A stretch of DNA of 64,000 bases from Candidatus Schekmanbacteria bacterium RIFCSPLOWO2_02_FULL_38_14 (GTDB lineage: Bacteria; Schekmanbacteria; GWA2-38-11): contig MGDH01000022.1 in the NCBI GenBank assembly GCA_001790855.1, forward strand, positions 1 to 64,000, given 5' to 3'. Below are positions 1-64,000 of the stretch, piece after piece. Made by a program: the position numbers and the translations under genes. The notes under the pieces are model-generated. The model worked only from the letters and a program-made list of their open reading frames with translations, ran no database searches and was not told the origin of the DNA. Numbering within the stretch: position 1 is the stretch's first letter; the number at the start of each line of letters is the position of its first letter.

Positions 1-1
1 A

Positions 2-94
2 GCATTTCACCGCGAAGAAGCACATAAATTCTATGAAAAAAATGGTTTTGAGAAGAGGGCTTATCTTTTTTCAAAAAGAGTCATAAAGACTTAA
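2..94 (+). CDS. GNAT-family N-acetyltransferase, C-terminal end only (partial)
   Basis: The window opens inside an open frame of 30 codons that stops at 92-94. The visible peptide contains the string EAHKFYEKNGFEKRAYLFSK. This is the typical last strand/helix of GNAT acetyltransferases: a helix with an (A/E)xxFYEKxGF motif followed by a terminal strand. The substrate cannot be told because the acetyl-CoA-binding part lies outside the window. The assignment rests only on this short, characteristic tail. Confidence 0.6.
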   Translation, partial: AFHREEAHKFYEKNGFEKRAYLFSKRVIKT

Positions 95-125
95 AGATAG
101 ATAAGGAAGCTTTTAGTTGATTTAA

Positions 126-197
126 TGTAGAGACAGAGTTTATCCCTGTCCAAAAACTTCCTTCTCCCCTTGCGGGAGAGGACTCTGGGTGAGGGGG
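126..197. repeat. Dispersed intergenic repeat (copy 1 of the TGTAGGGACAGG type) plus GC-rich block
   Basis: Positions 126-151 match positions 4006-4031 over 26 bases with 4 differences. Both carry a GACAG...CTGTC inverted repeat. The following 20-40 bases (CTTCTCCCCTTGCGGGAGAG and a GGGTGAGGGGG tail) form a second GC-rich motif that stands out from the AT-rich surroundings. No coding signal is seen. Confidence 0.6.
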
Positions 198-199
198 AG

Positions 200-556
200 T
201 TATTTTCTAACCTGGAATTTCCAGTAAATTACTCCAGACATCCCAACAATCACAAAGGTGAGTATTAGAATAGTTCTTGAGGATATCTGAACATAAATCA
301 TCTCCTCAAGGTAATGGGTAATAAAAGAGCTAGGGTAAGCTAAAGAGGGGTCGTATTGCTCATGTAACCATACTTCAAGATGGGTCAGTGGGCATATCCA
401 GAAAAATATCTGGCTCACAATGCTGAATAGAAGGCTTGCTATATGGATATTCCGCACAGCTCTATTATACCTTCCCCAAAGAGCTCCAAAGATTATGAAT
501 AGAATCCAGAGGAAGTGTAAAATGATAACAAAATCAGCAGAAAGTTTGTAGAGCAT
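200..556 (-). CDS. DUF2784-family membrane protein
   Basis: This 118-residue protein has about four hydrophobic segments. It carries the hallmark string WICPLTHLE and the later FITHYLEEMIY segment, as in DUF2784 proteins: small inner-membrane proteins of unknown function, usually 110-130 residues, so this one is full length. The ATG at 556 is preceded by a weak AAGG ribosome-binding site. It is the last gene in the minus-strand direction before the acetyltransferase relic. It is separated from the next upstream gene by about 200 bp of repeats, so it probably has its own promoter. Function is not known. Confidence 0.75.
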   Translation of the reverse strand: MLYKLSADFVIILHFLWILFIIFGALWGRYNRAVRNIHIASLLFSIVSQIFFWICPLTHLEVWLHEQYDPSLAYPSSFITHYLEEMIYVQISSRTILILTFVIVGMSGVIYWKFQVRK

Positions 557-598
557 AGACCTTGTTATACTCTCGTAAGTTATAATAAGAAAAATTTG

Positions 599-624
599 GT
601 AGCCGCAGGCTTTAGCCTGCGATC
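599..624. repeat. Short palindromic repeat, inverted copy at 60229-60253
   Basis: The core GCAGGCTTTAGCCTGC is a perfect 16-base palindrome within a GGTAGCC...GCGA frame. The reverse complement of the whole unit occurs at about 60229-60253. This indicates a dispersed REP-like element. Confidence 0.7.
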
Positions 625-731
625 AAAATGACAAATTCAAATCTCAAAATCCAAAGTTCAAATGAATGTTAAATGAGGGAATGTCAAAAGATTTTTGAGA
701 TTGCCACGTCGCTATCGCTTCTCGCAATGAC
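625..731. repeat. Two juxtaposed dispersed repeats (AT-rich family and ATTGCGAG family)
   Basis: Positions 625-690 hold the AT-rich CAAAATCCAAA... type motif also seen at 1838-1985, 54501-54606 and 56546-56686. Positions 696-731 hold one arm of the GAGATTGC...CTCGCAATGAC element, present as complete inverted repeats at 34448-34552 and 57622-57738. Confidence 0.65.
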
Positions 732-753
732 TTCCGGGTCCGTCTGTAAATCC

Positions 754-1578
754 CTACACCTGTACTCCAAAGACACCCTTGAAGGCAAAGCCGAAGGCAA
801 TTGAAAGGACAAAGAAGATAACAAGCCAGTGGATTTTGTAACCAAAGACATTTAGGTCTGTAGGAGAATATCTTATCTCAATTGATTCCACAACTGAGTT
901 CTTTTTAATCGGTTTTTCTGCAGGATTAAAAATCAGATCAAAAAAACCAGAGGAAACTCTTTTTGGAGAAATCATTGTAAGTTTGTCAGTGACTTTAATA
1001 TTTTTATGAAATTTCTCTCCTCCAATCTGAAATTCCAAATCAAAATTTCCATACTCCTTTGCCCTGATTCTCCAGTCTACTTCTTTCCTTTCATCAATTC
1101 TTAAAATCGGAGTCTCTACCTCTATGCCCGGGTGAGTGATAATTTTTGCTTCTATACCGTTCACATTAATGCCTTTGTTCATATTCAATACAACAATCGC
1201 ATCATCCCCTGGTTTCAGAGGAGAATACCCAAACCTGAAATTAAGCTGTATCAGTATAAGAACAACCGGAATCATCATAACAAGCATAGGCATCACTGAG
1301 TATTTCATATAAGTAAAATTATGCTTTAATATGTTTTTCTGGGCATTAAGTATTAAACCCATGTCATCCTTGAAAAGCCTCACCTCAAGAAGGTGAGCTT
1401 TTATTTTTTCCTTTGCCTCCTTTATCCCTTCCTGATTTGAAGTGTAGCGGAAAATAATAAGCATAACAATTCCTGTGAGAAAGGAAATTATGCTAAGTCC
1501 CCAGAGAGGGTTTACTTCCCTGAAAGGAGAAAAAAACAGGTCAAAAATTTTGTTTAAAAAATTATTCAAAAACCACAT
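754..1578 (-). CDS. Predicted inner-membrane protein resembling DUF106/EMC3-type (YidC superfamily) proteins
   Basis: This 274-residue protein has a hydrophobic segment at about 26-46. A charged helical stretch (about 48-90, containing KEKIKAHLLEVRLFKDD) follows, then a second segment at about 93-113, a soluble beta-rich domain (about 120-245) and a last segment at about 250-270. One segment, a charged coiled helix, then a Met-rich segment recalls the DUF106/EMC3 insertase family. The large domain before the last segment is an addition I cannot name. It is the last gene of the phosphatase group, about 55 bp after the RHH-like gene. Family assignment is tentative; membrane location is clear. 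There is no strong ribosome-binding site before the ATG at 1578. Confidence 0.55.
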   Translation of the reverse strand: MWFLNNFLNKIFDLFFSPFREVNPLWGLSIISFLTGIVMLIIFRYTSNQEGIKEAKEKIKAHLLEVRLFKDDMGLILNAQKNILKHNFTYMKYSVMPMLVMMIPVVLILIQLNFRFGYSPLKPGDDAIVVLNMNKGINVNGIEAKIITHPGIEVETPILRIDERKEVDWRIRAKEYGNFDLEFQIGGEKFHKNIKVTDKLTMISPKRVSSGFFDLIFNPAEKPIKKNSVVESIEIRYSPTDLNVFGYKIHWLVIFFVLSIAFGFAFKGVFGVQV

Positions 1579-1633
1579 AAGTTAATTCCAAATATCAAAA
1601 TGAGTTTATTTTGAACTTTGACATTTGAGCTTT

Positions 1634-1825
1634 TCACGAGATGTATCCCAGTCCCTGAAGCTTCTTTTTTATCTCATCCTCTGAATCAGATTCCTCAAGC
1701 TTTGCTATCTCTTTTTCAAGGGCATGGGTTATGAATTCCTCTACAGAAGAATACCCCGCAATCTGGGAATACTTCTTCACTTTTTCAAGCAATTCCTTGT
1801 TTAATTTTATTTTTGAACCAAACAT
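1634..1825 (-). CDS. Small ribbon-helix-helix-like protein with LGYI tail
   Basis: The start was set at the ATG at 1825 because AGGAGG lies 4 bases upstream. The longer frame to 1909 runs into repeat DNA. The 63-residue product begins with a basic beta-like stretch (MFGSKIKLNKELLEKVKK), then GYSSVEEFITHALEKEIAKL. This matches the strand-helix-helix pattern of Arc/CopG-type proteins. It ends in KKKLQGLGYIS, the same LxxLGYI type of end found on the phosphatase-superfamily protein encoded at 10903-12822. It lies between a phosphatase-like gene and a membrane protein gene. It could be a DNA-binding regulator or a small partner of the phosphatase; the sequence does not decide. Confidence 0.65.
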   Translation of the reverse strand: MFGSKIKLNKELLEKVKKYSQIAGYSSVEEFITHALEKEIAKLEESDSEDEIKKKLQGLGYIS

Positions 1826-1835
1826 ATGTCCTCCT

Positions 1836-1988
1836 AAAAATAAGTTCCAAATTTCAAAATCCCTGCCTGACGGCAGGCAGGCAAATGTCAAATGAATGTC
1901 AAAATCCAAATATCAAAAGTTTTAATAATCATTTGAGCTTTAGAATTTATTTGAACTTTGAGCTTTGTCATTTGATATTTTCATATCC
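1836..1988. repeat. AT-rich dispersed inverted repeat with inserted CCTGCCTG palindrome
   Basis: Positions 1891-1985 share a long core with 54511-54606, including AAAATCCAAAT, AAAAGTTTTAAT and ATTTGAACTTTGAG, and the two halves are partly inverted copies. At 1861-1882 a GC-rich palindrome (CCCTGCCTG and CGGCAGGCAGGC) is embedded, as at 56575-56596. A simpler related stretch lies at 1589-1632. No gene is seen. Confidence 0.65.
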
Positions 1989-1991
1989 ATT

Positions 1992-3986
1992 TTAATAAAT
2001 AGAGGTACCCACCATCTCTTTTAATTTAGGAATCCCAAACTCTGAAAGAACAGTTGGAGCTAAATCTGTAAGAGATGGATTTTTCAGTTTTATTTTTTTG
2101 TTGCTCAGGATTATTCCGGGCACTTCCTCTGCAGCCATGCAGTGGTCTCCGCTCCATTTTTCAGTATTATCTTTTAAAAGAGCTTTTGGTATTGCCCCAA
2201 GCGCTGCCTCCCATCCTGTCCTGTATCCTCTTGCATATCCAATTAAAAGGTCAGGTGAGTTTTTTACATAAGGACCTTTATATATCTCAGATGCTTTATA
2301 TACTCGTAAAACTACTTTCTCGCCATTTTTTGGGTCTCTTGCTTCAAGAAGTTTTTTTGAAATTTCATCCAAAAGTTTTTCATACTCAGGCCCCTGCTCC
2401 ACAATCCCGTTAGCCTCCCTGTCTGTACGGTTGATGTAAAGTCCGTTAAATCCAAGTGAGTAAGCCTTGGTACCTGACCAGTCAACATTTTCAAAAAATT
2501 CCTTGCTTTCACCAGCAGATTCATCGTTCAGCTTAATATAACCATTCTGCATGAGCCATGTATTTATCTGAAAAGAGCGGTAATAAGGAGCAAAACCGTG
2601 GTCTGACATTACAATAAGAGTAGTATTGCTATCTATCTTTTTAAAAGCTTTTCCAAGAACCCCGTCCATTTCAATATAGAGGTTTTCAATCACTTTCGCA
2701 TACTTCTCTCCATTTTCTTTATCATAGGCTGGATGGGTTTTGTCAGTTGTTCTCCAGAACATATGACTATTTAAATCAGTGGTTCCAAAATAATAAAAAA
2801 GAAGTCCTGATTTAAATCTGTTCAATTCATAGTCAAACATCTCTTCTCTTTCCTTCAGAACAAAATCTGACTGCTGGAGATATTCACCATCATTTAATAT
2901 TCCGCCAGACAAAGCCTTTGTATCCTCTGGCATCCCTTGTGTGTAGAAATAACCAAACTGTTCGCAAAGCTCTTCAGAGTAATCTTGCGGAGTTGAAATC
3001 GGCATTGCAGGGGCTGAAGGATCAATATTTACCGGGCTAACATAGAGTTTAAAATCAGGTCTGACCTCTTTTAAAAAAAACTTACAGATTCCATAAACAC
3101 TCTGGATGTAGGGAATCATTTCAAACTCCACTCTCACCCACCTGCTCCATTCACCCTGCTTTAGAATTGCCTCCCTATCTCCTACAACAACCTTGCCAAC
3201 TGGATTTTTTGGATCAAGATAGAGTACAAAATCTACTGTAGATGTTGGATTATCTTTTACAAAAGCATTCGGAGGACCCATCAGCTTACCCTCTACCTTG
3301 TTGTCCGCAACATTGGCTTCATATATTTTACCACCTGAAACATCTTTTTTCTCTGTTTCCGGTCTGTTGGTATAGAATGAAAAAGTTCCGTAGGAACCGA
3401 CTATGTCAGGAGTCCCCATTCCTGAAAGAGCCCTTCCTTCTGTTTTAACCGGAGGGAAATTTGAAGGAATTCTGAAAACAGTTGTTGGAATCCCCTTATC
3501 CTCAAGAATCTCCCAAAATGCCTTTCCCTTCCTGAGAAGCAGAACTTCTCCCCCTGATAAGGGAATTATCCATTTGCCAAGTTTGATAGTATTCCCGGCT
3601 GGCTTTGTTTCTGAAGTTGAAAGGTAGGGAATCATTGTCTTTGGATCATTATGTATGAAATCAAAAATTCCGTGCCCGCCCGGTGTCAGACCAGTTATAA
3701 AATTAGCCCATGCAACAGGACTCTGAGGAGGCATACTTGTCTGAAGAGGAAGAAATGAACCTGTCTCCTTAAGATGCCTGAAATTCGGCATTTTGTCCTC
3801 ACCCATCATCCTTTCAAGAAGCTGCGGGTCCATCCCGTCAAAACCAATGATAAGAACTTTTTTAGATGTATTATTAGCTTTGCTCTTGGTACAGCCTGAG
3901 ACTGTGCTGATAAGAGCTATCAAAAAAATAAGAATTGCTGTAAATCTGAAATAATTCTTTTTTGTAATTTGAAAATGTTTAAACAT
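1992..3986 (-). CDS. Alkaline-phosphatase-superfamily (type I phosphodiesterase-like) lipoprotein
   Basis: The start was placed at the ATG at 3986, giving 664 residues. The upstream alternative at 4049 lies inside a dispersed repeat. The N-terminus is a lipoprotein signal: hydrophobic residues about 15-29, then lipobox VSGC with Cys32. Mature-domain motifs fit the alkaline phosphatase fold: GFDGMD, SPVAWANFITG with Ser in the usual nucleophile region, MSDHGF and SGDHC. It should be a metal-dependent phosphoester hydrolase or phosphotransferase held at the periplasmic face; the substrate is unknown. It is clearly paralogous to the next gene upstream (4131-6233), sharing NIDP.(N/A)PAMPIS and SGDHC stretches. 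The short N-terminal tail before the core is typical of surface-anchored members. Confidence 0.8.
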   Translation of the reverse strand: MFKHFQITKKNYFRFTAILIFLIALISTVSGCTKSKANNTSKKVLIIGFDGMDPQLLERMMGEDKMPNFRHLKETGSFLPLQTSMPPQSPVAWANFITGLTPGGHGIFDFIHNDPKTMIPYLSTSETKPAGNTIKLGKWIIPLSGGEVLLLRKGKAFWEILEDKGIPTTVFRIPSNFPPVKTEGRALSGMGTPDIVGSYGTFSFYTNRPETEKKDVSGGKIYEANVADNKVEGKLMGPPNAFVKDNPTSTVDFVLYLDPKNPVGKVVVGDREAILKQGEWSRWVRVEFEMIPYIQSVYGICKFFLKEVRPDFKLYVSPVNIDPSAPAMPISTPQDYSEELCEQFGYFYTQGMPEDTKALSGGILNDGEYLQQSDFVLKEREEMFDYELNRFKSGLLFYYFGTTDLNSHMFWRTTDKTHPAYDKENGEKYAKVIENLYIEMDGVLGKAFKKIDSNTTLIVMSDHGFAPYYRSFQINTWLMQNGYIKLNDESAGESKEFFENVDWSGTKAYSLGFNGLYINRTDREANGIVEQGPEYEKLLDEISKKLLEARDPKNGEKVVLRVYKASEIYKGPYVKNSPDLLIGYARGYRTGWEAALGAIPKALLKDNTEKWSGDHCMAAEEVPGIILSNKKIKLKNPSLTDLAPTVLSEFGIPKLKEMVGTSIY

Positions 3987-4005
3987 ATTTTTTATTCTTA
4001 ATAAC

Positions 4006-4064
4006 TGTAGGGACAGGGCTTGTCCCTGTCCATTATATTGGACAGCCATAAAGGCTGTCCCTAT
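4006..4064. repeat. Tandem hairpin repeat (GGACAGGG / GGACAGCC)
   Basis: Two back-to-back perfect hairpins are visible: GGACAGGG...CCCTGTCC at 4011-4031 and GGACAGCC...GGCTGTCC at 4040-4060. The first matches 126-151. This DNA lies between the two phosphatase-like genes and accounts for the spurious N-terminal extension of the downstream one. Confidence 0.7.
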
Positions 4065-4130
4065 ATTTAATAATTATTCCATAACTTAAAACTAATAACC
4101 CAACCACTGGAACCCTTGACCCTTTTACCC

Positions 4131-6233
4131 TTACCCATTTATTAATGGCTTCCCATCCATATAAGAAGGAACTTCTACGCCAAAAAGCTTCAGCACAGTC
4201 GGGGCTATGTCAATAATCTCTGGAGACTGAGCATCTATTTTCCTGTTGCAGAAAAATACTCCGGGAACAAGCCTTGGGTCAATGCAGTGGTCGCCGCTCC
4301 AGCTTTTCACATTGTCATCAAAAACAGTATGGTTCACTATTCCTGCCACTCCATCCCACGAAGCCCTGTAGCCAATATTATAACCTATGAAAAGGTCAGG
4401 TGAGTTTGACACATAAGGACCTGAAAAAATCTTTGAACTGTCAAAAACCTCCTGTATGGCAACCTCTCCCTTTTCCTCATCCCTAAGCCCGTTCAGCTTC
4501 TGGATGATTTCTTTTTTCAATTTTTCTGCTTCTTTACCGGGACTTACAATCCCCTTTGCTTCCCTTCCCTTTATATTTAAATACATTCCTCCAAGCCCAA
4601 GAGCATAAGCCTTAGTCTTTTCCCAGTCAACATCCTTAAACCATTCTCTGCTCTCATTTCCATTTTTAAGTGCAAGATAACCGTTAAGATAGAGCCACGA
4701 GTTAAGATTTATTCCTCTCCTGAATGATTTGAAACCATGGTCTGACATTATTATGAGGATGTCCTTCTCGGCAATTTTCTCCATAACCCTTCCAACAAGG
4801 CTGTCCATTTTCATATAAAGTTCTTCAATGGTTTTTCTGTGTTTTTCTGTATCCTTATTCCTGTTTGCCGGATGTCCCTCGTCAATGTAGCGCCAGAACA
4901 TGTGCTGGATTCTGTCAGTTGAATCAAAGACACATGCACAGACACCTTTTTTGGTTTTTTCAAGGGCATTGAAGAACATCTTTTCTCTTTCTTCCTGTAT
5001 CAGGTAGCACTGCTTCAGGAATGCATCTTCATCAATTATTCTTTCATTTAAAGCCCATGTATCTTCTGCAAGCCCCAAGGTTGCAAAAGACCCGAACATC
5101 TTCGCCAGATAAATTGAATAGAAAAATGGATGGGAGATTGGCATAGCAGGATTCTCAGGGTCAATATTAATCGGAGTCACATAGAGTTTGAACTCAGGTG
5201 AAATTTCATTGATGTAGAATCTGCATATACCGTTAACCTTAACTCCAAGCCCGGGTTTAAAGGTAAGCTTAATCCATTTTGAGTATTCACCCTGTTTCAG
5301 CCTTAACTTTTCTTCTTGTATCTTAATTTCAGCTTCCTGTTTTTCATTATCAATAGTAACTGTGAATGGAATACGCATCTCTTCCTGTTTTTTAAGCAAA
5401 GAGTTTTCCGGTCCCGCGATATAGGAAGTTATTTTATTTGCTTCAAGTTTAACTGGTATCTGGACTCCTCCTGTGTGTTTCTTCTCGCTCGTTTCTGTCG
5501 TGTAAAAAGAAAATGTCCCCTGTGTTCCCTTCAAATCAGGAACACACATGGCTGATAAAAGAACACCTTTGAATTTCTCAGGCGGGAATGTGATTGGAAC
5601 CCTTAAAATTGAGCTTGTAATATCCTTTTCACTCAAAATATTCCAGAAGGGTTTGCTTTTGCGAAGCAACTGTATTTTTGGCTTGCCAATCGGAATCTGG
5701 TATTTGCCCAAAGAAATAGCTTTTGGAGCCTTCCCTACCTGACTTGAAGAAAGTTCTGGCAGGTATGTCTGCTTATTCCTGCTTAAAAAATCAAAGATGC
5801 TGTGCTTTGAAGGATTAACACCTGTAATAAAAGAGGACCACGCAACAGGAGACATTGCAGGCAAAGTGGTTCCAAGACATGTAAACGAACCCTGCTCCTT
5901 TATCTTTGCAAGATTTGGAAGTTTTCCTTCATCCATAAATTTCCTTGCAAGAAGAGGGTCAAGGCCATCAAGCCCCACAATTACAACACGGTTCACATTT
6001 GTCTTTGTAAATCCCTTCTTCCTTCTTATTGCTTTGAATAACAGCCTGATGGGCCAGATGAGGATAGAAATGAAAGCCAGAAGGAAAGTTACGAAAAGTG
6101 TTGCAAAGGAGGTCAGAAAAGCAAACCCCGCACCGGGACCAATGTAGGCGTGAAGAGTTTTTGGATATATAAAATAGAAAAAAAGAGCAAGGGATAAAAT
6201 TATAATTTTTCTTTCAGTATTTTTTTTTTCCAT
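4131..6233 (-). CDS. Alkaline-phosphatase-superfamily (type I phosphodiesterase-like) membrane protein
   Basis: This 700-residue protein has two N-terminal hydrophobic segments (about 9-28 and 38-63) around an AYIGPGAGFAF motif, then a basic RRKK stretch. A long phosphatase-fold domain follows with GLDGLD, SPVAWSSFITG, MSDHGF and SGDHC motifs. The metal ligands and the presumed Ser nucleophile are present. It is membrane-anchored, whereas its paralog (1992-3986) is lipid-anchored. The two are co-oriented, about 145 bp apart, followed by the RHH-like and DUF106-like genes. A strong hairpin lies 40-60 bp upstream of the ATG at 6233. Likely role is hydrolysis or transfer of a phosphodiester-linked group in the envelope. 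The sequence does not show the substrate. Confidence 0.8.
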   Translation of the reverse strand: MEKKNTERKIIILSLALFFYFIYPKTLHAYIGPGAGFAFLTSFATLFVTFLLAFISILIWPIRLLFKAIRRKKGFTKTNVNRVVIVGLDGLDPLLARKFMDEGKLPNLAKIKEQGSFTCLGTTLPAMSPVAWSSFITGVNPSKHSIFDFLSRNKQTYLPELSSSQVGKAPKAISLGKYQIPIGKPKIQLLRKSKPFWNILSEKDITSSILRVPITFPPEKFKGVLLSAMCVPDLKGTQGTFSFYTTETSEKKHTGGVQIPVKLEANKITSYIAGPENSLLKKQEEMRIPFTVTIDNEKQEAEIKIQEEKLRLKQGEYSKWIKLTFKPGLGVKVNGICRFYINEISPEFKLYVTPINIDPENPAMPISHPFFYSIYLAKMFGSFATLGLAEDTWALNERIIDEDAFLKQCYLIQEEREKMFFNALEKTKKGVCACVFDSTDRIQHMFWRYIDEGHPANRNKDTEKHRKTIEELYMKMDSLVGRVMEKIAEKDILIIMSDHGFKSFRRGINLNSWLYLNGYLALKNGNESREWFKDVDWEKTKAYALGLGGMYLNIKGREAKGIVSPGKEAEKLKKEIIQKLNGLRDEEKGEVAIQEVFDSSKIFSGPYVSNSPDLFIGYNIGYRASWDGVAGIVNHTVFDDNVKSWSGDHCIDPRLVPGVFFCNRKIDAQSPEIIDIAPTVLKLFGVEVPSYMDGKPLING

Positions 6234-6272
6234 GCCTTGTATGCTCTAAATATTTACCCTTAAAAAAAATAT

Positions 6273-6296
6273 GTCAGGCATTTTGCCTGACTTTTT
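6273..6296 (+). terminator. Perfect 7-bp hairpin with flanking T/A runs (bidirectional terminator-like)
   Basis: GTCAGGC (6273-6279) pairs with GCCTGAC (6285-6291), followed by TTTTT. On the minus strand the same hairpin is followed by ATATTTTTTTT, so it would work in both directions. It isolates the phosphatase gene group from the polysaccharide island. Confidence 0.75.
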
Positions 6297-6455
6297 CTCG
6301 AAATCTTTACTTATATATTAAGAGAGTGTCAACCTAAAAATAGGAAAACTATTGACAAAATCTTTTATCAGCATAAATTAAAATAAAAAATATTAATAAA
6401 AACCCCCCGAGTAAAAAAATCACAAAATTAAATATTTTTTCTTTGGTAAATTTCA

Positions 6456-6670
6456 GTGGATATAGAACAATTGAAAATTGCTGTAAAAAATGGAAATATT
6501 GAATGGCAAAGGCATTCGTTTGAAAGAATGATGGAAAGAGAAATTTCAAGGAAATTGTGAAAGAAGTTTTGTTATCTGGAGAAATTATTGAGGATTATCC
6601 TGATAGCAAGGCTTATCCAAGTGCATTATTTTTAGGATGCATTAAAGGCGAACCTTATCAGGATAATTAA
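6456..6670 (+). pseudogene. DUF4258-like gene relic, frameshifted and truncated
   Basis: A frame starting with GTG at 6456 encodes VDIEQLKIAVKNGNIEWQRH..ERMMEREISR and then meets a stop near 6556. In a neighbouring frame the sequence continues as EIVKEVLLSGEIIEDYPDSK and YPSALFLG, to a stop at 6668-6670. Joined, these match the N-terminal two thirds of DUF4258 proteins (small toxin-like or RelE-like proteins with an RM.ER.I motif and an EIIEDYP segment). The C-terminal part is missing. A TTGACA at 6352-6357 with TAAATT 16 bases downstream may be its old promoter. Confidence 0.65.
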
Positions 6671-6783
6671 AGTTTATTGATTAAAGCTCTATAATTTTAT
6701 TAATAGAGAGTTATTAGGCAGGTTCAATAATCTAACGCAATACTTTGGTATCATAGATGGTAGCCAAAGGAGGCGTTTAGATT

Positions 6784-6843
6784 ATGAGAATAAAATCGTA
6801 TAAGCAGCTTAGTGCGGAAGCACGTGGTAATTTACTTAAATGA
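6784..6843 (+). other. 19-codon leader ORF or IS30-type transposase start, overlapping the flippase start codon
   Basis: An ATG at 6784 is preceded by AGGAGG at 6768-6773, the best ribosome-binding site in this stretch. It opens a 19-codon frame beginning MRIKSYKQLSAEARG. The stop TGA overlaps the flippase ATG as ATGA. The YKQLSAEAR string recalls the N-terminus of IS30-type transposases (YKQLTxEQR). The same DNA (6812-6837) has an inverted copy at 10815-10840. It may be an IS remnant that now works as a translational leader. Confidence 0.4.
6812..6837. repeat. Left copy of 26-bp inverted repeat flanking part of the polysaccharide island
   Basis: The 26 bases here match the reverse complement of 10815-10840 with a single difference. 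Both copies contain GTGCGGAAGC(A/G) and GGTAATTTACTT. A shorter direct match (GTTATTAGGCAG) lies at about 6707 and 10799. Confidence 0.75.
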
Positions 6844-8300
6844 GTCTTCAATTTAATATCGCAAAAAATACAATTATTCAGATAGTTGGCAAAACAATAA
6901 CTCTTGTTCTATCTATAATTGTTACAACATCCCTTACAAGATATCTAGGACCTGAAGGATATGGCAAATATACATTCATTTTCACATATATTTCTTTTTT
7001 TGTTTTATTAGGCGATTTTGGATTAAATAGCATTCTAGTAAGAGAAATATCAAAAGAAAAAAATAATGCAGACATATTAATAGGAAATGCTTTAGTCATT
7101 AAAACATTATTTTCAACGGTAGCTATTTTTCTTTCTGTTATAATTATCTGCCTGCTTAACTACTCGAATGATATCAAAGTTGGAGTTGCAATAGCTTCTA
7201 TAACTATCGCAATTTCTGCTTTTGAAACTCTCAGAATCTTATTTCAAATATACTTAAAAATGGAATATCAGGCTGTGATTGATATTGTAAGCAAGATTGT
7301 TTTTTTAGGGCTTGTATTAGGAACTATATTTTATGCAAAAAATTTATATTTTATAATAGCTAGTTTTGTTCTTTCATCCATCATTAGCTTAATCCTCACT
7401 ATCTATTTTTCTTTCAAATTTATAAAACCCAAGTTTAAAATTCATTTACAATTATGGCCAAATTTACTCAAAGAAGTGCTGCCATTAGGAATATCTTTAA
7501 TATTAACAATTATATATGGAAGAATTGATATCATAATGTTATCTTTAATGAAAAGCAACGAGGATGTCGGGCTTTACAATCTTGCATACAAATTTATTGA
7601 ACTTTTAACACTTTTAGTTCCCGGTACTATTATGGTATCAATATTTCCAATAATGTCAGAGCAATTTAAAACGAATAAAAATAGCCTTCAGGGTCTTATC
7701 CAAAAAACTTTTGATATTATGATAATTGTTTCAGTATTTATTGCGATTGAAACAATACTTTCCGCTGAAAAGATTATTTTAATCCTTGGAGGAGAAAATT
7801 TTAAAAACTCAACATCAGCTTTACAAATCCTAATCATGGGAACTGTATTTATTTTCATAGGTAATATATTTGGTTTTTTATTAATATCTGCAGGAATGCA
7901 GAGGTTGAATTTAATAACCGATTTTATCGGAAGTGTTTTAAATATATCTCTAAACCTTTACTTAATATCTAAATTTAGCTTTATAGGAGCTTCAGTTTCA
8001 ACAGTATTGACACAAGCAGTCGTACTGGTCATTGCTATGATATTTGTTAATAAATTTATAAATATCAAAATCAGCTTTCGAATTTTAAAAAAAATTATAT
8101 TCATTTCTATTTTAATTTATGCTGAAATACTCTTTCTTGAATTTTTTGAAATCAATACATACACAACTATAATAATAAGCTCCTTAACCTATTTTTTGTT
8201 AGTATTTCTCTTTAAATGTTTTCTTCTTGAAGAATTAAGGCAGATTATGAAAGAAGGGCTTAATAGGCTGGGTTTTAAAGAGTTTTTTGACAAACAATAG
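6840..8300 (+). CDS. Wzx-like polysaccharide flippase (MOP/MATE superfamily)
   Basis: This 486-residue, very hydrophobic protein has about 12-14 predicted transmembrane segments. It has the N-terminal signature of oligosaccharide flippases: an amphipathic start, then TTSLTRYLGPEGYGKYTF and DFGLNSILVREIS. This family moves lipid-linked repeat units across the inner membrane. The ATG at 6840 overlaps the stop of a short leader frame. The gene's own ribosome-binding site is poor, so translation may depend on that leader. The gene is extremely AT-rich, as is the rest of the island. A dead IS3 element begins 8 bp after the stop. Substrate specificity cannot be read from the sequence. Confidence 0.85.
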   Translation: MSLQFNIAKNTIIQIVGKTITLVLSIIVTTSLTRYLGPEGYGKYTFIFTYISFFVLLGDFGLNSILVREISKEKNNADILIGNALVIKTLFSTVAIFLSVIIICLLNYSNDIKVGVAIASITIAISAFETLRILFQIYLKMEYQAVIDIVSKIVFLGLVLGTIFYAKNLYFIIASFVLSSIISLILTIYFSFKFIKPKFKIHLQLWPNLLKEVLPLGISLILTIIYGRIDIIMLSLMKSNEDVGLYNLAYKFIELLTLLVPGTIMVSIFPIMSEQFKTNKNSLQGLIQKTFDIMIIVSVFIAIETILSAEKIILILGGENFKNSTSALQILIMGTVFIFIGNIFGFLLISAGMQRLNLITDFIGSVLNISLNLYLISKFSFIGASVSTVLTQAVVLVIAMIFVNKFINIKISFRILKKIIFISILIYAEILFLEFFEINTYTTIIISSLTYFLLVFLFKCFLLEELRQIMKEGLNRLGFKEFFDKQ

Positions 8301-8333
8301 AGGATTCTGGACTGCACCCTTTGGACTGGAGGC

Positions 8334-9036
8334 TTAACCGTGTAGTTTTAGGGTGACCCGTCCGAGCAATTGTTTTCTGTTTTTGTCGAGCAATATAGCT
8401 TCAAACTCTTCCGGTGGCAAGTACTGAATTCCTGAATGAACTCGCTTTCTGTTGTAGACCTTTTCTATAAACTCAGGAATGCGTTCCACGACATCCGTAA
8501 AAGTCTCATATTCCCATAAGCACACCTCCTCGTTTTTTAATGTTTTAAAGAATGACTCAGCATAGGCATTATCATAGGGGTTGCCCTTAGCCAACATGCT
8601 GATGAGAATCTAGTTCCCTGACGTAATCTCTGCAGGCATACTGGACTCCTTGAGCAGAGTGATGGATCAACCCACATCCTTTATCTCCATCCCTCTGAGA
8701 AGATTGGGATATATGTGGAAGGAATGCTCAGAATCGGTTGTCTGGATGAACCGCCTCTTGATATGCCGGAACAGGTCATACTTGTGCATAACCCTCAAAA
8801 TGCGTTTTCCATTCACCCGAAGACCGTAACGAAGCCAAAGCTGGGCTCTCAATGTCCGATACCCCCAACACAAGTAATTTGCCTGTAAAGTCCTCAATCT
8901 TATCCCGCAGGTCTGCATCCACCCGTTCCCTGTCTTTCCGGCATACCTTTGGATTGTAGTAATACGTAGACTCGCTCAGTCCGATCATTTTGCACCCCTC
9001 CCTGACTGACCCACAATCTCCCCAGTGACAACGCAC
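8334..9036 (-). pseudogene. IS3-family transposase orfB, broken
   Basis: Three pieces in different frames can be joined. The first is SVREGCKMIGLSESTYYY (from 9036 down). The second, LCWGYRTLRAQLWLRYGL and HKYDLFRHIKRRF, ends near 8667. The third, LIHHSAQGVQYACRDYVREL and GNPYDNAYAESFFKTLKNEE, ends at 8334. The Glu of the DDE triad survives in AESFFKTLK. The segment with the first two aspartates is missing between the second and third pieces, roughly 70-80 residues. It cannot encode an active transposase. Confidence 0.8.
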
Positions 9037-9332
9037 CCACAGGACCTTCTCATGGATGGATAAGTCTTGTTGAGTTTTTTTAAAAGCTCATTCTGGATGG
9101 TCAGCTCTCCAACCTTCTTCTTGTAACGGTCAAGCTCCTTCTCAAGCTGACGCTCACGGGCAGTGGGACTTGACTGCATCCTGCCTTAGTAAATCTGCTT
9201 TTGCCAACAGTTTATCAAAGAAGGGGAAATGTCATTCTCTCTCCCAGCCGCTGCCTTGCTGATAGCCCCACTGTCTATCTGGGATACCAGCGACCTCTTG
9301 AACTCCTCGCTGAATTGACGGTACTTCTTCAT
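8985..9332 (-). pseudogene. IS3-family orfA (helix-turn-helix/leucine-zipper part) with internal stop
   Basis: Reading begins at the ATG at 9332 with MKKYRQFSEEFKRSLVSQI and DISPSLINCWQKQIY, the normal OrfA helix-turn-helix. A TAA at about 9186-9188 interrupts the frame. It continues in the same frame with SPTARERQLEKELDRYKKKV and ELTIQNELLKKLNK, the coiled-coil part. A single nonsense change therefore splits an otherwise recognisable OrfA. Confidence 0.75.
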
Positions 9333-9662
9333 CTGTCCGACTCCTTTCTGGAAGATCTTTGCCTCTTCCTCTGTCGAACAAACAACCTAATTCTTAATGC
9401 CAAATACTCCAACTACAGGGGTGCACTCCACTCTTTGAGAAAGAACAAAACCCTGAACCCTGTCAATTTAGTCTAACCTGAGATTACAGACAGAGGGGTT
9501 TACTCCAGACTGAAGATTAATATTCATAATATTTTATGTATAGTTAGGTTCGGAAGGTTTTTTATTTGTCAATAATTATTAAGAATGTTATATGATTACT
9601 AAAATATTATTAATATTTGAAGGCTTTCATCCTTTCTAATATGGATTTGATTTTAAAAACTT

Positions 9663-10796
9663 ATGATAAAATTAAAAATATTTTTTGACTGGTTACAGGT
9701 GTTTTTGTTTTCAATTATAATCTTCTTAACAATACCGTATACTCCTCTCTTGTGGAAGGTTTTATCTCAGGATCAGAAATCTTTTGTAATTTTTGGAATT
9801 TATCTATTGTCTTTTTCATTTATATTTTCAATCTTAATTTATCTTTTTTTCTACAAAAAAGAAAGAATGCTATTGCCTTATTTGTGGCTTTTAATAATTG
9901 CTTTTTTATATATTTTATTACTTAAGAATCTGAATGAATTTCCAGTTGAAAAGATTCATCTTGTAGAATACGGCATATTAGGATTACTTACATTTAAAGC
10001 ATTAAAAAATAGTATAAAAGATTTAACTGTCTATATATTGTCATTTGTAATTACATTTTATGTAGGGATGTTTGATGAAGTAATTCAATGGATAGTCCCT
10101 AATAGAGTTGGTACGATTGAAGATGTTTGGCTCAATGTAAAAAGCAGTCTATTAATTTTGATGTTAATAGGATTAGTAATAAAACCTAAAGAAATTACAA
10201 CAAATATGCATTTAAGGGATTTAAAAAGAACATATATTCCAATTTCACTGGCTGTAATAGTCACTGGAATATTTATAAACACTATTCACGGATTTGGTTT
10301 TAGAATTGAGGTAAATGATTATATTGAAGCCTATTCTCGCTTTTCAAAAACAGAGCTAAGATTAATTAATAACTTGCTTAAAAATGATTCATTTTTGCTG
10401 GAATCAACTGCTAAAAAGTTTGAGAGCGTTGATGTATTAAATTTGAAGATCCTTTCAGAAGATGGTAAAAGATTAACTTTTTTTAAAGAAGCTGCTGACC
10501 ATAAATGGGAAAGAGATCACTCCTTTTCTAAAAAAAGATTTATTAAGAGCCTGAATGAACAAATTATACTCATGAATTATTATTCTTCCCTTTTTTATTT
10601 TGATTTTTTTAAATGGAGCGATGGGAAAAAAATATTTGTTGAAAGGTTTTTTCAGAATGAATTGTCAGAAAAGAGAATTTATAAAAGCCCTGTTTGCGGT
10701 ATTTTGATAACTGAATTTTCAAAACTGCATATGTGGGTATTTATTATTTTTACAACTGTAATCTTTACTATTTTATTTATTAAAACCAAGGGATGA
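9663..10796 (+). CDS. VanZ-like membrane protein with long C-terminal extension
   Basis: This 377-residue protein has about four to five hydrophobic segments in the first 180 residues. They carry the VanZ-family pattern KIHLVEYGILGLL, then FDEVIQWIVPNRVGTIEDVW. VanZ-like domains are usually 120-180 residues. Here a soluble region of about 150 residues follows, probably outside the membrane, with one last segment at about 355-373. VanZ-like proteins often accompany polysaccharide and exosortase-type loci, but their activity is generally unknown. The extension has no motif I recognise. It lies between the IS relic and the right 26-bp inverted repeat. Confidence 0.7.
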   Translation: MIKLKIFFDWLQVFLFSIIIFLTIPYTPLLWKVLSQDQKSFVIFGIYLLSFSFIFSILIYLFFYKKERMLLPYLWLLIIAFLYILLLKNLNEFPVEKIHLVEYGILGLLTFKALKNSIKDLTVYILSFVITFYVGMFDEVIQWIVPNRVGTIEDVWLNVKSSLLILMLIGLVIKPKEITTNMHLRDLKRTYIPISLAVIVTGIFINTIHGFGFRIEVNDYIEAYSRFSKTELRLINNLLKNDSFLLESTAKKFESVDVLNLKILSEDGKRLTFFKEAADHKWERDHSFSKKRFIKSLNEQIILMNYYSSLFYFDFFKWSDGKKIFVERFFQNELSEKRIYKSPVCGILITEFSKLHMWVFIIFTTVIFTILFIKTKG

Positions 10797-10814
10797 TGTT
10801 ATTAGGCAGATTAG

Positions 10815-10840
10815 AAGTAAATTACCACATGCTTCCGCAC
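10815..10840. repeat. Right copy of 26-bp inverted repeat flanking part of the polysaccharide island
   Basis: This is the reverse complement of 6812-6837 with one mismatch, lying 19 bp after the VanZ-like gene. It is followed at once by single-copy AT-rich DNA. Confidence 0.75.
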
Positions 10841-10902
10841 AGGGTATTCAGGTTGTTTCTTTCATAAAAATAAAATTATAGAAAATATTTTCAGTTGTAA
10901 TG

Positions 10903-12822
10903 TCAATTTATGTAACCTAGAGCTTTCAATTTTTCCATCATTATCTCATCCTTTATTAAGTTTTCATTCTCTTTTTTGAACAGATTTTTTGGATTATAGT
11001 TTGTATCATAGGTTTCTATTGTTGTTGGAGGATATTTTGAGAGCAAATCCTTGTCAATTATTTCAGTTAATACTTTGCCATCCATATCCTTTCCAATTGG
11101 CAAACCTAAAAGATATAAAATTGTAGGAGTTATATCATAAATAGTCGGGATTTGACTGTGGAAGGTACCAGAAATATTCTTGCCACTTGCTATAAAAATC
11201 CCATCAGAACCAATTTCATGTCCACCAGATATATTATTAGAAAAAAAATTAAATATTGGTTCGTGGCCATGATCTGAAATTACAAAAAAAGTTGTATTAG
11301 CATCTTTATACTGCAATAAATCTCCTACATATTCATCTACTTGCTGATAATAATCATATATTAAATTTTCATATTTCTTTTTTTCTACTTTATTTACCCA
11401 TGGGAATTTATCTATGTCAGTATATTTCCAAAAATGGTGCTCAAAATCATCTGTTCCTCTGAAATATAGAGCAAAGAAATCTATATTATTAGATGCTGCA
11501 AGTAATCGTTTTGCAATGTTGAAATAGATATTTTCTGATGTATAAGTATACTTTACATAAGATGATACAAAGTTACGCTTTTTAATTTCAGGTGAAATGT
11601 AAGATGTTATATTGTCAGAAATTTCACGGCATAAGTTAGTTGGATAAATTAAATCTTCTCTATAGCATTGATATTTATTTAAATCATTTTCATAGTCTCC
11701 AGTATTTAAAAGGAATCTGTCAGATATAAAATAACCATTAATTATTTCTGCTGGATAGGAGAAAAACCAATTCGCCATTAAGACTTTTTTCTTATTTTGT
11801 GTGAGTATATTCCAAATAGCAGGAGTTTTTCTATAAATAGGATTTATAGGATATACTCTTGTTAATCCTGTAAACTTGAGATATTGTAGTTTGCCAAATA
11901 TCCCTTCTTGGAAAACTTGACACAATGGCTTGCTTACACCGTTAAGTGATATTAATATAAAGGATTTTATTCCGTGTTTCTTAGGATTTTTACCAGTAGC
12001 GATTGAAGTCCATAAGATTGGAGACTCTGTAGGTATTGAAGTTTTAATATGACTTCTAACGCCATTATCAATAAGTCTTTTTAAGTTATTTAATCCTCCC
12101 CTTTTTATCATTGGGTCTATAATATCCCATGTTGCTCCATCTACACCTATAAGAAAGACCTTGTTTTCAGAAAAAGAATCTCTCACTTTTATTTTTTCAG
12201 TTGGTATTGTATTAACTGATATTTTAGACCTATTATAAAAGATTGGGGAAACAAGAAATAAGATATAAGCAAAAACAATTATAGTGATAATTATAACTGG
12301 ATTTAATACCTCATGAGATTTTCTAAGAATGTTTAAATATATGGTTGCAGATAATTTTGCAAGGATAATTGAAATTATTGCTGATACAATGACAGCACAC
12401 CACATTAATATTGCCATTTTCCAGTAGTTGTCAGCAAATGGGAAGACAGAGTAATAAGAATAAGCACGAATAAATTTATTCAGAAATTGGGAAAAAAGAA
12501 TCAGAGAGAAAATAATCAAAAACACAGATTGCTTAAATGGTTTTTTAATAATAAATGATGGCTTGATGAATAGAAGTGAGACATATATTCCACTAAAAAT
12601 GACAGTCCCTGCGATAGATATAAGAATAGTGTAAAGTAGTATCATGTACAGAGAAATCACAAAAGCATCTGAAAAAGATATGATTCTGTCGTTAAGGAGA
12701 ATGGTGCCGGCTGTAACTAGAACACCATCTAAAAAGCCAATGAGAAACAATGGTATAATTAGCCCTTTTAATTCTGAAAAGAATGTTGTATTAAGTGAAT
12801 TATTTTTAGTTGTATCAGTCAT
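10903..12822 (-). CDS. Membrane-bound alkaline-phosphatase-superfamily (type I phosphodiesterase-like) protein with LGYI tail
   Basis: This 639-residue protein has about six hydrophobic segments in residues 13-200, then a periplasmic phosphatase-fold domain. Motifs are GVDGATWDIID, SPILWTSIATG, YFRGTDDFEHHFW, ISDHGHEP and GGHEIGSDG. It is more distant from the two N-terminal-window paralogs than they are from each other. The C-terminus is EKLKALGYIN, a tail often seen on sulfatase-like proteins and also on the 63-residue RHH-like protein here. The multi-span membrane part and the polysaccharide context suggest an envelope phosphotransferase or phosphodiesterase acting on a lipid-linked or glycan substrate. 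No strong ribosome-binding site precedes the ATG at 12822. Confidence 0.75.
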   Translation of the reverse strand: MTDTTKNNSLNTTFFSELKGLIIPLFLIGFLDGVLVTAGTILLNDRIISFSDAFVISLYMILLYTILISIAGTVIFSGIYVSLLFIKPSFIIKKPFKQSVFLIIFSLILFSQFLNKFIRAYSYYSVFPFADNYWKMAILMWCAVIVSAIISIILAKLSATIYLNILRKSHEVLNPVIIITIIVFAYILFLVSPIFYNRSKISVNTIPTEKIKVRDSFSENKVFLIGVDGATWDIIDPMIKRGGLNNLKRLIDNGVRSHIKTSIPTESPILWTSIATGKNPKKHGIKSFILISLNGVSKPLCQVFQEGIFGKLQYLKFTGLTRVYPINPIYRKTPAIWNILTQNKKKVLMANWFFSYPAEIINGYFISDRFLLNTGDYENDLNKYQCYREDLIYPTNLCREISDNITSYISPEIKKRNFVSSYVKYTYTSENIYFNIAKRLLAASNNIDFFALYFRGTDDFEHHFWKYTDIDKFPWVNKVEKKKYENLIYDYYQQVDEYVGDLLQYKDANTTFFVISDHGHEPIFNFFSNNISGGHEIGSDGIFIASGKNISGTFHSQIPTIYDITPTILYLLGLPIGKDMDGKVLTEIIDKDLLSKYPPTTIETYDTNYNPKNLFKKENENLIKDEIMMEKLKALGYIN

Positions 12823-12903
12823 AATCTAGCTTAGAAAATTCATTAGATGATTTAAAAGACTTGGTTATGCTTAAGCGATATTAAATATACAGATAGTCGA
12901 AAA

Positions 12904-14514
12904 TCAGAAAATTGTATTATTTATTTTCCAGATTATAAACATTGTTTTTCTTCCAAAATGATTATACTCTTTTGAACGATAAATTTCATCAGATTTTTTT
13001 AATGTCAATGTTCCACCAAATACATCATATAAATGGCTAAAACTTTTAAAAAGATATTTATCATAATTTCCACTTCTAACATCAGGGTTGTCCCAAAAAG
13101 CATGGTGTACAAAATATTTTATATTTTTTTCTCTGATATAGTCAAGAAACTTTCCCTCCTTGAGATAGTCCTGAAACTCAAAATTGTTAATGACACCATC
13201 AATATTTACAATTCTTCTATTTGAAAAATAGGAGATAATTCCAGCATCCTCAAGCATGAAAATGTCATCAGGGGAGGTATTCTCCTTAATCCAGAGAGCT
13301 TCCCTGTAACCTTCGTACTGAAATCTATTCTCAACAGATCTTTTTACAGAAGCAAACTGAGCTAATAATGCAAGTATGATGAGAAGTGATGCTAAGAAAA
13401 AAGATGGTTGTTTGATGCCAGGAAAATAGTGCTGAAGTTTTTCCTCTGCTGCACGGATGATAAGAGGCATGACTAAGAGGAGAAAAACAGTATATCCTGC
13501 AAAATGCCATCTAAAAACTGCCCATTTCATAAAGAGGAGTGTATCAAAAAAATGTATTATTACATAAATAGCAAGAACTATCAATACAGCTCTGTATTCT
13601 ATGTTTGGAGCTAAGTTTTTTATTGCCTTATTTTTGAATAGTGTAAGAACAAAAAACCCAATTGCAATAAAAAAAATAACAGAAAAATCAATAAACTGAT
13701 AAAAGTATTCAGGGCTAAATGATGGGGTAGGAAAGGAATGTTTCAGACTTCCGCTAATGGGGGTTATATGCCCGAATGAGGAGTAATTCCATGCAAGATA
13801 AGGGAGGGGGATGAAAGATGCTGGAATAAAGATGGTAAGAATCTTTTTTAAGTATGTTCCTATTTTCTGCCGTGTTTCTGGTATCAAGACATTGTTTTGA
13901 ATATTGAATGTTAGGTAGGATACTATTGATATAAAGTAAAAGATAGAGTCAAGTCTTGCGAGAAAAATGAGAGTGAGAATTATTCCAAAAATGAGGTTTT
14001 TCCTGAAATTCCCATGAGAAGTCAGAATACAGTGGTTCAAACAGTAGTTTACTGATAATAGCAAAAGGAATATAAGCAGGCCTGCCTCAAGGCCATATTC
14101 GGTTTGGCTTAAGAAACGAGGCCACATAAATATGGCAAGGGTAACAATAGGATATGGGGATCCGAACTCTCTGTAGAGAATCTTTCCTAAAAGAAATATT
14201 ATGGCTCCAAGAATTACTGCCTGAAGCGTCATAACAAAGTGTATTGAGAGTTCTTCGTTGCCATTTGTCAGATAAAATATTGGGAGGATTGAAAACATCC
14301 AAAGAGGATGATACCCGTTTGTTTTGTTTATTCCGTCAAAAGTAGATGTATGTTCTTTTACAATATTCTGAGTTGTCTTAAAATAATAGAATGCATCATC
14401 TACAACTCTTCCAAGGATAAAGCTCATGTCAAGCCATGAGAATATTAAACGAGTTCCGATGACTATAAATGCTAAAATAAAAAAAAGCTTGTTTTTGCTA
14501 TATAATGTTTCCAT
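12904..14514 (-). CDS. GT-C type membrane glycosyltransferase (GT39/ArnT-like)
   Basis: This 536-residue multi-span protein starts with one hydrophobic segment and then a periplasmic loop carrying VVDDAFYYFKTTQNI and a GINKTNGYHPLW motif. The acidic VDD pair after the first span is the catalytic signature of GT-C enzymes, which use polyprenyl-phosphate sugars. About ten more hydrophobic segments follow, then a soluble C-terminal domain of about 130 residues. It probably transfers a sugar from a lipid carrier on the periplasmic side. It runs in the same direction as the phosphatase-like gene 81 bp downstream, so both may be co-transcribed. Acceptor and donor are unknown. Confidence 0.75.
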   Translation of the reverse strand: METLYSKNKLFFILAFIVIGTRLIFSWLDMSFILGRVVDDAFYYFKTTQNIVKEHTSTFDGINKTNGYHPLWMFSILPIFYLTNGNEELSIHFVMTLQAVILGAIIFLLGKILYREFGSPYPIVTLAIFMWPRFLSQTEYGLEAGLLIFLLLLSVNYCLNHCILTSHGNFRKNLIFGIILTLIFLARLDSIFYFISIVSYLTFNIQNNVLIPETRQKIGTYLKKILTIFIPASFIPLPYLAWNYSSFGHITPISGSLKHSFPTPSFSPEYFYQFIDFSVIFFIAIGFFVLTLFKNKAIKNLAPNIEYRAVLIVLAIYVIIHFFDTLLFMKWAVFRWHFAGYTVFLLLVMPLIIRAAEEKLQHYFPGIKQPSFFLASLLIILALLAQFASVKRSVENRFQYEGYREALWIKENTSPDDIFMLEDAGIISYFSNRRIVNIDGVINNFEFQDYLKEGKFLDYIREKNIKYFVHHAFWDNPDVRSGNYDKYLFKSFSHLYDVFGGTLTLKKSDEIYRSKEYNHFGRKTMFIIWKINNTIF

Positions 14515-14772
14515 TTAAACAAGAATATTATCTATAGACATAATATTATATTAAATTTTTTAATTATATCATTGCTTTTCCTGAAGTAGCAATATCATTA
14601 TTTAAGATACCTATTTTGAAATTTGACTTAAATTAATGTCATTTAAAAAGTAAATTGATAAGTTTAATGTGAATATATTTTAAAGCTTAAACATTTTTAA
14701 CGAAAAAATAAGAAAATACTCATTGTCAGTTTGATATTTATCAAATTTTTCCACAAAATTATTATGTGAGAC
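14515..14772. other. Divergent AT-rich intergenic region
   Basis: These 258 bp separate the minus-strand glycosyltransferase gene from the plus-strand deacetylase gene, so they must hold two divergent promoters. The composition is too AT-rich to choose -35/-10 boxes with confidence. No hairpin or ORF stands out. Confidence 0.4.
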
Positions 14773-15732
14773 ATGAACATAATTATAAAAAAAATTATAA
14801 AAGAAACTTTTAGCTTTTTTGTTTTTTACTCAGGAATTCTTTCTATATATCGTTTTTTAAGAAAAAAAAAGATAACAATATTAAATTATCATGATATTAA
14901 AGGTGAGGATTTTGAAAGACATGTGAAATATTTAATAAGGCATTTTGATATTATTCCTCTCGGTGAATGTGTGGATTGTCTGAATGAGGGTAAGGAAAAG
15001 AGCAATAGCCTTGTAATTACTTTTGACGATGGCTATAAGTTATTCTATAAAGAAATATTTCCTATACTTAAAAAATATAGTATTCCTGCGACTGTTTTTA
15101 TAGCAACCGATTATGTGGGTTCAAGTAAGCTTTTCTGGTTTGATTTGCTAAAACTATATTTCGAAGAAAAAGGTGTTGAAGCCTTCAAAAAAAAATTGGA
15201 GAATATAAGAGGAGATTTTGATTCAGTAGTTAGCTCTCTAAATCAGTTAGGAGAAGATGAAAAGAGGAGAAAAATCGTAGAAATTATAGAAGGATATGAA
15301 ATAGATCATGAGAATAATAACAAAGCAGCAAATTATCGTATCCTGAACTGGAAAGAGATAAAGGAGATGGCAGGAGGTCTTATTTGTTTTGGTGCCCATA
15401 CAATGAGCCATCCAATACTGACCAAAATTTCACTTGATAGAGCACGAGAGGAAATTTTTGGTTCAAAGGATATATTAGAAAGGCAACTTGAAGTAGAGAT
15501 AAAATTCTTTGCCTATCCCAATGGAGACGTTACTGATTTTGATGATAATATAATCAAAATTGTTAAAAAAGCAGGTTTTTCCTCTGCCCTTACTACAATT
15601 GACGGAAATTGCAAAATCGGGGATGATTTGTTCATATTAAAGAGAAAGGTGATAGATGGGAAATTTAGTATACCATGTCTTGCAGCTAAGATAGCAGGGT
15701 TGTGGGTTTCATTGACAAGAAAAGGCATATAA
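14773..15732 (+). CDS. Polysaccharide deacetylase (NodB/CE4 family)
   Basis: This 319-residue protein has an N-terminal hydrophobic stretch (about 13-28), so it may be membrane-anchored. The NodB-fold motifs are complete: ITFDDGY for the catalytic/metal aspartates, HTMSHP for the metal histidines, and FAYPNGD near the C-terminus. The NYHDI motif before the domain is typical of polysaccharide-biosynthesis-linked members. The predicted reaction is removal of N-acetyl groups from a glycan during or after export. The next gene, an acetyltransferase, starts 6 bp after the stop and is surely co-transcribed. This suggests paired addition and removal of acyl groups. Confidence 0.85.
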   Translation: MNIIIKKIIKETFSFFVFYSGILSIYRFLRKKKITILNYHDIKGEDFERHVKYLIRHFDIIPLGECVDCLNEGKEKSNSLVITFDDGYKLFYKEIFPILKKYSIPATVFIATDYVGSSKLFWFDLLKLYFEEKGVEAFKKKLENIRGDFDSVVSSLNQLGEDEKRRKIVEIIEGYEIDHENNNKAANYRILNWKEIKEMAGGLICFGAHTMSHPILTKISLDRAREEIFGSKDILERQLEVEIKFFAYPNGDVTDFDDNIIKIVKKAGFSSALTTIDGNCKIGDDLFILKRKVIDGKFSIPCLAAKIAGLWVSLTRKGI

Positions 15733-15737
15733 GTAGA

Positions 15738-16835
15738 ATGAATAAAAAATATAACTATAATTTAAGAAAATATAAAAAAGAAGACATGAAAGAAATTTTT
15801 GAACTCATGAGATTTATCTATCCAGAAGAAAAATATAATAATTTTATTCATCGAAGGAGAAAAATGTGGGAGTGGGAGTTCTTGGAAAATCCTTTGATAA
15901 AAAAAGGGGAGGAAAAAATTTGGGTTGCTGAAGATAGCGGAAAAATTATAGGACATGTTGCAACTATGCCAGTGAAGTTGAAATGTGATGACAAATATTA
16001 CATTGCCCATTTTGCAATGGATTTAATAGTTGATAGTGCTTATAGAGGGAAAGGTATTGGACAGGGTTTAATGGAAGCTTGGAGAGATAGTAGCGAAATA
16101 GCTATTGGACTTGGCTTAACTCCTGCGGTCTTACCAATCTATTATAAGTTGGGATGGAAAGTTTTTAATACAAAAAAGGTATTGGTAAAGGTATTTAAAA
16201 GTAGAAAAATTTTGAAAAAATTAATAAAAAAAGAAAATATTTTATTGAGAACTGGAGAAAAACTAATTAATTCTGGATTAAAGGCTTTTAACTTCGTTTT
16301 GAGTAAGCCTTTAAAAGTAGATTGGAAGAGTATTTTTGAAATTTATGAATTTGATTCAAAGATTGATATTTTTTGGGAAAAAGTAAAGGATGATTATAAC
16401 ATTGCTTTGAGAAAGAGTAAGGATTATTTAAATTGGAAATATACCAATCATCCCTATTACCAGTATAAAAAGTTTTATTATATGGGAAAGGATGGAATTA
16501 AAGGATATGTAGTTTTAAGGGAATCAGAGGAAGAGGGTTATTGCGAAGGGCATATTGTAGATATGATGACAAGAGCAGATGATTTTAAATCGATGGGTTT
16601 AATGGTAGCATGGATAATTGATTATTTTAGAAAAAATGGAGTAGAATGTATTTACTTTATGACCACATGTGCAAATCAGAGAAAAGTGCTTTTAAGGAAT
16701 GGATTTTTACCTCTTAAGAGAGGTCCTGTTTTTTCTGTCTATTCCCACGATAAAGATTTGCTTAAAAGATTATGGAGTTTTAACGATTGGTTTCTAACCA
16801 AAGATTCTTCGGATTTAGAAATATCTTACATTTAA
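15738..16835 (+). CDS. GNAT-family N-acetyltransferase, probable two-domain polysaccharide-associated type
   Basis: The start was set at the ATG at 15738, just after the deacetylase stop. An upstream in-frame codon at 15702 would overlap that gene and add 12 unlikely residues. The product has 365 residues. The first half is a clear GNAT domain with the acetyl-CoA loop YRGKGIGQGLM and the LPIYYKLGW end. The second half (about 200-350) has NWKYTNHPYYQYKKFYY and ANQRKVLLRNGF and looks like a second, degenerate GNAT-like domain, as in some exopolysaccharide-cluster acyltransferases. Likely role is N-acylation of a sugar or sugar nucleotide. Substrate is unknown. Confidence 0.7.
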   Translation: MNKKYNYNLRKYKKEDMKEIFELMRFIYPEEKYNNFIHRRRKMWEWEFLENPLIKKGEEKIWVAEDSGKIIGHVATMPVKLKCDDKYYIAHFAMDLIVDSAYRGKGIGQGLMEAWRDSSEIAIGLGLTPAVLPIYYKLGWKVFNTKKVLVKVFKSRKILKKLIKKENILLRTGEKLINSGLKAFNFVLSKPLKVDWKSIFEIYEFDSKIDIFWEKVKDDYNIALRKSKDYLNWKYTNHPYYQYKKFYYMGKDGIKGYVVLRESEEEGYCEGHIVDMMTRADDFKSMGLMVAWIIDYFRKNGVECIYFMTTCANQRKVLLRNGFLPLKRGPVFSVYSHDKDLLKRLWSFNDWFLTKDSSDLEISYI

Positions 16836-16866
16836 TCCCCTTTGTAAAAGAGCCAACTTCCAGTTT

Positions 16867-18048
16867 TTAAAAATTCTGTTTTAACCTCTCTACTTTTTTA
16901 AGATATTCATAGAACTTTTTAGCCTGTTTTTCCCAAGTAAATTCTTCCTCTACTAACTCTATCCCAGAATATCCTATTTCTTTTAGGTTTCCTCGCAGAT
17001 TATAGGCTCTTAGAATTCCATCCTTAATATCTAAAGGATTAGAAGAATCTATAAATATTCCACATTTCCTTTCTTTTATTATCTGAAGGTGAGCATCAAT
17101 TTTGGTTAAAATTACAGGCTTCCCCATAGCCAGATATTCCATAAGTTTTAAAGGGCTACTCATTCTCCACCAAAGAAGATCAGGTAAAGGCAAAAGGCCT
17201 ACATCACACATACCTATAAAGATTGGGACAATATCGTATTCTACAGGGTCATGAATTATTATATTATTTTCAAGCCCATTTTCTGCCACAAAACGTTTAA
17301 GTTCATTTTCCACATTTCCTCTCCCGAGTATAAAGAAACATAATTCTGGTATTTCATCTCTTAAAAGTTCTACAGCCTTGACAGCATCAGCAATCCCCCT
17401 TGATATACTTATTCCACCATGATACATAACAACAAATTTATCCATTAATTTAAATTTCTCTCTTAAGCTTTTTACAGATTTTGGATTGAAAAGCTTCAGA
17501 GAGACACCCGATGTCCATATCCCCATTCGTTCTTTTTCTATTCCATAATCCTTAGCAATTTTATCTCTGTAAAGTGGAGTAATAACCGTAAATCCATCAA
17601 ATAAATATTTACATAAGTAAATTGATAATTTAAATCTTAAGATATGAATTTTATCCTGAATTCCAAATGTATCAACAGGAATACTTCTTATGTCTAATAC
17701 AAACTTTGTTTTTATAATCCTGAGTTTAGATAATATATTGAAAGGAAACGTTGTTAACACGCAGTAGTGGTCAAGAATAACGTAATTATAATCCTTAAAT
17801 ATTACTTTGAATAAAAGGTAGAAAAATAGTGAAAATTGAAATGAAATACTTGATAAAAAAAAATTTCTTGGATATGGAAGAAAAGATACGTCCAAGTTTT
17901 CAACAGAGAGCGATTTCTTGTTTTTTAATGCTGGAATGAGTAATTTTACTTTATTGCCAAGCTTTTTTAACTCAAAGGCCATTTCTTGCCAAGTGGCAAT
18001 ATCGAGATTTTCATTAAAGTCAGTTTGAGTTATCCAGATAATTCTCAT
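16867..18048 (-). CDS. GT4-family glycosyltransferase
   Basis: This 393-residue protein has the two-domain GT-B layout. The C-terminal donor-binding half is clear: VMYHGGISISRG, then SSPLKLMEYLAMGKPVILT, which holds the acidic residue that contacts the nucleotide sugar. WTSGVSLKLFNPK marks the domain boundary. It is a retaining, cytoplasmic sugar transferase building the island's glycan. It converges with the acetyltransferase gene across 31 bp and stands alone in its orientation. Donor and acceptor cannot be inferred. The ATG at 18048 has no clear ribosome-binding site, a common feature in this island. Confidence 0.85.
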   Translation of the reverse strand: MRIIWITQTDFNENLDIATWQEMAFELKKLGNKVKLLIPALKNKKSLSVENLDVSFLPYPRNFFLSSISFQFSLFFYLLFKVIFKDYNYVILDHYCVLTTFPFNILSKLRIIKTKFVLDIRSIPVDTFGIQDKIHILRFKLSIYLCKYLFDGFTVITPLYRDKIAKDYGIEKERMGIWTSGVSLKLFNPKSVKSLREKFKLMDKFVVMYHGGISISRGIADAVKAVELLRDEIPELCFFILGRGNVENELKRFVAENGLENNIIIHDPVEYDIVPIFIGMCDVGLLPLPDLLWWRMSSPLKLMEYLAMGKPVILTKIDAHLQIIKERKCGIFIDSSNPLDIKDGILRAYNLRGNLKEIGYSGIELVEEEFTWEKQAKKFYEYLKKVERLKQNF

Positions 18049-18384
18049 GAAAACGAACTGTTATTATATTTCTTTTACTTTGTGTAAAATATTATGAAAA
18101 AGCAGAAATGATTGCTTTTTGAATTTTAATTGACTGAAATATAACTGATATAGGGTTATTAATCAACAAAAATGAATTAGTAATTAATACTTAGTTTATC
18201 ATGAATTTTTTAAGTTTTCTAAAAAAATATTATAAATTAACTTTATTTTGATTATAAATTTTATATTTACAAAGCAATTTTAGATATGATTGAGAATAAT
18301 AAAAGGATTTTAAAAGTAATTATGTGTTATTTTATAGATTTAAAAGAATTACAAATAAAAAATTAAATTAAAAAAGGAGGTTGT
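18049..18384. other. Divergent, extremely AT-rich intergenic region
   Basis: These 336 bp lie between two divergently read genes. No ORF, hairpin or repeat copy is seen. The ribosome-binding site GGAGG at 18376-18380 serves the plus-strand gene. Promoters must be here but cannot be distinguished from the background. Confidence 0.4.
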
Positions 18385-19275
18385 GTGAGAATTTTAGTAA
18401 CTGGGGCGAGTGGAATGTTGGGCAGCGATCTTTGCAAATTATTTTCTGAAAAATACGAAATATTGGCTACGGATCTTTCAAGTCGGATATCGCAAAAGTG
18501 GAATTGTGGTGCAAAAATTATGGAAATGGATGTAAGAGACTATGAAAAAATAAATTCTGCTTTTCAATTATTCAGGCCTGATTTTGCAATCCACTTAGCT
18601 GCAAAGACTGATGTTGATGGATGTGAAAGTGATGTTGATGGGGCTTATGGAACAAATACGATTGGAACAAAAAACATAGCGTTAGCGTGCAGGAAGTTTA
18701 ATTCGGTTATGGTATATATTAGTACGGGAAGTGTTTTCGATGGTGAAAAAGAAGTTCCCTATACTGAGTTTGACATACCAAATCCTATGAGTATTTATTC
18801 TAAGTCTAAATACGAAGGTGAATTGATGGTTCAAAAACTTTTAAATAGATTTTTTATTTTTAGAGCAGGATGGATGTTTGGTGGAGGAAAGGAGGATAAG
18901 AAATTTGTTGCGAAGATATTGGATTTGGCAATGGCAAGAGATGAACTAAAAGTGGTGAATGATAAATTTGGGTCTCCAACTTATACAAAAGATATTTCAA
19001 AAGGAATAATGACTATGATAAATTCTGAAGTGTATGGGCTATATCATATGGTTAATCCTGGATATTGCTCAAGATACGAATGCGCAGAAAAAATATTAGA
19101 GTTTGCAAAAATTCAGAAATGCAGACTTATCCCTATCAATTCAGATGAATTTCCACTTCCAGCTAAAAGACCAAGAATGGAAGCTTTAAGAAACTACCAT
19201 TTGGAACTTATTGGAATGAATATCATGAGACCATGGAAAGAAGCACTCGAAGAATATATAAATGAGATAGCTTAA
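18385..19275 (+). CDS. dTDP-4-dehydrorhamnose reductase-like SDR (RmlD/RfbD family)
   Basis: This 296-residue protein opens with LVTGASGMLGSDL, the NAD(P)-binding GxxGxxG, and carries YSKSKYEGE as the YxxxK catalytic pair. Full-length RmlD proteins are 280-300 residues. The family reduces dTDP-4-dehydro-L-rhamnose to dTDP-L-rhamnose. However rmlA, rmlB and rmlC are not in the window, so another 4-keto-sugar is possible. The start is GTG at 18385 with GGAGG 4 bases upstream. The following glycosyltransferase gene begins 27 bp after the stop and is probably co-transcribed. Confidence 0.7.
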   Translation: MRILVTGASGMLGSDLCKLFSEKYEILATDLSSRISQKWNCGAKIMEMDVRDYEKINSAFQLFRPDFAIHLAAKTDVDGCESDVDGAYGTNTIGTKNIALACRKFNSVMVYISTGSVFDGEKEVPYTEFDIPNPMSIYSKSKYEGELMVQKLLNRFFIFRAGWMFGGGKEDKKFVAKILDLAMARDELKVVNDKFGSPTYTKDISKGIMTMINSEVYGLYHMVNPGYCSRYECAEKILEFAKIQKCRLIPINSDEFPLPAKRPRMEALRNYHLELIGMNIMRPWKEALEEYINEIA

Positions 19276-19302
19276 GGATTAACTAAAAATATTTAACTGC
19301 CT

Positions 19303-20439
19303 ATGAAGATTTCTATTATAGGAATTAACGGAATTCCAGCTCAACACGGAGGATTCGAGACCTGTGTTGATAATACAAGCACAAGGTTGGCTGCAAAGGG
19401 TCATGAGCTGACAGTTTACTGCAAAAGAAGAAATATAAAATTAAAAGATAAGTTTTATAAGGGTGTGAGAGTTATAAAGCTCCCCTCCATTGGTAACAAG
19501 CATCTTGAAACCTTAAGCCATAGTTTTTTGTCTGTAATTCACCTTTTATTTAAAAAATGGGATATAATTCATATTTACGGTATAGGGAGTTCAATTTTTG
19601 CACCATTTCTGAAGATGTTAGGTAAAAGGATTGTGGTTTCTGTTGATGCCCTTGATTGGGAAAGAAAAAAATGGGGAAAAGTCGCGAGATGGTATCTAAA
19701 AAAGTCGGCTTATTTTGCTATAAAATATTCTGATGAAATGATTGTGGATTCAAAAATAATTCAGAAATTTTACAAAGATAATTTTGCAAGAGATGCAGTA
19801 TATATTCCATATGGAGCATTAGTAGGGCGGAAATGTGATGAAAAGGTTTTGAAGAAATTTAGTTTAATAAATGATAAATATCTACTTTTTGTTGGGAGAT
19901 TAATTCCTGAAAAAGGAGTCCACCACTTAATTAATGCTTATAAAAAGTTAGATACCGAACTTGATCTTGTTATTGTTGGCGGAGATTGGTTTGCAACTGA
20001 CTATATTGAGCATCTAAAAGATTTAGCCAGTGGAACAAAAACAAGATTCCTAGGGTTCGTTTACGGAGAAGATTATAACAACATTTGCAGTGGTGCATAT
20101 GTTTATATCCAACCTTCTGAAGTTGATGGAACTTCTCCATCACTTCTTGCATCAATGGGATTTGGGAACTGTGTTATTGTAAATGGAATTCCAGAAAATT
20201 TAGAAACTATCGGAGATGCAGGTTTAAGCTATAAAAATAATAATGTTGAAGATTTGAAGGAAAAAATAAAATATCTTATATTAAATCCAGAAAAAGTGAA
20301 TGAGTACAGAAAAAAGGCTGAAGACAGAATCAGGCATTACTATGATTGGGACAGGGTTTCAAAAACGCTTGAAGAGGTTTATAGAAAAATAATCAATGGT
20401 GAAAAAGTAGTTCCTGATCTTTATGAGTTTGTCAATTAG
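19303..20439 (+). CDS. GT4-family glycosyltransferase with DUF1972 N-terminal domain (rhamnosyltransferase-like)
   Basis: This 378-residue protein has the DUF1972 signature GINGIPAQHGGFETCV near its start, followed by the GT4 donor domain with FVGRLIPEKGVHHLI and EVDGTSPSLLASMGFG. DUF1972 glycosyltransferases are often rhamnosyl- or galactosyltransferases in surface-polysaccharide loci. The partner reductase upstream is RmlD-like, which makes a deoxysugar donor plausible; this is inference. It acts in the cytoplasm on lipid-linked intermediates. It converges with rpe over 49 bp. Confidence 0.8.
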   Translation: MKISIIGINGIPAQHGGFETCVDNTSTRLAAKGHELTVYCKRRNIKLKDKFYKGVRVIKLPSIGNKHLETLSHSFLSVIHLLFKKWDIIHIYGIGSSIFAPFLKMLGKRIVVSVDALDWERKKWGKVARWYLKKSAYFAIKYSDEMIVDSKIIQKFYKDNFARDAVYIPYGALVGRKCDEKVLKKFSLINDKYLLFVGRLIPEKGVHHLINAYKKLDTELDLVIVGGDWFATDYIEHLKDLASGTKTRFLGFVYGEDYNNICSGAYVYIQPSEVDGTSPSLLASMGFGNCVIVNGIPENLETIGDAGLSYKNNNVEDLKEKIKYLILNPEKVNEYRKKAEDRIRHYYDWDRVSKTLEEVYRKIINGEKVVPDLYEFVN

Positions 20440-20488
20440 TCTTGCAGTTAATTTATTTTATAGATAGAATTTCGAAATCAAGTAATCT

Positions 20489-21142
20489 TTATTGTTCGCA
20501 AGCCTTGCGAAGCATTATAATTTTTTTGACAGGGTCATCACTGTTAAAAATTTCAGATCCAGCAATTAATATATCAGCTCCTGCCATGGCAATTTGTTTT
20601 GCATTATCATTTTTTACTCCTCCATCTACAGCGAGCAAAATGCGGGAGTTTTTCTTTAATATAAGGTTTTTTAGCTCTTCTATTTTTTTTAATACATGAA
20701 AAATAAATTTTTGCCCGCCAAAGCCTGGATTTACTGACATAAGAAGGACTAAGTCAATATCAGGAAGTATGTATTTAAGGGTACTTATTGAGGTAGCAGG
20801 ATTTAAAGCTATTCCTACTTTTGATTTAAAACTTTTTATAAGCTCGATTGTTCTATGAATGTGTTTACAGGTTTCCTGATGAATTGTAATAAATTCACTT
20901 CCTGCTTTTGCAAATTGCTCGATATATCTATCTGGATTTTCTATCATCAAATGAACATCAAGTGGAAGTTTACTAATTTTTTTTAATGCAGTTATAATCA
21001 TCGGACCAACAGTTATGTTGGGGACAAAATGCCCATCCATGATATCTACATGAATTAAGTCAGCATATTGTTCAATCGGTTTTATTGCTTTTTCCAGATT
21101 GCTAAAATCTGCAGATAGTATAGAAGGTGCAATTTTTATCAT
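20489..21142 (-). CDS. rpe: Ribulose-phosphate 3-epimerase
   Basis: This cytoplasmic TIM-barrel enzyme interconverts D-ribulose 5-phosphate and D-xylulose 5-phosphate. It feeds the pentose phosphate pathway and, through sedoheptulose 7-phosphate, the heptose genes at 45.5-48.3 kb. The 217-residue protein has the family's landmarks: IAPSILSADF, HVDIMDGHFVPN, DVHLMI, SVNPGFGGQKF and VDGGV. The ATG at 21142 was chosen because GGAG precedes it by 6 bases and it gives the standard N-terminus. A start at 21154 would add four residues. It follows the PASTA-protein gene with almost no gap, so the two are an operon, as in many deltaproteobacteria. Confidence 0.95.
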   Translation of the reverse strand: MIKIAPSILSADFSNLEKAIKPIEQYADLIHVDIMDGHFVPNITVGPMIITALKKISKLPLDVHLMIENPDRYIEQFAKAGSEFITIHQETCKHIHRTIELIKSFKSKVGIALNPATSISTLKYILPDIDLVLLMSVNPGFGGQKFIFHVLKKIEELKNLILKKNSRILLAVDGGVKNDNAKQIAMAGADILIAGSEIFNSDDPVKKIIMLRKACEQ

Positions 21143-21154
21143 AGAAAGCTCCAT

Positions 21155-22123
21155 TTAAAAATTTTGTTCTATTGTTTTTATCCCATCGATGAAAATTGTT
21201 ATATAAGTTTTCCCAATAACTTCAATTAAGAGATTAATAGGTTTTCCGGGTGTGACAATTTTGTTAAATAATTCTTTGCTTCCTTTTGCATTTTTAACAA
21301 TAATTTTTACGTTTTTATTTTCACTACCATCAGGAACTTTATAGCTGAAAGGTCTAAAAGTTTTAAGAAGTTGTGGTTGAGTTCTAAATGATGTTTTATT
21401 TATTGTTAGCTTCACAACTTGGCTGTAAGTTAAGGGATATCCAGGTTTTGGATCTTGATCAAAAACTGTATCCGGAGGCTGAGTAGGTGCTGATATTTTT
21501 TTTGGTTCTACTATGTTCACATTTAATTTGTTTAAAATTTTTAAAGCCTTTTCTTCCTTAACACTAATAAGATTAGGCATTAAGAAGTTATTTTCTTTTT
21601 TGCCAAGGCTTATTAAAATGTTTACAGAATCTCCAGGGCTTCCTTTTTCATCTGATTTTGGTTCCTGTGCTATGCAAGAACCTTCAGGGTATATATTTGA
21701 ATGAACTTTTAAAATATCTCCTATCCTTAACTGCTTCTCTGTTAAAGATAATTCTATTTCTCTAAGTGATTGCCCCAAAAGATTTGGAATTAAGAGAATA
21801 CGAGGTCCTTTGCTAATTAGTATTTTAACCATTCTGCCTTTTTTTATTGTTTTACCAGGTTTGGGTTTTTGGAAAATTATATGGTATATTGGTATATTGT
21901 TATCATATCTTGTTCCTTCGACAATAGGATAAAGGTTATTTTGTCCAAGGGTTATAAGTGCTTGGTCTAGCGGTTTATTGGTAAGGTCTGGAATCGTGAC
22001 ATTTCCGCTTTTGATAACAATATTCATTACCATTAAGCCACTTGTAAGCCCAGCAATAATGAAAGTTATTATGATAAGTGAATATTTTATTAGAGTTTTT
22101 ATTAGCTTGTTTATCATTCCCAT
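21155..22123 (-). CDS. PASTA-domain membrane protein
   Basis: This 322-residue protein has one N-terminal transmembrane segment (about 12-34). Three PASTA repeats follow at about 40-105, 106-173 and 175-245, each starting with a V/IPDL, IPNL or MPNL motif and ending with a VxxxIS/NK strand. A C-terminal beta domain of about 75 residues comes last. PASTA domains bind peptidoglycan or its precursors. There is no kinase or transpeptidase domain, so this is a stand-alone envelope sensor or scaffold. It lies directly upstream of rpe, an arrangement seen in Deltaproteobacteria and Nitrospirota. Its start (ATG at 22123) could equally be the Met two codons later. Confidence 0.85.
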   Translation of the reverse strand: MGMINKLIKTLIKYSLIIITFIIAGLTSGLMVMNIVIKSGNVTIPDLTNKPLDQALITLGQNNLYPIVEGTRYDNNIPIYHIIFQKPKPGKTIKKGRMVKILISKGPRILLIPNLLGQSLREIELSLTEKQLRIGDILKVHSNIYPEGSCIAQEPKSDEKGSPGDSVNILISLGKKENNFLMPNLISVKEEKALKILNKLNVNIVEPKKISAPTQPPDTVFDQDPKPGYPLTYSQVVKLTINKTSFRTQPQLLKTFRPFSYKVPDGSENKNVKIIVKNAKGSKELFNKIVTPGKPINLLIEVIGKTYITIFIDGIKTIEQNF

Positions 22124-22213
22124 TCTATGTATTTGTTTTTAGCCATATAAACTTATCAGGAAGCTGAAATTCTGTCAATCTATAGACAGATATAGTTTTG
22201 TTTTCCATATTTC

Positions 22214-22242
22214 TTGACACCGGAACTGTTTGAAAGTATTGT
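22214..22242 (+). promoter_or_regulatory. Sigma-70-type promoter for pgpA
   Basis: TTGACA at 22214-22219 and TATTGT at 22237-22242 are spaced by 17 bases. This is a near-consensus arrangement in the divergent region upstream of the plus-strand gene. A TGTC-N8-GACA palindrome lies just upstream at 22173-22188. Confidence 0.55.
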
Positions 22243-22309
22243 TATTTGAATTTTGCTACTCTCTTTATTAGATAAAAAATATAAAATAATTAAAAGGATA
22301 TTATTTTCT

Positions 22310-22759
22310 ATGAATAATTTGATAATATTATTTACGACTGGATTTTATTCTGGGTATTTTCCTATCGCATCAGGAACTGCAGGTTCCTTTGTAGGTGTTG
22401 GTTTATATCTGTTAATGGATAGATTTATATCAGTTCCTTACTATGCAGTAGTAACTCTTGTTGTTTTTATTTTGGGTATATTAGCTTCTTCAAAAGCTGA
22501 AGTTGTTTTTGCTAAAAAAGACAGCGGAAAAATAGTAATAGATGAAATTGTTGGTTTTATGGTTACAATGTTTGCAATTCCTTCGACCTTGAAATATGTT
22601 TTGGCTGGATTTTTTCTTTTCAGGGTTTTTGATATCATTAAACCCTTTCCGATTCGAAGGTTTGAAAAACTTGAAGGCGGGCTTGGTGTTATGTTGGATG
22701 ATTTTATAGCAGGGATTTATGTTAATTTAATATTGCATGGGTGGAAATATTTAGGATAA
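22310..22759 (+). CDS. pgpA: Phosphatidylglycerophosphatase A
   Basis: This integral membrane enzyme removes the phosphate from phosphatidylglycerol phosphate in phospholipid synthesis. The 149-residue protein holds the family motifs FPIASGTAGS, IVIDEIVGF, FRVFDIIKPFPI and GGLGVMLDDFIAG, with about three to four hydrophobic segments. The ATG at 22310 follows AAGGA and gives the normal start. An upstream TTG at 22253 in the same frame would add 19 residues not expected in the family. A consensus promoter lies 70 bp upstream. Confidence 0.9.
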   Translation: MNNLIILFTTGFYSGYFPIASGTAGSFVGVGLYLLMDRFISVPYYAVVTLVVFILGILASSKAEVVFAKKDSGKIVIDEIVGFMVTMFAIPSTLKYVLAGFFLFRVFDIIKPFPIRRFEKLEGGLGVMLDDFIAGIYVNLILHGWKYLG

Positions 22760-22823
22760 TATAAAAAAGGGTAAAGAATATAAACAAACTTGAGATTAAG
22801 ACAGTTAATTTCCTTAAGATGAA

Positions 22824-22997
22824 TCATTTCTTGTTTTTCAGAAAGACATCATCAAAAATAGATCTGCTAATAGCTTTTTCAGCAATAATTTCTCCTCTGA
22901 TTTGGTATGTTCCTTTTTCGATGTCTTTTTTAAGAGCTTCTATTTTTTGGGACCTAATTTTTTGAATATCTTTTAAAATTTTCTTTGAATTTGCCAT
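22824..22997 (-). CDS. Short FlgM-like (anti-sigma-28 type) protein
   Basis: A 57-residue frame starts at the ATG at 22997, with AAGGA 9-10 bases upstream. It contains RSQKIEALKKDIEKGTYQIR followed by GEIIAEKAISRSIFDD. This matches the FlgM C-terminal sigma-binding helices (KVEELKxAIxxGxYxVDxxxIAxK). Normal FlgM is 90-110 residues, and the disordered N-terminal half is missing here. No flagellar genes are nearby. It may be a minimal anti-sigma factor or a regulator of another sigma factor. The similarity is to a short helical segment, so the assignment is moderate, but the ribosome-binding site and codon use support a real gene. Confidence 0.6.
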   Translation of the reverse strand: MANSKKILKDIQKIRSQKIEALKKDIEKGTYQIRGEIIAEKAISRSIFDDVFLKNKK

Positions 22998-23304
22998 TTT
23001 CTAGGTTCCTTTAAAAAATTAATATTTCCTTTTAAAGCTTTCTATTTTGATAACTTCTTAATCAAGAAAATAAGTTTATTAGGAATCTATCGGTTAAACA
23101 GTATTTAGTTTAAGACTTAATTCAGAATAGTAAATAATTTTAATACTAATATCTTGGGAAATAAAAAAGAATTTCAGTATCTGAAAAGCTCCAAAATAAA
23201 AAATGATTGTGATTTTTGATATTCTCATTTATTATTTAAGCAAATTACCTTGATTTATTATCAATATTTATTATGTAAACAATAAAAAATAAAGAAAATA
23301 TAAT
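22998..23304. other. Divergent AT-rich intergenic region upstream of nadA
   Basis: These 307 bp lie between the FlgM-like gene and nadA. I see no ORF, repeat copy or strong hairpin. Promoters for both genes are expected here but not resolvable. Confidence 0.4.
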
Positions 23305-24246
23305 ATGAAGAGAGAAGAGCTTTCAATATTACCAAATAATAAACTGATATCTACCATAAAAAAGTTTAAAAAAAAACACAATGCAATAATTCTTGCTCAC
23401 AATTATCAAAGAGATGAGATTCAGGAAGTTGCTGATATCTGTGGTGATTCCCTCGGACTGTCAATTGAGGCTTCTAAAACAGATGCTGAAGTAATAGTTT
23501 TTTGTGGAGTACATTTTATGGCTGAAAGCGCTTCAATTTTATCTCCCCAAAAGACAGTTATATTGCCTAGAATTGATGCAGGATGTCCTCTGGCAGATAT
23601 GGTTGACGTTCCAAGATTAAAAAAGAAAAAGGAAGAACTTGAGAACATTCCTGTAGTCTGCTATGTGAATTCTTCAGCTGCAGTTAAGGCTGAAAGTGAT
23701 ATCTGCTGTACGTCTGCTAATGCTATTAAAGTTGTGAGTTCATTAAATGATGCTGATAAAGTTTTAATGATTCCAGATAGAAATTTGGCTTTTTATACAT
23801 CAAAATTTACATCAAAAGAAATTATCCCTTGGGAAGGATTTTGTCCTACCCATCATTTGTTAAAGGTTGAGGATGTACAAAAAGCAAAAACTGAGCATCC
23901 TAATGCTCTTTTTATTGCACACCCTGAATGCACTCCAGAAATACTTAAATATGCTGACCATGTTTGCAGCACCTCAGGAATGTATAGGTTTGCTAAGGAG
24001 ACCAGTGAAAAGGAGCTTATCATAGGCACAGAGGAGGGAATTCTGTATCGCTTGAAAAAAGAGAACCCTGATAAAAAATTTTATCTTCCTGCAGAGCATG
24101 TGCTGTGCCCGAATATGAAACTTACAAGGCTTGAGGATATTGCTGTAAGCCTTGAGACCTTAGAGCCTGTAGTTAAAGTTCCTGAGGAAATAAGAGTTAA
24201 AGCATACCAGGCTTTGAAGAGAATGATAGGAATACCCAGAGACTGA
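23305..24246 (+). CDS. nadA: Quinolinate synthase
   Basis: This enzyme condenses iminoaspartate with dihydroxyacetone phosphate to quinolinate in NAD biosynthesis, using a [4Fe-4S] cluster. The 313-residue protein shows [54 protein letters not shown] and EHVLCPNMK. These include the three conserved cysteines that bind the cluster. Length fits the compact NadA type. nadB and nadC are not in the window. The ATG at 23305 is preceded only by a weak purine stretch. The CoA-transferase gene converges 34 bp downstream. Confidence 0.95.
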
Positions 24247-24280
24247 GGGAGAAGGTGGGAAGGTCACATCGTTCTAAATC

Positions 24281-25576
24281 TTACAGGTATTTTCTCTCCA
24301 TTGCCTCTTTCTTCAGCAAATCTCTGAAATCAGGATGGGCAATAGAGATAAGGGCTTTTGCCCTTTCTCTCAGGCTTTTCCCGTGGAGATTTGCAGCTCC
24401 GTATTCTGTTACAACCCAGTGGACATCCCCACGTGAGGTGACGACTGCAGTGCCGGTGTCAAACCTTGGGACAATGCGTGAAATCTTCCCGTTTTTGGCT
24501 GTAGAAGGTAGGGCAATAATCGGTTTCCCGCCCTCTGAGCGGGCAGCGCCACGGATAAAGTCAACTTGGCCTCCTATCCCGCTGAATTGTTTTGTTCCAA
24601 TCGTGTCAGCGCATACTTGGCCCGTAATGTCTATCTGAATTGCAGAATTAATTGCTACCATTTTATTGTTCTGAGTTATTATGAAAGGGTCATTTGTATA
24701 ATCTGAAGGATGAAGTTCTACAATAGGGTTGTTATCTACAAAGTCGTAAAGATTTTTACTTCCCATTAAAAAACTTGAAATTATTTTTCCAGGATGGAGA
24801 GTTTTCTTCTCATTATTGATAACACTTTTTTCAACGAGTTCAATTATACCATCTGAGAACATTTCAGTATGGATCCCAAGATCTTTTTTGTTACCAAGAA
24901 ATGAGAGTACAGCATCAGGAATTCCTCCTATTCCCATTTGAAGGGTTGAACCATCCTCTATGAGGTCTGCTATATGGCTCCCAATTTTTCTATGTACCTC
25001 AGATGATTCACCCTTTAGCAGAGTGAGTATAGGTTCTGAGCTTTCAACAACTGCTGTAAGTTTTCTTACATGAATGAAACTATCTCCGAAAACACGCGGC
25101 ATCTGATCATTGACTTCAGCAATGACAATTTTGGCATTTTCAGCAGCAGGTTTTATGATATCAACTGATATACCAAAAGAGCAGAAACCATGCTCATCAG
25201 GAGGAGAGACCTGTATCAGCGCTACATCAACAGAAAGAGTTCCATTTTTAAACAGTTTTGGAATTTCCGAGAGAAATATTGGGGTAAAGTCAGCTCGTCC
25301 ATCATTTACTGCATCTCTAGTATTAGTACCCACGAAAAAAGCATTATGCCTGAAAATTCCTTGATATTGTTTATGTGTATAATCTGCAATTCCTGTTGTC
25401 AGGAGACTTATAATCTCTACATTTCTTAGTTTTGGGGCTAAGCTGTTTAAAGCCTTTACCAAAACCTGAGGTTCAGCGCAACCAGAACCAATAATTATTC
25501 TATTCCCAGATTTTATTAGCTCAACAGCTTTTTCAGGTGTTGTTACTTTGTTTCTGTAAATAGCTGGCCAGTCCAT
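24281..25576 (-). CDS. Acetyl-CoA hydrolase/transferase family CoA-transferase (4-hydroxybutyrate CoA-transferase-like)
   Basis: This 431-residue cytoplasmic enzyme has the family's N-terminal VTTPEKAVELIKSGNRI, then DVALIQVSPPDEHGFCSFG and QMGIGGIPDAVL. It also has HTEMFSDG, whose Glu is the expected CoA-thioester-forming residue, and QFSGIGGQVDFIRGA. Members swap CoA between acetyl-CoA and 4-hydroxybutyrate, butyrate or similar acids; the exact acid is not decided here. Its ATG overlaps the stop of the alanine-dehydrogenase-like gene by one base (TAATG), so the two are translationally coupled. They probably act in one pathway of amino- or hydroxy-acid breakdown. Confidence 0.85.
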   Translation of the reverse strand: MDWPAIYRNKVTTPEKAVELIKSGNRIIIGSGCAEPQVLVKALNSLAPKLRNVEIISLLTTGIADYTHKQYQGIFRHNAFFVGTNTRDAVNDGRADFTPIFLSEIPKLFKNGTLSVDVALIQVSPPDEHGFCSFGISVDIIKPAAENAKIVIAEVNDQMPRVFGDSFIHVRKLTAVVESSEPILTLLKGESSEVHRKIGSHIADLIEDGSTLQMGIGGIPDAVLSFLGNKKDLGIHTEMFSDGIIELVEKSVINNEKKTLHPGKIISSFLMGSKNLYDFVDNNPIVELHPSDYTNDPFIITQNNKMVAINSAIQIDITGQVCADTIGTKQFSGIGGQVDFIRGAARSEGGKPIIALPSTAKNGKISRIVPRFDTGTAVVTSRGDVHWVVTEYGAANLHGKSLRERAKALISIAHPDFRDLLKKEAMERKYL

Positions 25577-26688
25577 TAGAATAAACTCTCAATAGGGAAG
25601 TATTTTTTCTTGAAAAGTTCAGCTAATACTTTCATGGTTATTTTGCCTTTATGGGTATAAGCACCTGATGCTATATCCGGGATATATTTAAGAAAATCAT
25701 CTCCAGAATTTGTAAGTTCAAGAATATATGGGAAAAGGACATGGCTTATAGACAGTGAAGATGAGTGAGCGACCAGAGATGTAATGTTTGGAACACAGTA
25801 ATGAATAACACCTTTGTATTCATAAACCGGAGATTTTAATGTAGTTGGCCTGCTTGTTGCTATGCATCCTCCCTGATCAATAGAAAGATCTATAATAAGA
25901 GATTTCTTTTTCATTGAAGCCACCATTTCCTCAGAAACTACAATCGGGGCTTTGGCTCCTTTTATATAAATGGCACCAATGACAACATCAGATTCCTTTA
26001 CCCATTCTGTAAGACCATGAACACTTGAGAAACCAGTATGAACCCCCTTTCCATAATGTCTTTCAACCATTCTCAGCTTTTTGATGTCTCTATCAACAAT
26101 AAGAACATTCGCTCCTAGAGCTGAAGCTGTTTCTGCCGCTGCTCTGCCAACAGAGCCAGCTCCTATTACAAGAATATTGGCTGGTTGAATTCCTGGTGCT
26201 CCGCCCAAAAGTATACCCTTTCCTCCAAAATTACTCTGAAGATACTGTGTTGCAACATGGATGCTTAGACTCCCTGCAATTTCACTGGTAGCTGAAAGTA
26301 TTGGTAACTCTCCGGAAGAATCAGATATGACCTCAAATCCAATAGCAGTAATTTTTCTGTTTAAAAGTTCAGCAAGATATTTTTCACTTGCAACTGCCAG
26401 ATGAAGAAAACACATCAGAATACTTCCTTTGTTCATTAAAGAGATGACTTCAAATGGCGGCGGTGTAACTGTTAGTATAAGTTTTCCTCTCTGATAGGCT
26501 TCTTCAGGGGAATAGACAATTTTTGCACCTTTGTTTAAATAATCTTCATCACTGAAATCGCTAGCTGTTCCTGCACCTTTAAGAATATAGACATTGTGAC
26601 CATTCTTTACGATTGTGCTTATTGCCCCAGGGGAGAGCGGAATTCTTAAGTCCTGCTCTTGAGGATTATAAACTATGCTAATATCCAT
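25576..26688 (-). CDS. Alanine dehydrogenase / transhydrogenase-alpha-like protein lacking the catalytic lysine
   Basis: This 370-residue protein aligns along its length with alanine dehydrogenase. It has LRIPLSPGA (conserved Arg), LHLA (His), a NAD-binding IGAGSVGRAAAETASALGA, and IDLSIDQGGC (Asp). Where alanine dehydrogenases have KVKEP, with the second Lys binding substrate, this protein reads LTVTPPP, so that Lys is Thr. The segment usually reading ANMPGAVPRTST is NITSLVAHSSSL. It therefore binds NAD but may act on another 2-oxo or amino acid, or have another reaction. Tight coupling to the CoA-transferase suggests a shared degradative route. The ATG is at 26688. Confidence 0.75.
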   Translation of the reverse strand: MDISIVYNPQEQDLRIPLSPGAISTIVKNGHNVYILKGAGTASDFSDEDYLNKGAKIVYSPEEAYQRGKLILTVTPPPFEVISLMNKGSILMCFLHLAVASEKYLAELLNRKITAIGFEVISDSSGELPILSATSEIAGSLSIHVATQYLQSNFGGKGILLGGAPGIQPANILVIGAGSVGRAAAETASALGANVLIVDRDIKKLRMVERHYGKGVHTGFSSVHGLTEWVKESDVVIGAIYIKGAKAPIVVSEEMVASMKKKSLIIDLSIDQGGCIATSRPTTLKSPVYEYKGVIHYCVPNITSLVAHSSSLSISHVLFPYILELTNSGDDFLKYIPDIASGAYTHKGKITMKVLAELFKKKYFPIESLF

Positions 26689-26872
26689 ATTTTTAACTTA
26701 ACTAAGGATAAAATTAAATTCTAATATTTCAAAAAATTTCAGAAATCAAATAGTTCTTAAAGCCAGAGGAAAAAGTTTAGACTAATTATTTGGGATTTTA
26801 ATTTGTTTTAAACATAGATGTCAAAATCTAATATCTATTTAGTTTGATACAACTTATTCGCAAATAAAGTTT

Positions 26873-27952
26873 TTAGTATTGCTGAAATAGTTTTCCCCAT
26901 TTTGTGTTCATAAATTCTTTCACAACCTTTTTACCTTTTACAGGATACCAGAAGAAATCATGGTAAAAATATGAACCAAATACAAAAAGATATACAAGTG
27001 GTGTATGGAAAAAGAGTTTCTGGAAAATTTTTAAAGGAGAAAACCAGAGAATATCTCCAATGTAGCTTGCAGTATTATCTCCGACAAAGAAGTTGAAGTT
27101 GACTTTTGATATGTCATCTCCAACAATTTCTATTTCTTCAATTTTTCCAACACCCAAACCCTGTTCATGGGCTAATCTGATATATTCAAGACTCATGGGG
27201 TCAAAGCCCATCATCTTGGATGCAACTGCATCTATAGCAACACAATCACCACTTGCCAGAATATAGTCTTTCTCAACAGGAATCATTGTTCTTGGTCCTG
27301 GTCCGTTTCCGCATGTAGTTCCATCCATTACAGCAAAAATTCCGGAGTGGATTTCCTTTTGTATTGCCAGAAGGTCAACAAGGGTTTTATGGATTTCGCT
27401 GTGAGTGTAATGTCTGCGAGTATTTAAAAGTCCACCAAAGGCATTCTTCATAGCTCCGGTAGTTGTAGTATATATATGGGTTTTCATAGTTGGGAGATGG
27501 ATAATATTTTTATCAAAGAAAAAGTCGGGAAGATAAATTCCTTCGGGATAGATTTTGTAAAGAATATTCATTTTCGCTTTTGGCTCGTAACGAATCCATT
27601 TTATATCTTGGGGAAGGAAATTATACTTTTTAGGAATATCATATTTTTTAAAAACCGGATTGAATTTATTAAGTTCTTCTCCCTTAAAAGCATTTGTAAC
27701 AACGGTTTCATTTGCTACGGACACAAGTTCAGTATAACCAGAAGATTTTAATTTTTTTATTGTTCCTTCAAGCTGCCATGGGGTTGTATTTGCACCAGGG
27801 AAAGGGAAATGCCATGAAATGTTATCTTTTAATATTGTGGTTTTGTTTTTTGACAGGAATTTATCAAATTCAGCCAAATCAAGTAATTTCTGATAGTCCT
27901 CGATTACTGTTTCAGGTCTTGTCTTTAAAACAGCAACTTTGGTTTTTGCCAT
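26873..27952 (-). CDS. DUF362-domain protein
   Basis: This 359-residue protein has the DUF362 features KDNISWHFPFPGANTTPWQL, HLPTMKTHIYTTTTGAMKNA, a G-rich MDGTTCGNGPGPRTMIP and GDCVAIDAVASKMMGFDP. There is no ferredoxin-type Cys cluster, unlike many longer DUF362 proteins. The C-terminal 70 residues include a hydrophobic patch (about 305-330) that may contact the membrane. Function of the family is poorly known. The ATG at 27952 has GGAG 8-9 bases upstream. It lies 59 bp after dxs in the same direction and may be the last gene of that operon, where tlyA is often found in other species. Confidence 0.85.
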   Translation of the reverse strand: MAKTKVAVLKTRPETVIEDYQKLLDLAEFDKFLSKNKTTILKDNISWHFPFPGANTTPWQLEGTIKKLKSSGYTELVSVANETVVTNAFKGEELNKFNPVFKKYDIPKKYNFLPQDIKWIRYEPKAKMNILYKIYPEGIYLPDFFFDKNIIHLPTMKTHIYTTTTGAMKNAFGGLLNTRRHYTHSEIHKTLVDLLAIQKEIHSGIFAVMDGTTCGNGPGPRTMIPVEKDYILASGDCVAIDAVASKMMGFDPMSLEYIRLAHEQGLGVGKIEEIEIVGDDISKVNFNFFVGDNTASYIGDILWFSPLKIFQKLFFHTPLVYLFVFGSYFYHDFFWYPVKGKKVVKEFMNTKWGKLFQQY

Positions 27953-28011
27953 TTAGTTTCTCCTTATGTAACACACTTGTTATTTAATTCGTGGCTAATT
28001 TAAAAAACGAT

Positions 28012-29913
28012 TTATTTTTTTATGACCTTTAATTTAACAGCACCTAAAGATGATCTTACAACTTTTATAATGCCTTCAGTATCAAGTCCGAATTTTTCTC
28101 TCAATTCTACCTGAGACCCGTGTTCGACAAACTCATCAGGAATTCCTATTCTGCAAGAGACAGAATTTGCCAGTCCGTTTTCTGTTAATATTTCTAAAAC
28201 TGCACTTCCAAAACCACCCTGAAGAACATTTTCTTCAATAGTTATAACTATATTTACTTCAGAAGCAATATTGCAGATTGTAGTTCTGTCCAAAGGTTTT
28301 ATAAATCTTGAATTAACGACAGCTGTTCTGATACCATCTTTTTCTAATTTTTCAGATGCACACAGTGACGGATATACCATGTTGCCTATTGCTAATAGGG
28401 CAACATCTTTTCCTTTTTTAATCACCTCTGCTTTCCCTACTTCAATTAATTTAAATTCCTTTTCGATAACTACTCCGGTACCAATGCTTCTTGGGTATCT
28501 TATTGCAACAGGTTGATTCATATTAATAGCAGTATAAAGCATATGCTGTAGTTCATTTTCATCTTTTGGTGACATAACAATCATATTGGGCATAAACCTT
28601 AGGTATGATATGTCAAAAACTCCCTGGTGTGTAACCCCATCAGAGCCTACTATTCCTGCCCTATCTATAGCAAATATGACCGGTAGATTTGGGATACATA
28701 CATCATGTATTATCTGGTCAAAACCTCTTTGTAAAAAGGTTGAATAGATAGCAACTATAGGTTTAAGTCCTTTTGATGCCATGCCTGCAGCAAATGTTAT
28801 CCCATGTTGTTCAGCTATTCCAACATCATAAAACCTTTCAGGGAATTTATCCCTGAAAATGCAGAGGCCAGTACCTTCAGCCATAGCAGCAGTTACTGCT
28901 ACTACCCTTTCATCTTTTTCTGCAAGTTTTAAAACTGTTTCTCCAAAAACCTGTGTATAAGATGGAACAGTTGATTTTTCTTTGCTAAAACAGCCGCTTT
29001 CAATCTCAAAAGATGTTACTCCGTGGAAAGTGCAGGGATTTTCTTCAGCATATTTATACCCTTTTCCTTTTTGAGTTATCACATGGATTAAGACAGGACT
29101 TTGGATTTCCTTAACATTTTTTAAAGTTTCTATCAGGTAATGAATATTATGCCCATCAATTGGTCCTACATACTTAAAACCCAATTCTTCAAATATTATC
29201 CCTGGTACAATAAGGCTTTTAATTGCTTCTTCAAGCTTTCTTACCTGCTTTGCCACCCGGGTACCGATTTTGGGGATGCTTTTGAGCAAGGTTTCTATCT
29301 CTTTTCTGAATTTCATGTAGCGGGTTCCAGTAGTAACCTTTGACAGATATGCTGCAATTGCTCCTACATTTGGGGAAATTGACATCTCATTATCATTTAA
29401 TACGACTATGAAGTTTTTCTTAAATCGCCCCGCATGATTTAACCCTTCATAGGCTAATCCTCCGGTAAGCGAACCATCACCAACAACTGCTATTACATAG
29501 TTTTCTTCTTTCAGATGACGCATTGCCTCAGCAATACCCAGAGAAACAGAGATAGAAGTGCTTGCGTGCCCTGCAGTGAAAGGGTCATAGATACTTTCTT
29601 CAGGGTGTGGAAACCCGCTCAATCCTTTATATTTTCTTATTGTAGAAAATTTATCCTTTCTGCCAGTTAAAATCTTATGTGCGTAACTCTGATGGCCAAC
29701 ATCCCATACTATCTTATCATCAGGGGCATTAAATACATAATGAAGGGCAATTGTAAGTTCTACAACACCAAGACTTGATGCAAGATGTCCACCATTTTGT
29801 GAAATAATCTTGATTATCAGTTCTCTGATTTCTGAGGCTAATACATCAAGTTCCTTCAGTGTCATCTCTTTCAAATCATTTGGGTAATTTATCTTTTTTA
29901 AAATTTCTTCCAT
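28012..29913 (-). CDS. dxs: 1-deoxy-D-xylulose-5-phosphate synthase
   Basis: This first enzyme of the MEP isoprenoid pathway makes 1-deoxy-D-xylulose 5-phosphate from pyruvate and glyceraldehyde 3-phosphate with thiamine diphosphate. The 633-residue full-length protein has WDVGHQSYAHKILTGR, the thiamine-binding GDGSLTGGLAYEGLNHAG, AEGTGLCIF, DRAGIVGSDGVTHQG and the transketolase C-terminal domain. It is the fourth gene of the xseA-xseB-ispA-dxs operon, starting 16 bp after ispA. Product flow is consistent: Dxs makes the precursor of the IspA substrates. Confidence 0.97.
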   Translation of the reverse strand: MEEILKKINYPNDLKEMTLKELDVLASEIRELIIKIISQNGGHLASSLGVVELTIALHYVFNAPDDKIVWDVGHQSYAHKILTGRKDKFSTIRKYKGLSGFPHPEESIYDPFTAGHASTSISVSLGIAEAMRHLKEENYVIAVVGDGSLTGGLAYEGLNHAGRFKKNFIVVLNDNEMSISPNVGAIAAYLSKVTTGTRYMKFRKEIETLLKSIPKIGTRVAKQVRKLEEAIKSLIVPGIIFEELGFKYVGPIDGHNIHYLIETLKNVKEIQSPVLIHVITQKGKGYKYAEENPCTFHGVTSFEIESGCFSKEKSTVPSYTQVFGETVLKLAEKDERVVAVTAAMAEGTGLCIFRDKFPERFYDVGIAEQHGITFAAGMASKGLKPIVAIYSTFLQRGFDQIIHDVCIPNLPVIFAIDRAGIVGSDGVTHQGVFDISYLRFMPNMIVMSPKDENELQHMLYTAINMNQPVAIRYPRSIGTGVVIEKEFKLIEVGKAEVIKKGKDVALLAIGNMVYPSLCASEKLEKDGIRTAVVNSRFIKPLDRTTICNIASEVNIVITIEENVLQGGFGSAVLEILTENGLANSVSCRIGIPDEFVEHGSQVELREKFGLDTEGIIKVVRSSLGAVKLKVIKK

Positions 29914-29928
29914 ATTTAATTTTTTCTA

Positions 29929-30834
29929 TTATTTGTTTCTTGAAGTTATGTATTTTGTTATCTCCCTAAGCAGTTTAGCACTGCTACCAAAGTTCTGTAA
30001 GATATTCAATGCTTCTTCAACAAGCTGACTGGCTTTCCTTTTGGAAGTATCCATGCCAAGGCATTGTGGATAAGTAGCTTTGTCAGTTTTTTTATCACTT
30101 CCTGTTTCCTTGCCAATTTTTTCTTCAATCCCTTCAATATCAAGAATATCATCTATTATCTGAAATGCCAAGCCTATTTTTGTACCGTATTGAGTTAGGA
30201 GTTTAAGGTTTTTTTCAGATGCTTTTGCCACAATTGCTCCTGCTCTTACGGATGCTGTTATTAATGCTCCGGTTTTATGTGAGTGAATATAATTAAGTGT
30301 TTCCTCCTTTACCATTTTTCCTTCTGACTGAATGTCTGCTGCCTGTCCTCCAATCATTCCGTCAATTCCTGAGAAGAATGCTATGTCATTTATTATTTTT
30401 AGTGTTAAAGAAGGGTCAAAATTTTCAAGGTTATCCTCATCACTTATTATTTTAAAAGCAAGAGTCAAAAGTGCATCACCCGCTAAAATAGCTATCGCTT
30501 CACCGAAAACCTTATGATTTGTCAATTGTCCTCTTCTATAGGTGTCATTATCCATTGCAGGTAGATCATCATGGATTAACGAGTAGGTATGAATAAGTTC
30601 AATGGCGCATGCAAATGGGATTGCATATTTCACCACACCTCCGAGGGTTTCGCAGATTACAAGAGTAAGAATTGACCTTAATCTTTTTCCTCCAGCAAAA
30701 ACACTGTAATTAATGGATTCTTTGAGAGAATCCGGATATCCACTGTATTGAGAAATGAATTTTTTTAATGAATCTTCAATTAATATTTTCCTTGATTCTA
30801 ATTCTTTTTTGAGCTCCATACTGTTTTTATTCAT
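29929..30834 (-). CDS. ispA: Polyprenyl diphosphate synthase (farnesyl/geranylgeranyl type)
   Basis: This short-chain isoprenyl diphosphate synthase condenses isopentenyl diphosphate with allylic diphosphates. The 301-residue product has GGKRLRS, the first Asp-rich motif in SLIHDDLPAMDND, GGQAADIQSE and the second motif in QIIDDILDIEG. The start at the ATG at 30834 overlaps the xseB stop by 8 bases (GATGAATAA), giving coupling. Upstream in-frame codons to 30861 would lie inside xseB. The sequence does not settle whether C15 or C20 is the main product. Confidence 0.9.
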   Translation of the reverse strand: MNKNSMELKKELESRKILIEDSLKKFISQYSGYPDSLKESINYSVFAGGKRLRSILTLVICETLGGVVKYAIPFACAIELIHTYSLIHDDLPAMDNDTYRRGQLTNHKVFGEAIAILAGDALLTLAFKIISDEDNLENFDPSLTLKIINDIAFFSGIDGMIGGQAADIQSEGKMVKEETLNYIHSHKTGALITASVRAGAIVAKASEKNLKLLTQYGTKIGLAFQIIDDILDIEGIEEKIGKETGSDKKTDKATYPQCLGMDTSKRKASQLVEEALNILQNFGSSAKLLREITKYITSRNK

Positions 30835-31075
30835 CAGACTCTTCACTGTTGAGTTCATCAAAAGGCTTTATTATGTTTGATCCGTTTTCTCCTTTAATCA
30901 GGATTTCAACTTTTTTTTCAGCTTCTTCAAGTTTTGAAGCACATACTTTGCTGAGGTTAATACCCTCTTCAAATAACCTCATGGATTCTTCTAAGTTAAG
31001 GTTTCCTTCTTCAAGTTTTTTTACAATTATTTCAAGTTTCCCAAAGGCATCTTCAAATTTTATTTCATTTCCCAT
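30827..31075 (-). CDS. xseB: Exodeoxyribonuclease VII small subunit
   Basis: This 82-residue helical protein has the family pattern FEDAFGKLEIIVKKLEEGNL then LEESMRLFEEGINLSKVCAS. It is the regulatory/structural subunit that wraps the large subunit XseA to form exonuclease VII, which degrades single-stranded DNA. It lies 39 bp after xseA and overlaps ispA by 8 bp. The acidic C-terminus (NSEESDE) is a little longer than usual. Confidence 0.92.
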   Translation of the reverse strand: MGNEIKFEDAFGKLEIIVKKLEEGNLNLEESMRLFEEGINLSKVCASKLEEAEKKVEILIKGENGSNIIKPFDELNSEESDE

Positions 31076-31114
31076 CAGCAGAATTCCCCTTTTGAAAAAA
31101 TATTGATTCTATAA

Positions 31115-32440
31115 TTAATTTACTTCACAAGATATTTTTCCATCTTTTAAGGTCAAGCTTAATTGTTCTCCTGTTTTTACCTGAGATATGCTTTTAATAA
31201 GGTTTCCGTCATTTGATTTCTGGCATATGCAGTAACCTCTTTCCATCTGAGAATAAGGGTTAAAAAAATTTAATATTTCAAATCGTTTCGAATACTCCTT
31301 TTTGTAATTTGCTATCAATACCTTCATTGCTGATTGAAGGCGGTTTTCAATTTGTTTTAAAATTCCCTGATAGCTTGATATTCTGTAAGTTGGCTTATGA
31401 GCCAAAAATTTTCCATACATAATGATAAGGGACTCTTTCTTTTCACTGATGAGATTAAGAGTTTCTCTATTGATTCTGGATGTCAGTTCGTCAGTTTTCT
31501 GATAATATTTTCGAATGAGGCTTAATGGTGTATATGCCTGGCACAGGCTGATTAATAGCTCCAATGATTTATTTAGATATTTTATTTTTGACAGAAATTT
31601 ATCTTTTAATCTGCTTTGCAGAAAATGCAAATTCTTTTGGATTTCTTCTTTGCTTGAAATTACAAGTTCAGCTGCTGCTGATGGGGTTGGAGCTCTGACA
31701 TCAGCTACAAAATCAGAAATAGTATAATCAATTTCATGTCCAACAGCAGAGATGACAGGTATTTTTGAGGCAAAGATAGCTCTTGCAACAATTTCTTCAT
31801 TAAATGCCCAAAGGTCTTCAATTGAACCTCCACCCCTTCCAACAATCAAAACGTCAATATCACTAAATTTATTCAGTTCTTCTATTCCATAAGCTATCTC
31901 TTTTGCTGCTTCATCGCCCTGGACTTTTACTGGATAAACCAGAATATGCAGGTTAGCAAATCTTCTGTTAATTACATGGATTATGTCCCTTATTGCTGCA
32001 CCGGTTGGAGAGGTCACAATTCCGATTTTTTTTGGAAAAAAAGGGAGCTTCTTTTTAAACTTTTTTTCAAAAAGTCCCTCTTCTGCAAGCTTTACTTTCA
32101 ACTGCTCAAAAGCTAACTGAAGGGCACCTATCCCTTTTGGTTCTATGTAATCAATTATTATCTGATAGATTCCCCTTGCTTCGTAAACTGTTATTCTTCC
32201 ATTCACAATTACGCTAAGCCCGTCTTTGACATCAAATTTTATAAATCTTCGTTGTGTTTTAAAGATTACAGCTTGAATCTGGGCAAACTCATCTTTTAAA
32301 GTAAAATAGATATGTCCTGAGGATGGAATTTTTAAGTTAGATATTTCACCTTCTATCCAAATATTATTGAAATTTAGTTCTAGTTTTTCTTTAATAAGCT
32401 GAGTAATTTTCGAGATAGTATAGATTTGAGTTTCTACCAT
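31115..32440 (-). CDS. xseA: Exodeoxyribonuclease VII large subunit
   Basis: This 441-residue protein has an N-terminal OB-fold (about 1-100, with VWIEGEISNLKIPSSGHIYF). The catalytic core follows with IGIVTSPTGAAIRDI, LIVGRGGGSIEDLWAFNEE, SAVGHEIDYTISDFVADVRA and PTPSAAAE, then a long coiled helical region (about 270-400). It cleaves single-stranded DNA in both directions in complex with XseB. It is the first gene of the xseA-xseB-ispA-dxs operon. Its promoter must lie in the 456-bp region shared with the divergent small gene at 32897. Confidence 0.95.
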   Translation of the reverse strand: MVETQIYTISKITQLIKEKLELNFNNIWIEGEISNLKIPSSGHIYFTLKDEFAQIQAVIFKTQRRFIKFDVKDGLSVIVNGRITVYEARGIYQIIIDYIEPKGIGALQLAFEQLKVKLAEEGLFEKKFKKKLPFFPKKIGIVTSPTGAAIRDIIHVINRRFANLHILVYPVKVQGDEAAKEIAYGIEELNKFSDIDVLIVGRGGGSIEDLWAFNEEIVARAIFASKIPVISAVGHEIDYTISDFVADVRAPTPSAAAELVISSKEEIQKNLHFLQSRLKDKFLSKIKYLNKSLELLISLCQAYTPLSLIRKYYQKTDELTSRINRETLNLISEKKESLIIMYGKFLAHKPTYRISSYQGILKQIENRLQSAMKVLIANYKKEYSKRFEILNFFNPYSQMERGYCICQKSNDGNLIKSISQVKTGEQLSLTLKDGKISCEVN

Positions 32441-32512
32441 AGTTCAGTAAACCTCATGATTTTGAGATTGAGCTTAAGAGAAATAATACTCTGTGTCAAG
32501 GGAGTTTTTATA

Positions 32513-32541
32513 GTTTCTGAAAACTGTTTTATTTCAGAAAC
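32513..32541. repeat. Perfect 10-bp inverted repeat
   Basis: GTTTCTGAAA (32513-32522) and TTTCAGAAAC (32532-32541) are exact reverse complements with a 9-base loop. It lies between xseA and the sigma-54-type region. It could be an operator or a structured 5' leader of xseA. Confidence 0.6.
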
Positions 32542-32605
32542 ACAATAGGTTCTAAGCTATTTATTTTTATGGCTTTTGAGGACTATGTTTTTAAATTTTT
32601 TTTAA

Positions 32606-32622
32606 TGTCGGGTTTTTAGACA
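32606..32622. promoter_or_regulatory. Upstream activator-type palindrome 1 (TGTC-N9-GACA)
   Basis: TGTCGGGTTTTTAGACA is an inverted repeat with 4-bp half-sites and 9-base spacing. It is about 190 bp upstream of the predicted sigma-54 transcription start and nearly identical in design to the second site at 32670-32686. Confidence 0.6.
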
Positions 32623-32669
32623 CTTTTTATATTTATAAAACAATGAGTTAGATTATCTCTGCTAAAAAA

Positions 32670-32686
32670 TGTCGGAAATTTAGACA
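32670..32686. promoter_or_regulatory. Upstream activator-type palindrome 2 (TGTC-N9-GACA)
   Basis: TGTCGGAAATTTAGACA shares TGTCGG...TTTAGACA with site 1 and starts 64 bp after it. It lies about 125-140 bp upstream of the predicted start, the usual distance for NtrC-type enhancer sites. Confidence 0.6.
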
Positions 32687-32782
32687 AATTTCAAGTTTCT
32701 ATATTTGTACTTTTAAATAAGTCTAATCGATTATTATGGAATTAAGCAATTAAAACAAATAGTTATATTTTTGCCCTAAAAA

Positions 32783-32798
32783 TGGCATAAATTTTGCA
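32783..32798 (+). promoter_or_regulatory. Sigma-54-type promoter (-24/-12)
   Basis: TGGCATAAATTTTGCA matches the TGGCAC-N5-TTGCA consensus, with GG at 32784-32785 and GC at 32796-32797 separated by exactly 10 bases. Transcription should begin near 32809, leaving a leader of about 88 nt before the small gene at 32897. Confidence 0.65.
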
Positions 32799-32896
32799 TA
32801 AATCTTAAGTATCAAAAGAATATTTTTTAAAAGGGTGAGAATTAAAACTTTTATTAAAGCCTTTCTTCTCTAACCAGCAATTTCTTAAGGAAAACT

Positions 32897-33154
32897 ATGT
32901 CTGACAATAGTGGGAAAAAAGAAGAATTTGCTGAAGAAGAAACAAAATTTCTTCAGCTAAGAACTGCTGTTAACCTTACAAAGTTAATAATATTGCAGGG
33001 AGAAATTACGTATGGAGAGGCTTTAAAACTTGTTGAAAACCTCAGGTCTTATTCCATGAAGCTTTTTCCTGAAAAAGAAGAGACTTTTGAGTTGGTTTAT
33101 AGAGGAAGATTTAATAGAATAATGGACGAAAAATACAAGTATTTGGAAGAATAA
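32897..33154 (+). CDS. Small conserved-looking protein of unknown function, sigma-54-associated
   Basis: This 85-residue soluble, charged protein has predicted helices: an acidic N-terminus (KKEEFAEEETKF), LRTAVNLTKLIILQGEIT, YGEALKLVENLRSYSMKLFP and EETFELVYRGRFNRIMDEKY. I do not recognise a named family. The pattern of GEIT..EA..L, LFP.KEE.F and YR.RF looks like a conserved domain rather than chance. AAGGA precedes the ATG at 32897 by 8 bases. The upstream sigma-54-type promoter and two palindromes suggest tight regulated expression. It stands alone, converging with coaBC. Confidence 0.75.
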   Translation: MSDNSGKKEEFAEEETKFLQLRTAVNLTKLIILQGEITYGEALKLVENLRSYSMKLFPEKEETFELVYRGRFNRIMDEKYKYLEE

Positions 33155-33200
33155 ATTTATTTATTCAGTAAGAGTTTCAAAAATAAGAAGGAAAGTATTA

Positions 33201-34400
33201 TTATAATTTTTTAAGATTTAGTATTCTGTCAAAAATCTTCTCTGCAACTTCTTCTTTTGAGAGTTTTGGCAGGTCTTTAATTTTTCCATTTCTGTCTATA
33301 AGCTTGACAATGTTTGTGTCAGAATTAAAACCTGCACCATTCTGAGTTACATCATTTGCAACTATGAGGTCGCAGTTTTTTTCTTTAAGTTTTTTCTGGG
33401 CGTTTTTTATAAGGTTTTCAGTTTCTGCGGCAAAGCCCACAAGAATCCTTTTTCCTTTTTTCTTTCCCACCTCAAGCAATATGTCAGGAGTTTTTTCAAG
33501 TTTCAGGGTAACAGATTCTTTCTCATCTTTTTTAATTTTGGCGTAAGATTCTTTTTTGGGTTTGAAATCAGAAACAGCAGCAGCTTTGATTATCATAGTG
33601 GATTCCGGGAGATTCTTGAGAACTGCTTCTCTCATTTGCGAAGCAGACAGAACATTTATTATTTTTGCACCGGGAGGGAAGGGAATACCGGTCGGAGCGC
33701 TTACCAGGGTTACATCTGCCCCCCGGGCTAAAGCTACCTTAGCAAGAGCATAACCCATTTTCCCGCTTGAGCGGTTAGTGATATATCTTACAGGATCAAT
33801 TGCCTCCTGAGTTCCTCCTGCAGTAATTAATATTTTTTCTCCCTTGAGGTCTGATTTCTGAAGCAAAGTTTTTTTTACTTTTTCAATTATCAATGAAACT
33901 TCAGCTAATTTTCCTATACCCTCATCTCCACACGCAAGCTCGCCTGTCTGCGGCTCAATAAATTCAACTCCAAGGGATGATAGTTTTTTTATATTTTCTT
34001 TTGTTGTATGATGCAGATACATATTTGAGTTCATGGCAGGGGCAATTAGTATTTTTCCTCTAAATGCTAAATAAAAAGTTGAAAGAAAATCATCAGCTAT
34101 GCCGCTAGCAAACTTTGCAATAATATTGGCTGTTGCAGGGACCACAAGGAGGAGGTCAGTTTCTTTTGCGAGGTTTATATGGCAGACATCAAACTCTGAC
34201 GGAAGATCAAACTGCCCACTTATTACCCCGTTTTTTGTAAGAGTCTGTAGGGTTAAAGGAGTTATGAACTCACAAGCATTTTTTGTCATAATTGCAGTGA
34301 CTGAAACTCCTGCTTTTCTTAATTCTCTTACAATTTCGCAAGCCTTGTAAGCAGCAATTCCGCCTGTTATTCCGAGAACTATATTTTTACCCTTAAGCAC
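33201..34400 (-). CDS. coaBC: Bifunctional phosphopantothenoylcysteine decarboxylase / phosphopantothenate-cysteine ligase
   Basis: This 399-residue fused enzyme of coenzyme A synthesis has two halves. The N-terminal flavoprotein decarboxylase half (about 1-185) carries LGITGGIAAYKACEIVREL, VCHINLA with the catalytic His, PATANIIAKFASGIADD and PAMNSNMY. The C-terminal ligase half (about 190-399) has ITAGGTQEAIDPVRYITNRS and SSGKMGYALAKVA, plus the loop DLIVANDV. It adds cysteine to 4'-phosphopantothenate and decarboxylates the product. The gene stands alone; repeats lie upstream, so the promoter is probably within 34401-34450. Confidence 0.95.
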   Translation of the reverse strand: MLKGKNIVLGITGGIAAYKACEIVRELRKAGVSVTAIMTKNACEFITPLTLQTLTKNGVISGQFDLPSEFDVCHINLAKETDLLLVVPATANIIAKFASGIADDFLSTFYLAFRGKILIAPAMNSNMYLHHTTKENIKKLSSLGVEFIEPQTGELACGDEGIGKLAEVSLIIEKVKKTLLQKSDLKGEKILITAGGTQEAIDPVRYITNRSSGKMGYALAKVALARGADVTLVSAPTGIPFPPGAKIINVLSASQMREAVLKNLPESTMIIKAAAVSDFKPKKESYAKIKKDEKESVTLKLEKTPDILLEVGKKKGKRILVGFAAETENLIKNAQKKLKEKNCDLIVANDVTQNGAGFNSDTNIVKLIDRNGKIKDLPKLSKEEVAEKIFDRILNLKKL

Positions 34401-34447
34401 AGTTTAAGATTTTTACCCGTTATAAGTTTTGTATCATATTCTTTTTT

Positions 34448-34552
34448 GTCATTGCGAGCGATAGCGAAGCAATCTCGGTTTTTAGCTATTAGCTGATAGC
34501 TGTCAGTATTGTAATGAGATTGCTTCGTCGCTAAATAGCTCCTCGCAATGAC
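34448..34552. repeat. Complete ATTGCGAG-type dispersed inverted repeat
   Basis: The left arm GTCATTGCGAGCG...GAAGCAATCTC (34448-34476) and right arm GAGATTGCTTCGTCG...CTCGCAATGAC (34518-34552) are inverted. They enclose AGCTATTAGCTGATAGCTGTC. Other copies are at 57622-57738 (complete) and 696-731 (one arm). Confidence 0.75.
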
Positions 34553-34612
34553 AAAGACTTTTTTCAACAGCCTGTTAAAGCTGTTTAGGATTTCGAATTT
34601 AGAATTTTCCCC

Positions 34613-35110
34613 CTACTCAACCACAATCAGTGTGTCTCCTGCATTTACAACAACCCCTTCTTCAACTGCTATCTCTTTTACTACACCTTTACTTGACGAC
34701 TTAAGCTCGTTTTCCATCTTCATTGCCTCAACTACGATCATTCCTGCCCCGGACTCAACTTCTTCTCCTTCTTTTACCAGTATCTTAACGATTTTTCCTG
34801 GCATAGGAGCCTTGATAACCTGTTTTCCGCTTTCGGGTTCCTTTTTTTTCTGAGCCATCCGCCTTGTTGCTTCATCAAACACTTCAATTTCAAAGCTTTC
34901 ACCACTTATATCAACTATGTATTTATTTTCCTCGCTTTTAATATTGGAAAGATATGATTTGTTTGACACAATAAGGGAGTAGAGTTCCTTTTTAAAAAGA
35001 GTAGCATCAACATCAAATTCTTCACCGTCAATCTTTATAAGAAAAGACTTCTCTTTTCTTTCAATTTCAACAGAATATTCTTTATTCCCTACTAAAATGT
35101 CAAAAATCAT
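34613..35110 (-). CDS. Biotin carboxyl carrier protein of an acyl-CoA carboxylase
   Basis: The ATG at 35110 was chosen. The frame upstream to 35236 only overlaps the biotin carboxylase gene and has no family similarity. The 165-residue product ends in a biotinyl domain with VEAMKMEN, putting the biotinylated Lys at about 131, and a Gly-rich hammerhead. The N-terminal 85 residues form the linker/beta domain typical of propionyl- or acyl-CoA carboxylase carriers rather than the AccB of fatty-acid synthesis. It starts 14 bp after accC and works with it. The carboxyltransferase subunit is not in the window. Confidence 0.85.
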   Translation of the reverse strand: MIFDILVGNKEYSVEIERKEKSFLIKIDGEEFDVDATLFKKELYSLIVSNKSYLSNIKSEENKYIVDISGESFEIEVFDEATRRMAQKKKEPESGKQVIKAPMPGKIVKILVKEGEEVESGAGMIVVEAMKMENELKSSSKGVVKEIAVEEGVVVNAGDTLIVVE

Positions 35111-35123
35111 TTTTATGTTTTTT

Positions 35124-36629
35124 TTAGAGCCTGCTTCCCCACATCTGCCATTTGCCAGCAACTTTCCAGTGGTTTTTGGGCTGGTGACTCTGGTCATGGA
35201 AAAGCGATTCCTTTTCAGCCTTTTTGAATGATTCAATAACAGCAGTGAGAATGGCTATTTTGAGAGCCTCGTCTGAAGGGAAAGAAGAGGGTTCAATTCT
35301 TTTTGCTATAAAATTCGTATCAATATCACCTTCTATAAAATGTTTATTTGATATTACCTTTTTCAAGAAAGGTATTGTTGTTTTAATTCCTGTTATTGAA
35401 TACTCATTTAAAGCCCTTAACATTCTCATTCGCGCTTCTTCTCTGTCTTTTCCCCATACAACAAGTTTTGAAATCAAAGGGTCATAGTGGACTGAGATAT
35501 TGCATCCTTCATAAGCACTTGAATCATATCTGATTCCGTAACCTCCGGGACTACGCAGAGTTCTTATTATGCCGGGGGACGGAAGAAAATTTTTTTCAGG
35601 GTCTTCTGCGTAAATTCTGCATTCCATTGCACAGCCATTTCTTTTAATCTTATCCTGTGTAAGTTTCAGCTTTTCTCCTGAAGCAATTCTTATCTGTTCT
35701 CTAACAATATCTATTCCTGTTACTATTTCAGTTATGGCATGTTCCACCTGAAGACGGGTGTTCATTTCAAGAAAGTAAAAATTATTCTTTTTATCTACAA
35801 GGAATTCAACCGTGCCTGCATTGGTATAGTTAACTGCTTTGACTGCCTTTAGTGCAGCAATTCCCATCCTCTCTCTGAGCTTATCATCCACAACAGTAGA
35901 AGGTGTTTCTTCGATTATCTTCTGATGTCTTCTCTGGATTGAGCATTCTCTCTCAAAGAGATGGACACTGTTTCCATGCTTATCTGCCAATACCTGAATT
36001 TCAATATGTCTCGGGTTTTCAAGATATTTTTCAACATAGACAGAGGAATTCCCAAAAGCGGCACCTGCTTCTGAACGTGCAGCACGCACGCTTGATTTCA
36101 ACTCGTTTTCTGTATGAACAATTCTCATCCCTTTTCCGCCGCCACCGGCAGCAGCCTTAATCATTATTGGAAATCCTATCTCCTTGGCTATTTTAAAAAC
36201 CTCATCATCATTCTCAATGCTTTCAGTTGTTCCTGGAAGGATAGGGATGCCAGCTTCAGCCATTATTTTTCTGGCTGTTGTTTTGTTTCCCATTTTTTCA
36301 ATAACGTCAGATGAAGGACCAATAAAGGTTATTTTTTCTTTTTCACACTCTTGAGCAAACCTTGAATTTTCTGAAAGAAAACCATAGCCGGGATGGATTG
36401 CATCTGCTCCGCTTTCTTTTGCAACAGAGATGATTTTATCTATGTTAAGATAGCTTTTGATTGAAGCAGCTTCACCAATACAGTAGGCTTCATCAGCGAG
36501 ACCTACGTGAAGGGAATTTCTGTCGGGTTTAGAATAAACTGCAACTGTAGGGATGTTTAAATCCTGACAGGCGCGGATTATCCTTATGGCAATTTCGCCA
36601 CGATTAGAAATTAAGATTTTTTTAAACAT
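35124..36629 (-). CDS. accC: Biotin carboxylase subunit of acyl-CoA/acetyl-CoA carboxylase
   Basis: This ATP-grasp enzyme carboxylates biotin with bicarbonate. The ATG at 36629 starts the canonical KKILISNRGEIAIRIIRAC; a TTG eight codons upstream is less likely. The 501-residue protein has FIGPSSDVIEKMGNKTTARK, KAAAGGGGKGMRIV, HIEIQVLADKHGN, ECSIQRRHQKIIEETPS and EMNTRLQVEHAITE. The C-terminal tail beyond the C-domain is longer than in AccC of fatty-acid synthesis, as in catabolic acyl-CoA carboxylases. It is followed directly by the carrier gene. An acyl-CoA dehydrogenase gene at the window's end may belong to the same catabolism, but this is speculative. Confidence 0.92.
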   Translation of the reverse strand: MFKKILISNRGEIAIRIIRACQDLNIPTVAVYSKPDRNSLHVGLADEAYCIGEAASIKSYLNIDKIISVAKESGADAIHPGYGFLSENSRFAQECEKEKITFIGPSSDVIEKMGNKTTARKIMAEAGIPILPGTTESIENDDEVFKIAKEIGFPIMIKAAAGGGGKGMRIVHTENELKSSVRAARSEAGAAFGNSSVYVEKYLENPRHIEIQVLADKHGNSVHLFERECSIQRRHQKIIEETPSTVVDDKLRERMGIAALKAVKAVNYTNAGTVEFLVDKKNNFYFLEMNTRLQVEHAITEIVTGIDIVREQIRIASGEKLKLTQDKIKRNGCAMECRIYAEDPEKNFLPSPGIIRTLRSPGGYGIRYDSSAYEGCNISVHYDPLISKLVVWGKDREEARMRMLRALNEYSITGIKTTIPFLKKVISNKHFIEGDIDTNFIAKRIEPSSFPSDEALKIAILTAVIESFKKAEKESLFHDQSHQPKNHWKVAGKWQMWGSRL

Positions 36630-36700
36630 AGTATTAATTTTATTCTTTAACAAAAATAAAACCGAAAAGCAACAGAATTTTCTTCACTCTTTCATTTCTG

Positions 36701-36728
36701 TTGACAATCCTGATTGTCAAATTATAAT
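36701..36728 (+). promoter_or_regulatory. Consensus sigma-70 promoter with overlapping operator-like palindrome
   Basis: TTGACA (36701-36706) and TATAAT (36723-36728) are both exact consensus hexamers, spaced by 16 bases. TTGACAATC and GATTGTCAA (36701-36720) form a perfect 9-bp inverted repeat with a 2-base centre. This covers the -35 box and spacer, the classical place for a repressor. It should drive aspS. Confidence 0.7.
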
Positions 36729-36777
36729 TATTTGCCTATTTCTAAATTAGTTAATTAATTTAATAAGTTAGCAAAAA

Positions 36778-36819
36778 GGTTGAGGGTTCAAAAACTCTAT
36801 AGTTTAAATCCCGTCAACC
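36778..36819 (+). promoter_or_regulatory. Leader hairpin upstream of aspS
   Basis: GGTTGA (36778-36783) pairs with TCAACC (36814-36819). Inside, GGGTT pairs with AATCCC-type bases, and AAACT/AGTTT close a CTAT loop. It lies in the predicted 5' leader, between the promoter and the ribosome-binding site, and has no T-run after it. It could be an attenuation or translational control element, or a decayed tRNA-like remnant. Confidence 0.45.
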
Positions 36820-36879
36820 ACCCTTTAAAAAGTTGGGACAAGTGGAATTTGATTTTTATAATTATAGGAGCATAACAAA

Positions 36880-38640
36880 TTGAAAAGAACACATTCATGC
36901 GGAGCTTTGAGAAAAGAAAATATAAATCATGAGGTGTCACTTGCCGGATGGGTGCAGAGAAGAAGGGACCATGGCGGGTTAATATTCATTGATTTAAGAG
37001 ACAGAGAAGGCATTACTCAGATAGTATTCAATCCTACTATAGGTTCTGAAGCTCATTCAAAAGCAAAGGATTTGAGAAGCGAATATGTCATGGCTGTCAG
37101 AGGGATTGTTTCTCCAAGGCCTGAAGGAACTAAAAATCCTAATCTGCCTACTGGTGAGATTGAAGTTCTAGCAAAGGAGCTTGATATACTAAATGAAGCA
37201 AAAACACCTCCGTTTATGATTGAGGATGACGTGAATGTTGCGGAGGATGTAAGGCTGAAATACAGATACCTTGACCTGAGAAGACCATCCATACAGTCAA
37301 AGATAATACTGCGACATAATGTAACAAAAACTGTCAGAGATTATTTAAGCAATGAAGGTTTTTTAGAGGTAGAGACCCCGTTTCTTACAAAAAGTACTCC
37401 TGAAGGCGCAAGAGATTATCTTGTCCCAAGCAGGGTCAATCCCGGAAGGTTTTATGCCCTTCCGCAGTCTCCACAGCTTTTTAAGCAGATACTCATGGTT
37501 GCTGGCTATGAAAAATATTTCCAGATTGTAAGATGCTTCAGGGATGAGGATTTACGGGCAGACAGGCAGCCTGAATTTACTCAGATTGATATAGAAATGT
37601 CATTTGTTGACAGAGAAGATATTTATTCTACAATAGAAGGATTGTTCTTAGAACTTTGGAAAAAGATAAAAGGCATAGAGCTTAAAATTCCTTTCCCAAG
37701 GCTTTCATACAAAGAGGCAATGTCAAGGTTTGGAAATGATAAGCCTGATACAAGATTCGGACTGGAACTTTGTGATTTGGGAGAGATACTTGGAAACTCT
37801 GAGTTTAAGGTCTTTTCTGATGCTATTAAATCAGGAGGAAAAATTTGCGGAATAAATGCAAAGGGATGTGCCAATTTTACAAGAAAGGAAATTGATGAAT
37901 TTACGGAGTTTGTCAAGATATACAATGCAAAAGGGCTTGCAACTTTTAAGGTTACAGAGACTGAGCTACAGTCCCCAATAACAAAGTATTTAAAAGATGA
38001 ACAGATTCAGAAAATAAAAAAGACAATGGGGGCTGAGGTTGGTGACCTTTTGATGATTGTTGCTGATAAGGAAAAAGTTGTTTATGATTCTCTTGCAAAT
38101 CTGAGGTTGAAACTCGGAGAGAAAATAAATATTATAGATAAGGATAAATTCAATTTTCTCTGGGTTACAGATTTCCCTTTGCTTGAATACAGCGAGGAGG
38201 ATAAAAGGTTTGTGGCAATGCACCATCCCTTTACTTCACCAAAAGATGAGGATATAAACTTTTTTGATACTGAGCCTTCCAAAATTCTTGCAAAGGCATA
38301 TGACCTTGTTCTTAATGGTTCAGAAGTTGGAGGCGGGAGTATCAGAATCCACAAGAGGGATGTTCAGAACAAAATGTTCAGGACTCTTGGAATTTCAGAT
38401 GAAGAAGCTCAGGTGAAATTTGGGTTCCTCCTTGAGGCCCTAGAATATGGAACTCCTCCTCACGGAGGCATTGCTTTTGGTCTGGACAGAATTGTAATGA
38501 TACTTACAGGTGCATCATCAATCCGTGAGGTTATTGCTTTTCCAAAGACACAGAAGGCAACCTGTCTTATGACTGATGCACCTTCAGAAGTTGATAAAAA
38601 ACAGCTTGATGAGTTGGGAATAAAATTGAAGGTTAATTAA
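36880..38640 (+). CDS. aspS: Aspartyl-tRNA synthetase
   Basis: This class IIb synthetase of 586 residues charges tRNA-Asp, and possibly tRNA-Asn if non-discriminating. The OB-fold anticodon-binding domain comes first ([22 protein letters not shown]). Then come [20 protein letters not shown] and [21 protein letters not shown] (motif 2), the bacterial-type GAD insert (about 290-420), and motif 3 in [17 protein letters not shown]. The start is TTG at 36880, preceded by AGGAG with 9-base spacing and giving the canonical KRTH start. A consensus promoter with an operator palindrome and a leader hairpin precede it. Confidence 0.96.
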
Positions 38641-38761
38641 AAAGGGTTTGAGGATTCTATGTTTTTACGCTTTGCGCTTTAAGCTGTTTTGACTATTGAA
38701 CCCATTGTTCTTTACCTTTTGGGCAGAGTCAGACTAATAAATCAAAATAGAGGGATTAAGT

Positions 38762-40648
38762 ATGCTTGATGTGATGAGAAAGAACATAAAGTCTTTATCA
38801 ATATTTTTATGGCTCGTGATTTTTTCTTTCATAGCCTTTTACGGTGTTAACACAAGGAATCCCAGTGAGACTGAATCAGTGGCAGTAGTAAACGGAGATG
38901 CAATATCTTTTTCTTTATACAGACAAGAATATTACAAGACACAGGAGTTCTTTAGAAATATTTTAAAAGAAAATGCAGATGAGTATCTGAAAACTGTTGA
39001 TTTGAAAAAGATAGTTCTTGATAGATTGATAGAAAGAACTCTTTTGTCCCAGCTTGCAAAGAAGATGGAGATAACTGCAACTGATGAGGAGCTTGTTGAC
39101 AGGCTCAAAAAGTATGATGTGTTCTTGAATGAGAGAGGTGACATTGATAATGACAGAATAGTGAACGTTCTGGAGAAAAATAGAATTGATCCTAAGAATT
39201 TCATGGAAGAGCAGAAACAGGAGATTCTTGTTGAAAAGATGAAAAAGCTGATTGAAGATTCTGCAAAGGTTTCCACTTCTACTGTGAGGGATGAATATAT
39301 CAAAAAATATGAAAAAATAATGGTAGAATATGCATTTACTCCAAACGATTTTTACAATGACAATGTTAATGTCAACGAATCTGATACGAAGAGTTATTTT
39401 GATAAGAATAAAGAAAATTACCGCAAGCCAAAAATCAGAAAGGTAAAGTACACCATCATAGATACAAATGGATTTGATAAGGATTTAAAAATTGGGGAGA
39501 ATGAGGTCAGGGATTATTACAATAAAAATATTGATCTCTACAGGGCAAAAAACAAAGAAGTCAGGGCAAGACATATACTCTTTTCCTTAAAACCAGATGC
39601 GCCAAAAGAGGAGGAGGAAATAGTAAGAAAAAAGGCTGAAAAGGTTTTAAAAGAAGCAAGAAACGGAAAGGATTTCACAGCGCTTGCACAGCTTAATTCT
39701 GATGAGCCAATGGCAACTGTAAGCGGTGGCGAGCTTGGATATTTTTCAAAAGGAAGGATGGTTCCGGAGTTTGAAAAGGCAGCATTTTCTTTAAAAAAAG
39801 GTGAAATCAGTGATTTGGTAAAGACTAACTTTGGATACCATATAATAAAAGTAGAAGATATACTTGAAGCAGGAACACCAAGACCTTTTGAGTATGTTAA
39901 GGCTGAGATAAGATCAAAAATTATTAATGAGAGAAAAAGGAGTTTAGGATTAGAGAAGGCTAATGAGGTTTATAATGAGTGGGTAAAACAAAAAGAAAAA
40001 GAAAACCTTGAGGAAATAAGAGGCAATAGGATTATAAGTGACGAGATTGAAGAAGGAAGTTTTATAAAGGAGATGGGCAGGAATACTGATGTTAACAGGA
40101 CTTTGGCAGAACTCAGGGAAGGAGAGTTTTCAAAACCATTTTTAACAGGTAATGGATGGGTAGTGTTAAAGCTTGAAAAAATAATTCCATCTTCTCTTTC
40201 TTCATTTGAGGAAGTAAAAGAGAAAGTGAGAAAAGATGTGGGTTCAGAGAAAAGTTCTCAGATGTTGGCTGAAAGGGCGAAAGAATGGTCAAAGAGTTTA
40301 AACAATAAATTAGCTTTTAAACAGATAGTTGATAAGAAAATTACAGTCAAAGAAAGCGGCGAGATAAACAGAGATAGTAATCTTGCAGGGATATCAGAGC
40401 AGGAAAATTTTAAAGGCTTTGCTTTCTCTTTATCAGAAAAAAATCCTGCAACTTATTTTAAAGCAAAAGATGGATACTTCTTAATAAATCTTATTAAGAG
40501 AATTCAAATAGATGAAAAGGATTTTGAAAAAAAGAAAAATGAATTCTATAAAAGCCTTCTTGCAGAGGAAAAAAACAGAGTTTTTACCGAGTCAATAAAA
40601 AATCTTAAAGCTCAGGCTGAAATTAAAACCTACAAAGAATTCTTGTGA
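38762..40648 (+). CDS. PpiD-like membrane-anchored peptidyl-prolyl isomerase/chaperone (SurA-N family)
   Basis: This 628-residue protein has a short cytoplasmic start and one transmembrane anchor (about 11-29). A SurA/PpiD N-terminal chaperone domain (about 35-190) with VAVVNGDAISFSLYRQEYYK follows. A single parvulin domain lies at about 268-370, with VRARHILF, GGELGYFSKGRMVPEFEKAAF and KTNFGYHIIKVE. A C-terminal helical domain ends the protein. PpiD-type proteins sit at the periplasmic side of the Sec translocon and help exported proteins fold. The parvulin core looks intact, whereas some PpiD proteins have inactive ones. The gene lies 121 bp after aspS and may have its own promoter. Confidence 0.85.
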   Translation: MLDVMRKNIKSLSIFLWLVIFSFIAFYGVNTRNPSETESVAVVNGDAISFSLYRQEYYKTQEFFRNILKENADEYLKTVDLKKIVLDRLIERTLLSQLAKKMEITATDEELVDRLKKYDVFLNERGDIDNDRIVNVLEKNRIDPKNFMEEQKQEILVEKMKKLIEDSAKVSTSTVRDEYIKKYEKIMVEYAFTPNDFYNDNVNVNESDTKSYFDKNKENYRKPKIRKVKYTIIDTNGFDKDLKIGENEVRDYYNKNIDLYRAKNKEVRARHILFSLKPDAPKEEEEIVRKKAEKVLKEARNGKDFTALAQLNSDEPMATVSGGELGYFSKGRMVPEFEKAAFSLKKGEISDLVKTNFGYHIIKVEDILEAGTPRPFEYVKAEIRSKIINERKRSLGLEKANEVYNEWVKQKEKENLEEIRGNRIISDEIEEGSFIKEMGRNTDVNRTLAELREGEFSKPFLTGNGWVVLKLEKIIPSSLSSFEEVKEKVRKDVGSEKSSQMLAERAKEWSKSLNNKLAFKQIVDKKITVKESGEINRDSNLAGISEQENFKGFAFSLSEKNPATYFKAKDGYFLINLIKRIQIDEKDFEKKKNEFYKSLLAEEKNRVFTESIKNLKAQAEIKTYKEFL

Positions 40649-40713
40649 TAACTAATCATTAACTTAGTTTCAAATACCAAAGCTGAAATTCCAAATATGC
40701 CTTTATAACTGCA

Positions 40714-41655
40714 ATGACTAAAACCGGTTTAGTTTATCATGACGATTATCTGACCCATATTGCAGGTCTTAGTCATCCGGAAAGACCGGAAAGGCTTAAG
40801 TCAATTATAAGTTTTCTTGAAAATAGCAGATTGATGAAGCAACTTATCAGGATTGAGCCTGTGAAAGCAGGAATTGAATGGATAGGAGAAATTCATAGTC
40901 AACACTATATAGAACATGTAAGAGAATCATGTGAAAAGGGTGATATCTTCCTTGATTCAATGGATACAGGGATTTGCAAAAATTCCTATGATGTTGCACT
41001 TCTTGCATCAGGAGGATGTTTGAAGGCAGCAGATGCTGTTATGGAAAATCTTGTTAATAATGTCTTTTGTGCTGTAAGGCCACCTGGACACCATGCAGAA
41101 AAAAACCAAGCGATGGGGTTTTGTATTTTCAATAATATTGCAATTTTAGCAAGATATCTTCAAAAGAAACATGATATAAAAAATATTCTTATAATAGACT
41201 GGGATGTACATCACGGCAATGGCACTCAAAAGGCTTTTTATGACGACGATTCAGTTTTTTACTTCAGCATCCATCAATTTCCCCATTATCCAGGAACAGG
41301 CAGGGAATCGGAAAAAGGAAATGGTTCAGGGACAGGATATACTCTAAATGTTCCTGTAAGCATAGGATATGGAGATGAAGATTACATTAAAATATTCAAA
41401 GAAACATTAAAGTCTGCTGCTTTACGCTTTGAGCCTGACTTTGTTTTGATTTCTGCAGGGTTTGATGCTCATTCAAATGATCCCCTGTCAGGGATTTATA
41501 TGTCAGAAAAGGGATTTAATGGTATTACAAGAATTGTAAAGGAAATTGCAGATGAATGCAGCAGAGGAAGAATAATCTCTGTTTTGGAAGGAGGATATGA
41601 CTTAAACTCTTTGGTAAAAAGTGTTAACGCACATATTTCAGCATTAATGGAGTAG
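40714..41655 (+). CDS. Histone-deacetylase-family (AcuC/HDAC-like) deacetylase
   Basis: This 313-residue zinc hydrolase has the complete HDAC core: HPERPERL, RPPGHHAEKNQAMGFC with the His-His pair, DWDVHHGNGTQ with metal ligands, YPGTGRE and SAGFDAHSNDPLSG, ending with VLEGGYDL. Bacterial members deacetylate acetyl-lysine proteins, acetylpolyamines or small acetylated compounds. There is no acetoin-use gene nearby to support AcuC proper. The next gene starts 8 bp after the stop, so the pair forms an operon. Confidence 0.9.
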   Translation: MTKTGLVYHDDYLTHIAGLSHPERPERLKSIISFLENSRLMKQLIRIEPVKAGIEWIGEIHSQHYIEHVRESCEKGDIFLDSMDTGICKNSYDVALLASGGCLKAADAVMENLVNNVFCAVRPPGHHAEKNQAMGFCIFNNIAILARYLQKKHDIKNILIIDWDVHHGNGTQKAFYDDDSVFYFSIHQFPHYPGTGRESEKGNGSGTGYTLNVPVSIGYGDEDYIKIFKETLKSAALRFEPDFVLISAGFDAHSNDPLSGIYMSEKGFNGITRIVKEIADECSRGRIISVLEGGYDLNSLVKSVNAHISALME

Positions 41656-41663
41656 TTTCACAG

Positions 41664-42389
41664 ATGAGAAGCTTATTGAGCTGTTTTTTGATTTTTCTGT
41701 TAATGACAATATTTACTGAAGCTGGAATGAATAAAGAAAAAGCTAAAAGCAGTGAAACTTTATACGCAGGCTTAAGGGACAGAATGGTTGAGGAGCAGAT
41801 AGTTGCCAGAGGGGTAAAAGACAAAAGGGTAATAGGTGCAATGAGGAAGGTTCCCCGCCACAAGTTCATTCCTGAGGAAAACAGGGAATATGCTTATGAA
41901 GATGAGCCGGTTCCAATAGGATATGGACAAACCATTTCACAGCCGTATATTGTTGCACTTATGACTGAATACATCGGAATTAAGGGGAATGAAAAAGTTC
42001 TTGAGATTGGTACCGGTTCCGGTTATCAGGCTGCAGTCTTAGCTGAGATTGCAAGGGAAGTTTATACAGTAGAAATTATTGAGCCTTTGGGCAGGTATGC
42101 AAAAAAGAGACTGGATGAGATGGGATATAAAAATATAAAGGTTAAAATTGGAGATGGATACAAGGGATGGAAAGAATATGCGCCGTTTGATTGTATAATT
42201 GTGACAGCAGCTCCTGCAGAAATTCCACAGGCTTTAATAGAACAGCTCAGGGTTGGAGGTAAAATGGTAATACCTGTGGGGAAATGGTTTCAGGATCTGG
42301 TTCTCGTAGAGAAACTTGATAAAGGGATTAAAAAAAGAACAGTTGCTCCTGTAAGGTTTGTTCCGATGACAGGAGAAACCCAGAGATGA
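41664..42389 (+). CDS. pcm: Protein-L-isoaspartate O-methyltransferase with signal peptide
   Basis: This enzyme methylates L-isoaspartyl residues with S-adenosylmethionine, starting repair of damaged proteins. The 241-residue protein has MVEEQIVARGVKDKRVIGAM, PRHKFIPEE, YGQTISQPYIVALM, LEIGTGSGYQAAVLAE (motif I) and DCIIVTAAP. It is longer than the usual about 210 because of an N-terminal hydrophobic stretch (about 3-20, SLLSCFLIFLLMTIF), which looks like a Sec signal or anchor. Export would be odd for an S-adenosylmethionine-dependent enzyme, though such forms occur in some deltaproteobacteria. An internal Met at about residue 22 could give a cytosolic form. Confidence 0.9.
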   Translation: MRSLLSCFLIFLLMTIFTEAGMNKEKAKSSETLYAGLRDRMVEEQIVARGVKDKRVIGAMRKVPRHKFIPEENREYAYEDEPVPIGYGQTISQPYIVALMTEYIGIKGNEKVLEIGTGSGYQAAVLAEIAREVYTVEIIEPLGRYAKKRLDEMGYKNIKVKIGDGYKGWKEYAPFDCIIVTAAPAEIPQALIEQLRVGGKMVIPVGKWFQDLVLVEKLDKGIKKRTVAPVRFVPMTGETQR

Positions 42390-42530
42390 TTTTTGTTGAA
42401 AAAAGGTTAGAAAAAATTATAATAAAAACTTTAAAAATCGTGGAGTTTTTTTAATCCAAAACAGAGTAACTCTTAAAATATTATTTCAGAAATCATAAGC
42501 AAACAAGTAAGTTAAAATTTATTAAAACTT

Positions 42531-42833
42531 ATGGAAAAAATTAATAAGTGCTTAAAATGCGGGAAGAAATTTGGAGAAGGAGAGTTAAAATACAAAATTA
42601 ATATGGTTATTGCTTCGGATTTTGATGGTGTGCTTGGTGAATCTGAAGAAGAAATGGAGATTGATGAGTTGATGGAAGAGATTGAAAACAAAGAGCCTGA
42701 AGAACTGGAGGATGAAGTATATAAGGAAGTTAATTTTCTTCTATGCAAGCCTTGCAGGGATATTTTTCTAAAAAAAATAACTGATCTTCAGATAAAGCAG
42801 ATTATCGAGGATGAAGATCTTACTTGGCAGTAA
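42531..42833 (+). CDS. Small acidic zinc-ribbon protein of unknown function
   Basis: This 100-residue protein begins with KCLKCGKKFGEGELKY and ends with LLCKPCRDIFLKKI. The two CxxC pairs (Cys7/10 and about 73/76) are expected to bind one zinc. Between them is a highly acidic insert (about 35-65, with SEEEMEIDELMEEIENKEPE). The ATG at 42531 has no clear ribosome-binding site. I do not recognise a family. The acidic insert splitting a zinc ribbon suggests a nucleic-acid-mimic or RNA-polymerase-binding small protein, but this is only a guess. Confidence 0.7.
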   Translation: MEKINKCLKCGKKFGEGELKYKINMVIASDFDGVLGESEEEMEIDELMEEIENKEPEELEDEVYKEVNFLLCKPCRDIFLKKITDLQIKQIIEDEDLTWQ

Positions 42834-43003
42834 GGTTGTGAGTTTATTAGTATAGTACAAATTAATGATTTGGATTTAATTTGGCAGATAATAGATAATT
42901 TATAGCAAGTTTAAATTTTATTTGGGGAGGTGGTACAGAGGGGAAATAATTTATATATTAAAGACGAAGATTAAGTTATAATTTTTTTACAGGAGTAGGG
43001 TTG

Positions 43004-43960
43004 ATGAAAAGAATATATTTTTTTGGAATTTTGTTTTTATTAATTTTAGGATGTGAACAATTTCAGTTGAGAGATCCAAAGGAATTTTATGACAGAGGAG
43101 ATAATCTGGCAAAACTTGGCCAGATTGAACTTGCTCAGTTAGAATATCAAAAGGGGCTGAAAGTAAATCCCAATGATCCAAGAGGGCATTACAGTTTAGG
43201 AGTCACATATAAAATTTTAGACAAGAGAGCCGAAGCTATCAGAGAATTTCATGAAACACTTAAATTAGCCCCAACCGATCCCGGCGCACATCATATGTTA
43301 GGTGATATGTATTTTACTGAGGGGAAACGGGATGAGGCTATAAAAGAATTTAATGAAGCTTTAAAGAATGGAACGAATTATCCTGGTTTGTCTGAATTGC
43401 TGTTGATGATGGGACATGTTTATTTTGATAAAAAGGATTATGAACATGCTGCTAAATATTACACTGATTCAATAGCAAAAAACCCTAATAGCTATATATC
43501 TCATCTTTTTCTTGGTTATAGCTATTCAAGCATAAACAAGCTTGATGATGCTCTAAAAGAGTTTCACGAGGCATCAAGGCTTGAACCGAATGACTATGAG
43601 CCTTTTTTCAGAATAGCCCTGATTTATGATGTTCAGGGTAAACTTGATGAAGCAATGAATAAGTATAATGAAGCATTGAAGTTGAAACCAGACCTTAAAG
43701 ATGCAGTTTTCAGAATGGGTACCATTTATTACAAAAAAGAAAAATATGAGGATGCATTAAAAAAATATGAGGAGGTCTTGAAAATTGACCCTAATGATGC
43801 AGATTCACACCTTAACCTTGGCTCGATTTATGAGAATAAACTGAAATCAGATGAAAAAGCAATTTATTATTATAAAGAGTTTTTGAGGTTAAATCCAAGT
43901 TATAAAGATGCAGATGTAATAAAAGTAAGGATAGAACAGTTAGAACCATCAAAAAAATAG
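43004..43960 (+). CDS. TPR-repeat lipoprotein
   Basis: The ATG at 43004 has AGGAG 8 bases upstream; a TTG at 43001 in frame is the alternative. The 318-residue product has a lipoprotein signal (KRIYFFGILFLLILGC, lipobox LILGC). About seven tetratricopeptide repeats fill the rest, with patterns such as YQKGLKVNPNDPRGHYSLG, FHETLKLAPTDPGAHHMLGD and YEEVLKIDPNDADSHLNLGS. It is probably tethered to a membrane facing the periplasm and serves as a protein-protein scaffold. It lies upstream of the initiating sugar transferase, so a role in polysaccharide assembly or export is plausible. This is context only. Confidence 0.85.
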   Translation: MKRIYFFGILFLLILGCEQFQLRDPKEFYDRGDNLAKLGQIELAQLEYQKGLKVNPNDPRGHYSLGVTYKILDKRAEAIREFHETLKLAPTDPGAHHMLGDMYFTEGKRDEAIKEFNEALKNGTNYPGLSELLLMMGHVYFDKKDYEHAAKYYTDSIAKNPNSYISHLFLGYSYSSINKLDDALKEFHEASRLEPNDYEPFFRIALIYDVQGKLDEAMNKYNEALKLKPDLKDAVFRMGTIYYKKEKYEDALKKYEEVLKIDPNDADSHLNLGSIYENKLKSDEKAIYYYKEFLRLNPSYKDADVIKVRIEQLEPSKK

Positions 43961-44084
43961 CAAACAACACATTGCAGAAATCATAGATTTTTACGCTTTA
44001 ATAAAATAACTGCTACCTTGGATTATTTAAAGCTTTTATTCTTTTCGCTAAGGGTTATGATGAAAACTTTTAGAAAGGAATCCA

Positions 44085-45476
44085 GTGATAAGCAATACAG
44101 CTTTTAGGAGAATTTTTGTCATAGACAGAGTAATCTCTGATGTGATTTCTTTAGTAATTGCTTTTTATCTGGCACACTTTATACGCTATACTGTCCAAGA
44201 GCCGCTTTTTTACAGGCCATTAAGCGAATACTATGATAATTTTGCTGTGGGGCTGGTAGCTTGGATTCTGCTTTTTATAAGATCTACCTTGTACAAGCAC
44301 AAGGCTCAGTTATGTAAGTTTGATCAGTTTTTTTCCATTCTTGGGAACGGGGTTTTAGCTACGCTGACTATTTTTACATATATGGCATTGGTAAAGGAGT
44401 CAGAGTATGCAAGATTGACAATCATATACTTTGGAGCTTTAGGGGTTGTTTTTATTTCTATTGGAAGGTTCTCTATCAGAAAAATTCACAATAAATTCAG
44501 GAGAATGGGATATGGAGTCAAAAATGTGCTTCTTGTAGGAAGTGGAAAATCAGGAGATATGCTGGAGAATAAAATCAAAAATCATCCTGAACTTGGCTAC
44601 AGGCTTGTTAAAGTGATAAAACCTGAAGTTGTTAATGAAAATGGACAGGTTAGCACGGAAAAAATTAACAAGCTCTTTGATGAAACTTTTTCTTTTGTTG
44701 AGAAGAACAGGGTTGATGATATCATCTATATCCATTCAAGAGGTTATAAAGAAGATATAATGAAACTGCTTTACTTATGCGAGGATAAAAAAATTGTGCT
44801 TACAATTGTTCCTAATCTTTTTGAAATTATGACCAAACAACTGGATTTTACAGATATTGGCAATATTCCTTTGATAAAACTCAAAGAAAAACCGTTAAAA
44901 AAATGGCAGGAGTTTTTCAAGAGAATAATAGATTTAGCTCTTGCAATTCCAGGGGTTATAGTTCTTCTGCCATTTATGGTTCTTGTCTGGGTTTTAATAA
45001 AAATTGATTCCCAGGGACCAGGATTATTCAGCCAGGAACGCATAGGAAAGGGTGGCAAACCTTTTATAATGTATAAATTCAGATCAATGCAGGTCTATGC
45101 AGCCTCTCTACCTCCTACAAGAACTCAGGCTAATGACCCAAGAATGACAATGATAGGAAAGTATTTGAGAAAGTACAGCATTGATGAACTGCCGCAGCTT
45201 TTTAATGTAATTAAGGGAGATATGACTCTGGTTGGTCCAAGACCTGAAACAGCATTGTATGTTGACCAGTACACAAGCTGGCAGAGGAGAAGGCTTGAAA
45301 CCAAACCAGGAGTAACAGGATTGGCTCAGGTAAACGGAGTCAGAGGCAATATAGATTCTGTAGATGAAAGAGTTATGTACGATGTTGAATATATTGAAAA
45401 CCAGAGCATAACCCTTGATGCAAAAATTCTATTTGCAACACTTCTTGTGTTTCCTTTTCAGACAAAAGCCGAATGA
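44085..45476 (+). CDS. Exopolysaccharide initiating sugar-phosphate transferase (polyprenyl glycosylphosphotransferase, WbaP type)
   Basis: This 463-residue membrane enzyme moves a sugar 1-phosphate from a nucleotide sugar to undecaprenyl phosphate, the first step of glycan repeat-unit assembly. There are about four N-terminal spans (residues 10-135), a nucleotide-binding-like middle domain (NVLLVGSGKSGD), another segment at about 285-307, then the catalytic domain with GKPFIMYKFRSM, IDELPQLFNVIKGDMTLVGP and RPE. The start is GTG at 44085 with AAAGGA 5 bases upstream; nearby ATGs are out of frame. It precedes the heptose genes and probably starts the glycan made with them and with the 7-20 kb island. 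Confidence 0.9.
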   Translation: MISNTAFRRIFVIDRVISDVISLVIAFYLAHFIRYTVQEPLFYRPLSEYYDNFAVGLVAWILLFIRSTLYKHKAQLCKFDQFFSILGNGVLATLTIFTYMALVKESEYARLTIIYFGALGVVFISIGRFSIRKIHNKFRRMGYGVKNVLLVGSGKSGDMLENKIKNHPELGYRLVKVIKPEVVNENGQVSTEKINKLFDETFSFVEKNRVDDIIYIHSRGYKEDIMKLLYLCEDKKIVLTIVPNLFEIMTKQLDFTDIGNIPLIKLKEKPLKKWQEFFKRIIDLALAIPGVIVLLPFMVLVWVLIKIDSQGPGLFSQERIGKGGKPFIMYKFRSMQVYAASLPPTRTQANDPRMTMIGKYLRKYSIDELPQLFNVIKGDMTLVGPRPETALYVDQYTSWQRRRLETKPGVTGLAQVNGVRGNIDSVDERVMYDVEYIENQSITLDAKILFATLLVFPFQTKAE

Positions 45477-45508
45477 TAGAACACTTTTGTTTTTGTACCA
45501 GGTAGTAG

Positions 45509-46204
45509 ATGAAAGCATTTCTGTTAGCTGCAGGACTGGGAACACGCCTCAGACCAATAACGAATAAGATTCCAAAATGTTTGGTTAAGATTCATAATCA
45601 ACCTCTTTTATATTACTGGTTGAAGCTGTGCGAGAAGTATGGGGTAAATGAAGTTATTATTAACCTCCATTATCTTCCTGAGAAGGTCAAAGAATTCCTT
45701 GAGAAAAATCAGACTGCTGTCCGTTTAAAAACTGTGTATGAGGAAGAACTTTTTGGAAGCGGAGGAACGATTTTTAAGAATAAGGATTTTGTTAAAGGCG
45801 AAGAGTCATTTTTTATTTTTTATGCTGATAATCTTACAAATGTCAACCTTGATAAAATAAAATCCTTTCACAAAACACACAACGGCTTTCTTACAATGGG
45901 ACTTTTTATGACAAACTCTCCAGAAAACTGCGGGATTGCAGAACTTGACGGGAATAAAAGGATAATTGATTTTGTGGAAAAACCTAAGAAACCCAAAAGC
46001 AATCTGGCAAATGCAGGAATTTATCTCGCCCGGCAAGAGATATTTTCATTCTTTCCTAATGATAACAAGCTGATAGATTTTGGGGTTGACATTTTGCCAA
46101 AATTGGTAAATAAAATGTACGGATATCTTATATCAGAGTATCTGATTGATATAGGTACTATGGAGAATTACGAAAAAGCTCAGAAAGAGTGGAAAGGTTT
46201 GTGA
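45509..46204 (+). CDS. hddC: D-glycero-alpha-D-manno-heptose 1-phosphate guanylyltransferase-like nucleotidyltransferase
   Basis: This 231-residue nucleotidyltransferase begins FLLAAGLGTRLRPITNKIPK, the signature of sugar-phosphate nucleotidyltransferases, with FYADNLTN as the metal-binding Asp. Alone it could be a mannose- or glucose-1-phosphate enzyme. Next to an HddA-like kinase, GmhA and GmhB, the likely reaction is GTP plus heptose 1-phosphate to GDP-D-glycero-alpha-D-manno-heptose. It ends 3 bp before the kinase gene, so the two are co-translated. All four heptose genes run in one strand. Confidence 0.75.
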   Translation: MKAFLLAAGLGTRLRPITNKIPKCLVKIHNQPLLYYWLKLCEKYGVNEVIINLHYLPEKVKEFLEKNQTAVRLKTVYEEELFGSGGTIFKNKDFVKGEESFFIFYADNLTNVNLDKIKSFHKTHNGFLTMGLFMTNSPENCGIAELDGNKRIIDFVEKPKKPKSNLANAGIYLARQEIFSFFPNDNKLIDFGVDILPKLVNKMYGYLISEYLIDIGTMENYEKAQKEWKGL

Positions 46205-46207
46205 GGT

Positions 46208-47188
46208 ATGATAATTTCTCAAACCCCCTTAAGAATCAGCTTTGCAGGCGGGGGAACAGATTTTAAGGATTATTACAAGAACTTTGATGGTGGAGTTGTT
46301 ATAAGCACAGCTATTGATAAATATGTTTATGTTATTATAAAAAAAAGGTTTGATAAGAATATTCGCATTGGTTATTCAATAACAGAGCTGGTGGATGAAG
46401 TAGATTCGATAAAACATGACCTTGTAAGAGAGGGGTTGAAACGGGCTAAGATTTCCGGAGGAGTTGAGATATCGACGATGGCAGATATCCCTTCAACAGG
46501 CTCTGGTCTTGGTTCATCAAGCAGTGTTACAGTAGGCCTTCTTAATGCGATGTATGCTTTCCAGGGAATACAGAAAACATCAGAAGAGCTGGCAAAAGAA
46601 GCCTGCGAGATAGAGATAGATATTTTAAAAAAACCAATCGGAAAACAGGATCAGTATATAGCGGCATATGGGAGTTTAAGAGAAATCCATTTCAAAAAGG
46701 ACGGGAAGGTGAAAGTTGATGAGATAAAAATTCCAGAGGAAGTTAAGGAGAAATTAAATAGGAACCTGCTTTTGTTTTATACCGGGGAAAAAAGAGATTC
46801 AAGTACTGTTTTATTAGAGCAGAAAAATAATATTAACACCTTTTTTAACACTTTGAATGAAATGAAGGCAATGGTTCCTGAATTTAAAAAAGCCCTGCAG
46901 AAAGGTGAAATTGATGAGTTTGGGAGGCTTTTGCATAGTACATGGGAATACAAGAAAAGTTTGGCAAGCAAGATAACAAATTCTCATATAGACAAACTCT
47001 ACGAGAAAGCCATTGATGCAGGTGCGCTTGGAGGGAAAATTGCAGGCGCAGGAGGCGGTGGTTTTCTCCTCCTATACTGTCCCTATAAAAAACAGGATAA
47101 AGTAAAAAGCTCTTTAACCGGTTTGAAGGAACTCAAGTTTGGATTTGAAAGGGACGGAAGTAAAATTATTTTCAATATAAATAAGTAA
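46208..47188 (+). CDS. hddA: D-glycero-alpha-D-manno-heptose 7-phosphate kinase-like GHMP kinase
   Basis: This 326-residue GHMP kinase has the N-terminal [18 protein letters not shown], the ATP-binding [19 protein letters not shown] and the C-terminal [16 protein letters not shown] motif. HddA enzymes phosphorylate C1 of heptose 7-phosphate to the alpha-1,7-bisphosphate. The neighbours (hddC, gmhA, gmhB) supply the steps before and after it, which supports HddA over fucokinase or other GHMP members. This separate kinase and guanylyltransferase set differs from the fused HldE of the ADP-heptose/LPS core route. Confidence 0.8.
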
Positions 47189-47232
47189 ATTGCAGCTATG
47201 AACTGTAAGGCATAAGTGATAAGGAATTTCTT

Positions 47233-47814
47233 ATGAGAGAGATAAAAGAATATTTGATTGACGTAGGGTCTATATTAAACACATTTCCTGTTGAAAAAAT
47301 TAATGAAATTATAAACAAGCTTATAGATGCTTACAGAAACAACAGACAGATATTTCTGTTTGGAAACGGAGGAAGTGCAGCTACAGCCTCCCATTTTGCT
47401 TGCGATTTGGGAAAAAGTACCGCAATGCAAAACAGAAAAAGATTCAGGGTGTATTCATTGGCAGATAACATTCCTCTTCTGACTGCGTGGGCAAATGATA
47501 CTGATTATGAATTCATATTTTCAGAACAGATGGAGAATTTTATTGAAAATGGCGACATAGCTTTTGCACTCAGCGGAAGCGGAAATTCAAAAAATGTGCT
47601 TAATGCCCTGAAACTTGCGAAGGGAAAAAATATTTTCACAATAGGGCTTACTGGCTATGCAGGAGGAAAGATGAAAGACCTCTGTGATATATGCCTCATA
47701 GTTCCGAGTGATAATATGCAAAAGATAGAAGATGTTCATCTCGTTTTATGCCATGTAATCTTTTCAAGAATCAGAGACAGATTATCTGTAAATGGAAGCA
47801 GTATTCATAGATAG
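47233..47814 (+). CDS. gmhA: Sedoheptulose 7-phosphate isomerase
   Basis: This 193-residue SIS-domain enzyme converts sedoheptulose 7-phosphate to D-glycero-D-manno-heptose 7-phosphate, the entry step of activated heptose synthesis. Motifs are FGNGGSAATASHFACDLGK, ALSGSGNSKNVLNALKLAK and KIEDVHLVLCHV, with the expected Glu/His zinc-binding residues. Length is normal for GmhA. It overlaps the gmhB gene by 23 bases, implying translational coupling. The substrate comes from the pentose phosphate pathway, to which the window's rpe belongs. Confidence 0.93.
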   Translation: MREIKEYLIDVGSILNTFPVEKINEIINKLIDAYRNNRQIFLFGNGGSAATASHFACDLGKSTAMQNRKRFRVYSLADNIPLLTAWANDTDYEFIFSEQMENFIENGDIAFALSGSGNSKNVLNALKLAKGKNIFTIGLTGYAGGKMKDLCDICLIVPSDNMQKIEDVHLVLCHVIFSRIRDRLSVNGSSIHR

Positions 47815-48349
47815 AGACGGCGTTATAAATGAAAACCTTAACGGCGATTATGTTAAGGAGTGGAAAGAATTTAAATTCCTTCCAGGAGTTCTTCACTCGC
47901 TTAAACTCCTCAAAACAAATAAGGTAAAAGTAGTAGTTGTGTCTAATCAATCAGGAGTTGCCAAAGGATTGATGACAGAGAAACAGCTCAGCAATGTAAG
48001 CCGTTATTTTGTTAAAAAAGTAAAGGATTGTGGAGGAAATATAGAAGCTATTTATTACTGCGTTCATAATGTCGGCGAGAACTGTGACTGCAGAAAGCCA
48101 AAACCAGGACTCCTGTTAAAAGCATCAAAAGAGCTCGGAATTGACCTTAATAAAACTTATATTGTTGGTGATTACATAAGCGATATAGAGGCAGGAGTTA
48201 CTGCTGGTTCAAAAACAATTTTGGTTAGAACCGGGAGAGGAAAAGAAACTATCTCAAAGAGAGACGAATGGACTGTTGAACCTGATTATATAGTCTCAGA
48301 CCTCAGTGAGGCAGTAGAGATTATAATAAAATCAAAACTTAAGAGTTAA
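47792..48349 (+). CDS. gmhB: D-glycero-D-manno-heptose 1,7-bisphosphate 7-phosphatase
   Basis: This 185-residue HAD-family phosphatase removes the C7 phosphate from heptose 1,7-bisphosphate. Motifs are FIDRDGVINE (nucleophile Asp), VVSNQSGVAKG, the zinc-binding loop CVHNVGENCDC (Cys-His-Cys-Cys) followed by RKPKPG, and YIVGDYISDIEAG. The zinc loop is the mark of GmhB. It starts inside the end of gmhA. Together with GmhA, HddA and HddC it completes the route to GDP-heptose. Confidence 0.93.
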   Translation: MEAVFIDRDGVINENLNGDYVKEWKEFKFLPGVLHSLKLLKTNKVKVVVVSNQSGVAKGLMTEKQLSNVSRYFVKKVKDCGGNIEAIYYCVHNVGENCDCRKPKPGLLLKASKELGIDLNKTYIVGDYISDIEAGVTAGSKTILVRTGRGKETISKRDEWTVEPDYIVSDLSEAVEIIIKSKLKS

Positions 48350-48393
48350 AAGGCAGAACTAAAAATATAACTCTGATACAGAGGGAGGGATGA

Positions 48394-49335
48394 GTGAAAA
48401 AAGCTTTAGTAACTGGCGGGGCAGGTTTTATTGCTTCCCACGTTGTTGATGCCCTGATTGAAAGAGGTTACGAGGTTGCAATAGTTGATAACCTTTCAAC
48501 AGGGTATGAGAGAAACCTCAACTCAAAGGCTAAATTCTATAAAATGGATATAAGGGACGAGAACCTTAAAGATGTTTTTGATAAGGAAAAACCCGAACTT
48601 GTAAACCATCATGCTGCTCAGATGGATGTGAGAAAATCTGTTACAGACCCGATTTATGATGCTCAGGTAAATGTTCTTGGCTCTTTAAACCTTCTTGAAA
48701 ACTGCAAAAGAGTTGGAGTTAAAAAGATAGTTTATGCTTCAACAGGAGGCGCGGTTTATGGTGAGCCAAGCCCCGATATTTTTCCTGTTGATGAGAAGTG
48801 TGATGTTGATCCACTTTCCCAGTATGGAATTACAAAGCATGTTGTAGAGCATTATTTATCACTTTATTATAAACTCTACAGCTTGAGATATGCTGTTCTG
48901 AGATACCCCAATGTCTATGGACCGAGGCAGGATCCTCACGGTGAGGCAGGAGTTGTTGCAATTTTCACAGAACAGATGCTTGAAGGAATTACTCCAAAGA
49001 TTTTTGGTGATGGTTCTAAAACAAGAGACTACGTATTTGTTGGAGACATAGTAAAAGCTAATATGATTGCCATTGATAAAGGGGAGAATGATGTTTTTAA
49101 TCTTGGCTGGGGCAGGGAAATTACTGATTTTGAAATATTTGATGCAATACGTATAGCATTGGGGCTGAAAATTAAACCAATTTATGCAGAGAAACGGCTT
49201 GGAGAGATAGACAGAATCTGCCTTGATGCTTCAAAGGCAAAAAAAGTTTTAGGCTGGCAGCCAACTGTATGCCTAAAAGAAGGGATTGCAAAGGCAGTTG
49301 AGTATTACAGGAAGAAAAAAACAGGCTCATTGTAA
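48394..49335 (+). CDS. NAD-dependent nucleotide-sugar epimerase (UDP-glucose 4-epimerase-like)
   Basis: This 313-residue short-chain dehydrogenase has LVTGGAGFIASHVVDALIER (NAD site), NHHAAQMDVRKSV, STGGAVYGEP and the catalytic YGITK. It is close to GalE-type enzymes but could be a 4-epimerase of other sugars or a 4,6-dehydratase relative. The start is GTG at 48394 with GGAGG about 6-8 bases upstream; the nearby ATG at 48390 is out of frame. It follows the heptose genes by 44 bp and probably supplies another sugar for the same glycan. It overlaps pyrE tail to tail by 9 bp. Confidence 0.8.
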   Translation: MKKALVTGGAGFIASHVVDALIERGYEVAIVDNLSTGYERNLNSKAKFYKMDIRDENLKDVFDKEKPELVNHHAAQMDVRKSVTDPIYDAQVNVLGSLNLLENCKRVGVKKIVYASTGGAVYGEPSPDIFPVDEKCDVDPLSQYGITKHVVEHYLSLYYKLYSLRYAVLRYPNVYGPRQDPHGEAGVVAIFTEQMLEGITPKIFGDGSKTRDYVFVGDIVKANMIAIDKGENDVFNLGWGREITDFEIFDAIRIALGLKIKPIYAEKRLGEIDRICLDASKAKKVLGWQPTVCLKEGIAKAVEYYRKKKTGSL

Positions 49336-49878
49336 GATTTCGCTTTTCCTAAAAAGTGCTTCAAATTCATAACCTTCCTTTTGAACATTTTTCCTTCCAC
49401 CCTCTTCGCGGTCAACAAGGGCAATTACTTTTATTATTTTACCTCTTTCATTTTCAACTGCTTTTATTATTTTTAGTGTTGAAGCCCCTGTTGTCACAAC
49501 ATCCTCAACAATTATAACCCTGTTTCCGGGTTTGAATATTCCTTCAATCATTTTCATTGTTCCATGGGATTTTGCCTCTTTTCTCACATAGAAACCCGGG
49601 ACAGGTTTTTCTGACAACGCACTTGCAATTGAAACAGCGCTTACAATCGGGTCAGCACCAAGGGTTGGACCTCCTATGCAGTCAAAATCCAGATGTTTTA
49701 TTTTTTTAAAAATAATTTCTCCTATTAATTTTGCTCCCATTGGATGCAATGATGTTCTGCGCATATCAATATAGAAATTACTCTTTTTCCCGGAAGCTAA
49801 TATGAATTCTCCTTTAAATACTGATTCTTTTTTTATAATATCAAGCAACTGTTTTTTAAGTTTCTCAATTTTATCCAT
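49327..49878 (-). CDS. pyrE: Orotate phosphoribosyltransferase
   Basis: This enzyme makes orotidine 5'-phosphate from orotate and PRPP in pyrimidine synthesis. The 183-residue protein has KGEFILASGKKSNFYIDMR, GGPTLGADPIVSAV, FYVRKEAKSHGT and the PRPP loop VIIVEDVVTTGASTLKI. Length is typical of the shorter bacterial PyrE. It ends 9 bp inside the convergent epimerase gene. The transglutaminase-like gene upstream is in the same direction, 44 bp away, so the two may be co-transcribed. Confidence 0.93.
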   Translation of the reverse strand: MDKIEKLKKQLLDIIKKESVFKGEFILASGKKSNFYIDMRRTSLHPMGAKLIGEIIFKKIKHLDFDCIGGPTLGADPIVSAVSIASALSEKPVPGFYVRKEAKSHGTMKMIEGIFKPGNRVIIVEDVVTTGASTLKIIKAVENERGKIIKVIALVDREEGGRKNVQKEGYEFEALFRKSEILQ

Positions 49879-49922
49879 TTCCGCTCCTAAAAATTTACAG
49901 TTTATAGCCTGAAGCTAACCAA

Positions 49923-51431
49923 TTAATTATATTCTATAATTTCAGCTTGGATTTTTCCAATTATATTTACAAGTGGACTTATATCATCAAAGGTTTCTCC
50001 TTCGACGAATTTTATATGAGTTGCATCAGCAGGAATCTGGTTGAATGTAGGGTCAATAGCAACCCATTTCCCAGCATAGCTTTCAGCCCAGGCATGATAG
50101 AGAAAACCTTTTTCCTCCATATAGACTATCCCTGAAACGATTTTTGTTGGTATGCCAGAAGCCCTTGCAAGGGCTGTGTAGAGATAAGTGTGCGCCTGAC
50201 ATTCTCCTTTTTTTGAATGAAGAACGTTCAGTGCTGAGAATGAATCAGAAAAATCATTTTCAACTTCCCTACTTACCCACTGTACAAGCTTCTTTATTGC
50301 AATAAAAGAGTTTTTTTCATCTCCAACTACTTCTTTGGATTTTTCAATAATCTCCTGATTGGAACTCTGGATGTAAATAGACGGTTTTAGATATTTATTC
50401 AGCAGAGGCTCATTTATTGGCAGCAATGATGGTTTTTCTATTTCAGCAGGGATTAAATCTATTTTATACTCAACCTTTGAAATGCCATTTTTAGCAAGCT
50501 TATATGCTTTCTGTCTCTCATCAGAGATTATAGCATCTTCCTCATCCATTCCTACCAGCTTTAAATGGAGAGTTTTAACATTCTTGGGGTTGTTGATAAT
50601 TTTATCAGCTTTTACCAGGCTGAAATCAAGAAGGATGTCATCTTTAGAGAGGCTTTCCTGATATATAAATTTTTTTGCAGAGATTTCATCTTCTTTCATT
50701 GAGATTAAAAGCCCCCCCATTTCAATTTCAATAAGGCTTTCACCATCTTTATTTATCCAGCTATCTGCGCTTACAAGTCCAATTGATGTTCTGACCTTGA
50801 ATGCAGGTTCATCACAGAGTTCATTTTTTTCATAGGAAAGAATTTTTTGTTTTATGTTCTGGAGTGATTGTATTTCTAAAAGGTAACTCTGATAGCTAAA
50901 AACATCTCCAATTTTAAATCCTTTAAGAAAAGGATAGAGATATGGTGCAGTTGAGGAATATAGTTTATTTTTTAATTTAAATTTTTGGGAATGGGTTAAG
51001 TTTTCATCTACAATTTTAACTGTAAGTTCTTCATCTTTAACTTCACCATTCATAATAACCTTTTTATCCCCAATCCTCTCCTCTCCGGAGAAGCTAATAA
51101 GAGAAAGGTCTGGATTTACGAGGTCTGTTTCTTTAAGATTTATTTCTTGCTTAAAACCTAAAAAGCTGAATTTTAGAAGTGCTTCTGATGTTATTTTGTA
51201 GACTTCAGGGTTGTCCTGATATTTTTCAATCTTGTAATGGTTAAACCCTACTTTTTTCTGCCCGTTGAGTATTATCCCGAACCATGATTCATTATGCTTG
51301 AGGTTAGATAGATTTTCAAATGGCTTGACCGGCTCAGTGAGTGGGATCTTCTTTGCATACATCCATGAGAAATTACAGCATGCTGAAAGAAAAAACGGAG
51401 AAATTAAAATTAAAAATGTTTTATGTTTCAT
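49923..51431 (-). CDS. Transglutaminase-like lipoprotein
   Basis: This 502-residue protein has a lipoprotein signal (residues about 4-17, SPFFLSAC with lipobox LSAC). The C-terminal quarter is a transglutaminase core with the full triad: Cys in KKGECQAHTYL, His in YHAWAES and Asp in AIDPTFNQIP. The long middle region is a beta-rich domain of unknown role. Bacterial lipoproteins of this kind may be proteases or amide-bond hydrolases or crosslinkers on surface proteins or peptidoglycan. The natural substrate is unknown. Location is the periplasmic side of a membrane. The ATG at 51431 lacks a clear ribosome-binding site. Confidence 0.85.
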   Translation of the reverse strand: MKHKTFLILISPFFLSACCNFSWMYAKKIPLTEPVKPFENLSNLKHNESWFGIILNGQKKVGFNHYKIEKYQDNPEVYKITSEALLKFSFLGFKQEINLKETDLVNPDLSLISFSGEERIGDKKVIMNGEVKDEELTVKIVDENLTHSQKFKLKNKLYSSTAPYLYPFLKGFKIGDVFSYQSYLLEIQSLQNIKQKILSYEKNELCDEPAFKVRTSIGLVSADSWINKDGESLIEIEMGGLLISMKEDEISAKKFIYQESLSKDDILLDFSLVKADKIINNPKNVKTLHLKLVGMDEEDAIISDERQKAYKLAKNGISKVEYKIDLIPAEIEKPSLLPINEPLLNKYLKPSIYIQSSNQEIIEKSKEVVGDEKNSFIAIKKLVQWVSREVENDFSDSFSALNVLHSKKGECQAHTYLYTALARASGIPTKIVSGIVYMEEKGFLYHAWAESYAGKWVAIDPTFNQIPADATHIKFVEGETFDDISPLVNIIGKIQAEIIEYN

Positions 51432-51574
51432 ATGTCCTACTAGTTTTAATTAATTTAAAACATATCAGGAGTAAAGGCAATTAAAAACAGGATTGTTCTG
51501 ACTTTTATGTTGAATTATTTAACAGAATTCCTATGTTTAGTATAGAAATAAAAATTATTATAAGGAGGAATGAA

Positions 51575-52346
51575 ATGAAAAAAAGATTGATCCTAATAAA
51601 TGTTTGCTTGCTGGTTTTATTAAGTTTTTTATCATTTGAATACTTGCAAGCAGGTTATAGTGTTGGTGGAAAAAAGGGTAGTAAAATCACAAAGGTTCAG
51701 CTTTTACCTCAGACTGCAAAGGTTAAGGTTGGAAAGACAAGGAAATTTACTGCAAATGTAATTGGCAAGGGCAAGTTTAACAGGAGTGTATTATGGTCTG
51801 TTGATGGCGGAGATGTTGACGGTACATTTTCTTCTACAGGGAGTAAACAAGCGACCTATCAAGCCCCTGATTCTGTTCCTGAAGGTGGAAAGGTAATAAT
51901 TCCGTGCAACAAGCAATGGTGATAGTTTAGTCTCAGGAACAGCAAACATTACAATCTTAGGAGTTTCGACTACAACAACAACTACAACCACTACTTCAAC
52001 CACAACAACCACTATTCCAACAGCTATTCCAGGAAGCAGCGTTAACAATACAATCACAATTGAAAATTTTTCCTTTAGCCCTATTAATATAAGCGTTGAC
52101 TCGGGAACTACAATAACTGTTACAAATAAAGACGGAAGCGGGCACTCAGTGACAAGCCAGGCTAAAGCAGGAGATTTTAAATCAGGCTCAGTTGGCGGAG
52201 TTTCTTTTGACACAGGTTTATTTACAACTACTGACCAAACAATTACGATTCCATCTGATGCGGTTTCAGGAACTGTTATTCCATATTTTTGCACACTTCA
52301 CAAATCCTCTATGTCAACTAAAAACGGCTATGTGACTGTGGAATAA
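51575..52346 (+). pseudogene. Secreted cupredoxin with N-terminal Ig-like domain and Thr-rich linker, interrupted by a frameshift
   Basis: AGGAGG lies 6 bases before the ATG at 51575, which starts a signal peptide (RLILINVCLLVLLSFLSFEY) and a beta-rich Ig-like domain up to about 51895. There one extra base (ATTCCGTGC where ATTCGTGC would keep frame) shifts reading to a stop at about 51922. In the +1 frame the protein continues ATSNGDSLVSGTANITILG, then a Thr-rich linker, then a cupredoxin domain with copper-ligand-like GHSVTS, YFCTLH and SSM up to 52346. The full protein would be about 256 residues. It is likely a surface copper protein in electron transfer, or a decayed one. A single-base assembly error is the main alternative. 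Confidence 0.75.
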
Positions 52347-52369
52347 ATGGAAAGTGAGAGGGAATTGTT

Positions 52370-52692
52370 TTATTCAAGTATTTCATTTGCTATGGCATCG
52401 TGTTTTTCAGAATTGTATTCTCTATCGCTATTTTATCTTCTTCTATTATTTTTTCCTCTCTCTCACCTGTTCTGTTATCCACTGCAACTATCCTGCACCT
52501 GCTTCCGAAAACGCAGATTACTTCGTTTTGATATTGATGATAATGATTCCCGCGAACAACTTCTGGTTTAAGACTTACAAGATGCAGATTGAAAAGCTTT
52601 TTGCTTTGAAGCTCTTCATCGCTGATTGGTCTTATTGCAATACCGCGGTTATCAGATGAGAAGTTTAAATCCTCAATTTTTATAAATTTCAT
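52370..52692 (-). pseudogene. Cupin-domain protein, apparently internally deleted and frameshifted
   Basis: The frame from 52692 encodes a cupin N-half: LNFSSDNRGIAIRPIS, HLVSLKPEVVRGNHYHQYQN, EVICVFGSRCRIVAVDNR. It then ends early at 52390 as AIENTILKNTMP. In the next frame the expected C-terminal residues NSEKHDAIANEILE follow, ending at about 52370. The second cupin motif (P..xPHAIxN) is missing, so a small deletion plus frameshift is likely. The product would have been a nucleotide-sugar isomerase-like or sensory cupin; function is unknown. Confidence 0.5.
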
Positions 52693-52708
52693 AACATCTC
52701 ACTTTTAT

Positions 52709-52846
52709 GTTTAAGTTCCAAATTCTAATATCTAAATCCTAAACAAATTCCAAATTCTAATCACCTAAATTCAAAACAAATTTGAAGATTTGAATTTTGG
52801 ATTTAGATATTGTTTAGGATTTCGAATTTAGGATTTAATCCCACTA
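52709..52846. repeat. AT-rich dispersed inverted repeat
   Basis: Motifs such as AAATTCTAATATCTAAATCC and its inverse GGATTTAGATATTGTTTAGG form a long imperfect inverted repeat between the cupin and methyltransferase genes. Matching text occurs at 56546-56676 and 59098-59150. Confidence 0.65.
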
Positions 52847-52850
52847 TCTA

Positions 52851-53702
52851 TCATTTCCACGCAATTAATATGCTTATGTACGGTGATTTTATTGCTTCCT
52901 GTGCTTCCTTGTCAAAAAAGTAGTAATTGCTATAATATTTATCAAGCTCTGCTTTTACATCACTGTATAGCAGAGTTTTAGCGCCTATTTTTGAAAATGC
53001 CTTGTCATATCCATAAATCTTTCCTGTGATACTAAGCCAGTCTCCGAGAACAAGGATATCTGCAGCTTTTGCAATGTTTGCAATTGAACTTATGCCTGCA
53101 TAGGTTATTGTGTAGCGCTCGTATAAAAGGGCTGGTGGAGTTATAGAGGCGAGGAGTTCTTTTGATGGTGATTCCTTAATGTCCCAGAGAAACGGGTTTA
53201 TTTTAACTTCTGGGAAATCTTCTTTTAGCTTATCTATTACTTTATTTATTACAGGTTTTGACTCGGTGACAACAAGTGGAAAATAGTTTTTTTTACTTTT
53301 CATTGCTTTGCAGGCAAGACGTGTTAGTTTGCCGTTTCCTGCGCCTATTTCCAAAAGAGTTTTAGGTTTGATTGCTCCAGCAAGTGTGATTGCAATTTCT
53401 ACAACTGTTTCCCCGAAAAACTGGTGAAAAACTCCGCCTGAAATTGCTGCAAAGGCTTCTCTCAGTTTAGGGCTGTTCCAGTCAAACTCTCCAAGGTTTT
53501 CCATTTCAATCAAAATCTTCATTGCCCGCAGTTCGTTGTGGAATGCTTTTGGAATTTTATTTTCATCTACCGGTTGGCGATGATAAACCTTTTCTGACGC
53601 TTCAGCCCAGATTTCCCAGTTTTCAAAATGCTCTATCTGAAAACGAGTATATCTTTCTTGAAGAGCTACGAGTTTATCTTTTACAAGCTGGTGGTTAAGC
53701 AT
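52851..53702 (-). CDS. SAM-dependent methyltransferase-like protein of unknown substrate
   Basis: This 283-residue cytoplasmic protein has a helical N-terminal region (about 1-100). A Rossmann methyltransferase core follows, motif I being LLEIGAGNGKLTRLAC at about 115-130. FPLVVTESKP with an acidic residue and PFLWDIKE come next. The core otherwise departs from familiar subfamilies, so the acceptor is unknown. The gene ends at a repeat and begins 50 bp after sdhB. The ATG at 53702 is the only reasonable start. A role for the neighbouring succinate dehydrogenase is not implied. Confidence 0.6.
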   Translation of the reverse strand: MLNHQLVKDKLVALQERYTRFQIEHFENWEIWAEASEKVYHRQPVDENKIPKAFHNELRAMKILIEMENLGEFDWNSPKLREAFAAISGGVFHQFFGETVVEIAITLAGAIKPKTLLEIGAGNGKLTRLACKAMKSKKNYFPLVVTESKPVINKVIDKLKEDFPEVKINPFLWDIKESPSKELLASITPPALLYERYTITYAGISSIANIAKAADILVLGDWLSITGKIYGYDKAFSKIGAKTLLYSDVKAELDKYYSNYYFFDKEAQEAIKSPYISILIAWK

Positions 53703-53752
53703 TTAAAAATCCCTTATGTGTAAAGGGTTAAAGGATTCGAGGATTTCCGGGT

Positions 53753-54472
53753 TTATCCCTGTTGTACGAGCTTTTTTACTTTTTCAACAACATCCTTACT
53801 TTCTGAAAATCCTTTTGGACATTCAACAACGCATTCAGATGGCTTTTCGCATTTAAGGATTCCAAGTTCCCTTAACTCATGGATTCTTGCATCTCTTGTT
53901 GCATCTCTTGCATCAAGGATGAACCTATATGATTTTACAATGCTGGCTGGGCTTAAAAAAGAGCTGTCCTTATCGAGTACCATACAATCTGAATGGCATA
54001 CAGCACAAAGTGTGCACTGGGAGATCTTTGTGAGAGTATTGAAATCATCAGAATAATTAACCCTGAATTCACCTGATTCCGGAATTTTTGAAAAATCCTT
54101 TACAAGCCATGGCTTTGCTTTTTTCAAATTTTCTATGAAGGGTTCAAGGTCAACAACGAGGTCTTTAATGAGATTAAAATGCTTTAATGGCTCAATTACT
54201 ATTACCCCGTTTTTAGGGAGTATGTCCTTTGCCTGAGTATTACAGGCGAGCATTGCCTTTCCATTAATGCGGACTGCGCAGGAACCACAGATGGCGCTTC
54301 TGCATGAACGTCTAAAGGTCAGTGTTCCATCAATTGTTTCTTTTATCTTAATCAGGGTATCAAGAACAGTCTCTCCGCCGGTGATTTTAATCTTGTAGTT
54401 TTTAAAATGTGGTTTGGGGTCTGTATCCTTATTGAACCTCTGGATTTCAAGGGTGATTTGTTTGTCCTTCAT
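53753..54472 (-). CDS. sdhB: Succinate dehydrogenase / fumarate reductase iron-sulfur subunit
   Basis: This 239-residue protein carries electrons from the flavoprotein to the quinone site. The ferredoxin-like N-domain has the [2Fe-2S] cysteines in CRSAICGSC and ACNT. The C-domain holds the [4Fe-4S] motif CTLCAVCHSDC and the [3Fe-4S] type motif CEKPSECVVECPKG. The ATG at 54472 has AAGGAG 6 bases upstream and gives the normal start; the longer frame to 54508 is spurious. It follows sdhA across a 143-bp repeat-filled gap. No anchor subunit gene follows. Confidence 0.93.
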   Translation of the reverse strand: MKDKQITLEIQRFNKDTDPKPHFKNYKIKITGGETVLDTLIKIKETIDGTLTFRRSCRSAICGSCAVRINGKAMLACNTQAKDILPKNGVIVIEPLKHFNLIKDLVVDLEPFIENLKKAKPWLVKDFSKIPESGEFRVNYSDDFNTLTKISQCTLCAVCHSDCMVLDKDSSFLSPASIVKSYRFILDARDATRDARIHELRELGILKCEKPSECVVECPKGFSESKDVVEKVKKLVQQG

Positions 54473-54500
54473 TTTTGCTCCTTTAGTAATTATAAGTTTA

Positions 54501-54606
54501 AATGACAAAATCCAAATTTCAAATCAATAACAAAATCCAAATGTTAAAAGTTTTAATCATTGGAGCTTTGAATTTCATTTGAACTTTGAGATTTAGCATT
54601 TGTCAT
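54501..54606. repeat. AT-rich dispersed inverted repeat in the sdhA-sdhB gap
   Basis: AATGACAAAATCC near 54501 and the inverse GCATTTGTCATT near 54606 form the outer arms. The centre AAAAGTTTTAATCATT also occurs at 1915-1940. The two copies share most of their length. Confidence 0.7.
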
Positions 54607-54615
54607 TAGCTTGTC

Positions 54616-56289
54616 TTAATAAACCCTTTTCTGTGGCTGATACTTTGTTACAGACACTGGCTCGTAGGAAATATTTATTTTTCCATCCTTGCCTTTTTTT
54701 GCGATAGTATGCTTCATCCAGTTTTTGTCATTTCTTTCAGTATAGTCATTCCTGTAATGTGCTCCTCTGCTTTCCTTCCTGTTCAGGGCACCAAGGGCTA
54801 TAATCTCAGAAATCGTAAGAAGGAACTCCATCTCAATGACTGAAGTGAGCTGTGTATTGTAAACAGTGCCTTTGTCCTGGATAAAAACTTTTTTTGCCCT
54901 TTCCTGAAGTTTCTTTATTTCTTTAAGAGCCTGTTCTATTTCATTACCGACTCTAAAGACCCCTACTTTGAATGTAAGAATTTCTGAAAGTTCTTTTCTT
55001 ATTGCAGAGGATGATTCTTTTCCTTTACGGTCAACAAGCTTCTTTATCCTTTTCTCTTCATCTTTTAGAATATTTTCGCTTATCTTGGAAAACTCAGCGG
55101 ATGATACAAATTTTTCTAAATTTCTTCCGACTCTTCTGCCAAAAACAACTGTCTCAAGAAGTGAATTTCCTCCAAGCCTGTTGGCTCCGTGGACACTTAC
55201 GCAGCCACACTCTCCAACCGCATACAGCCCTTTTATGTTTGTTTCTCCGTTAACATTATTCCTGATTCCGCCCATGGAATAGTGCTGTGCGGGTTGAACA
55301 GGCATTGGTTCTTTAACTATGTCAACACCTGCAAATTTCTTTGCAAGCTCTTTTACCTGAGGGATCTTTTCATTTATTTTTGCTTCACCAAAGTGAGTTA
55401 CATCGAGGTGAACATATTCATTCTCAAATCCTCTTCCTTCTCTTACCTCTATTTGTATACACCGAGAAACAACGTCTCTTGGGGCAAGTTCCATTTTTGA
55501 TGGAACATATCTTTCCATAAACCTCTCATCTTTGTTGTTTTTAAGATATCCGCCTTCACCCCTTACACCTTCTGATACGAGAATGTTGGTTCCAAAAAGA
55601 GTTGTTGGGTGGAACTGGACAAATTCCATATCAGCAAGAGGTGTTCCTATCTCATAGGCAAGAGCCATTCCATCACCGGTATTTATATGAGCATTGGTAG
55701 TTCGAGCAAAGGCTCTCCCATATCCCCCTGTTGCTAAGACTATTGCCTTTGTTTTCAAGAGTTCAAAATTACCTTTTTGCATATTATAGCAAATAGCACC
55801 TTTGCAGACCCCATCTTCTGCGATCAATTTGGTGACAAATCGTTCATTATAGATTTTTACATTGCTCTTAAGAAGTTGTTCATAGAGGAGGTGAAGAAGG
55901 GTATGACCTGTTAAGTCTCCAAAAAAACAAGCTCGAGGAAAGCTTGCGCCTCCTAGCTCTCTCTGGGCAATCTTTCCATCCTCAGTCCTGCTAAAGATTG
56001 CTCCCATGTGCTCTATTTCGTAGATGTTTTCAGGGGCTTCCTTAATGAGAATCTCAATGGCGTTCTGGTCACCAAGATAATCGCCTCCCTTTACAGTATC
56101 AAAAATATGGCTTTCAAGAGTATCTTCAGGGTTAAGTACTGCATTGATTCCTCCCTGCGCTGCACCTGAATGGGAGCGTGTGGGATAGACTTTTGAAATA
56201 ATTCCTACGTTGGCATATTTAGATGCTTCTATTGCAGCCCTCATTCCTGCAATTCCTGCGCCGACTATGACTATGTCGTGGTAAATCAT
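54616..56289 (-). CDS. sdhA: Succinate dehydrogenase / fumarate reductase flavoprotein subunit
   Basis: This 557-residue FAD enzyme oxidises succinate to fumarate or the reverse. It has [16 protein letters not shown] (FAD site), [16 protein letters not shown] with the covalent-FAD His, [20 protein letters not shown] and [20 protein letters not shown]. All main active-site motifs are present. The ATG at 56289 has GGGAG 8 bases upstream; a TTG one codon earlier is the alternative. The gene lies between a small two-cluster ferredoxin and sdhB. Direction in vivo (dehydrogenase or fumarate reductase) is not decided by sequence. Confidence 0.95.
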
Positions 56290-56308
56290 CAATTAATCTC
56301 CCTTCTTA

Positions 56309-56521
56309 TTAATATAGTCTTACTATTTCTATTGCATCAACAGGACATTTTTCAAGGCAGAGATTGCACAGAGTGCATTCGTCTTCATTTGCCTCAACAG
56401 AGATTATGGTGTTATCTTTCTTGTCAAAAATATTCACAGGACATATTTTGACACATTCACCACAGTCCTTGAATCCGCGGCATGTTTTCTGGTTGATTTT
56501 TATGTTTATGAAAATACTCAT
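56309..56521 (-). CDS. 2[4Fe-4S] ferredoxin
   Basis: This 70-residue protein has two [4Fe-4S] motifs, CRGFKDCGECVKICPV and CTLCNLCLEKCPVDAI, as in bacterial-type ferredoxins. The first motif has a longer loop (CX5CX2CX3C). It is encoded 19 bp before sdhA in the same direction. It may pass electrons to or from the succinate dehydrogenase/fumarate reductase unit or to 2-oxoacid oxidoreductases of the TCA route. No oxidoreductase gene for the latter is in the window. Confidence 0.92.
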   Translation of the reverse strand: MSIFINIKINQKTCRGFKDCGECVKICPVNIFDKKDNTIISVEANEDECTLCNLCLEKCPVDAIEIVRLY

Positions 56522-56545
56522 CCTTTTCTCCCTCTGTGTATGAGT

Positions 56546-56686
56546 TATAAATCCTAAATTCTAATATCTAAATTCCCTGCCTGTCGGCAGACAGGTAAAC
56601 AATATCAAAATTCCAATTTTTAAAACTGTTTTGGATTTTGGTCATTTGAATTTGTTTAGAATTTAGAGCTTAGGCTTTAGAATTTT
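56546..56686. repeat. AT-rich dispersed repeat with CCTGCCTG palindrome
   Basis: AT-rich arms (CTAAATTCTAATATCTAAAT and AATTTGTTTAGAATTTAG) surround CCCTGCCTGTCGGCAGACAGG at 56575-56596, as at 1861-1882. It fills the gap between sucD and the ferredoxin gene. Confidence 0.65.
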
Positions 56687-57583
56687 TTATGATACATTCT
56701 TTCTAATAAGCTCTATTATCTCAGAAAATTTTTCTGCAACAAGGATTCCTGCATCCCTGAATTTTTCTATTTTGCCTTTTGTACTTCCTCTATTTCCTTC
56801 AACAATTGCTGCTGCGTGGCCAAAACGGATACCCGGCATCTCATCAGCGAATCTTCCTGCAACAAATGCGATTATTGGAAGTTTGATTTTGTTTTCCTTT
56901 ACAAACTCTGCAAGAAGTTCTTCTGCTGTACCTCCGGGTTCGCAGAAGATTACGATTGCCTTTGTCTGGTTGTCTTTCTGGAAAAGTGGAACGAGGTCAA
57001 GGTAGTTTGAACCGACAATTGCATCTCCTCCAACGCTAATGCAGGTGCTCTGTCCGATTCCGTTTAATGTCAGGAGGTTGGCAATCTCTGTTGTCATTCC
57101 TCCGCTTCTTGAGATTATTCCTATATTCCCTTCACTGTAAGCCTTCTTTACATCATCAACTCTTCCGCCAACCATTCCAATTTTGGTCTTGTGAGGCGAT
57201 ATTATTCCAAGGGAGTTTGGTCCTATTACTGTTGCGCCTTTTTCTCTTGCAAAAGCAACTATCTCAACTACATCCTTTCTTGGAACTCGTTCTGTTACAA
57301 TGACAACAAGTTTAATGCCATTATCAATCGCCTCAAGGCTTGCACCTTTTACCATTCCGGGCGGAACTGATATTATGCTTGCTTCAGCAGGGTGTACGGT
57401 TATTGCTTCTTTTACTGTATCATAGACAGGGACACCGTAAACATCCCATCCGCCCTTGCCGGGAGTTATTCCTGCAACAACTTTTGAGCCGTAATCAAGT
57501 AAATCCCTCGTAAAAGTGGTTGCCTCTCTGCCGGTAATTCCCTGAATGATTATCCTTGTATTTTCATCAGCCAAGATTGACAT
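56687..57583 (-). CDS. sucD: Succinyl-CoA synthetase alpha subunit
   Basis: This 298-residue subunit binds CoA and carries the active-site His that is phosphorylated. It has IIQGITGREATTFTRDLLDY and GGKGGW-like PGKGGWDVYGVPVYDTV, GPNSLGIISP and GIRFGHAAAIVEGNRGS, where the His is in RFGHAA. With SucC it makes succinate and NTP from succinyl-CoA. The ATG at 57583 follows AAGGAG. It is separated from sucC by 182 bp containing a full dispersed repeat. Confidence 0.95.
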   Translation of the reverse strand: MSILADENTRIIIQGITGREATTFTRDLLDYGSKVVAGITPGKGGWDVYGVPVYDTVKEAITVHPAEASIISVPPGMVKGASLEAIDNGIKLVVIVTERVPRKDVVEIVAFAREKGATVIGPNSLGIISPHKTKIGMVGGRVDDVKKAYSEGNIGIISRSGGMTTEIANLLTLNGIGQSTCISVGGDAIVGSNYLDLVPLFQKDNQTKAIVIFCEPGGTAEELLAEFVKENKIKLPIIAFVAGRFADEMPGIRFGHAAAIVEGNRGSTKGKIEKFRDAGILVAEKFSEIIELIRKNVS

Positions 57584-57621
57584 CTCATTCTCCTTAATTT
57601 ATCTCTTGAACTTTATTTTTT

Positions 57622-57738
57622 GTCATTGCGAGCGACCAACGGGAGCGTGGCAATCTCATCTTTTACTTGGGAATGTTGTAACATGTTACTATAATTACTG
57701 AATTGAGATTGCTTCGTCGCTTTGCTCCTCGCAATGAC
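57622..57738. repeat. Complete ATTGCGAG-type dispersed inverted repeat between sucC and sucD
   Basis: The left arm GTCATTGCGAGCGACC...GGCAATCTCA and right arm TGAGATTGCTTCGTCGC...CTCGCAATGAC are inverted. The same element is at 34448-34552, and one arm is at 696-731. Confidence 0.75.
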
Positions 57739-57765
57739 TTTTTAAAACTGTTCACTAATCACTGT

Positions 57766-58944
57766 TCACTTACTCGCTCTCTCAACAGCCATTCTTGCGG
57801 CTTCATCTATTGAAACGGTTCTGTCGCAGTATGGCACACCATATTTCTTCAATATTCTGAACCCTTCATCCTCCCAAGCGCCTGGAATTCTGAAAACGGT
57901 TATGGTTTCTGAAGGAACCTTGCCGCTTTCAATTACGCCTTTAACTACTCCTCTTGCTACCAGGTCAACTCTGGTGTTGCTGACTACATTCATTATGACT
58001 GCAATTTTATTGATTCCTGGCTTTGAAAGGATGTGCTTGACAAGTTCTTTAACTTTGAAAACAGAAGGGTTCCCTCCAATCTCACAGTAATTGGCAGGTT
58101 TGCCGCCATATTTTTTTATTGCGTCAAATGATGTCAGGCTCGCTCCACCGCCGCCAATCAGAAGACCGAGATTCCCGTCAAATTCAATCATTCTTCCTGC
58201 AACTCCACGATGGTCCATTTTGTCAATTTCCGCTGCCTTTTTCTCAAATTCTGTCTGCTTCTTTGACTGGCTTTCCCTTTCACCAAATTCTGCGACAAGA
58301 CTCTTTTGGCGGTAGAGGGCATCGTCATCAATCTCAATATGTCCATCAAGGGCTATGAATTTCCCGTCCTTTGTTTTTCCAAGAGGGTTTATTTCAGCAA
58401 GGGTTGCATCATATTTCAGAAATACCTGAACGAGCCTGTAAAGAACCGATGAAATCTGGAGCAGGTCATTTCCATTTATTCCTGCCTGCGCGACCATTTC
58501 TCTTGCATGGTGTTCCTGAAACCCCTCAATGATGTTAAAACTTTTTCTTACAATTTTTTCAGGATTGGTTTTTGCCAGTTCTTCGATATCAACCCCGCCT
58601 TCAGTGCAGAAAATTACAACGGGGAGTTTTCTTGTAGTGTCGTAGGTTGCAGCCATAAAGAGCTCTTTTTCAAGAGCTATCTGGTCTTCAACAAGAAGCT
58701 TTGAAACAAGGTGGTTCTTAATAGTGCTTCCGAGAAGCTGCTTTCCTTTATCTTTGGCTTCTTTTAAATCTTTTGAGAAAAGAACACCGCCTGCTTTTCC
58801 TCTGCCGCCTGTTGGTATCTGTGCTTTGATTACAGAAGGAGTTTCCGCCTTGATTTCATCAACAGACGAGACTACCTGCCCTTTGGGTGCCGGAATGTTG
58901 TTTGCCTGAAAAATTTTTTTACTTTCAAATTCATAAAGTCGCAT
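57766..58944 (-). CDS. sucC: Succinyl-CoA synthetase beta subunit
   Basis: This 392-residue ATP-grasp subunit binds nucleotide and succinate. It has MRLYEFESKKIFQANNIP, KAQIPTGGRGKAGGV, EINPLG, DGNLGLLIGGGGASL and EIGGNPS. It is the first gene of the sucC-sucD-ferredoxin-sdhA-sdhB series, all minus strand. The order gives consecutive TCA steps from succinyl-CoA to fumarate, suggesting a TCA half-operon. The ATG at 58944 has only a weak ribosome-binding site (GGGAG 8-9 bases upstream). Confidence 0.95.
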   Translation of the reverse strand: MRLYEFESKKIFQANNIPAPKGQVVSSVDEIKAETPSVIKAQIPTGGRGKAGGVLFSKDLKEAKDKGKQLLGSTIKNHLVSKLLVEDQIALEKELFMAATYDTTRKLPVVIFCTEGGVDIEELAKTNPEKIVRKSFNIIEGFQEHHAREMVAQAGINGNDLLQISSVLYRLVQVFLKYDATLAEINPLGKTKDGKFIALDGHIEIDDDALYRQKSLVAEFGERESQSKKQTEFEKKAAEIDKMDHRGVAGRMIEFDGNLGLLIGGGGASLTSFDAIKKYGGKPANYCEIGGNPSVFKVKELVKHILSKPGINKIAVIMNVVSNTRVDLVARGVVKGVIESGKVPSETITVFRIPGAWEDEGFRILKKYGVPYCDRTVSIDEAARMAVERASK

Positions 58945-58979
58945 TTTCTAACTCCCAAAATATGCTTTGCTTTTAAGCT

Positions 58980-59155
58980 CAAGTTTATATAAAAATCGTG
59001 GCTTTCATATTGATATTTGCTCTATTTGTCAAGGCAAAAAACGAAGCAATCTTTTTAAAAAGCTGACAGCAGACAGCTATCAGCTTTGAGCATTTGGAAT
59101 TTGAATAATTTAGATATTGTTTAGGATTTAGGATTTTGAATTTAGAAATTAATAT
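58980..59155. repeat. Mixed dispersed-repeat region downstream of hemB
   Basis: AAGCTGACAGCAGACAGCTATCAGC (near 59060-59090) is a hairpin related to AGCTGATAGCTGTCAG at 34490. TTTAGATATTGTTTAGGATT (59110-59130) is the AT-rich family. No ORF is visible. Confidence 0.55.
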
Positions 59156-59158
59156 CTA

Positions 59159-60133
59159 CTAACTTGCCAACAACCTTGCTGCTTCCTTTGCAAAATATGT
59201 GATTATCATATCTGCGCCTGCGCGTTTGATTGATAGGAGGCTTTCCATCATGATTCGTTTCTCATCTATCCATCCGAGTTTACCGCCTGCTTTTATCATG
59301 GAGTATTCACCGCTTACCTGAAAGGCTGCAAGAGGGATATTGAACTGCTGTTTAGCCCTGTAGATTATATCAAGATAGGGAAGGGCAGGTTTTACCATTA
59401 CAATGTCAGCGCCTTCCTCTATGTCCTGAGCTATTTCTCTTATTGTCTCATCAGAGTTTGCAGGGTCTATCTGGTGAGATTTTCTGTCTCCAAATTCTGG
59501 CCTTGATTCTGCTGCTTCCCTGAAAGGAGCATAAAAAGATGATGCGTATTTTGCTGCATATGACATTATTGATATATCTTCAAAACCGTTTTCATCAAGA
59601 ATTTTTCTGATTGCTTTCACTCTTCCATCCATCATATCTGATGGGGCAACAATATCAGCGCCTGCTTCAGCGTGGCTTAAGGAAATTTTTGTCAAAGTAT
59701 CTATTGTCGCGTCATTATCAATTTTTCCTTTTTTAATCACTCCGCAGTGGCCATGGTTTGTGTATTCACACAGACAGATATCAGTGATTACAATAAGTTC
59801 AGGAATGTTGTTTTTAATCCTTCTGATTGCCTTTTGAATTATTCCATCCTTTGTATAGGCTTCTGAGCCAAACTCATCCTTTTTCTTAGGAATTCCAAAC
59901 AGGATTATTGCGGGGATGTTTAATTTACTGACTTCCTTTGCTTCTTTAAGGAGGTTGTCAATTGACAACTGAAAGCATCCGGGCATCGACTTAATTCCAT
60001 TCCTGACATTTTTCCCTTCGCAGACAAAAACCGGGCATATAAGGTTGTCAGTTGAAAGCCTTGTTTCTCTGACCATCCTTCTTATATTTTCATTCCTTCT
60101 AAGCCGACGCAAACGGTGAGTTGGGTAAGACAT
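59159..60133 (-). CDS. hemB: Porphobilinogen synthase (delta-aminolevulinate dehydratase)
   Basis: This 324-residue enzyme condenses two aminolevulinate molecules to porphobilinogen. It has [31 protein letters not shown] with the zinc-site cysteines, [12 protein letters not shown] and [14 protein letters not shown] with the Schiff-base Lys. It is the last gene of the tetrapyrrole set, about 120 bp after the cobA-hemD fusion. That gap holds a dispersed palindrome. The Cys-rich metal site places it among zinc-dependent HemB proteins. Confidence 0.95.
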
Positions 60134-60228
60134 AATATATTATCTTTCTATTTAAATTCTAAAGCCAATTCTCCTTTATAAAACTCTTTTGGCAACCTGT
60201 GTCTTTTTTTTACAAACATTTTATTCTC

Positions 60229-60253
60229 GCAGGCTAAAGCCTGCGGCTACCAT
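60229..60253. repeat. Short palindromic repeat, inverted copy at 599-624
   Basis: CTCGCAGGCTAAAGCCTGCG and the following GCTACC are the exact reverse complement of the element near 600. It lies between hemB and the cobA-hemD gene. Confidence 0.7.
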
Positions 60254-60255
60254 TG

Positions 60256-61779
60256 TTAATTAATATTATTAAAATAATTATCAATCGCTTCTACCATTCC
60301 TTTAATGGTGTATTCTTTTGGCATGATATCTGCTTTCATTTCAAACTCTTCAATTGCCTTTGATGTTACAGGACCAATTGAAGCTATGCTTATCTTATTA
60401 AAATAATAGATTATTTCTTTTTTTGTAAATAAATTAAAAAAGCTTTTTACCCCGGAAGGGCTTGTAAATGCAACAACATCTGCGTTGTTTTCTTTTAAAA
60501 GAGATTTAACTTTATTGCAGTTGACCTTTTCATTCTGAATTCTGTATAAGACTATTTCATCAACTTTTGCTCCTATTTTTTTGAGCCCTAAAGGCAATAC
60601 CTTGCTTGTTTCCTGTGCCCTCGGGATTAAAATATTTTTTCCCTTAAGAGAATATTTTTTTAAGCCTGACAGAAGTGCTTCTGAATTATACTTTTTTGGG
60701 ATAAAGCTTGCTTTGATTCCATATTTTTTTAGTTTTCCACCGGTTACTTTTCCGATAACTGCAAATTTAATTGCCTTAAAATCCTTTAAATGTTTTCCTT
60801 TTAAAATAAATCTTTTCATGAACAAATCTATTCCGTTCTGGCTTGTAAAGATTATCCAGTGGTATTTATTTATTTCCTTTATTGCTTTATCAATTATGAG
60901 AAAGTTTTCAACCGGAACTATTTTTATAACCGGAAGCTTAATTGCTTCTGCGCCGAAATTTTCAAGATGAGATGCTATTTTCGAGGCTCCGGGCTCCGGG
61001 CTTGTTATAAGAAATTTTTTATTAAAGAGAGGTTTCTTTTCATACCATCTAAGCTTTTTGCTTAAATTCACCACATCTCCAATAACAATTACTGCTGGAG
61101 GTTTTACCCTTTTAGTATTAGTCTTATTTTTTAATTCTTTAATAGTCCCGGTCAGAATTTCCTGCCGGGGTGTTGTACCTGAACTTATTATTGCTATCTG
61201 AGCAGAAGGGGATTTGCCAAGCCTTATGAAGTCGTCAAGTATTGAGCCAAGATTTCCTGCTCCCATCAGTATTACCAGAGTTCCTTGCAGGCTTGCTATC
61301 TCCTTTGTGATTACCGGCAGTGAAGAGCCATCTTTTTTATGTCCTGTAATGAAAGTAACAGCAGAGGCATAGTCTCTGTGCGTCAAAGGAATCCCTGCAT
61401 AGGTAGGAACTGCGATTGCAGAGCTGACTCCGGGAACTATTTCAAAGGGAATTCTTTTTTCTGCAAGTGCAAGGGCTTCTTCTCCTCCTCTGCCAAAGAT
61501 AAAAGGGTCTCCTCCCTTTAAACGGACGATTGTCTTCCCTTCCCTTGCTTTCTTTATGATTAACCTGTTAATTTCATCCTGTTTTATTGAATGGGATTTT
61601 GGTTTTTTGCCAAAGTATATCAGCTCAGCATCTTCTCTTGCGTAGGATAGAATGTCCTGATTAATGAGGCGGTCATAAACGACAACATCAGCATTTTTAA
61701 TGCAGTTCACTCCTTTAAGGGTAATGAGTGAAGGATCTCCGGGACCGGCACCAACAAGATAAACTTTTCCTTTGTTCAT
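60256..61779 (-). CDS. Fused uroporphyrinogen-III C-methyltransferase and uroporphyrinogen-III synthase (CobA-HemD)
   Basis: This 507-residue two-domain protein has an N-terminal half (about 1-245) that is a SUMT: VYLVGAGPGDPSLITLKG, RLKGGDPFIFGRGGEEA, GIPLTHRDYASAV and VILMGAG. The C-terminal half (about 250-505) is a HemD-type synthase with WIIFTSQNGIDLFMKR, LIPRAQETSKVLPLGLKK and VAFTSPSGVKSF. It closes the linear tetrapyrrole to uroporphyrinogen III and then methylates C2 and C7 toward siroheme or cobalamin. Such fusions are common in Deltaproteobacteria and clostridia. It overlaps hemC by 4 bases. Confidence 0.95.
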   Translation of the reverse strand: MNKGKVYLVGAGPGDPSLITLKGVNCIKNADVVVYDRLINQDILSYAREDAELIYFGKKPKSHSIKQDEINRLIIKKAREGKTIVRLKGGDPFIFGRGGEEALALAEKRIPFEIVPGVSSAIAVPTYAGIPLTHRDYASAVTFITGHKKDGSSLPVITKEIASLQGTLVILMGAGNLGSILDDFIRLGKSPSAQIAIISSGTTPRQEILTGTIKELKNKTNTKRVKPPAVIVIGDVVNLSKKLRWYEKKPLFNKKFLITSPEPGASKIASHLENFGAEAIKLPVIKIVPVENFLIIDKAIKEINKYHWIIFTSQNGIDLFMKRFILKGKHLKDFKAIKFAVIGKVTGGKLKKYGIKASFIPKKYNSEALLSGLKKYSLKGKNILIPRAQETSKVLPLGLKKIGAKVDEIVLYRIQNEKVNCNKVKSLLKENNADVVAFTSPSGVKSFFNLFTKKEIIYYFNKISIASIGPVTSKAIEEFEMKADIMPKEYTIKGMVEAIDNYFNNIN

Positions 61780-62690
61780 ATTCTTAGAATTTCTTTTCCG
61801 CCATTCTCCAATAATTTTTCTGCAAGCCTGATTCCTATCTCTTCAAAAGAGTTTATTTCTCCTTCCATGCTATCCCTGATAACTTTCTTTCCATCTTTTG
61901 TAGCAACAAGCCCTGTCAGTTTTAGTTTTTTATTTAAAACCTCTCCATAGGCTGCAACAGGAAATCTGCATGATGCTCCAATTTTTTTTGTGAAAACTCT
62001 TTCTGCAGAAACAGCAATAAGGCTCTCCCTGTTGTTGAGAAAGCTGACGAATTCCTGTATATCAGTATCATCATTTCTTGTTTCAATACCAAGCGCGCCC
62101 TGCCCGGCATCAGGGAGCATAATATCAGTTGAGATGTATTCAGTAATTTTATCTTTTAATCCAAGCCTTATAAGTCCTGCTGCTGCAAGAACGATTGCGT
62201 CATAATCTTCATTTTCTAACTTCTTAAGCCTTGTATCAACATTGCCTCTTATGTCTTTTATCAACAGGTCTTTCCTTGAATTTAAAATCTGAGCTTTCCT
62301 TCGCAGGCTTGATGTGCCAACAATTGAGTTGTGAGGCAATTCCTTAAGCTTCCCTCTTTTTGAAATCAGCACATCCCTTGGGTCTTCCCGTTCAGTTATT
62401 GCAGCTATACAAAGTTCATCAGGAATAGTGACTGGCACATCTTTCATGCTGTGGACACCAATATCGATTTCTTCTTTCAAGAGTGCTTCTTCAATTTCCT
62501 TTATGAACATATCATTTTTGCTAAATTCTCTTAATGGCTTGTCAGGTAATTTGTCGCCATAAGTTTTAATTTTGATTATTTTGACCTCTAATAGTGGATA
62601 TTTTTTAACGATTTGCGCTTTTACCCAATCAGACTGTTTTAAGGCAAGAGGGCTTTTCCTTGTGCCAAGCCTCAGCTTTGTAATAACCAT
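61776..62690 (-). CDS. hemC: Porphobilinogen deaminase (hydroxymethylbilane synthase)
   Basis: This 304-residue enzyme links four porphobilinogens into hydroxymethylbilane. It has RLGTRKSPLALKQSDWVK, DIGVHSMKDVP, GTSSLRRKAQIL, DIRGNVDTRLKKL and GASCRFPVAAY. Cys241 in the last carries the dipyrromethane cofactor. Its stop overlaps the start of the fusion gene (ATGA). hemA, often found just upstream in this type of cluster, is absent between it and the siroheme-synthase gene. Confidence 0.95.
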   Translation of the reverse strand: MVITKLRLGTRKSPLALKQSDWVKAQIVKKYPLLEVKIIKIKTYGDKLPDKPLREFSKNDMFIKEIEEALLKEEIDIGVHSMKDVPVTIPDELCIAAITEREDPRDVLISKRGKLKELPHNSIVGTSSLRRKAQILNSRKDLLIKDIRGNVDTRLKKLENEDYDAIVLAAAGLIRLGLKDKITEYISTDIMLPDAGQGALGIETRNDDTDIQEFVSFLNNRESLIAVSAERVFTKKIGASCRFPVAAYGEVLNKKLKLTGLVATKDGKKVIRDSMEGEINSFEEIGIRLAEKLLENGGKEILRI

Positions 62691-62728
62691 TGGCAGTTTT
62701 CAATAAACGGGTTTGAGAGAATCAACAA

Positions 62729-63280
62729 TTAATTGTGAATATTCTTTCTGCCATTTCTGGCTACTAAAGATAAACGCATAGATTTCAATCTATCTCTAAT
62801 CCTTGCCAATCTTTCAAGCTCTGCTCCATATTCCTTCCCAACGATATCTTCAAGCATTATTCTTAACTTTTTTGCAAAAGCCGGATATCTCCCGCTTGTG
62901 GAAATCGCTATCACAAGGTCTCCTCTCCGTATCACAGAAGGCATTATAAAGTCACATAGTTCAGGGCCATCAGCTACATTAACCAGCACTTTTCTTTTTT
63001 TAGCCTCTTTTGCAACTTCCTTGTTGATTTCAGAATCATCAGTTGCCACCACTGCAAGAAATGTATCCTTCAAATCCCCAACCCGGTATTTTCTGCAAAT
63101 AACACTAATCTCAGATTTGTCTGCTAATCTCCTGATGTTTTTTGTGATTTTCGGGCTAACCACCATCATCTTTGCCCCACAATTAAGAAGGGACATTATT
63201 TTCCTCTCAGCTACTTTTCCACCACCTATAACTACACATTTTTTCCCATTGATATTTAAATGTATTGGATAATATTTCAT
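62729..63280 (-). CDS. Precorrin-2 dehydrogenase (CysG N-terminal/Met8-like siroheme synthase)
   Basis: The ATG at 63280 gives the family N-terminus YYPIHLNINGKKCVVIGGGKVA; a TTG at 63316 is less likely. The 183-residue protein has the NAD site, VAATD-like VATDDSEINKEVA, NVADGPELCDFIMPSV and RGDLVIAISTSGRYPA. It dehydrogenates precorrin-2 to sirohydrochlorin and may insert iron. It acts after CobA in siroheme synthesis and begins the operon with hemC, cobA-hemD and hemB. Confidence 0.9.
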   Translation of the reverse strand: MKYYPIHLNINGKKCVVIGGGKVAERKIMSLLNCGAKMMVVSPKITKNIRRLADKSEISVICRKYRVGDLKDTFLAVVATDDSEINKEVAKEAKKRKVLVNVADGPELCDFIMPSVIRRGDLVIAISTSGRYPAFAKKLRIMLEDIVGKEYGAELERLARIRDRLKSMRLSLVARNGRKNIHN

Positions 63281-63622
63281 AGCAAAATAAAAGTAGAACC
63301 TGTTAATTGTTTGCAAACTATAGTTTGTAAGAATGGTAATGTCAAATGCAGTATTTAATTCCTTTAAACACCATCCCCATTACTTCCACTCTGCCTGTGC
63401 GGAGCACGCCTGACTGCGAGCATCGCTCAGGCAGGCAGACAGGTCTCTTTTGTTCTTTTATTGTCAAAGTTATGTTTTCCATAACCTGACATTTTAACCT
63501 TGCAGTTAACCCCTGTCATTTTTACTTTGCTACCACAGTATAATTAAAATGCCTTGACAAAAGAGGTTTTTATAAAATAATAGAATATTTTTAAGTTAAT
63601 TTAGTAAAAAGGAGCAATACAG
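63281..63622. other. Divergent intergenic region: palindrome, GC-rich repeat and promoter
   Basis: These 342 bp hold a perfect 14-base palindrome CAAACTATAGTTTG (63314-63327) near the minus-strand start. A GC-rich element at 63391-63443 carries CTGCCTGTGCGG and TCAGGCAGGCAGACAGG, related to 1861-1882 and 56575-56596. A possible plus-strand promoter has TTGACA at 63554-63559 with a TAATAG-like -10 about 18 bases on. The ribosome-binding site of the next gene is AAGGAG at 63609-63614. Confidence 0.5.
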
Positions 63623-64000
63623 ATGTATGAACTTACAGAAGAACAGAAGATGCTCAAAGAACTTGCAAGACAGATTGCCGAGGAAGAAATAAAACCTATC
63701 AGGGCAGAGCTTGATAATACAGGAGAGTTCCCTTATAAAGTAGTAAAGGCTCTTGTTGACGCTGACCTTATGGGTTTGTTTATTCCAACTGAATATGGCG
63801 GTTCAGCCCAGGGAACTTTTGAGATGTGTCTTGTTATGGAAGAGCTTTCAAAGGCGTGCGGAGGAATAGCCCTTTGCTATGGCGCAACAGCCCTTGGAAC
63901 TTATCCAATACTTCTTTTTGGCAGCGAGGAGCAGAAAAAAAAATATCTTCCAAGGATTGTAAAGGGGGAGCTTGCTGCATTTGCTCTTACAGAGGCTGAA
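63623..64000 (+). CDS. Acyl-CoA dehydrogenase, N-terminal part (runs off the window)
   Basis: The first 126 codons are visible. AAGGAG lies 8 bases before the ATG at 63623. The sequence has LTEEQKMLKELARQIAEEEI, FPYKVVKALVDADLMGLFIP, TEYGGS and the FAD-proximal LTEAE at the window end. This is the all-helical N-domain of acyl-CoA dehydrogenases, which form 2-enoyl-CoA and pass electrons to ETF. Chain-length or branched-chain preference cannot be read from this part. It could belong to a catabolic operon needing a biotin carboxylase, such as that at 34.6-36.6 kb. That link is speculative. Confidence 0.9.
   Translation, partial: MYELTEEQKMLKELARQIAEEEIKPIRAELDNTGEFPYKVVKALVDADLMGLFIPTEYGGSAQGTFEMCLVMEELSKACGGIALCYGATALGTYPILLFGSEEQKKKYLPRIVKGELAAFALTEAE

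Follow-up and report, generated by a model that had tools for sequence, protein, structure and literature searches.

Proteobacterial genes for PEP-CTERM proteins are preceded by a 17-nt motif (motif 1) that ends in TTTACA and is sometimes repeated (Haft et al., 2006; PMC1569441). A sigma-54 motif (motif 2) follows motif 1 after 63 ± 11 nt, with spacers of 32–92 nt; PrsR was inferred to be the protein that binds motif 1, and the motif was found in Proteobacteria only (Haft et al., 2006). Dependence of a PEP-CTERM gene, pepA, on RpoN has been shown experimentally in Aquincola (PMC9850573). More broadly, sigma-54 promoters that are assisted by IHF form a general class (e.g., PMC7962754; PMC3897727). 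In a search of the open-access literature, which left most subscription papers outside, we found no report of a PrsR-box system in Schekmanbacteria.

Here we describe a control region within a 64,000-nt stretch of DNA from Candidatus Schekmanbacteria bacterium RIFCSPLOWO2_02_FULL_38_14 (contig MGDH01000022.1, positions 1 to 64,000; hereafter, the window). A preliminary description of this DNA had proposed a sigma-54 promoter, with two palindromic sites upstream, that drives a gene for one small protein. Judged from sequence, the element is very probably a PrsR-dependent sigma-54 promoter that operates by the mechanism outlined in the Discussion.

Results

Anatomy of the promoter

Seven features, all on the forward strand, make up the locus:

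32606..32622, + strand: PrsR-type box 1 (distal), TGTCGGGTTTTTAGACA; 24.1 bits; ortholog form TGTCTGAAAATTGGACA in GWA2_38_11
32638..32650, + strand: IHF-like site between the boxes, AAACAATGAGTTA; forward IHF-type consensus; block kept in the ortholog; predicted binding site
32670..32686, + strand: PrsR-type box 2 (proximal), TGTCGGAAATTTAGACA; 23.1 bits; ortholog form TGTCTAAAATTTGAACA
32753..32765, + strand: IHF-like site just 5′ of the promoter, AAACAAATAGTTA; −30 from the promoter T; predicted binding site
32783..32798, + strand: sigma-54 (−24/−12) promoter, TGGCATAAATTTTGCA; exact match; rpoN in the genome; kept in the ortholog
32887..32892, + strand: ribosome-binding site AAGGAA, read from the sequence
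32897..33154, + strand: gene for an 85-aa soluble three-helix protein of an unnamed family; ATG at 32897

The GG at 32784–32785 and the GC at 32796–32797 give the sigma-54 promoter its exact spacing, and AAGGAA lies 88 nt downstream; the coordinates and distances in the preliminary description were correct on both counts. Transcription would be expected to start near 32809. The two boxes begin 64 bp apart, at −177 and −113 relative to the promoter, and the box-to-promoter gap is 96 nt. They had been presented as 17-bp palindromes. The sites and their spacing stand, with the proviso that both palindromes are imperfect and somewhat asymmetric. The 85-aa gene is divergent from xseA and converges on coaBC, which is 46 bp away.

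Conservation before the orthologous gene

Both boxes (at −186 and −113) and the promoter (TGGCATAAAAATTGCT) are kept before the ortholog in GWA2_38_11, the nearest relative examined, as the proposal of a functional control region had predicted. The block between the boxes, including its IHF-like site, is also kept. The leader of this ortholog (L113, ~3700–3955) exceeds that of the window gene by ~200 nt, and an insertion with an inverted repeat, CCTGCCGGCAGGCAG, is found there but not in the window.

Boxes were absent at a more distant Schekmanbacteria homolog (in genome G002) and at the deltaproteobacterial homologs. Since boxes are present at GWA2_38_11 but not at these homologs, and since the family of the 85-aa protein co-occurs only slightly with PrsR (see below), the 85-aa gene probably came under PrsR control within a single family of Schekmanbacteria.

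A regulon of box promoters in Schekmanbacteria

We defined a PrsR-regulon promoter as one or two boxes of the lineage consensus, no more than 300 bp upstream of a sigma-54 site, together with conservation before the ortholog. The promoter of the 85-aa gene, with its two boxes of 24.1 and 23.1 bits, belongs to this class. It is not alone: a genome search for the palindromes upstream of sigma-54 promoters found the same unit of box and sigma-54 site at other loci, and the four Schekmanbacteria genomes together contain ~32 such promoters, with the box consensus TGTCGGATTTTTGAACA and about ten or more regulated genes per genome. The suggestion that the locus could uncover the set of genes under an NtrC-type activator was thus borne out, and the activator can be named, most likely as PrsR. 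The control region had also been thought elaborate for a single small protein. The region is real, but it is not special to this gene, being the standard double-box promoter of the regulon. Paired boxes are 62–68 bp apart, or about six helical turns, in 15 of 24 promoters, and the gap between box and promoter is typically ~84–110 nt.

Complete PEP-CTERM tails (e.g., VPEPSTLLLLGFGLMGAGIFGRRALKK) are present in the products of 14 of the ~32 promoters, and most of the remaining products have apparent signal peptides, as read by eye. In the two closest genomes, three of the ten strict sigma-54 promoters with a box, and none of the 53 without one, are followed by a PEP-CTERM gene (p = 0.003). In the genome that contains the window, four of the six PEP-CTERM tails are encoded behind boxed promoters; the gene for the fifth adjoins one of these four, and the sixth belongs to a fragment of 44 codons located beside prsR.

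Several other boxed genes differ in kind. At L044 (G000:C37) and L162 (G002:C15), conserved peptides of 52–53 aa (KKKAFVEPKLKVYEPLIDITLFTSTANVGGGTFF and KKKPFNEPRIKIYSKLEDITLFTSVSNVTGTTFF) are encoded 70 and 63 nt after the promoter, respectively, directly 5′ of a gene for a large exported lipoprotein; the peptides resemble the precursors of a modified-peptide system. Large exported beta-propeller (SBBP-repeat-like) proteins with a common N-terminal "KLQMPFIENQGQ" region are encoded behind the boxed promoters L047, L048, L160, and L164, and a PEP-CTERM tail is absent from the part of these proteins that was seen. At L163 and L156, both in G002, PrsR-type boxes precede genes for a 661-aa GAF/GGDEF-like protein and a response-regulator/AraC-type protein (both read by eye), and the regulon may therefore contain signaling genes. 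The presence of a soluble small protein, peptide genes, and signaling proteins suggests that the regulon reaches past PEP-CTERM proteins.

PrsR as the likely activator

The genome has the components that a sigma-54 promoter with enhancer-like sites presupposes, and that the preliminary description had proposed looking for: it encodes rpoN (Sigma54_DBD, E = 3.9e-60) and at least 12 full-length sigma-54 activators. A single cluster contains the genes for PrsR (TIGR02915, 570.7 bits vs a cutoff of 502.6), PrsK (426.6 bits vs 300), PrsT (565 bits vs 312.2), and an exosortase (TIGR02602, 169 bits vs 105.55), with prsR next to the other three. Because the genome has matches above the curated cutoffs to all four, we take PrsR, which is the PEP-CTERM/exosortase system's response regulator, to be the most likely activator of the box promoter.

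Could another NtrC-family activator read the boxes, with the PEP-CTERM genes also among its targets and PrsR merely coexisting? There are at least 12 full-length activators to choose from, ten of which were scanned against NCBIfam, and the box does not fully match the PrsR motif of Proteobacteria. However, PrsR is the only one of the ten that passes the PrsR curated cutoff, its gene is clustered with those for PrsK and the exosortase, and box and PrsR are present together in all four Schekmanbacteria genomes. Moreover, one outside genome that bears PrsR (G285; PrsR, 749 bits) has TGTC-headed 17-mers (e.g., TGTCGCTTATTTTTACA and TGTCGGTTATTTTAACA), most of which end in TTTACA, 50–64 nt before its PEP-CTERM sigma-54 sites, in the arrangement published for motif 1 (Haft et al., 2006). 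We consider control by a different activator improbable, and PrsR is the activator assumed in what follows.

The prsK-prsR locus itself yielded no boxes. Beside prsR, there is a 44-codon open frame with a good PEP-CTERM tail at its end (G000:C9:82660-82731; L111, ~9660), which appears to be what is left of a disrupted PEP-CTERM gene.

IHF-like sites between and downstream of the boxes

Of 32 box promoters, 13 have a forward IHF-type site at −30 to −32 or at −40 to −42, where shuffling predicts 0.4. These two clusters are one helical turn apart. For other sigma-54 promoters, 8 of 52 have an IHF-type site at −50 to −22, and those of this lineage have mainly the −38 to −42 class. A further-upstream site, at −108 to −166, occurs in ten box promoters (that of the window and nine others).

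The window has a site in both positions, at 32753 and 32638. The sequence at 32753 is a WATCARN4TTR variant in which A replaces T as the third base. The alpha and beta subunits of IHF are both encoded (NCBIfam NF001222, 118.4 vs a cutoff of 115; NF001401, 112.1 vs 111), and we infer that IHF binds at 32638 and 32753.

The 85-aa protein

The open reading frame at 32897–33154 encodes the single 85-residue protein of the preliminary description; Pfam and NCBIfam searches returned no family match. A database look-up, which had been proposed for this family, found that 29 of the 290 genomes sampled, from many families, encode relatives that share the core FP-x(8)-LIY-x(2)-RF-x-R. The family motif is FP-x(8)-[LM]-[IV]-Y-x(2)-R-x(2)-R, with positions that are invariant across phyla, and the ortholog in GWA2_38_11 is 65–67% identical. 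Neither a signal peptide nor a PEP-CTERM tail was found in the 85-aa sequence, which is not that of a PEP-CTERM protein. The gene is therefore an atypical target, with a soluble product that stays in the cell interior among mostly exported ones.

A structure model predicts a three-helix bundle (pLDDT 87.6). The closest structural neighbors are bS20 chains, with a VIA-align Z of ~9 over 76 residues, an rmsd of 2.2, and 8–14% identity, a Z that is within the chance range for helical bundles. Foldseek E was above 1 and there was no sequence match. We judged the likeness to bS20 to be one of fold only, a common three-helix arrangement, with nothing that points to a common function. Searches of PDB sequences found nothing significant, and a viral fold search found nothing below E 0.7. 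Weak matches of some homologs to IspH and DUF496 were taken as coiled-coil-like noise. The genes that neighbor the family vary from phylum to phylum, so genomic context suggests no function.

The 85-residue family (29 of 290 genomes) and PrsR (16 of 290) co-occur in four genomes: G000, G001, G002, and G175. Since co-occurrence is limited to these four, we rejected the idea that the family is a general component of PEP-CTERM systems. We conclude that the 85-aa gene is a putative lineage-specific recruit to the PrsK/PrsR regulon. A tentative and rather unlikely extension is that the family assists the production of surface proteins or exopolysaccharide as a new partner in the cytoplasm, possibly as an adaptor or regulator, and that some bacteria control it through PrsK/PrsR. 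If true, the PEP-CTERM switch would have an intracellular effector arm.

It is also conceivable that the promoter is real and its product of little weight, the gene being a passenger or the transcript acting in some other way, for example as antisense to coaBC. The gene does converge on coaBC at close range, and we found no intrinsic terminator between the two. Nonetheless, the open reading frame has a good ribosome-binding site, and neither the identity of the GWA2_38_11 ortholog nor the invariant positions across phyla would be expected of a dispensable product, making this explanation highly improbable. A functional protein product remains the reading that we prefer.

Specificity of the box and the sigma-54 site

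In the 2.68-Mb genome, the strict sigma-54 pattern TGGCAYN5TTGCW has 38 sites vs 2 for a reversed control, and the fuller form of the 17-bp box has 17 vs 5 for its control. The preliminary description had defined the sites as TGTC-N9-GACA. Both sites are present, but the loose pattern is not specific by itself (38 in the genome vs 105 for the reversed control), and with no enrichment, we dropped it as evidence. Specificity is confined to the fuller motif, TGTCNRN-WWWWT-NRACA.

To score the 64 kb, we made a weight matrix for which 58 sites from other loci were used and the two sites of the window left out; the matrix, which is partly non-independent in that the pattern used to collect its sites was drawn up after the window had been seen, gave 24.1 and 23.1 bits for the window boxes and 12.5 for the runner-up. 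According to simulations with sequence of equal composition, sites of ≥20 bits are expected ~0.00015 times per 456 bp, and sigma-54 promoters of this kind likewise ~0.00015 times per equal length. The control elements at 32606–32798 are real and far above chance expectation. That a sigma-54-like string and two palindromes merely coincide in AT-rich DNA, as might be supposed from the 25% G+C of the intergenic region and from TGTC-N9-GACA alone not being rare in the genome, has a vanishingly small probability in view of the matrix scores and simulations and is refuted by the conservation before the ortholog and by the regulon.

Discussion

How might this promoter work? We propose that the membrane kinase PrsK phosphorylates PrsR, dimers of which would bind both boxes, which lie on one face of the DNA with six helical turns between them. 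IHF would bend the DNA between the boxes and again just before the promoter. This bending would allow the AAA+ ring of PrsR to contact RNA polymerase-sigma-54 at 32783–32798 and open the complex, and transcription from ~32809 would then produce one small, soluble three-helix protein. According to this model, the 85-aa gene would have been recruited to the PEP-CTERM/exosortase regulon for surface protein and exopolysaccharide in one family of Candidatus Schekmanbacteria, where its product may have a role in the surface program. The genes under the PrsK/PrsR switch probably include some that are not part of the secretion system.

If correct, these proposals mean that PEP-CTERM proteins are under PrsK/PrsR-RpoN control in an uncultured phylum too; the original description confined this control to Proteobacteria. 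They also define a promoter anatomy for Schekmanbacteria, in which IHF-like sites accompany two boxes that are most often spaced by six helical turns. Using the consensus TGTCGGATTTTTGAACA, the regulon can be listed in any related genome.

As in IHF-assisted sigma-54 promoters (PMC7962754; PMC3897727), an IHF-consensus site lies between the activator site and the promoter, in phase, in a genome that encodes IHF alpha and beta. The window differs in that its second IHF-like site lies between two activator boxes, and here IHF binding is predicted.

The closest likeness is to the PrsR/PrsK-RpoN systems (Haft et al., 2006; PMC9850573). PrsR, PrsK, PrsT, and an exosortase are all encoded in the genome, and the targets are mostly single-gene units with long upstream regions. 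Unlike the known PrsR/PrsK targets, the 85-aa protein is cytoplasmic and lacks PEP-CTERM. Like motif 1 (PMC1569441), the Schekmanbacteria box is 17 nt long, is sometimes repeated, and is followed by a −24/−12 promoter. When the window box is compared with motif 1 as worded, rather than with its logo, the two have equal length and a TGTC head in common, but the 3′ end of the box is TTTAGACA. The differences are in the host, a member of the Schekmanbacteria; in the consensus, whose 3′ end is AGACA or GAACA, not TTTACA; in the number of boxes, usually two and most often 62–68 bp apart; and in the distance to the promoter, which at 96 nt in the window is longer than the 32–92 nt between motifs 1 and 2. 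The boxes of G285 are intermediate between the Schekmanbacteria box and proteobacterial motif 1. On sequence grounds, the Schekmanbacteria box appears to correspond to motif 1 and, because it has a different 3′ end and lies farther from the promoter, would best be called a variant of that site.
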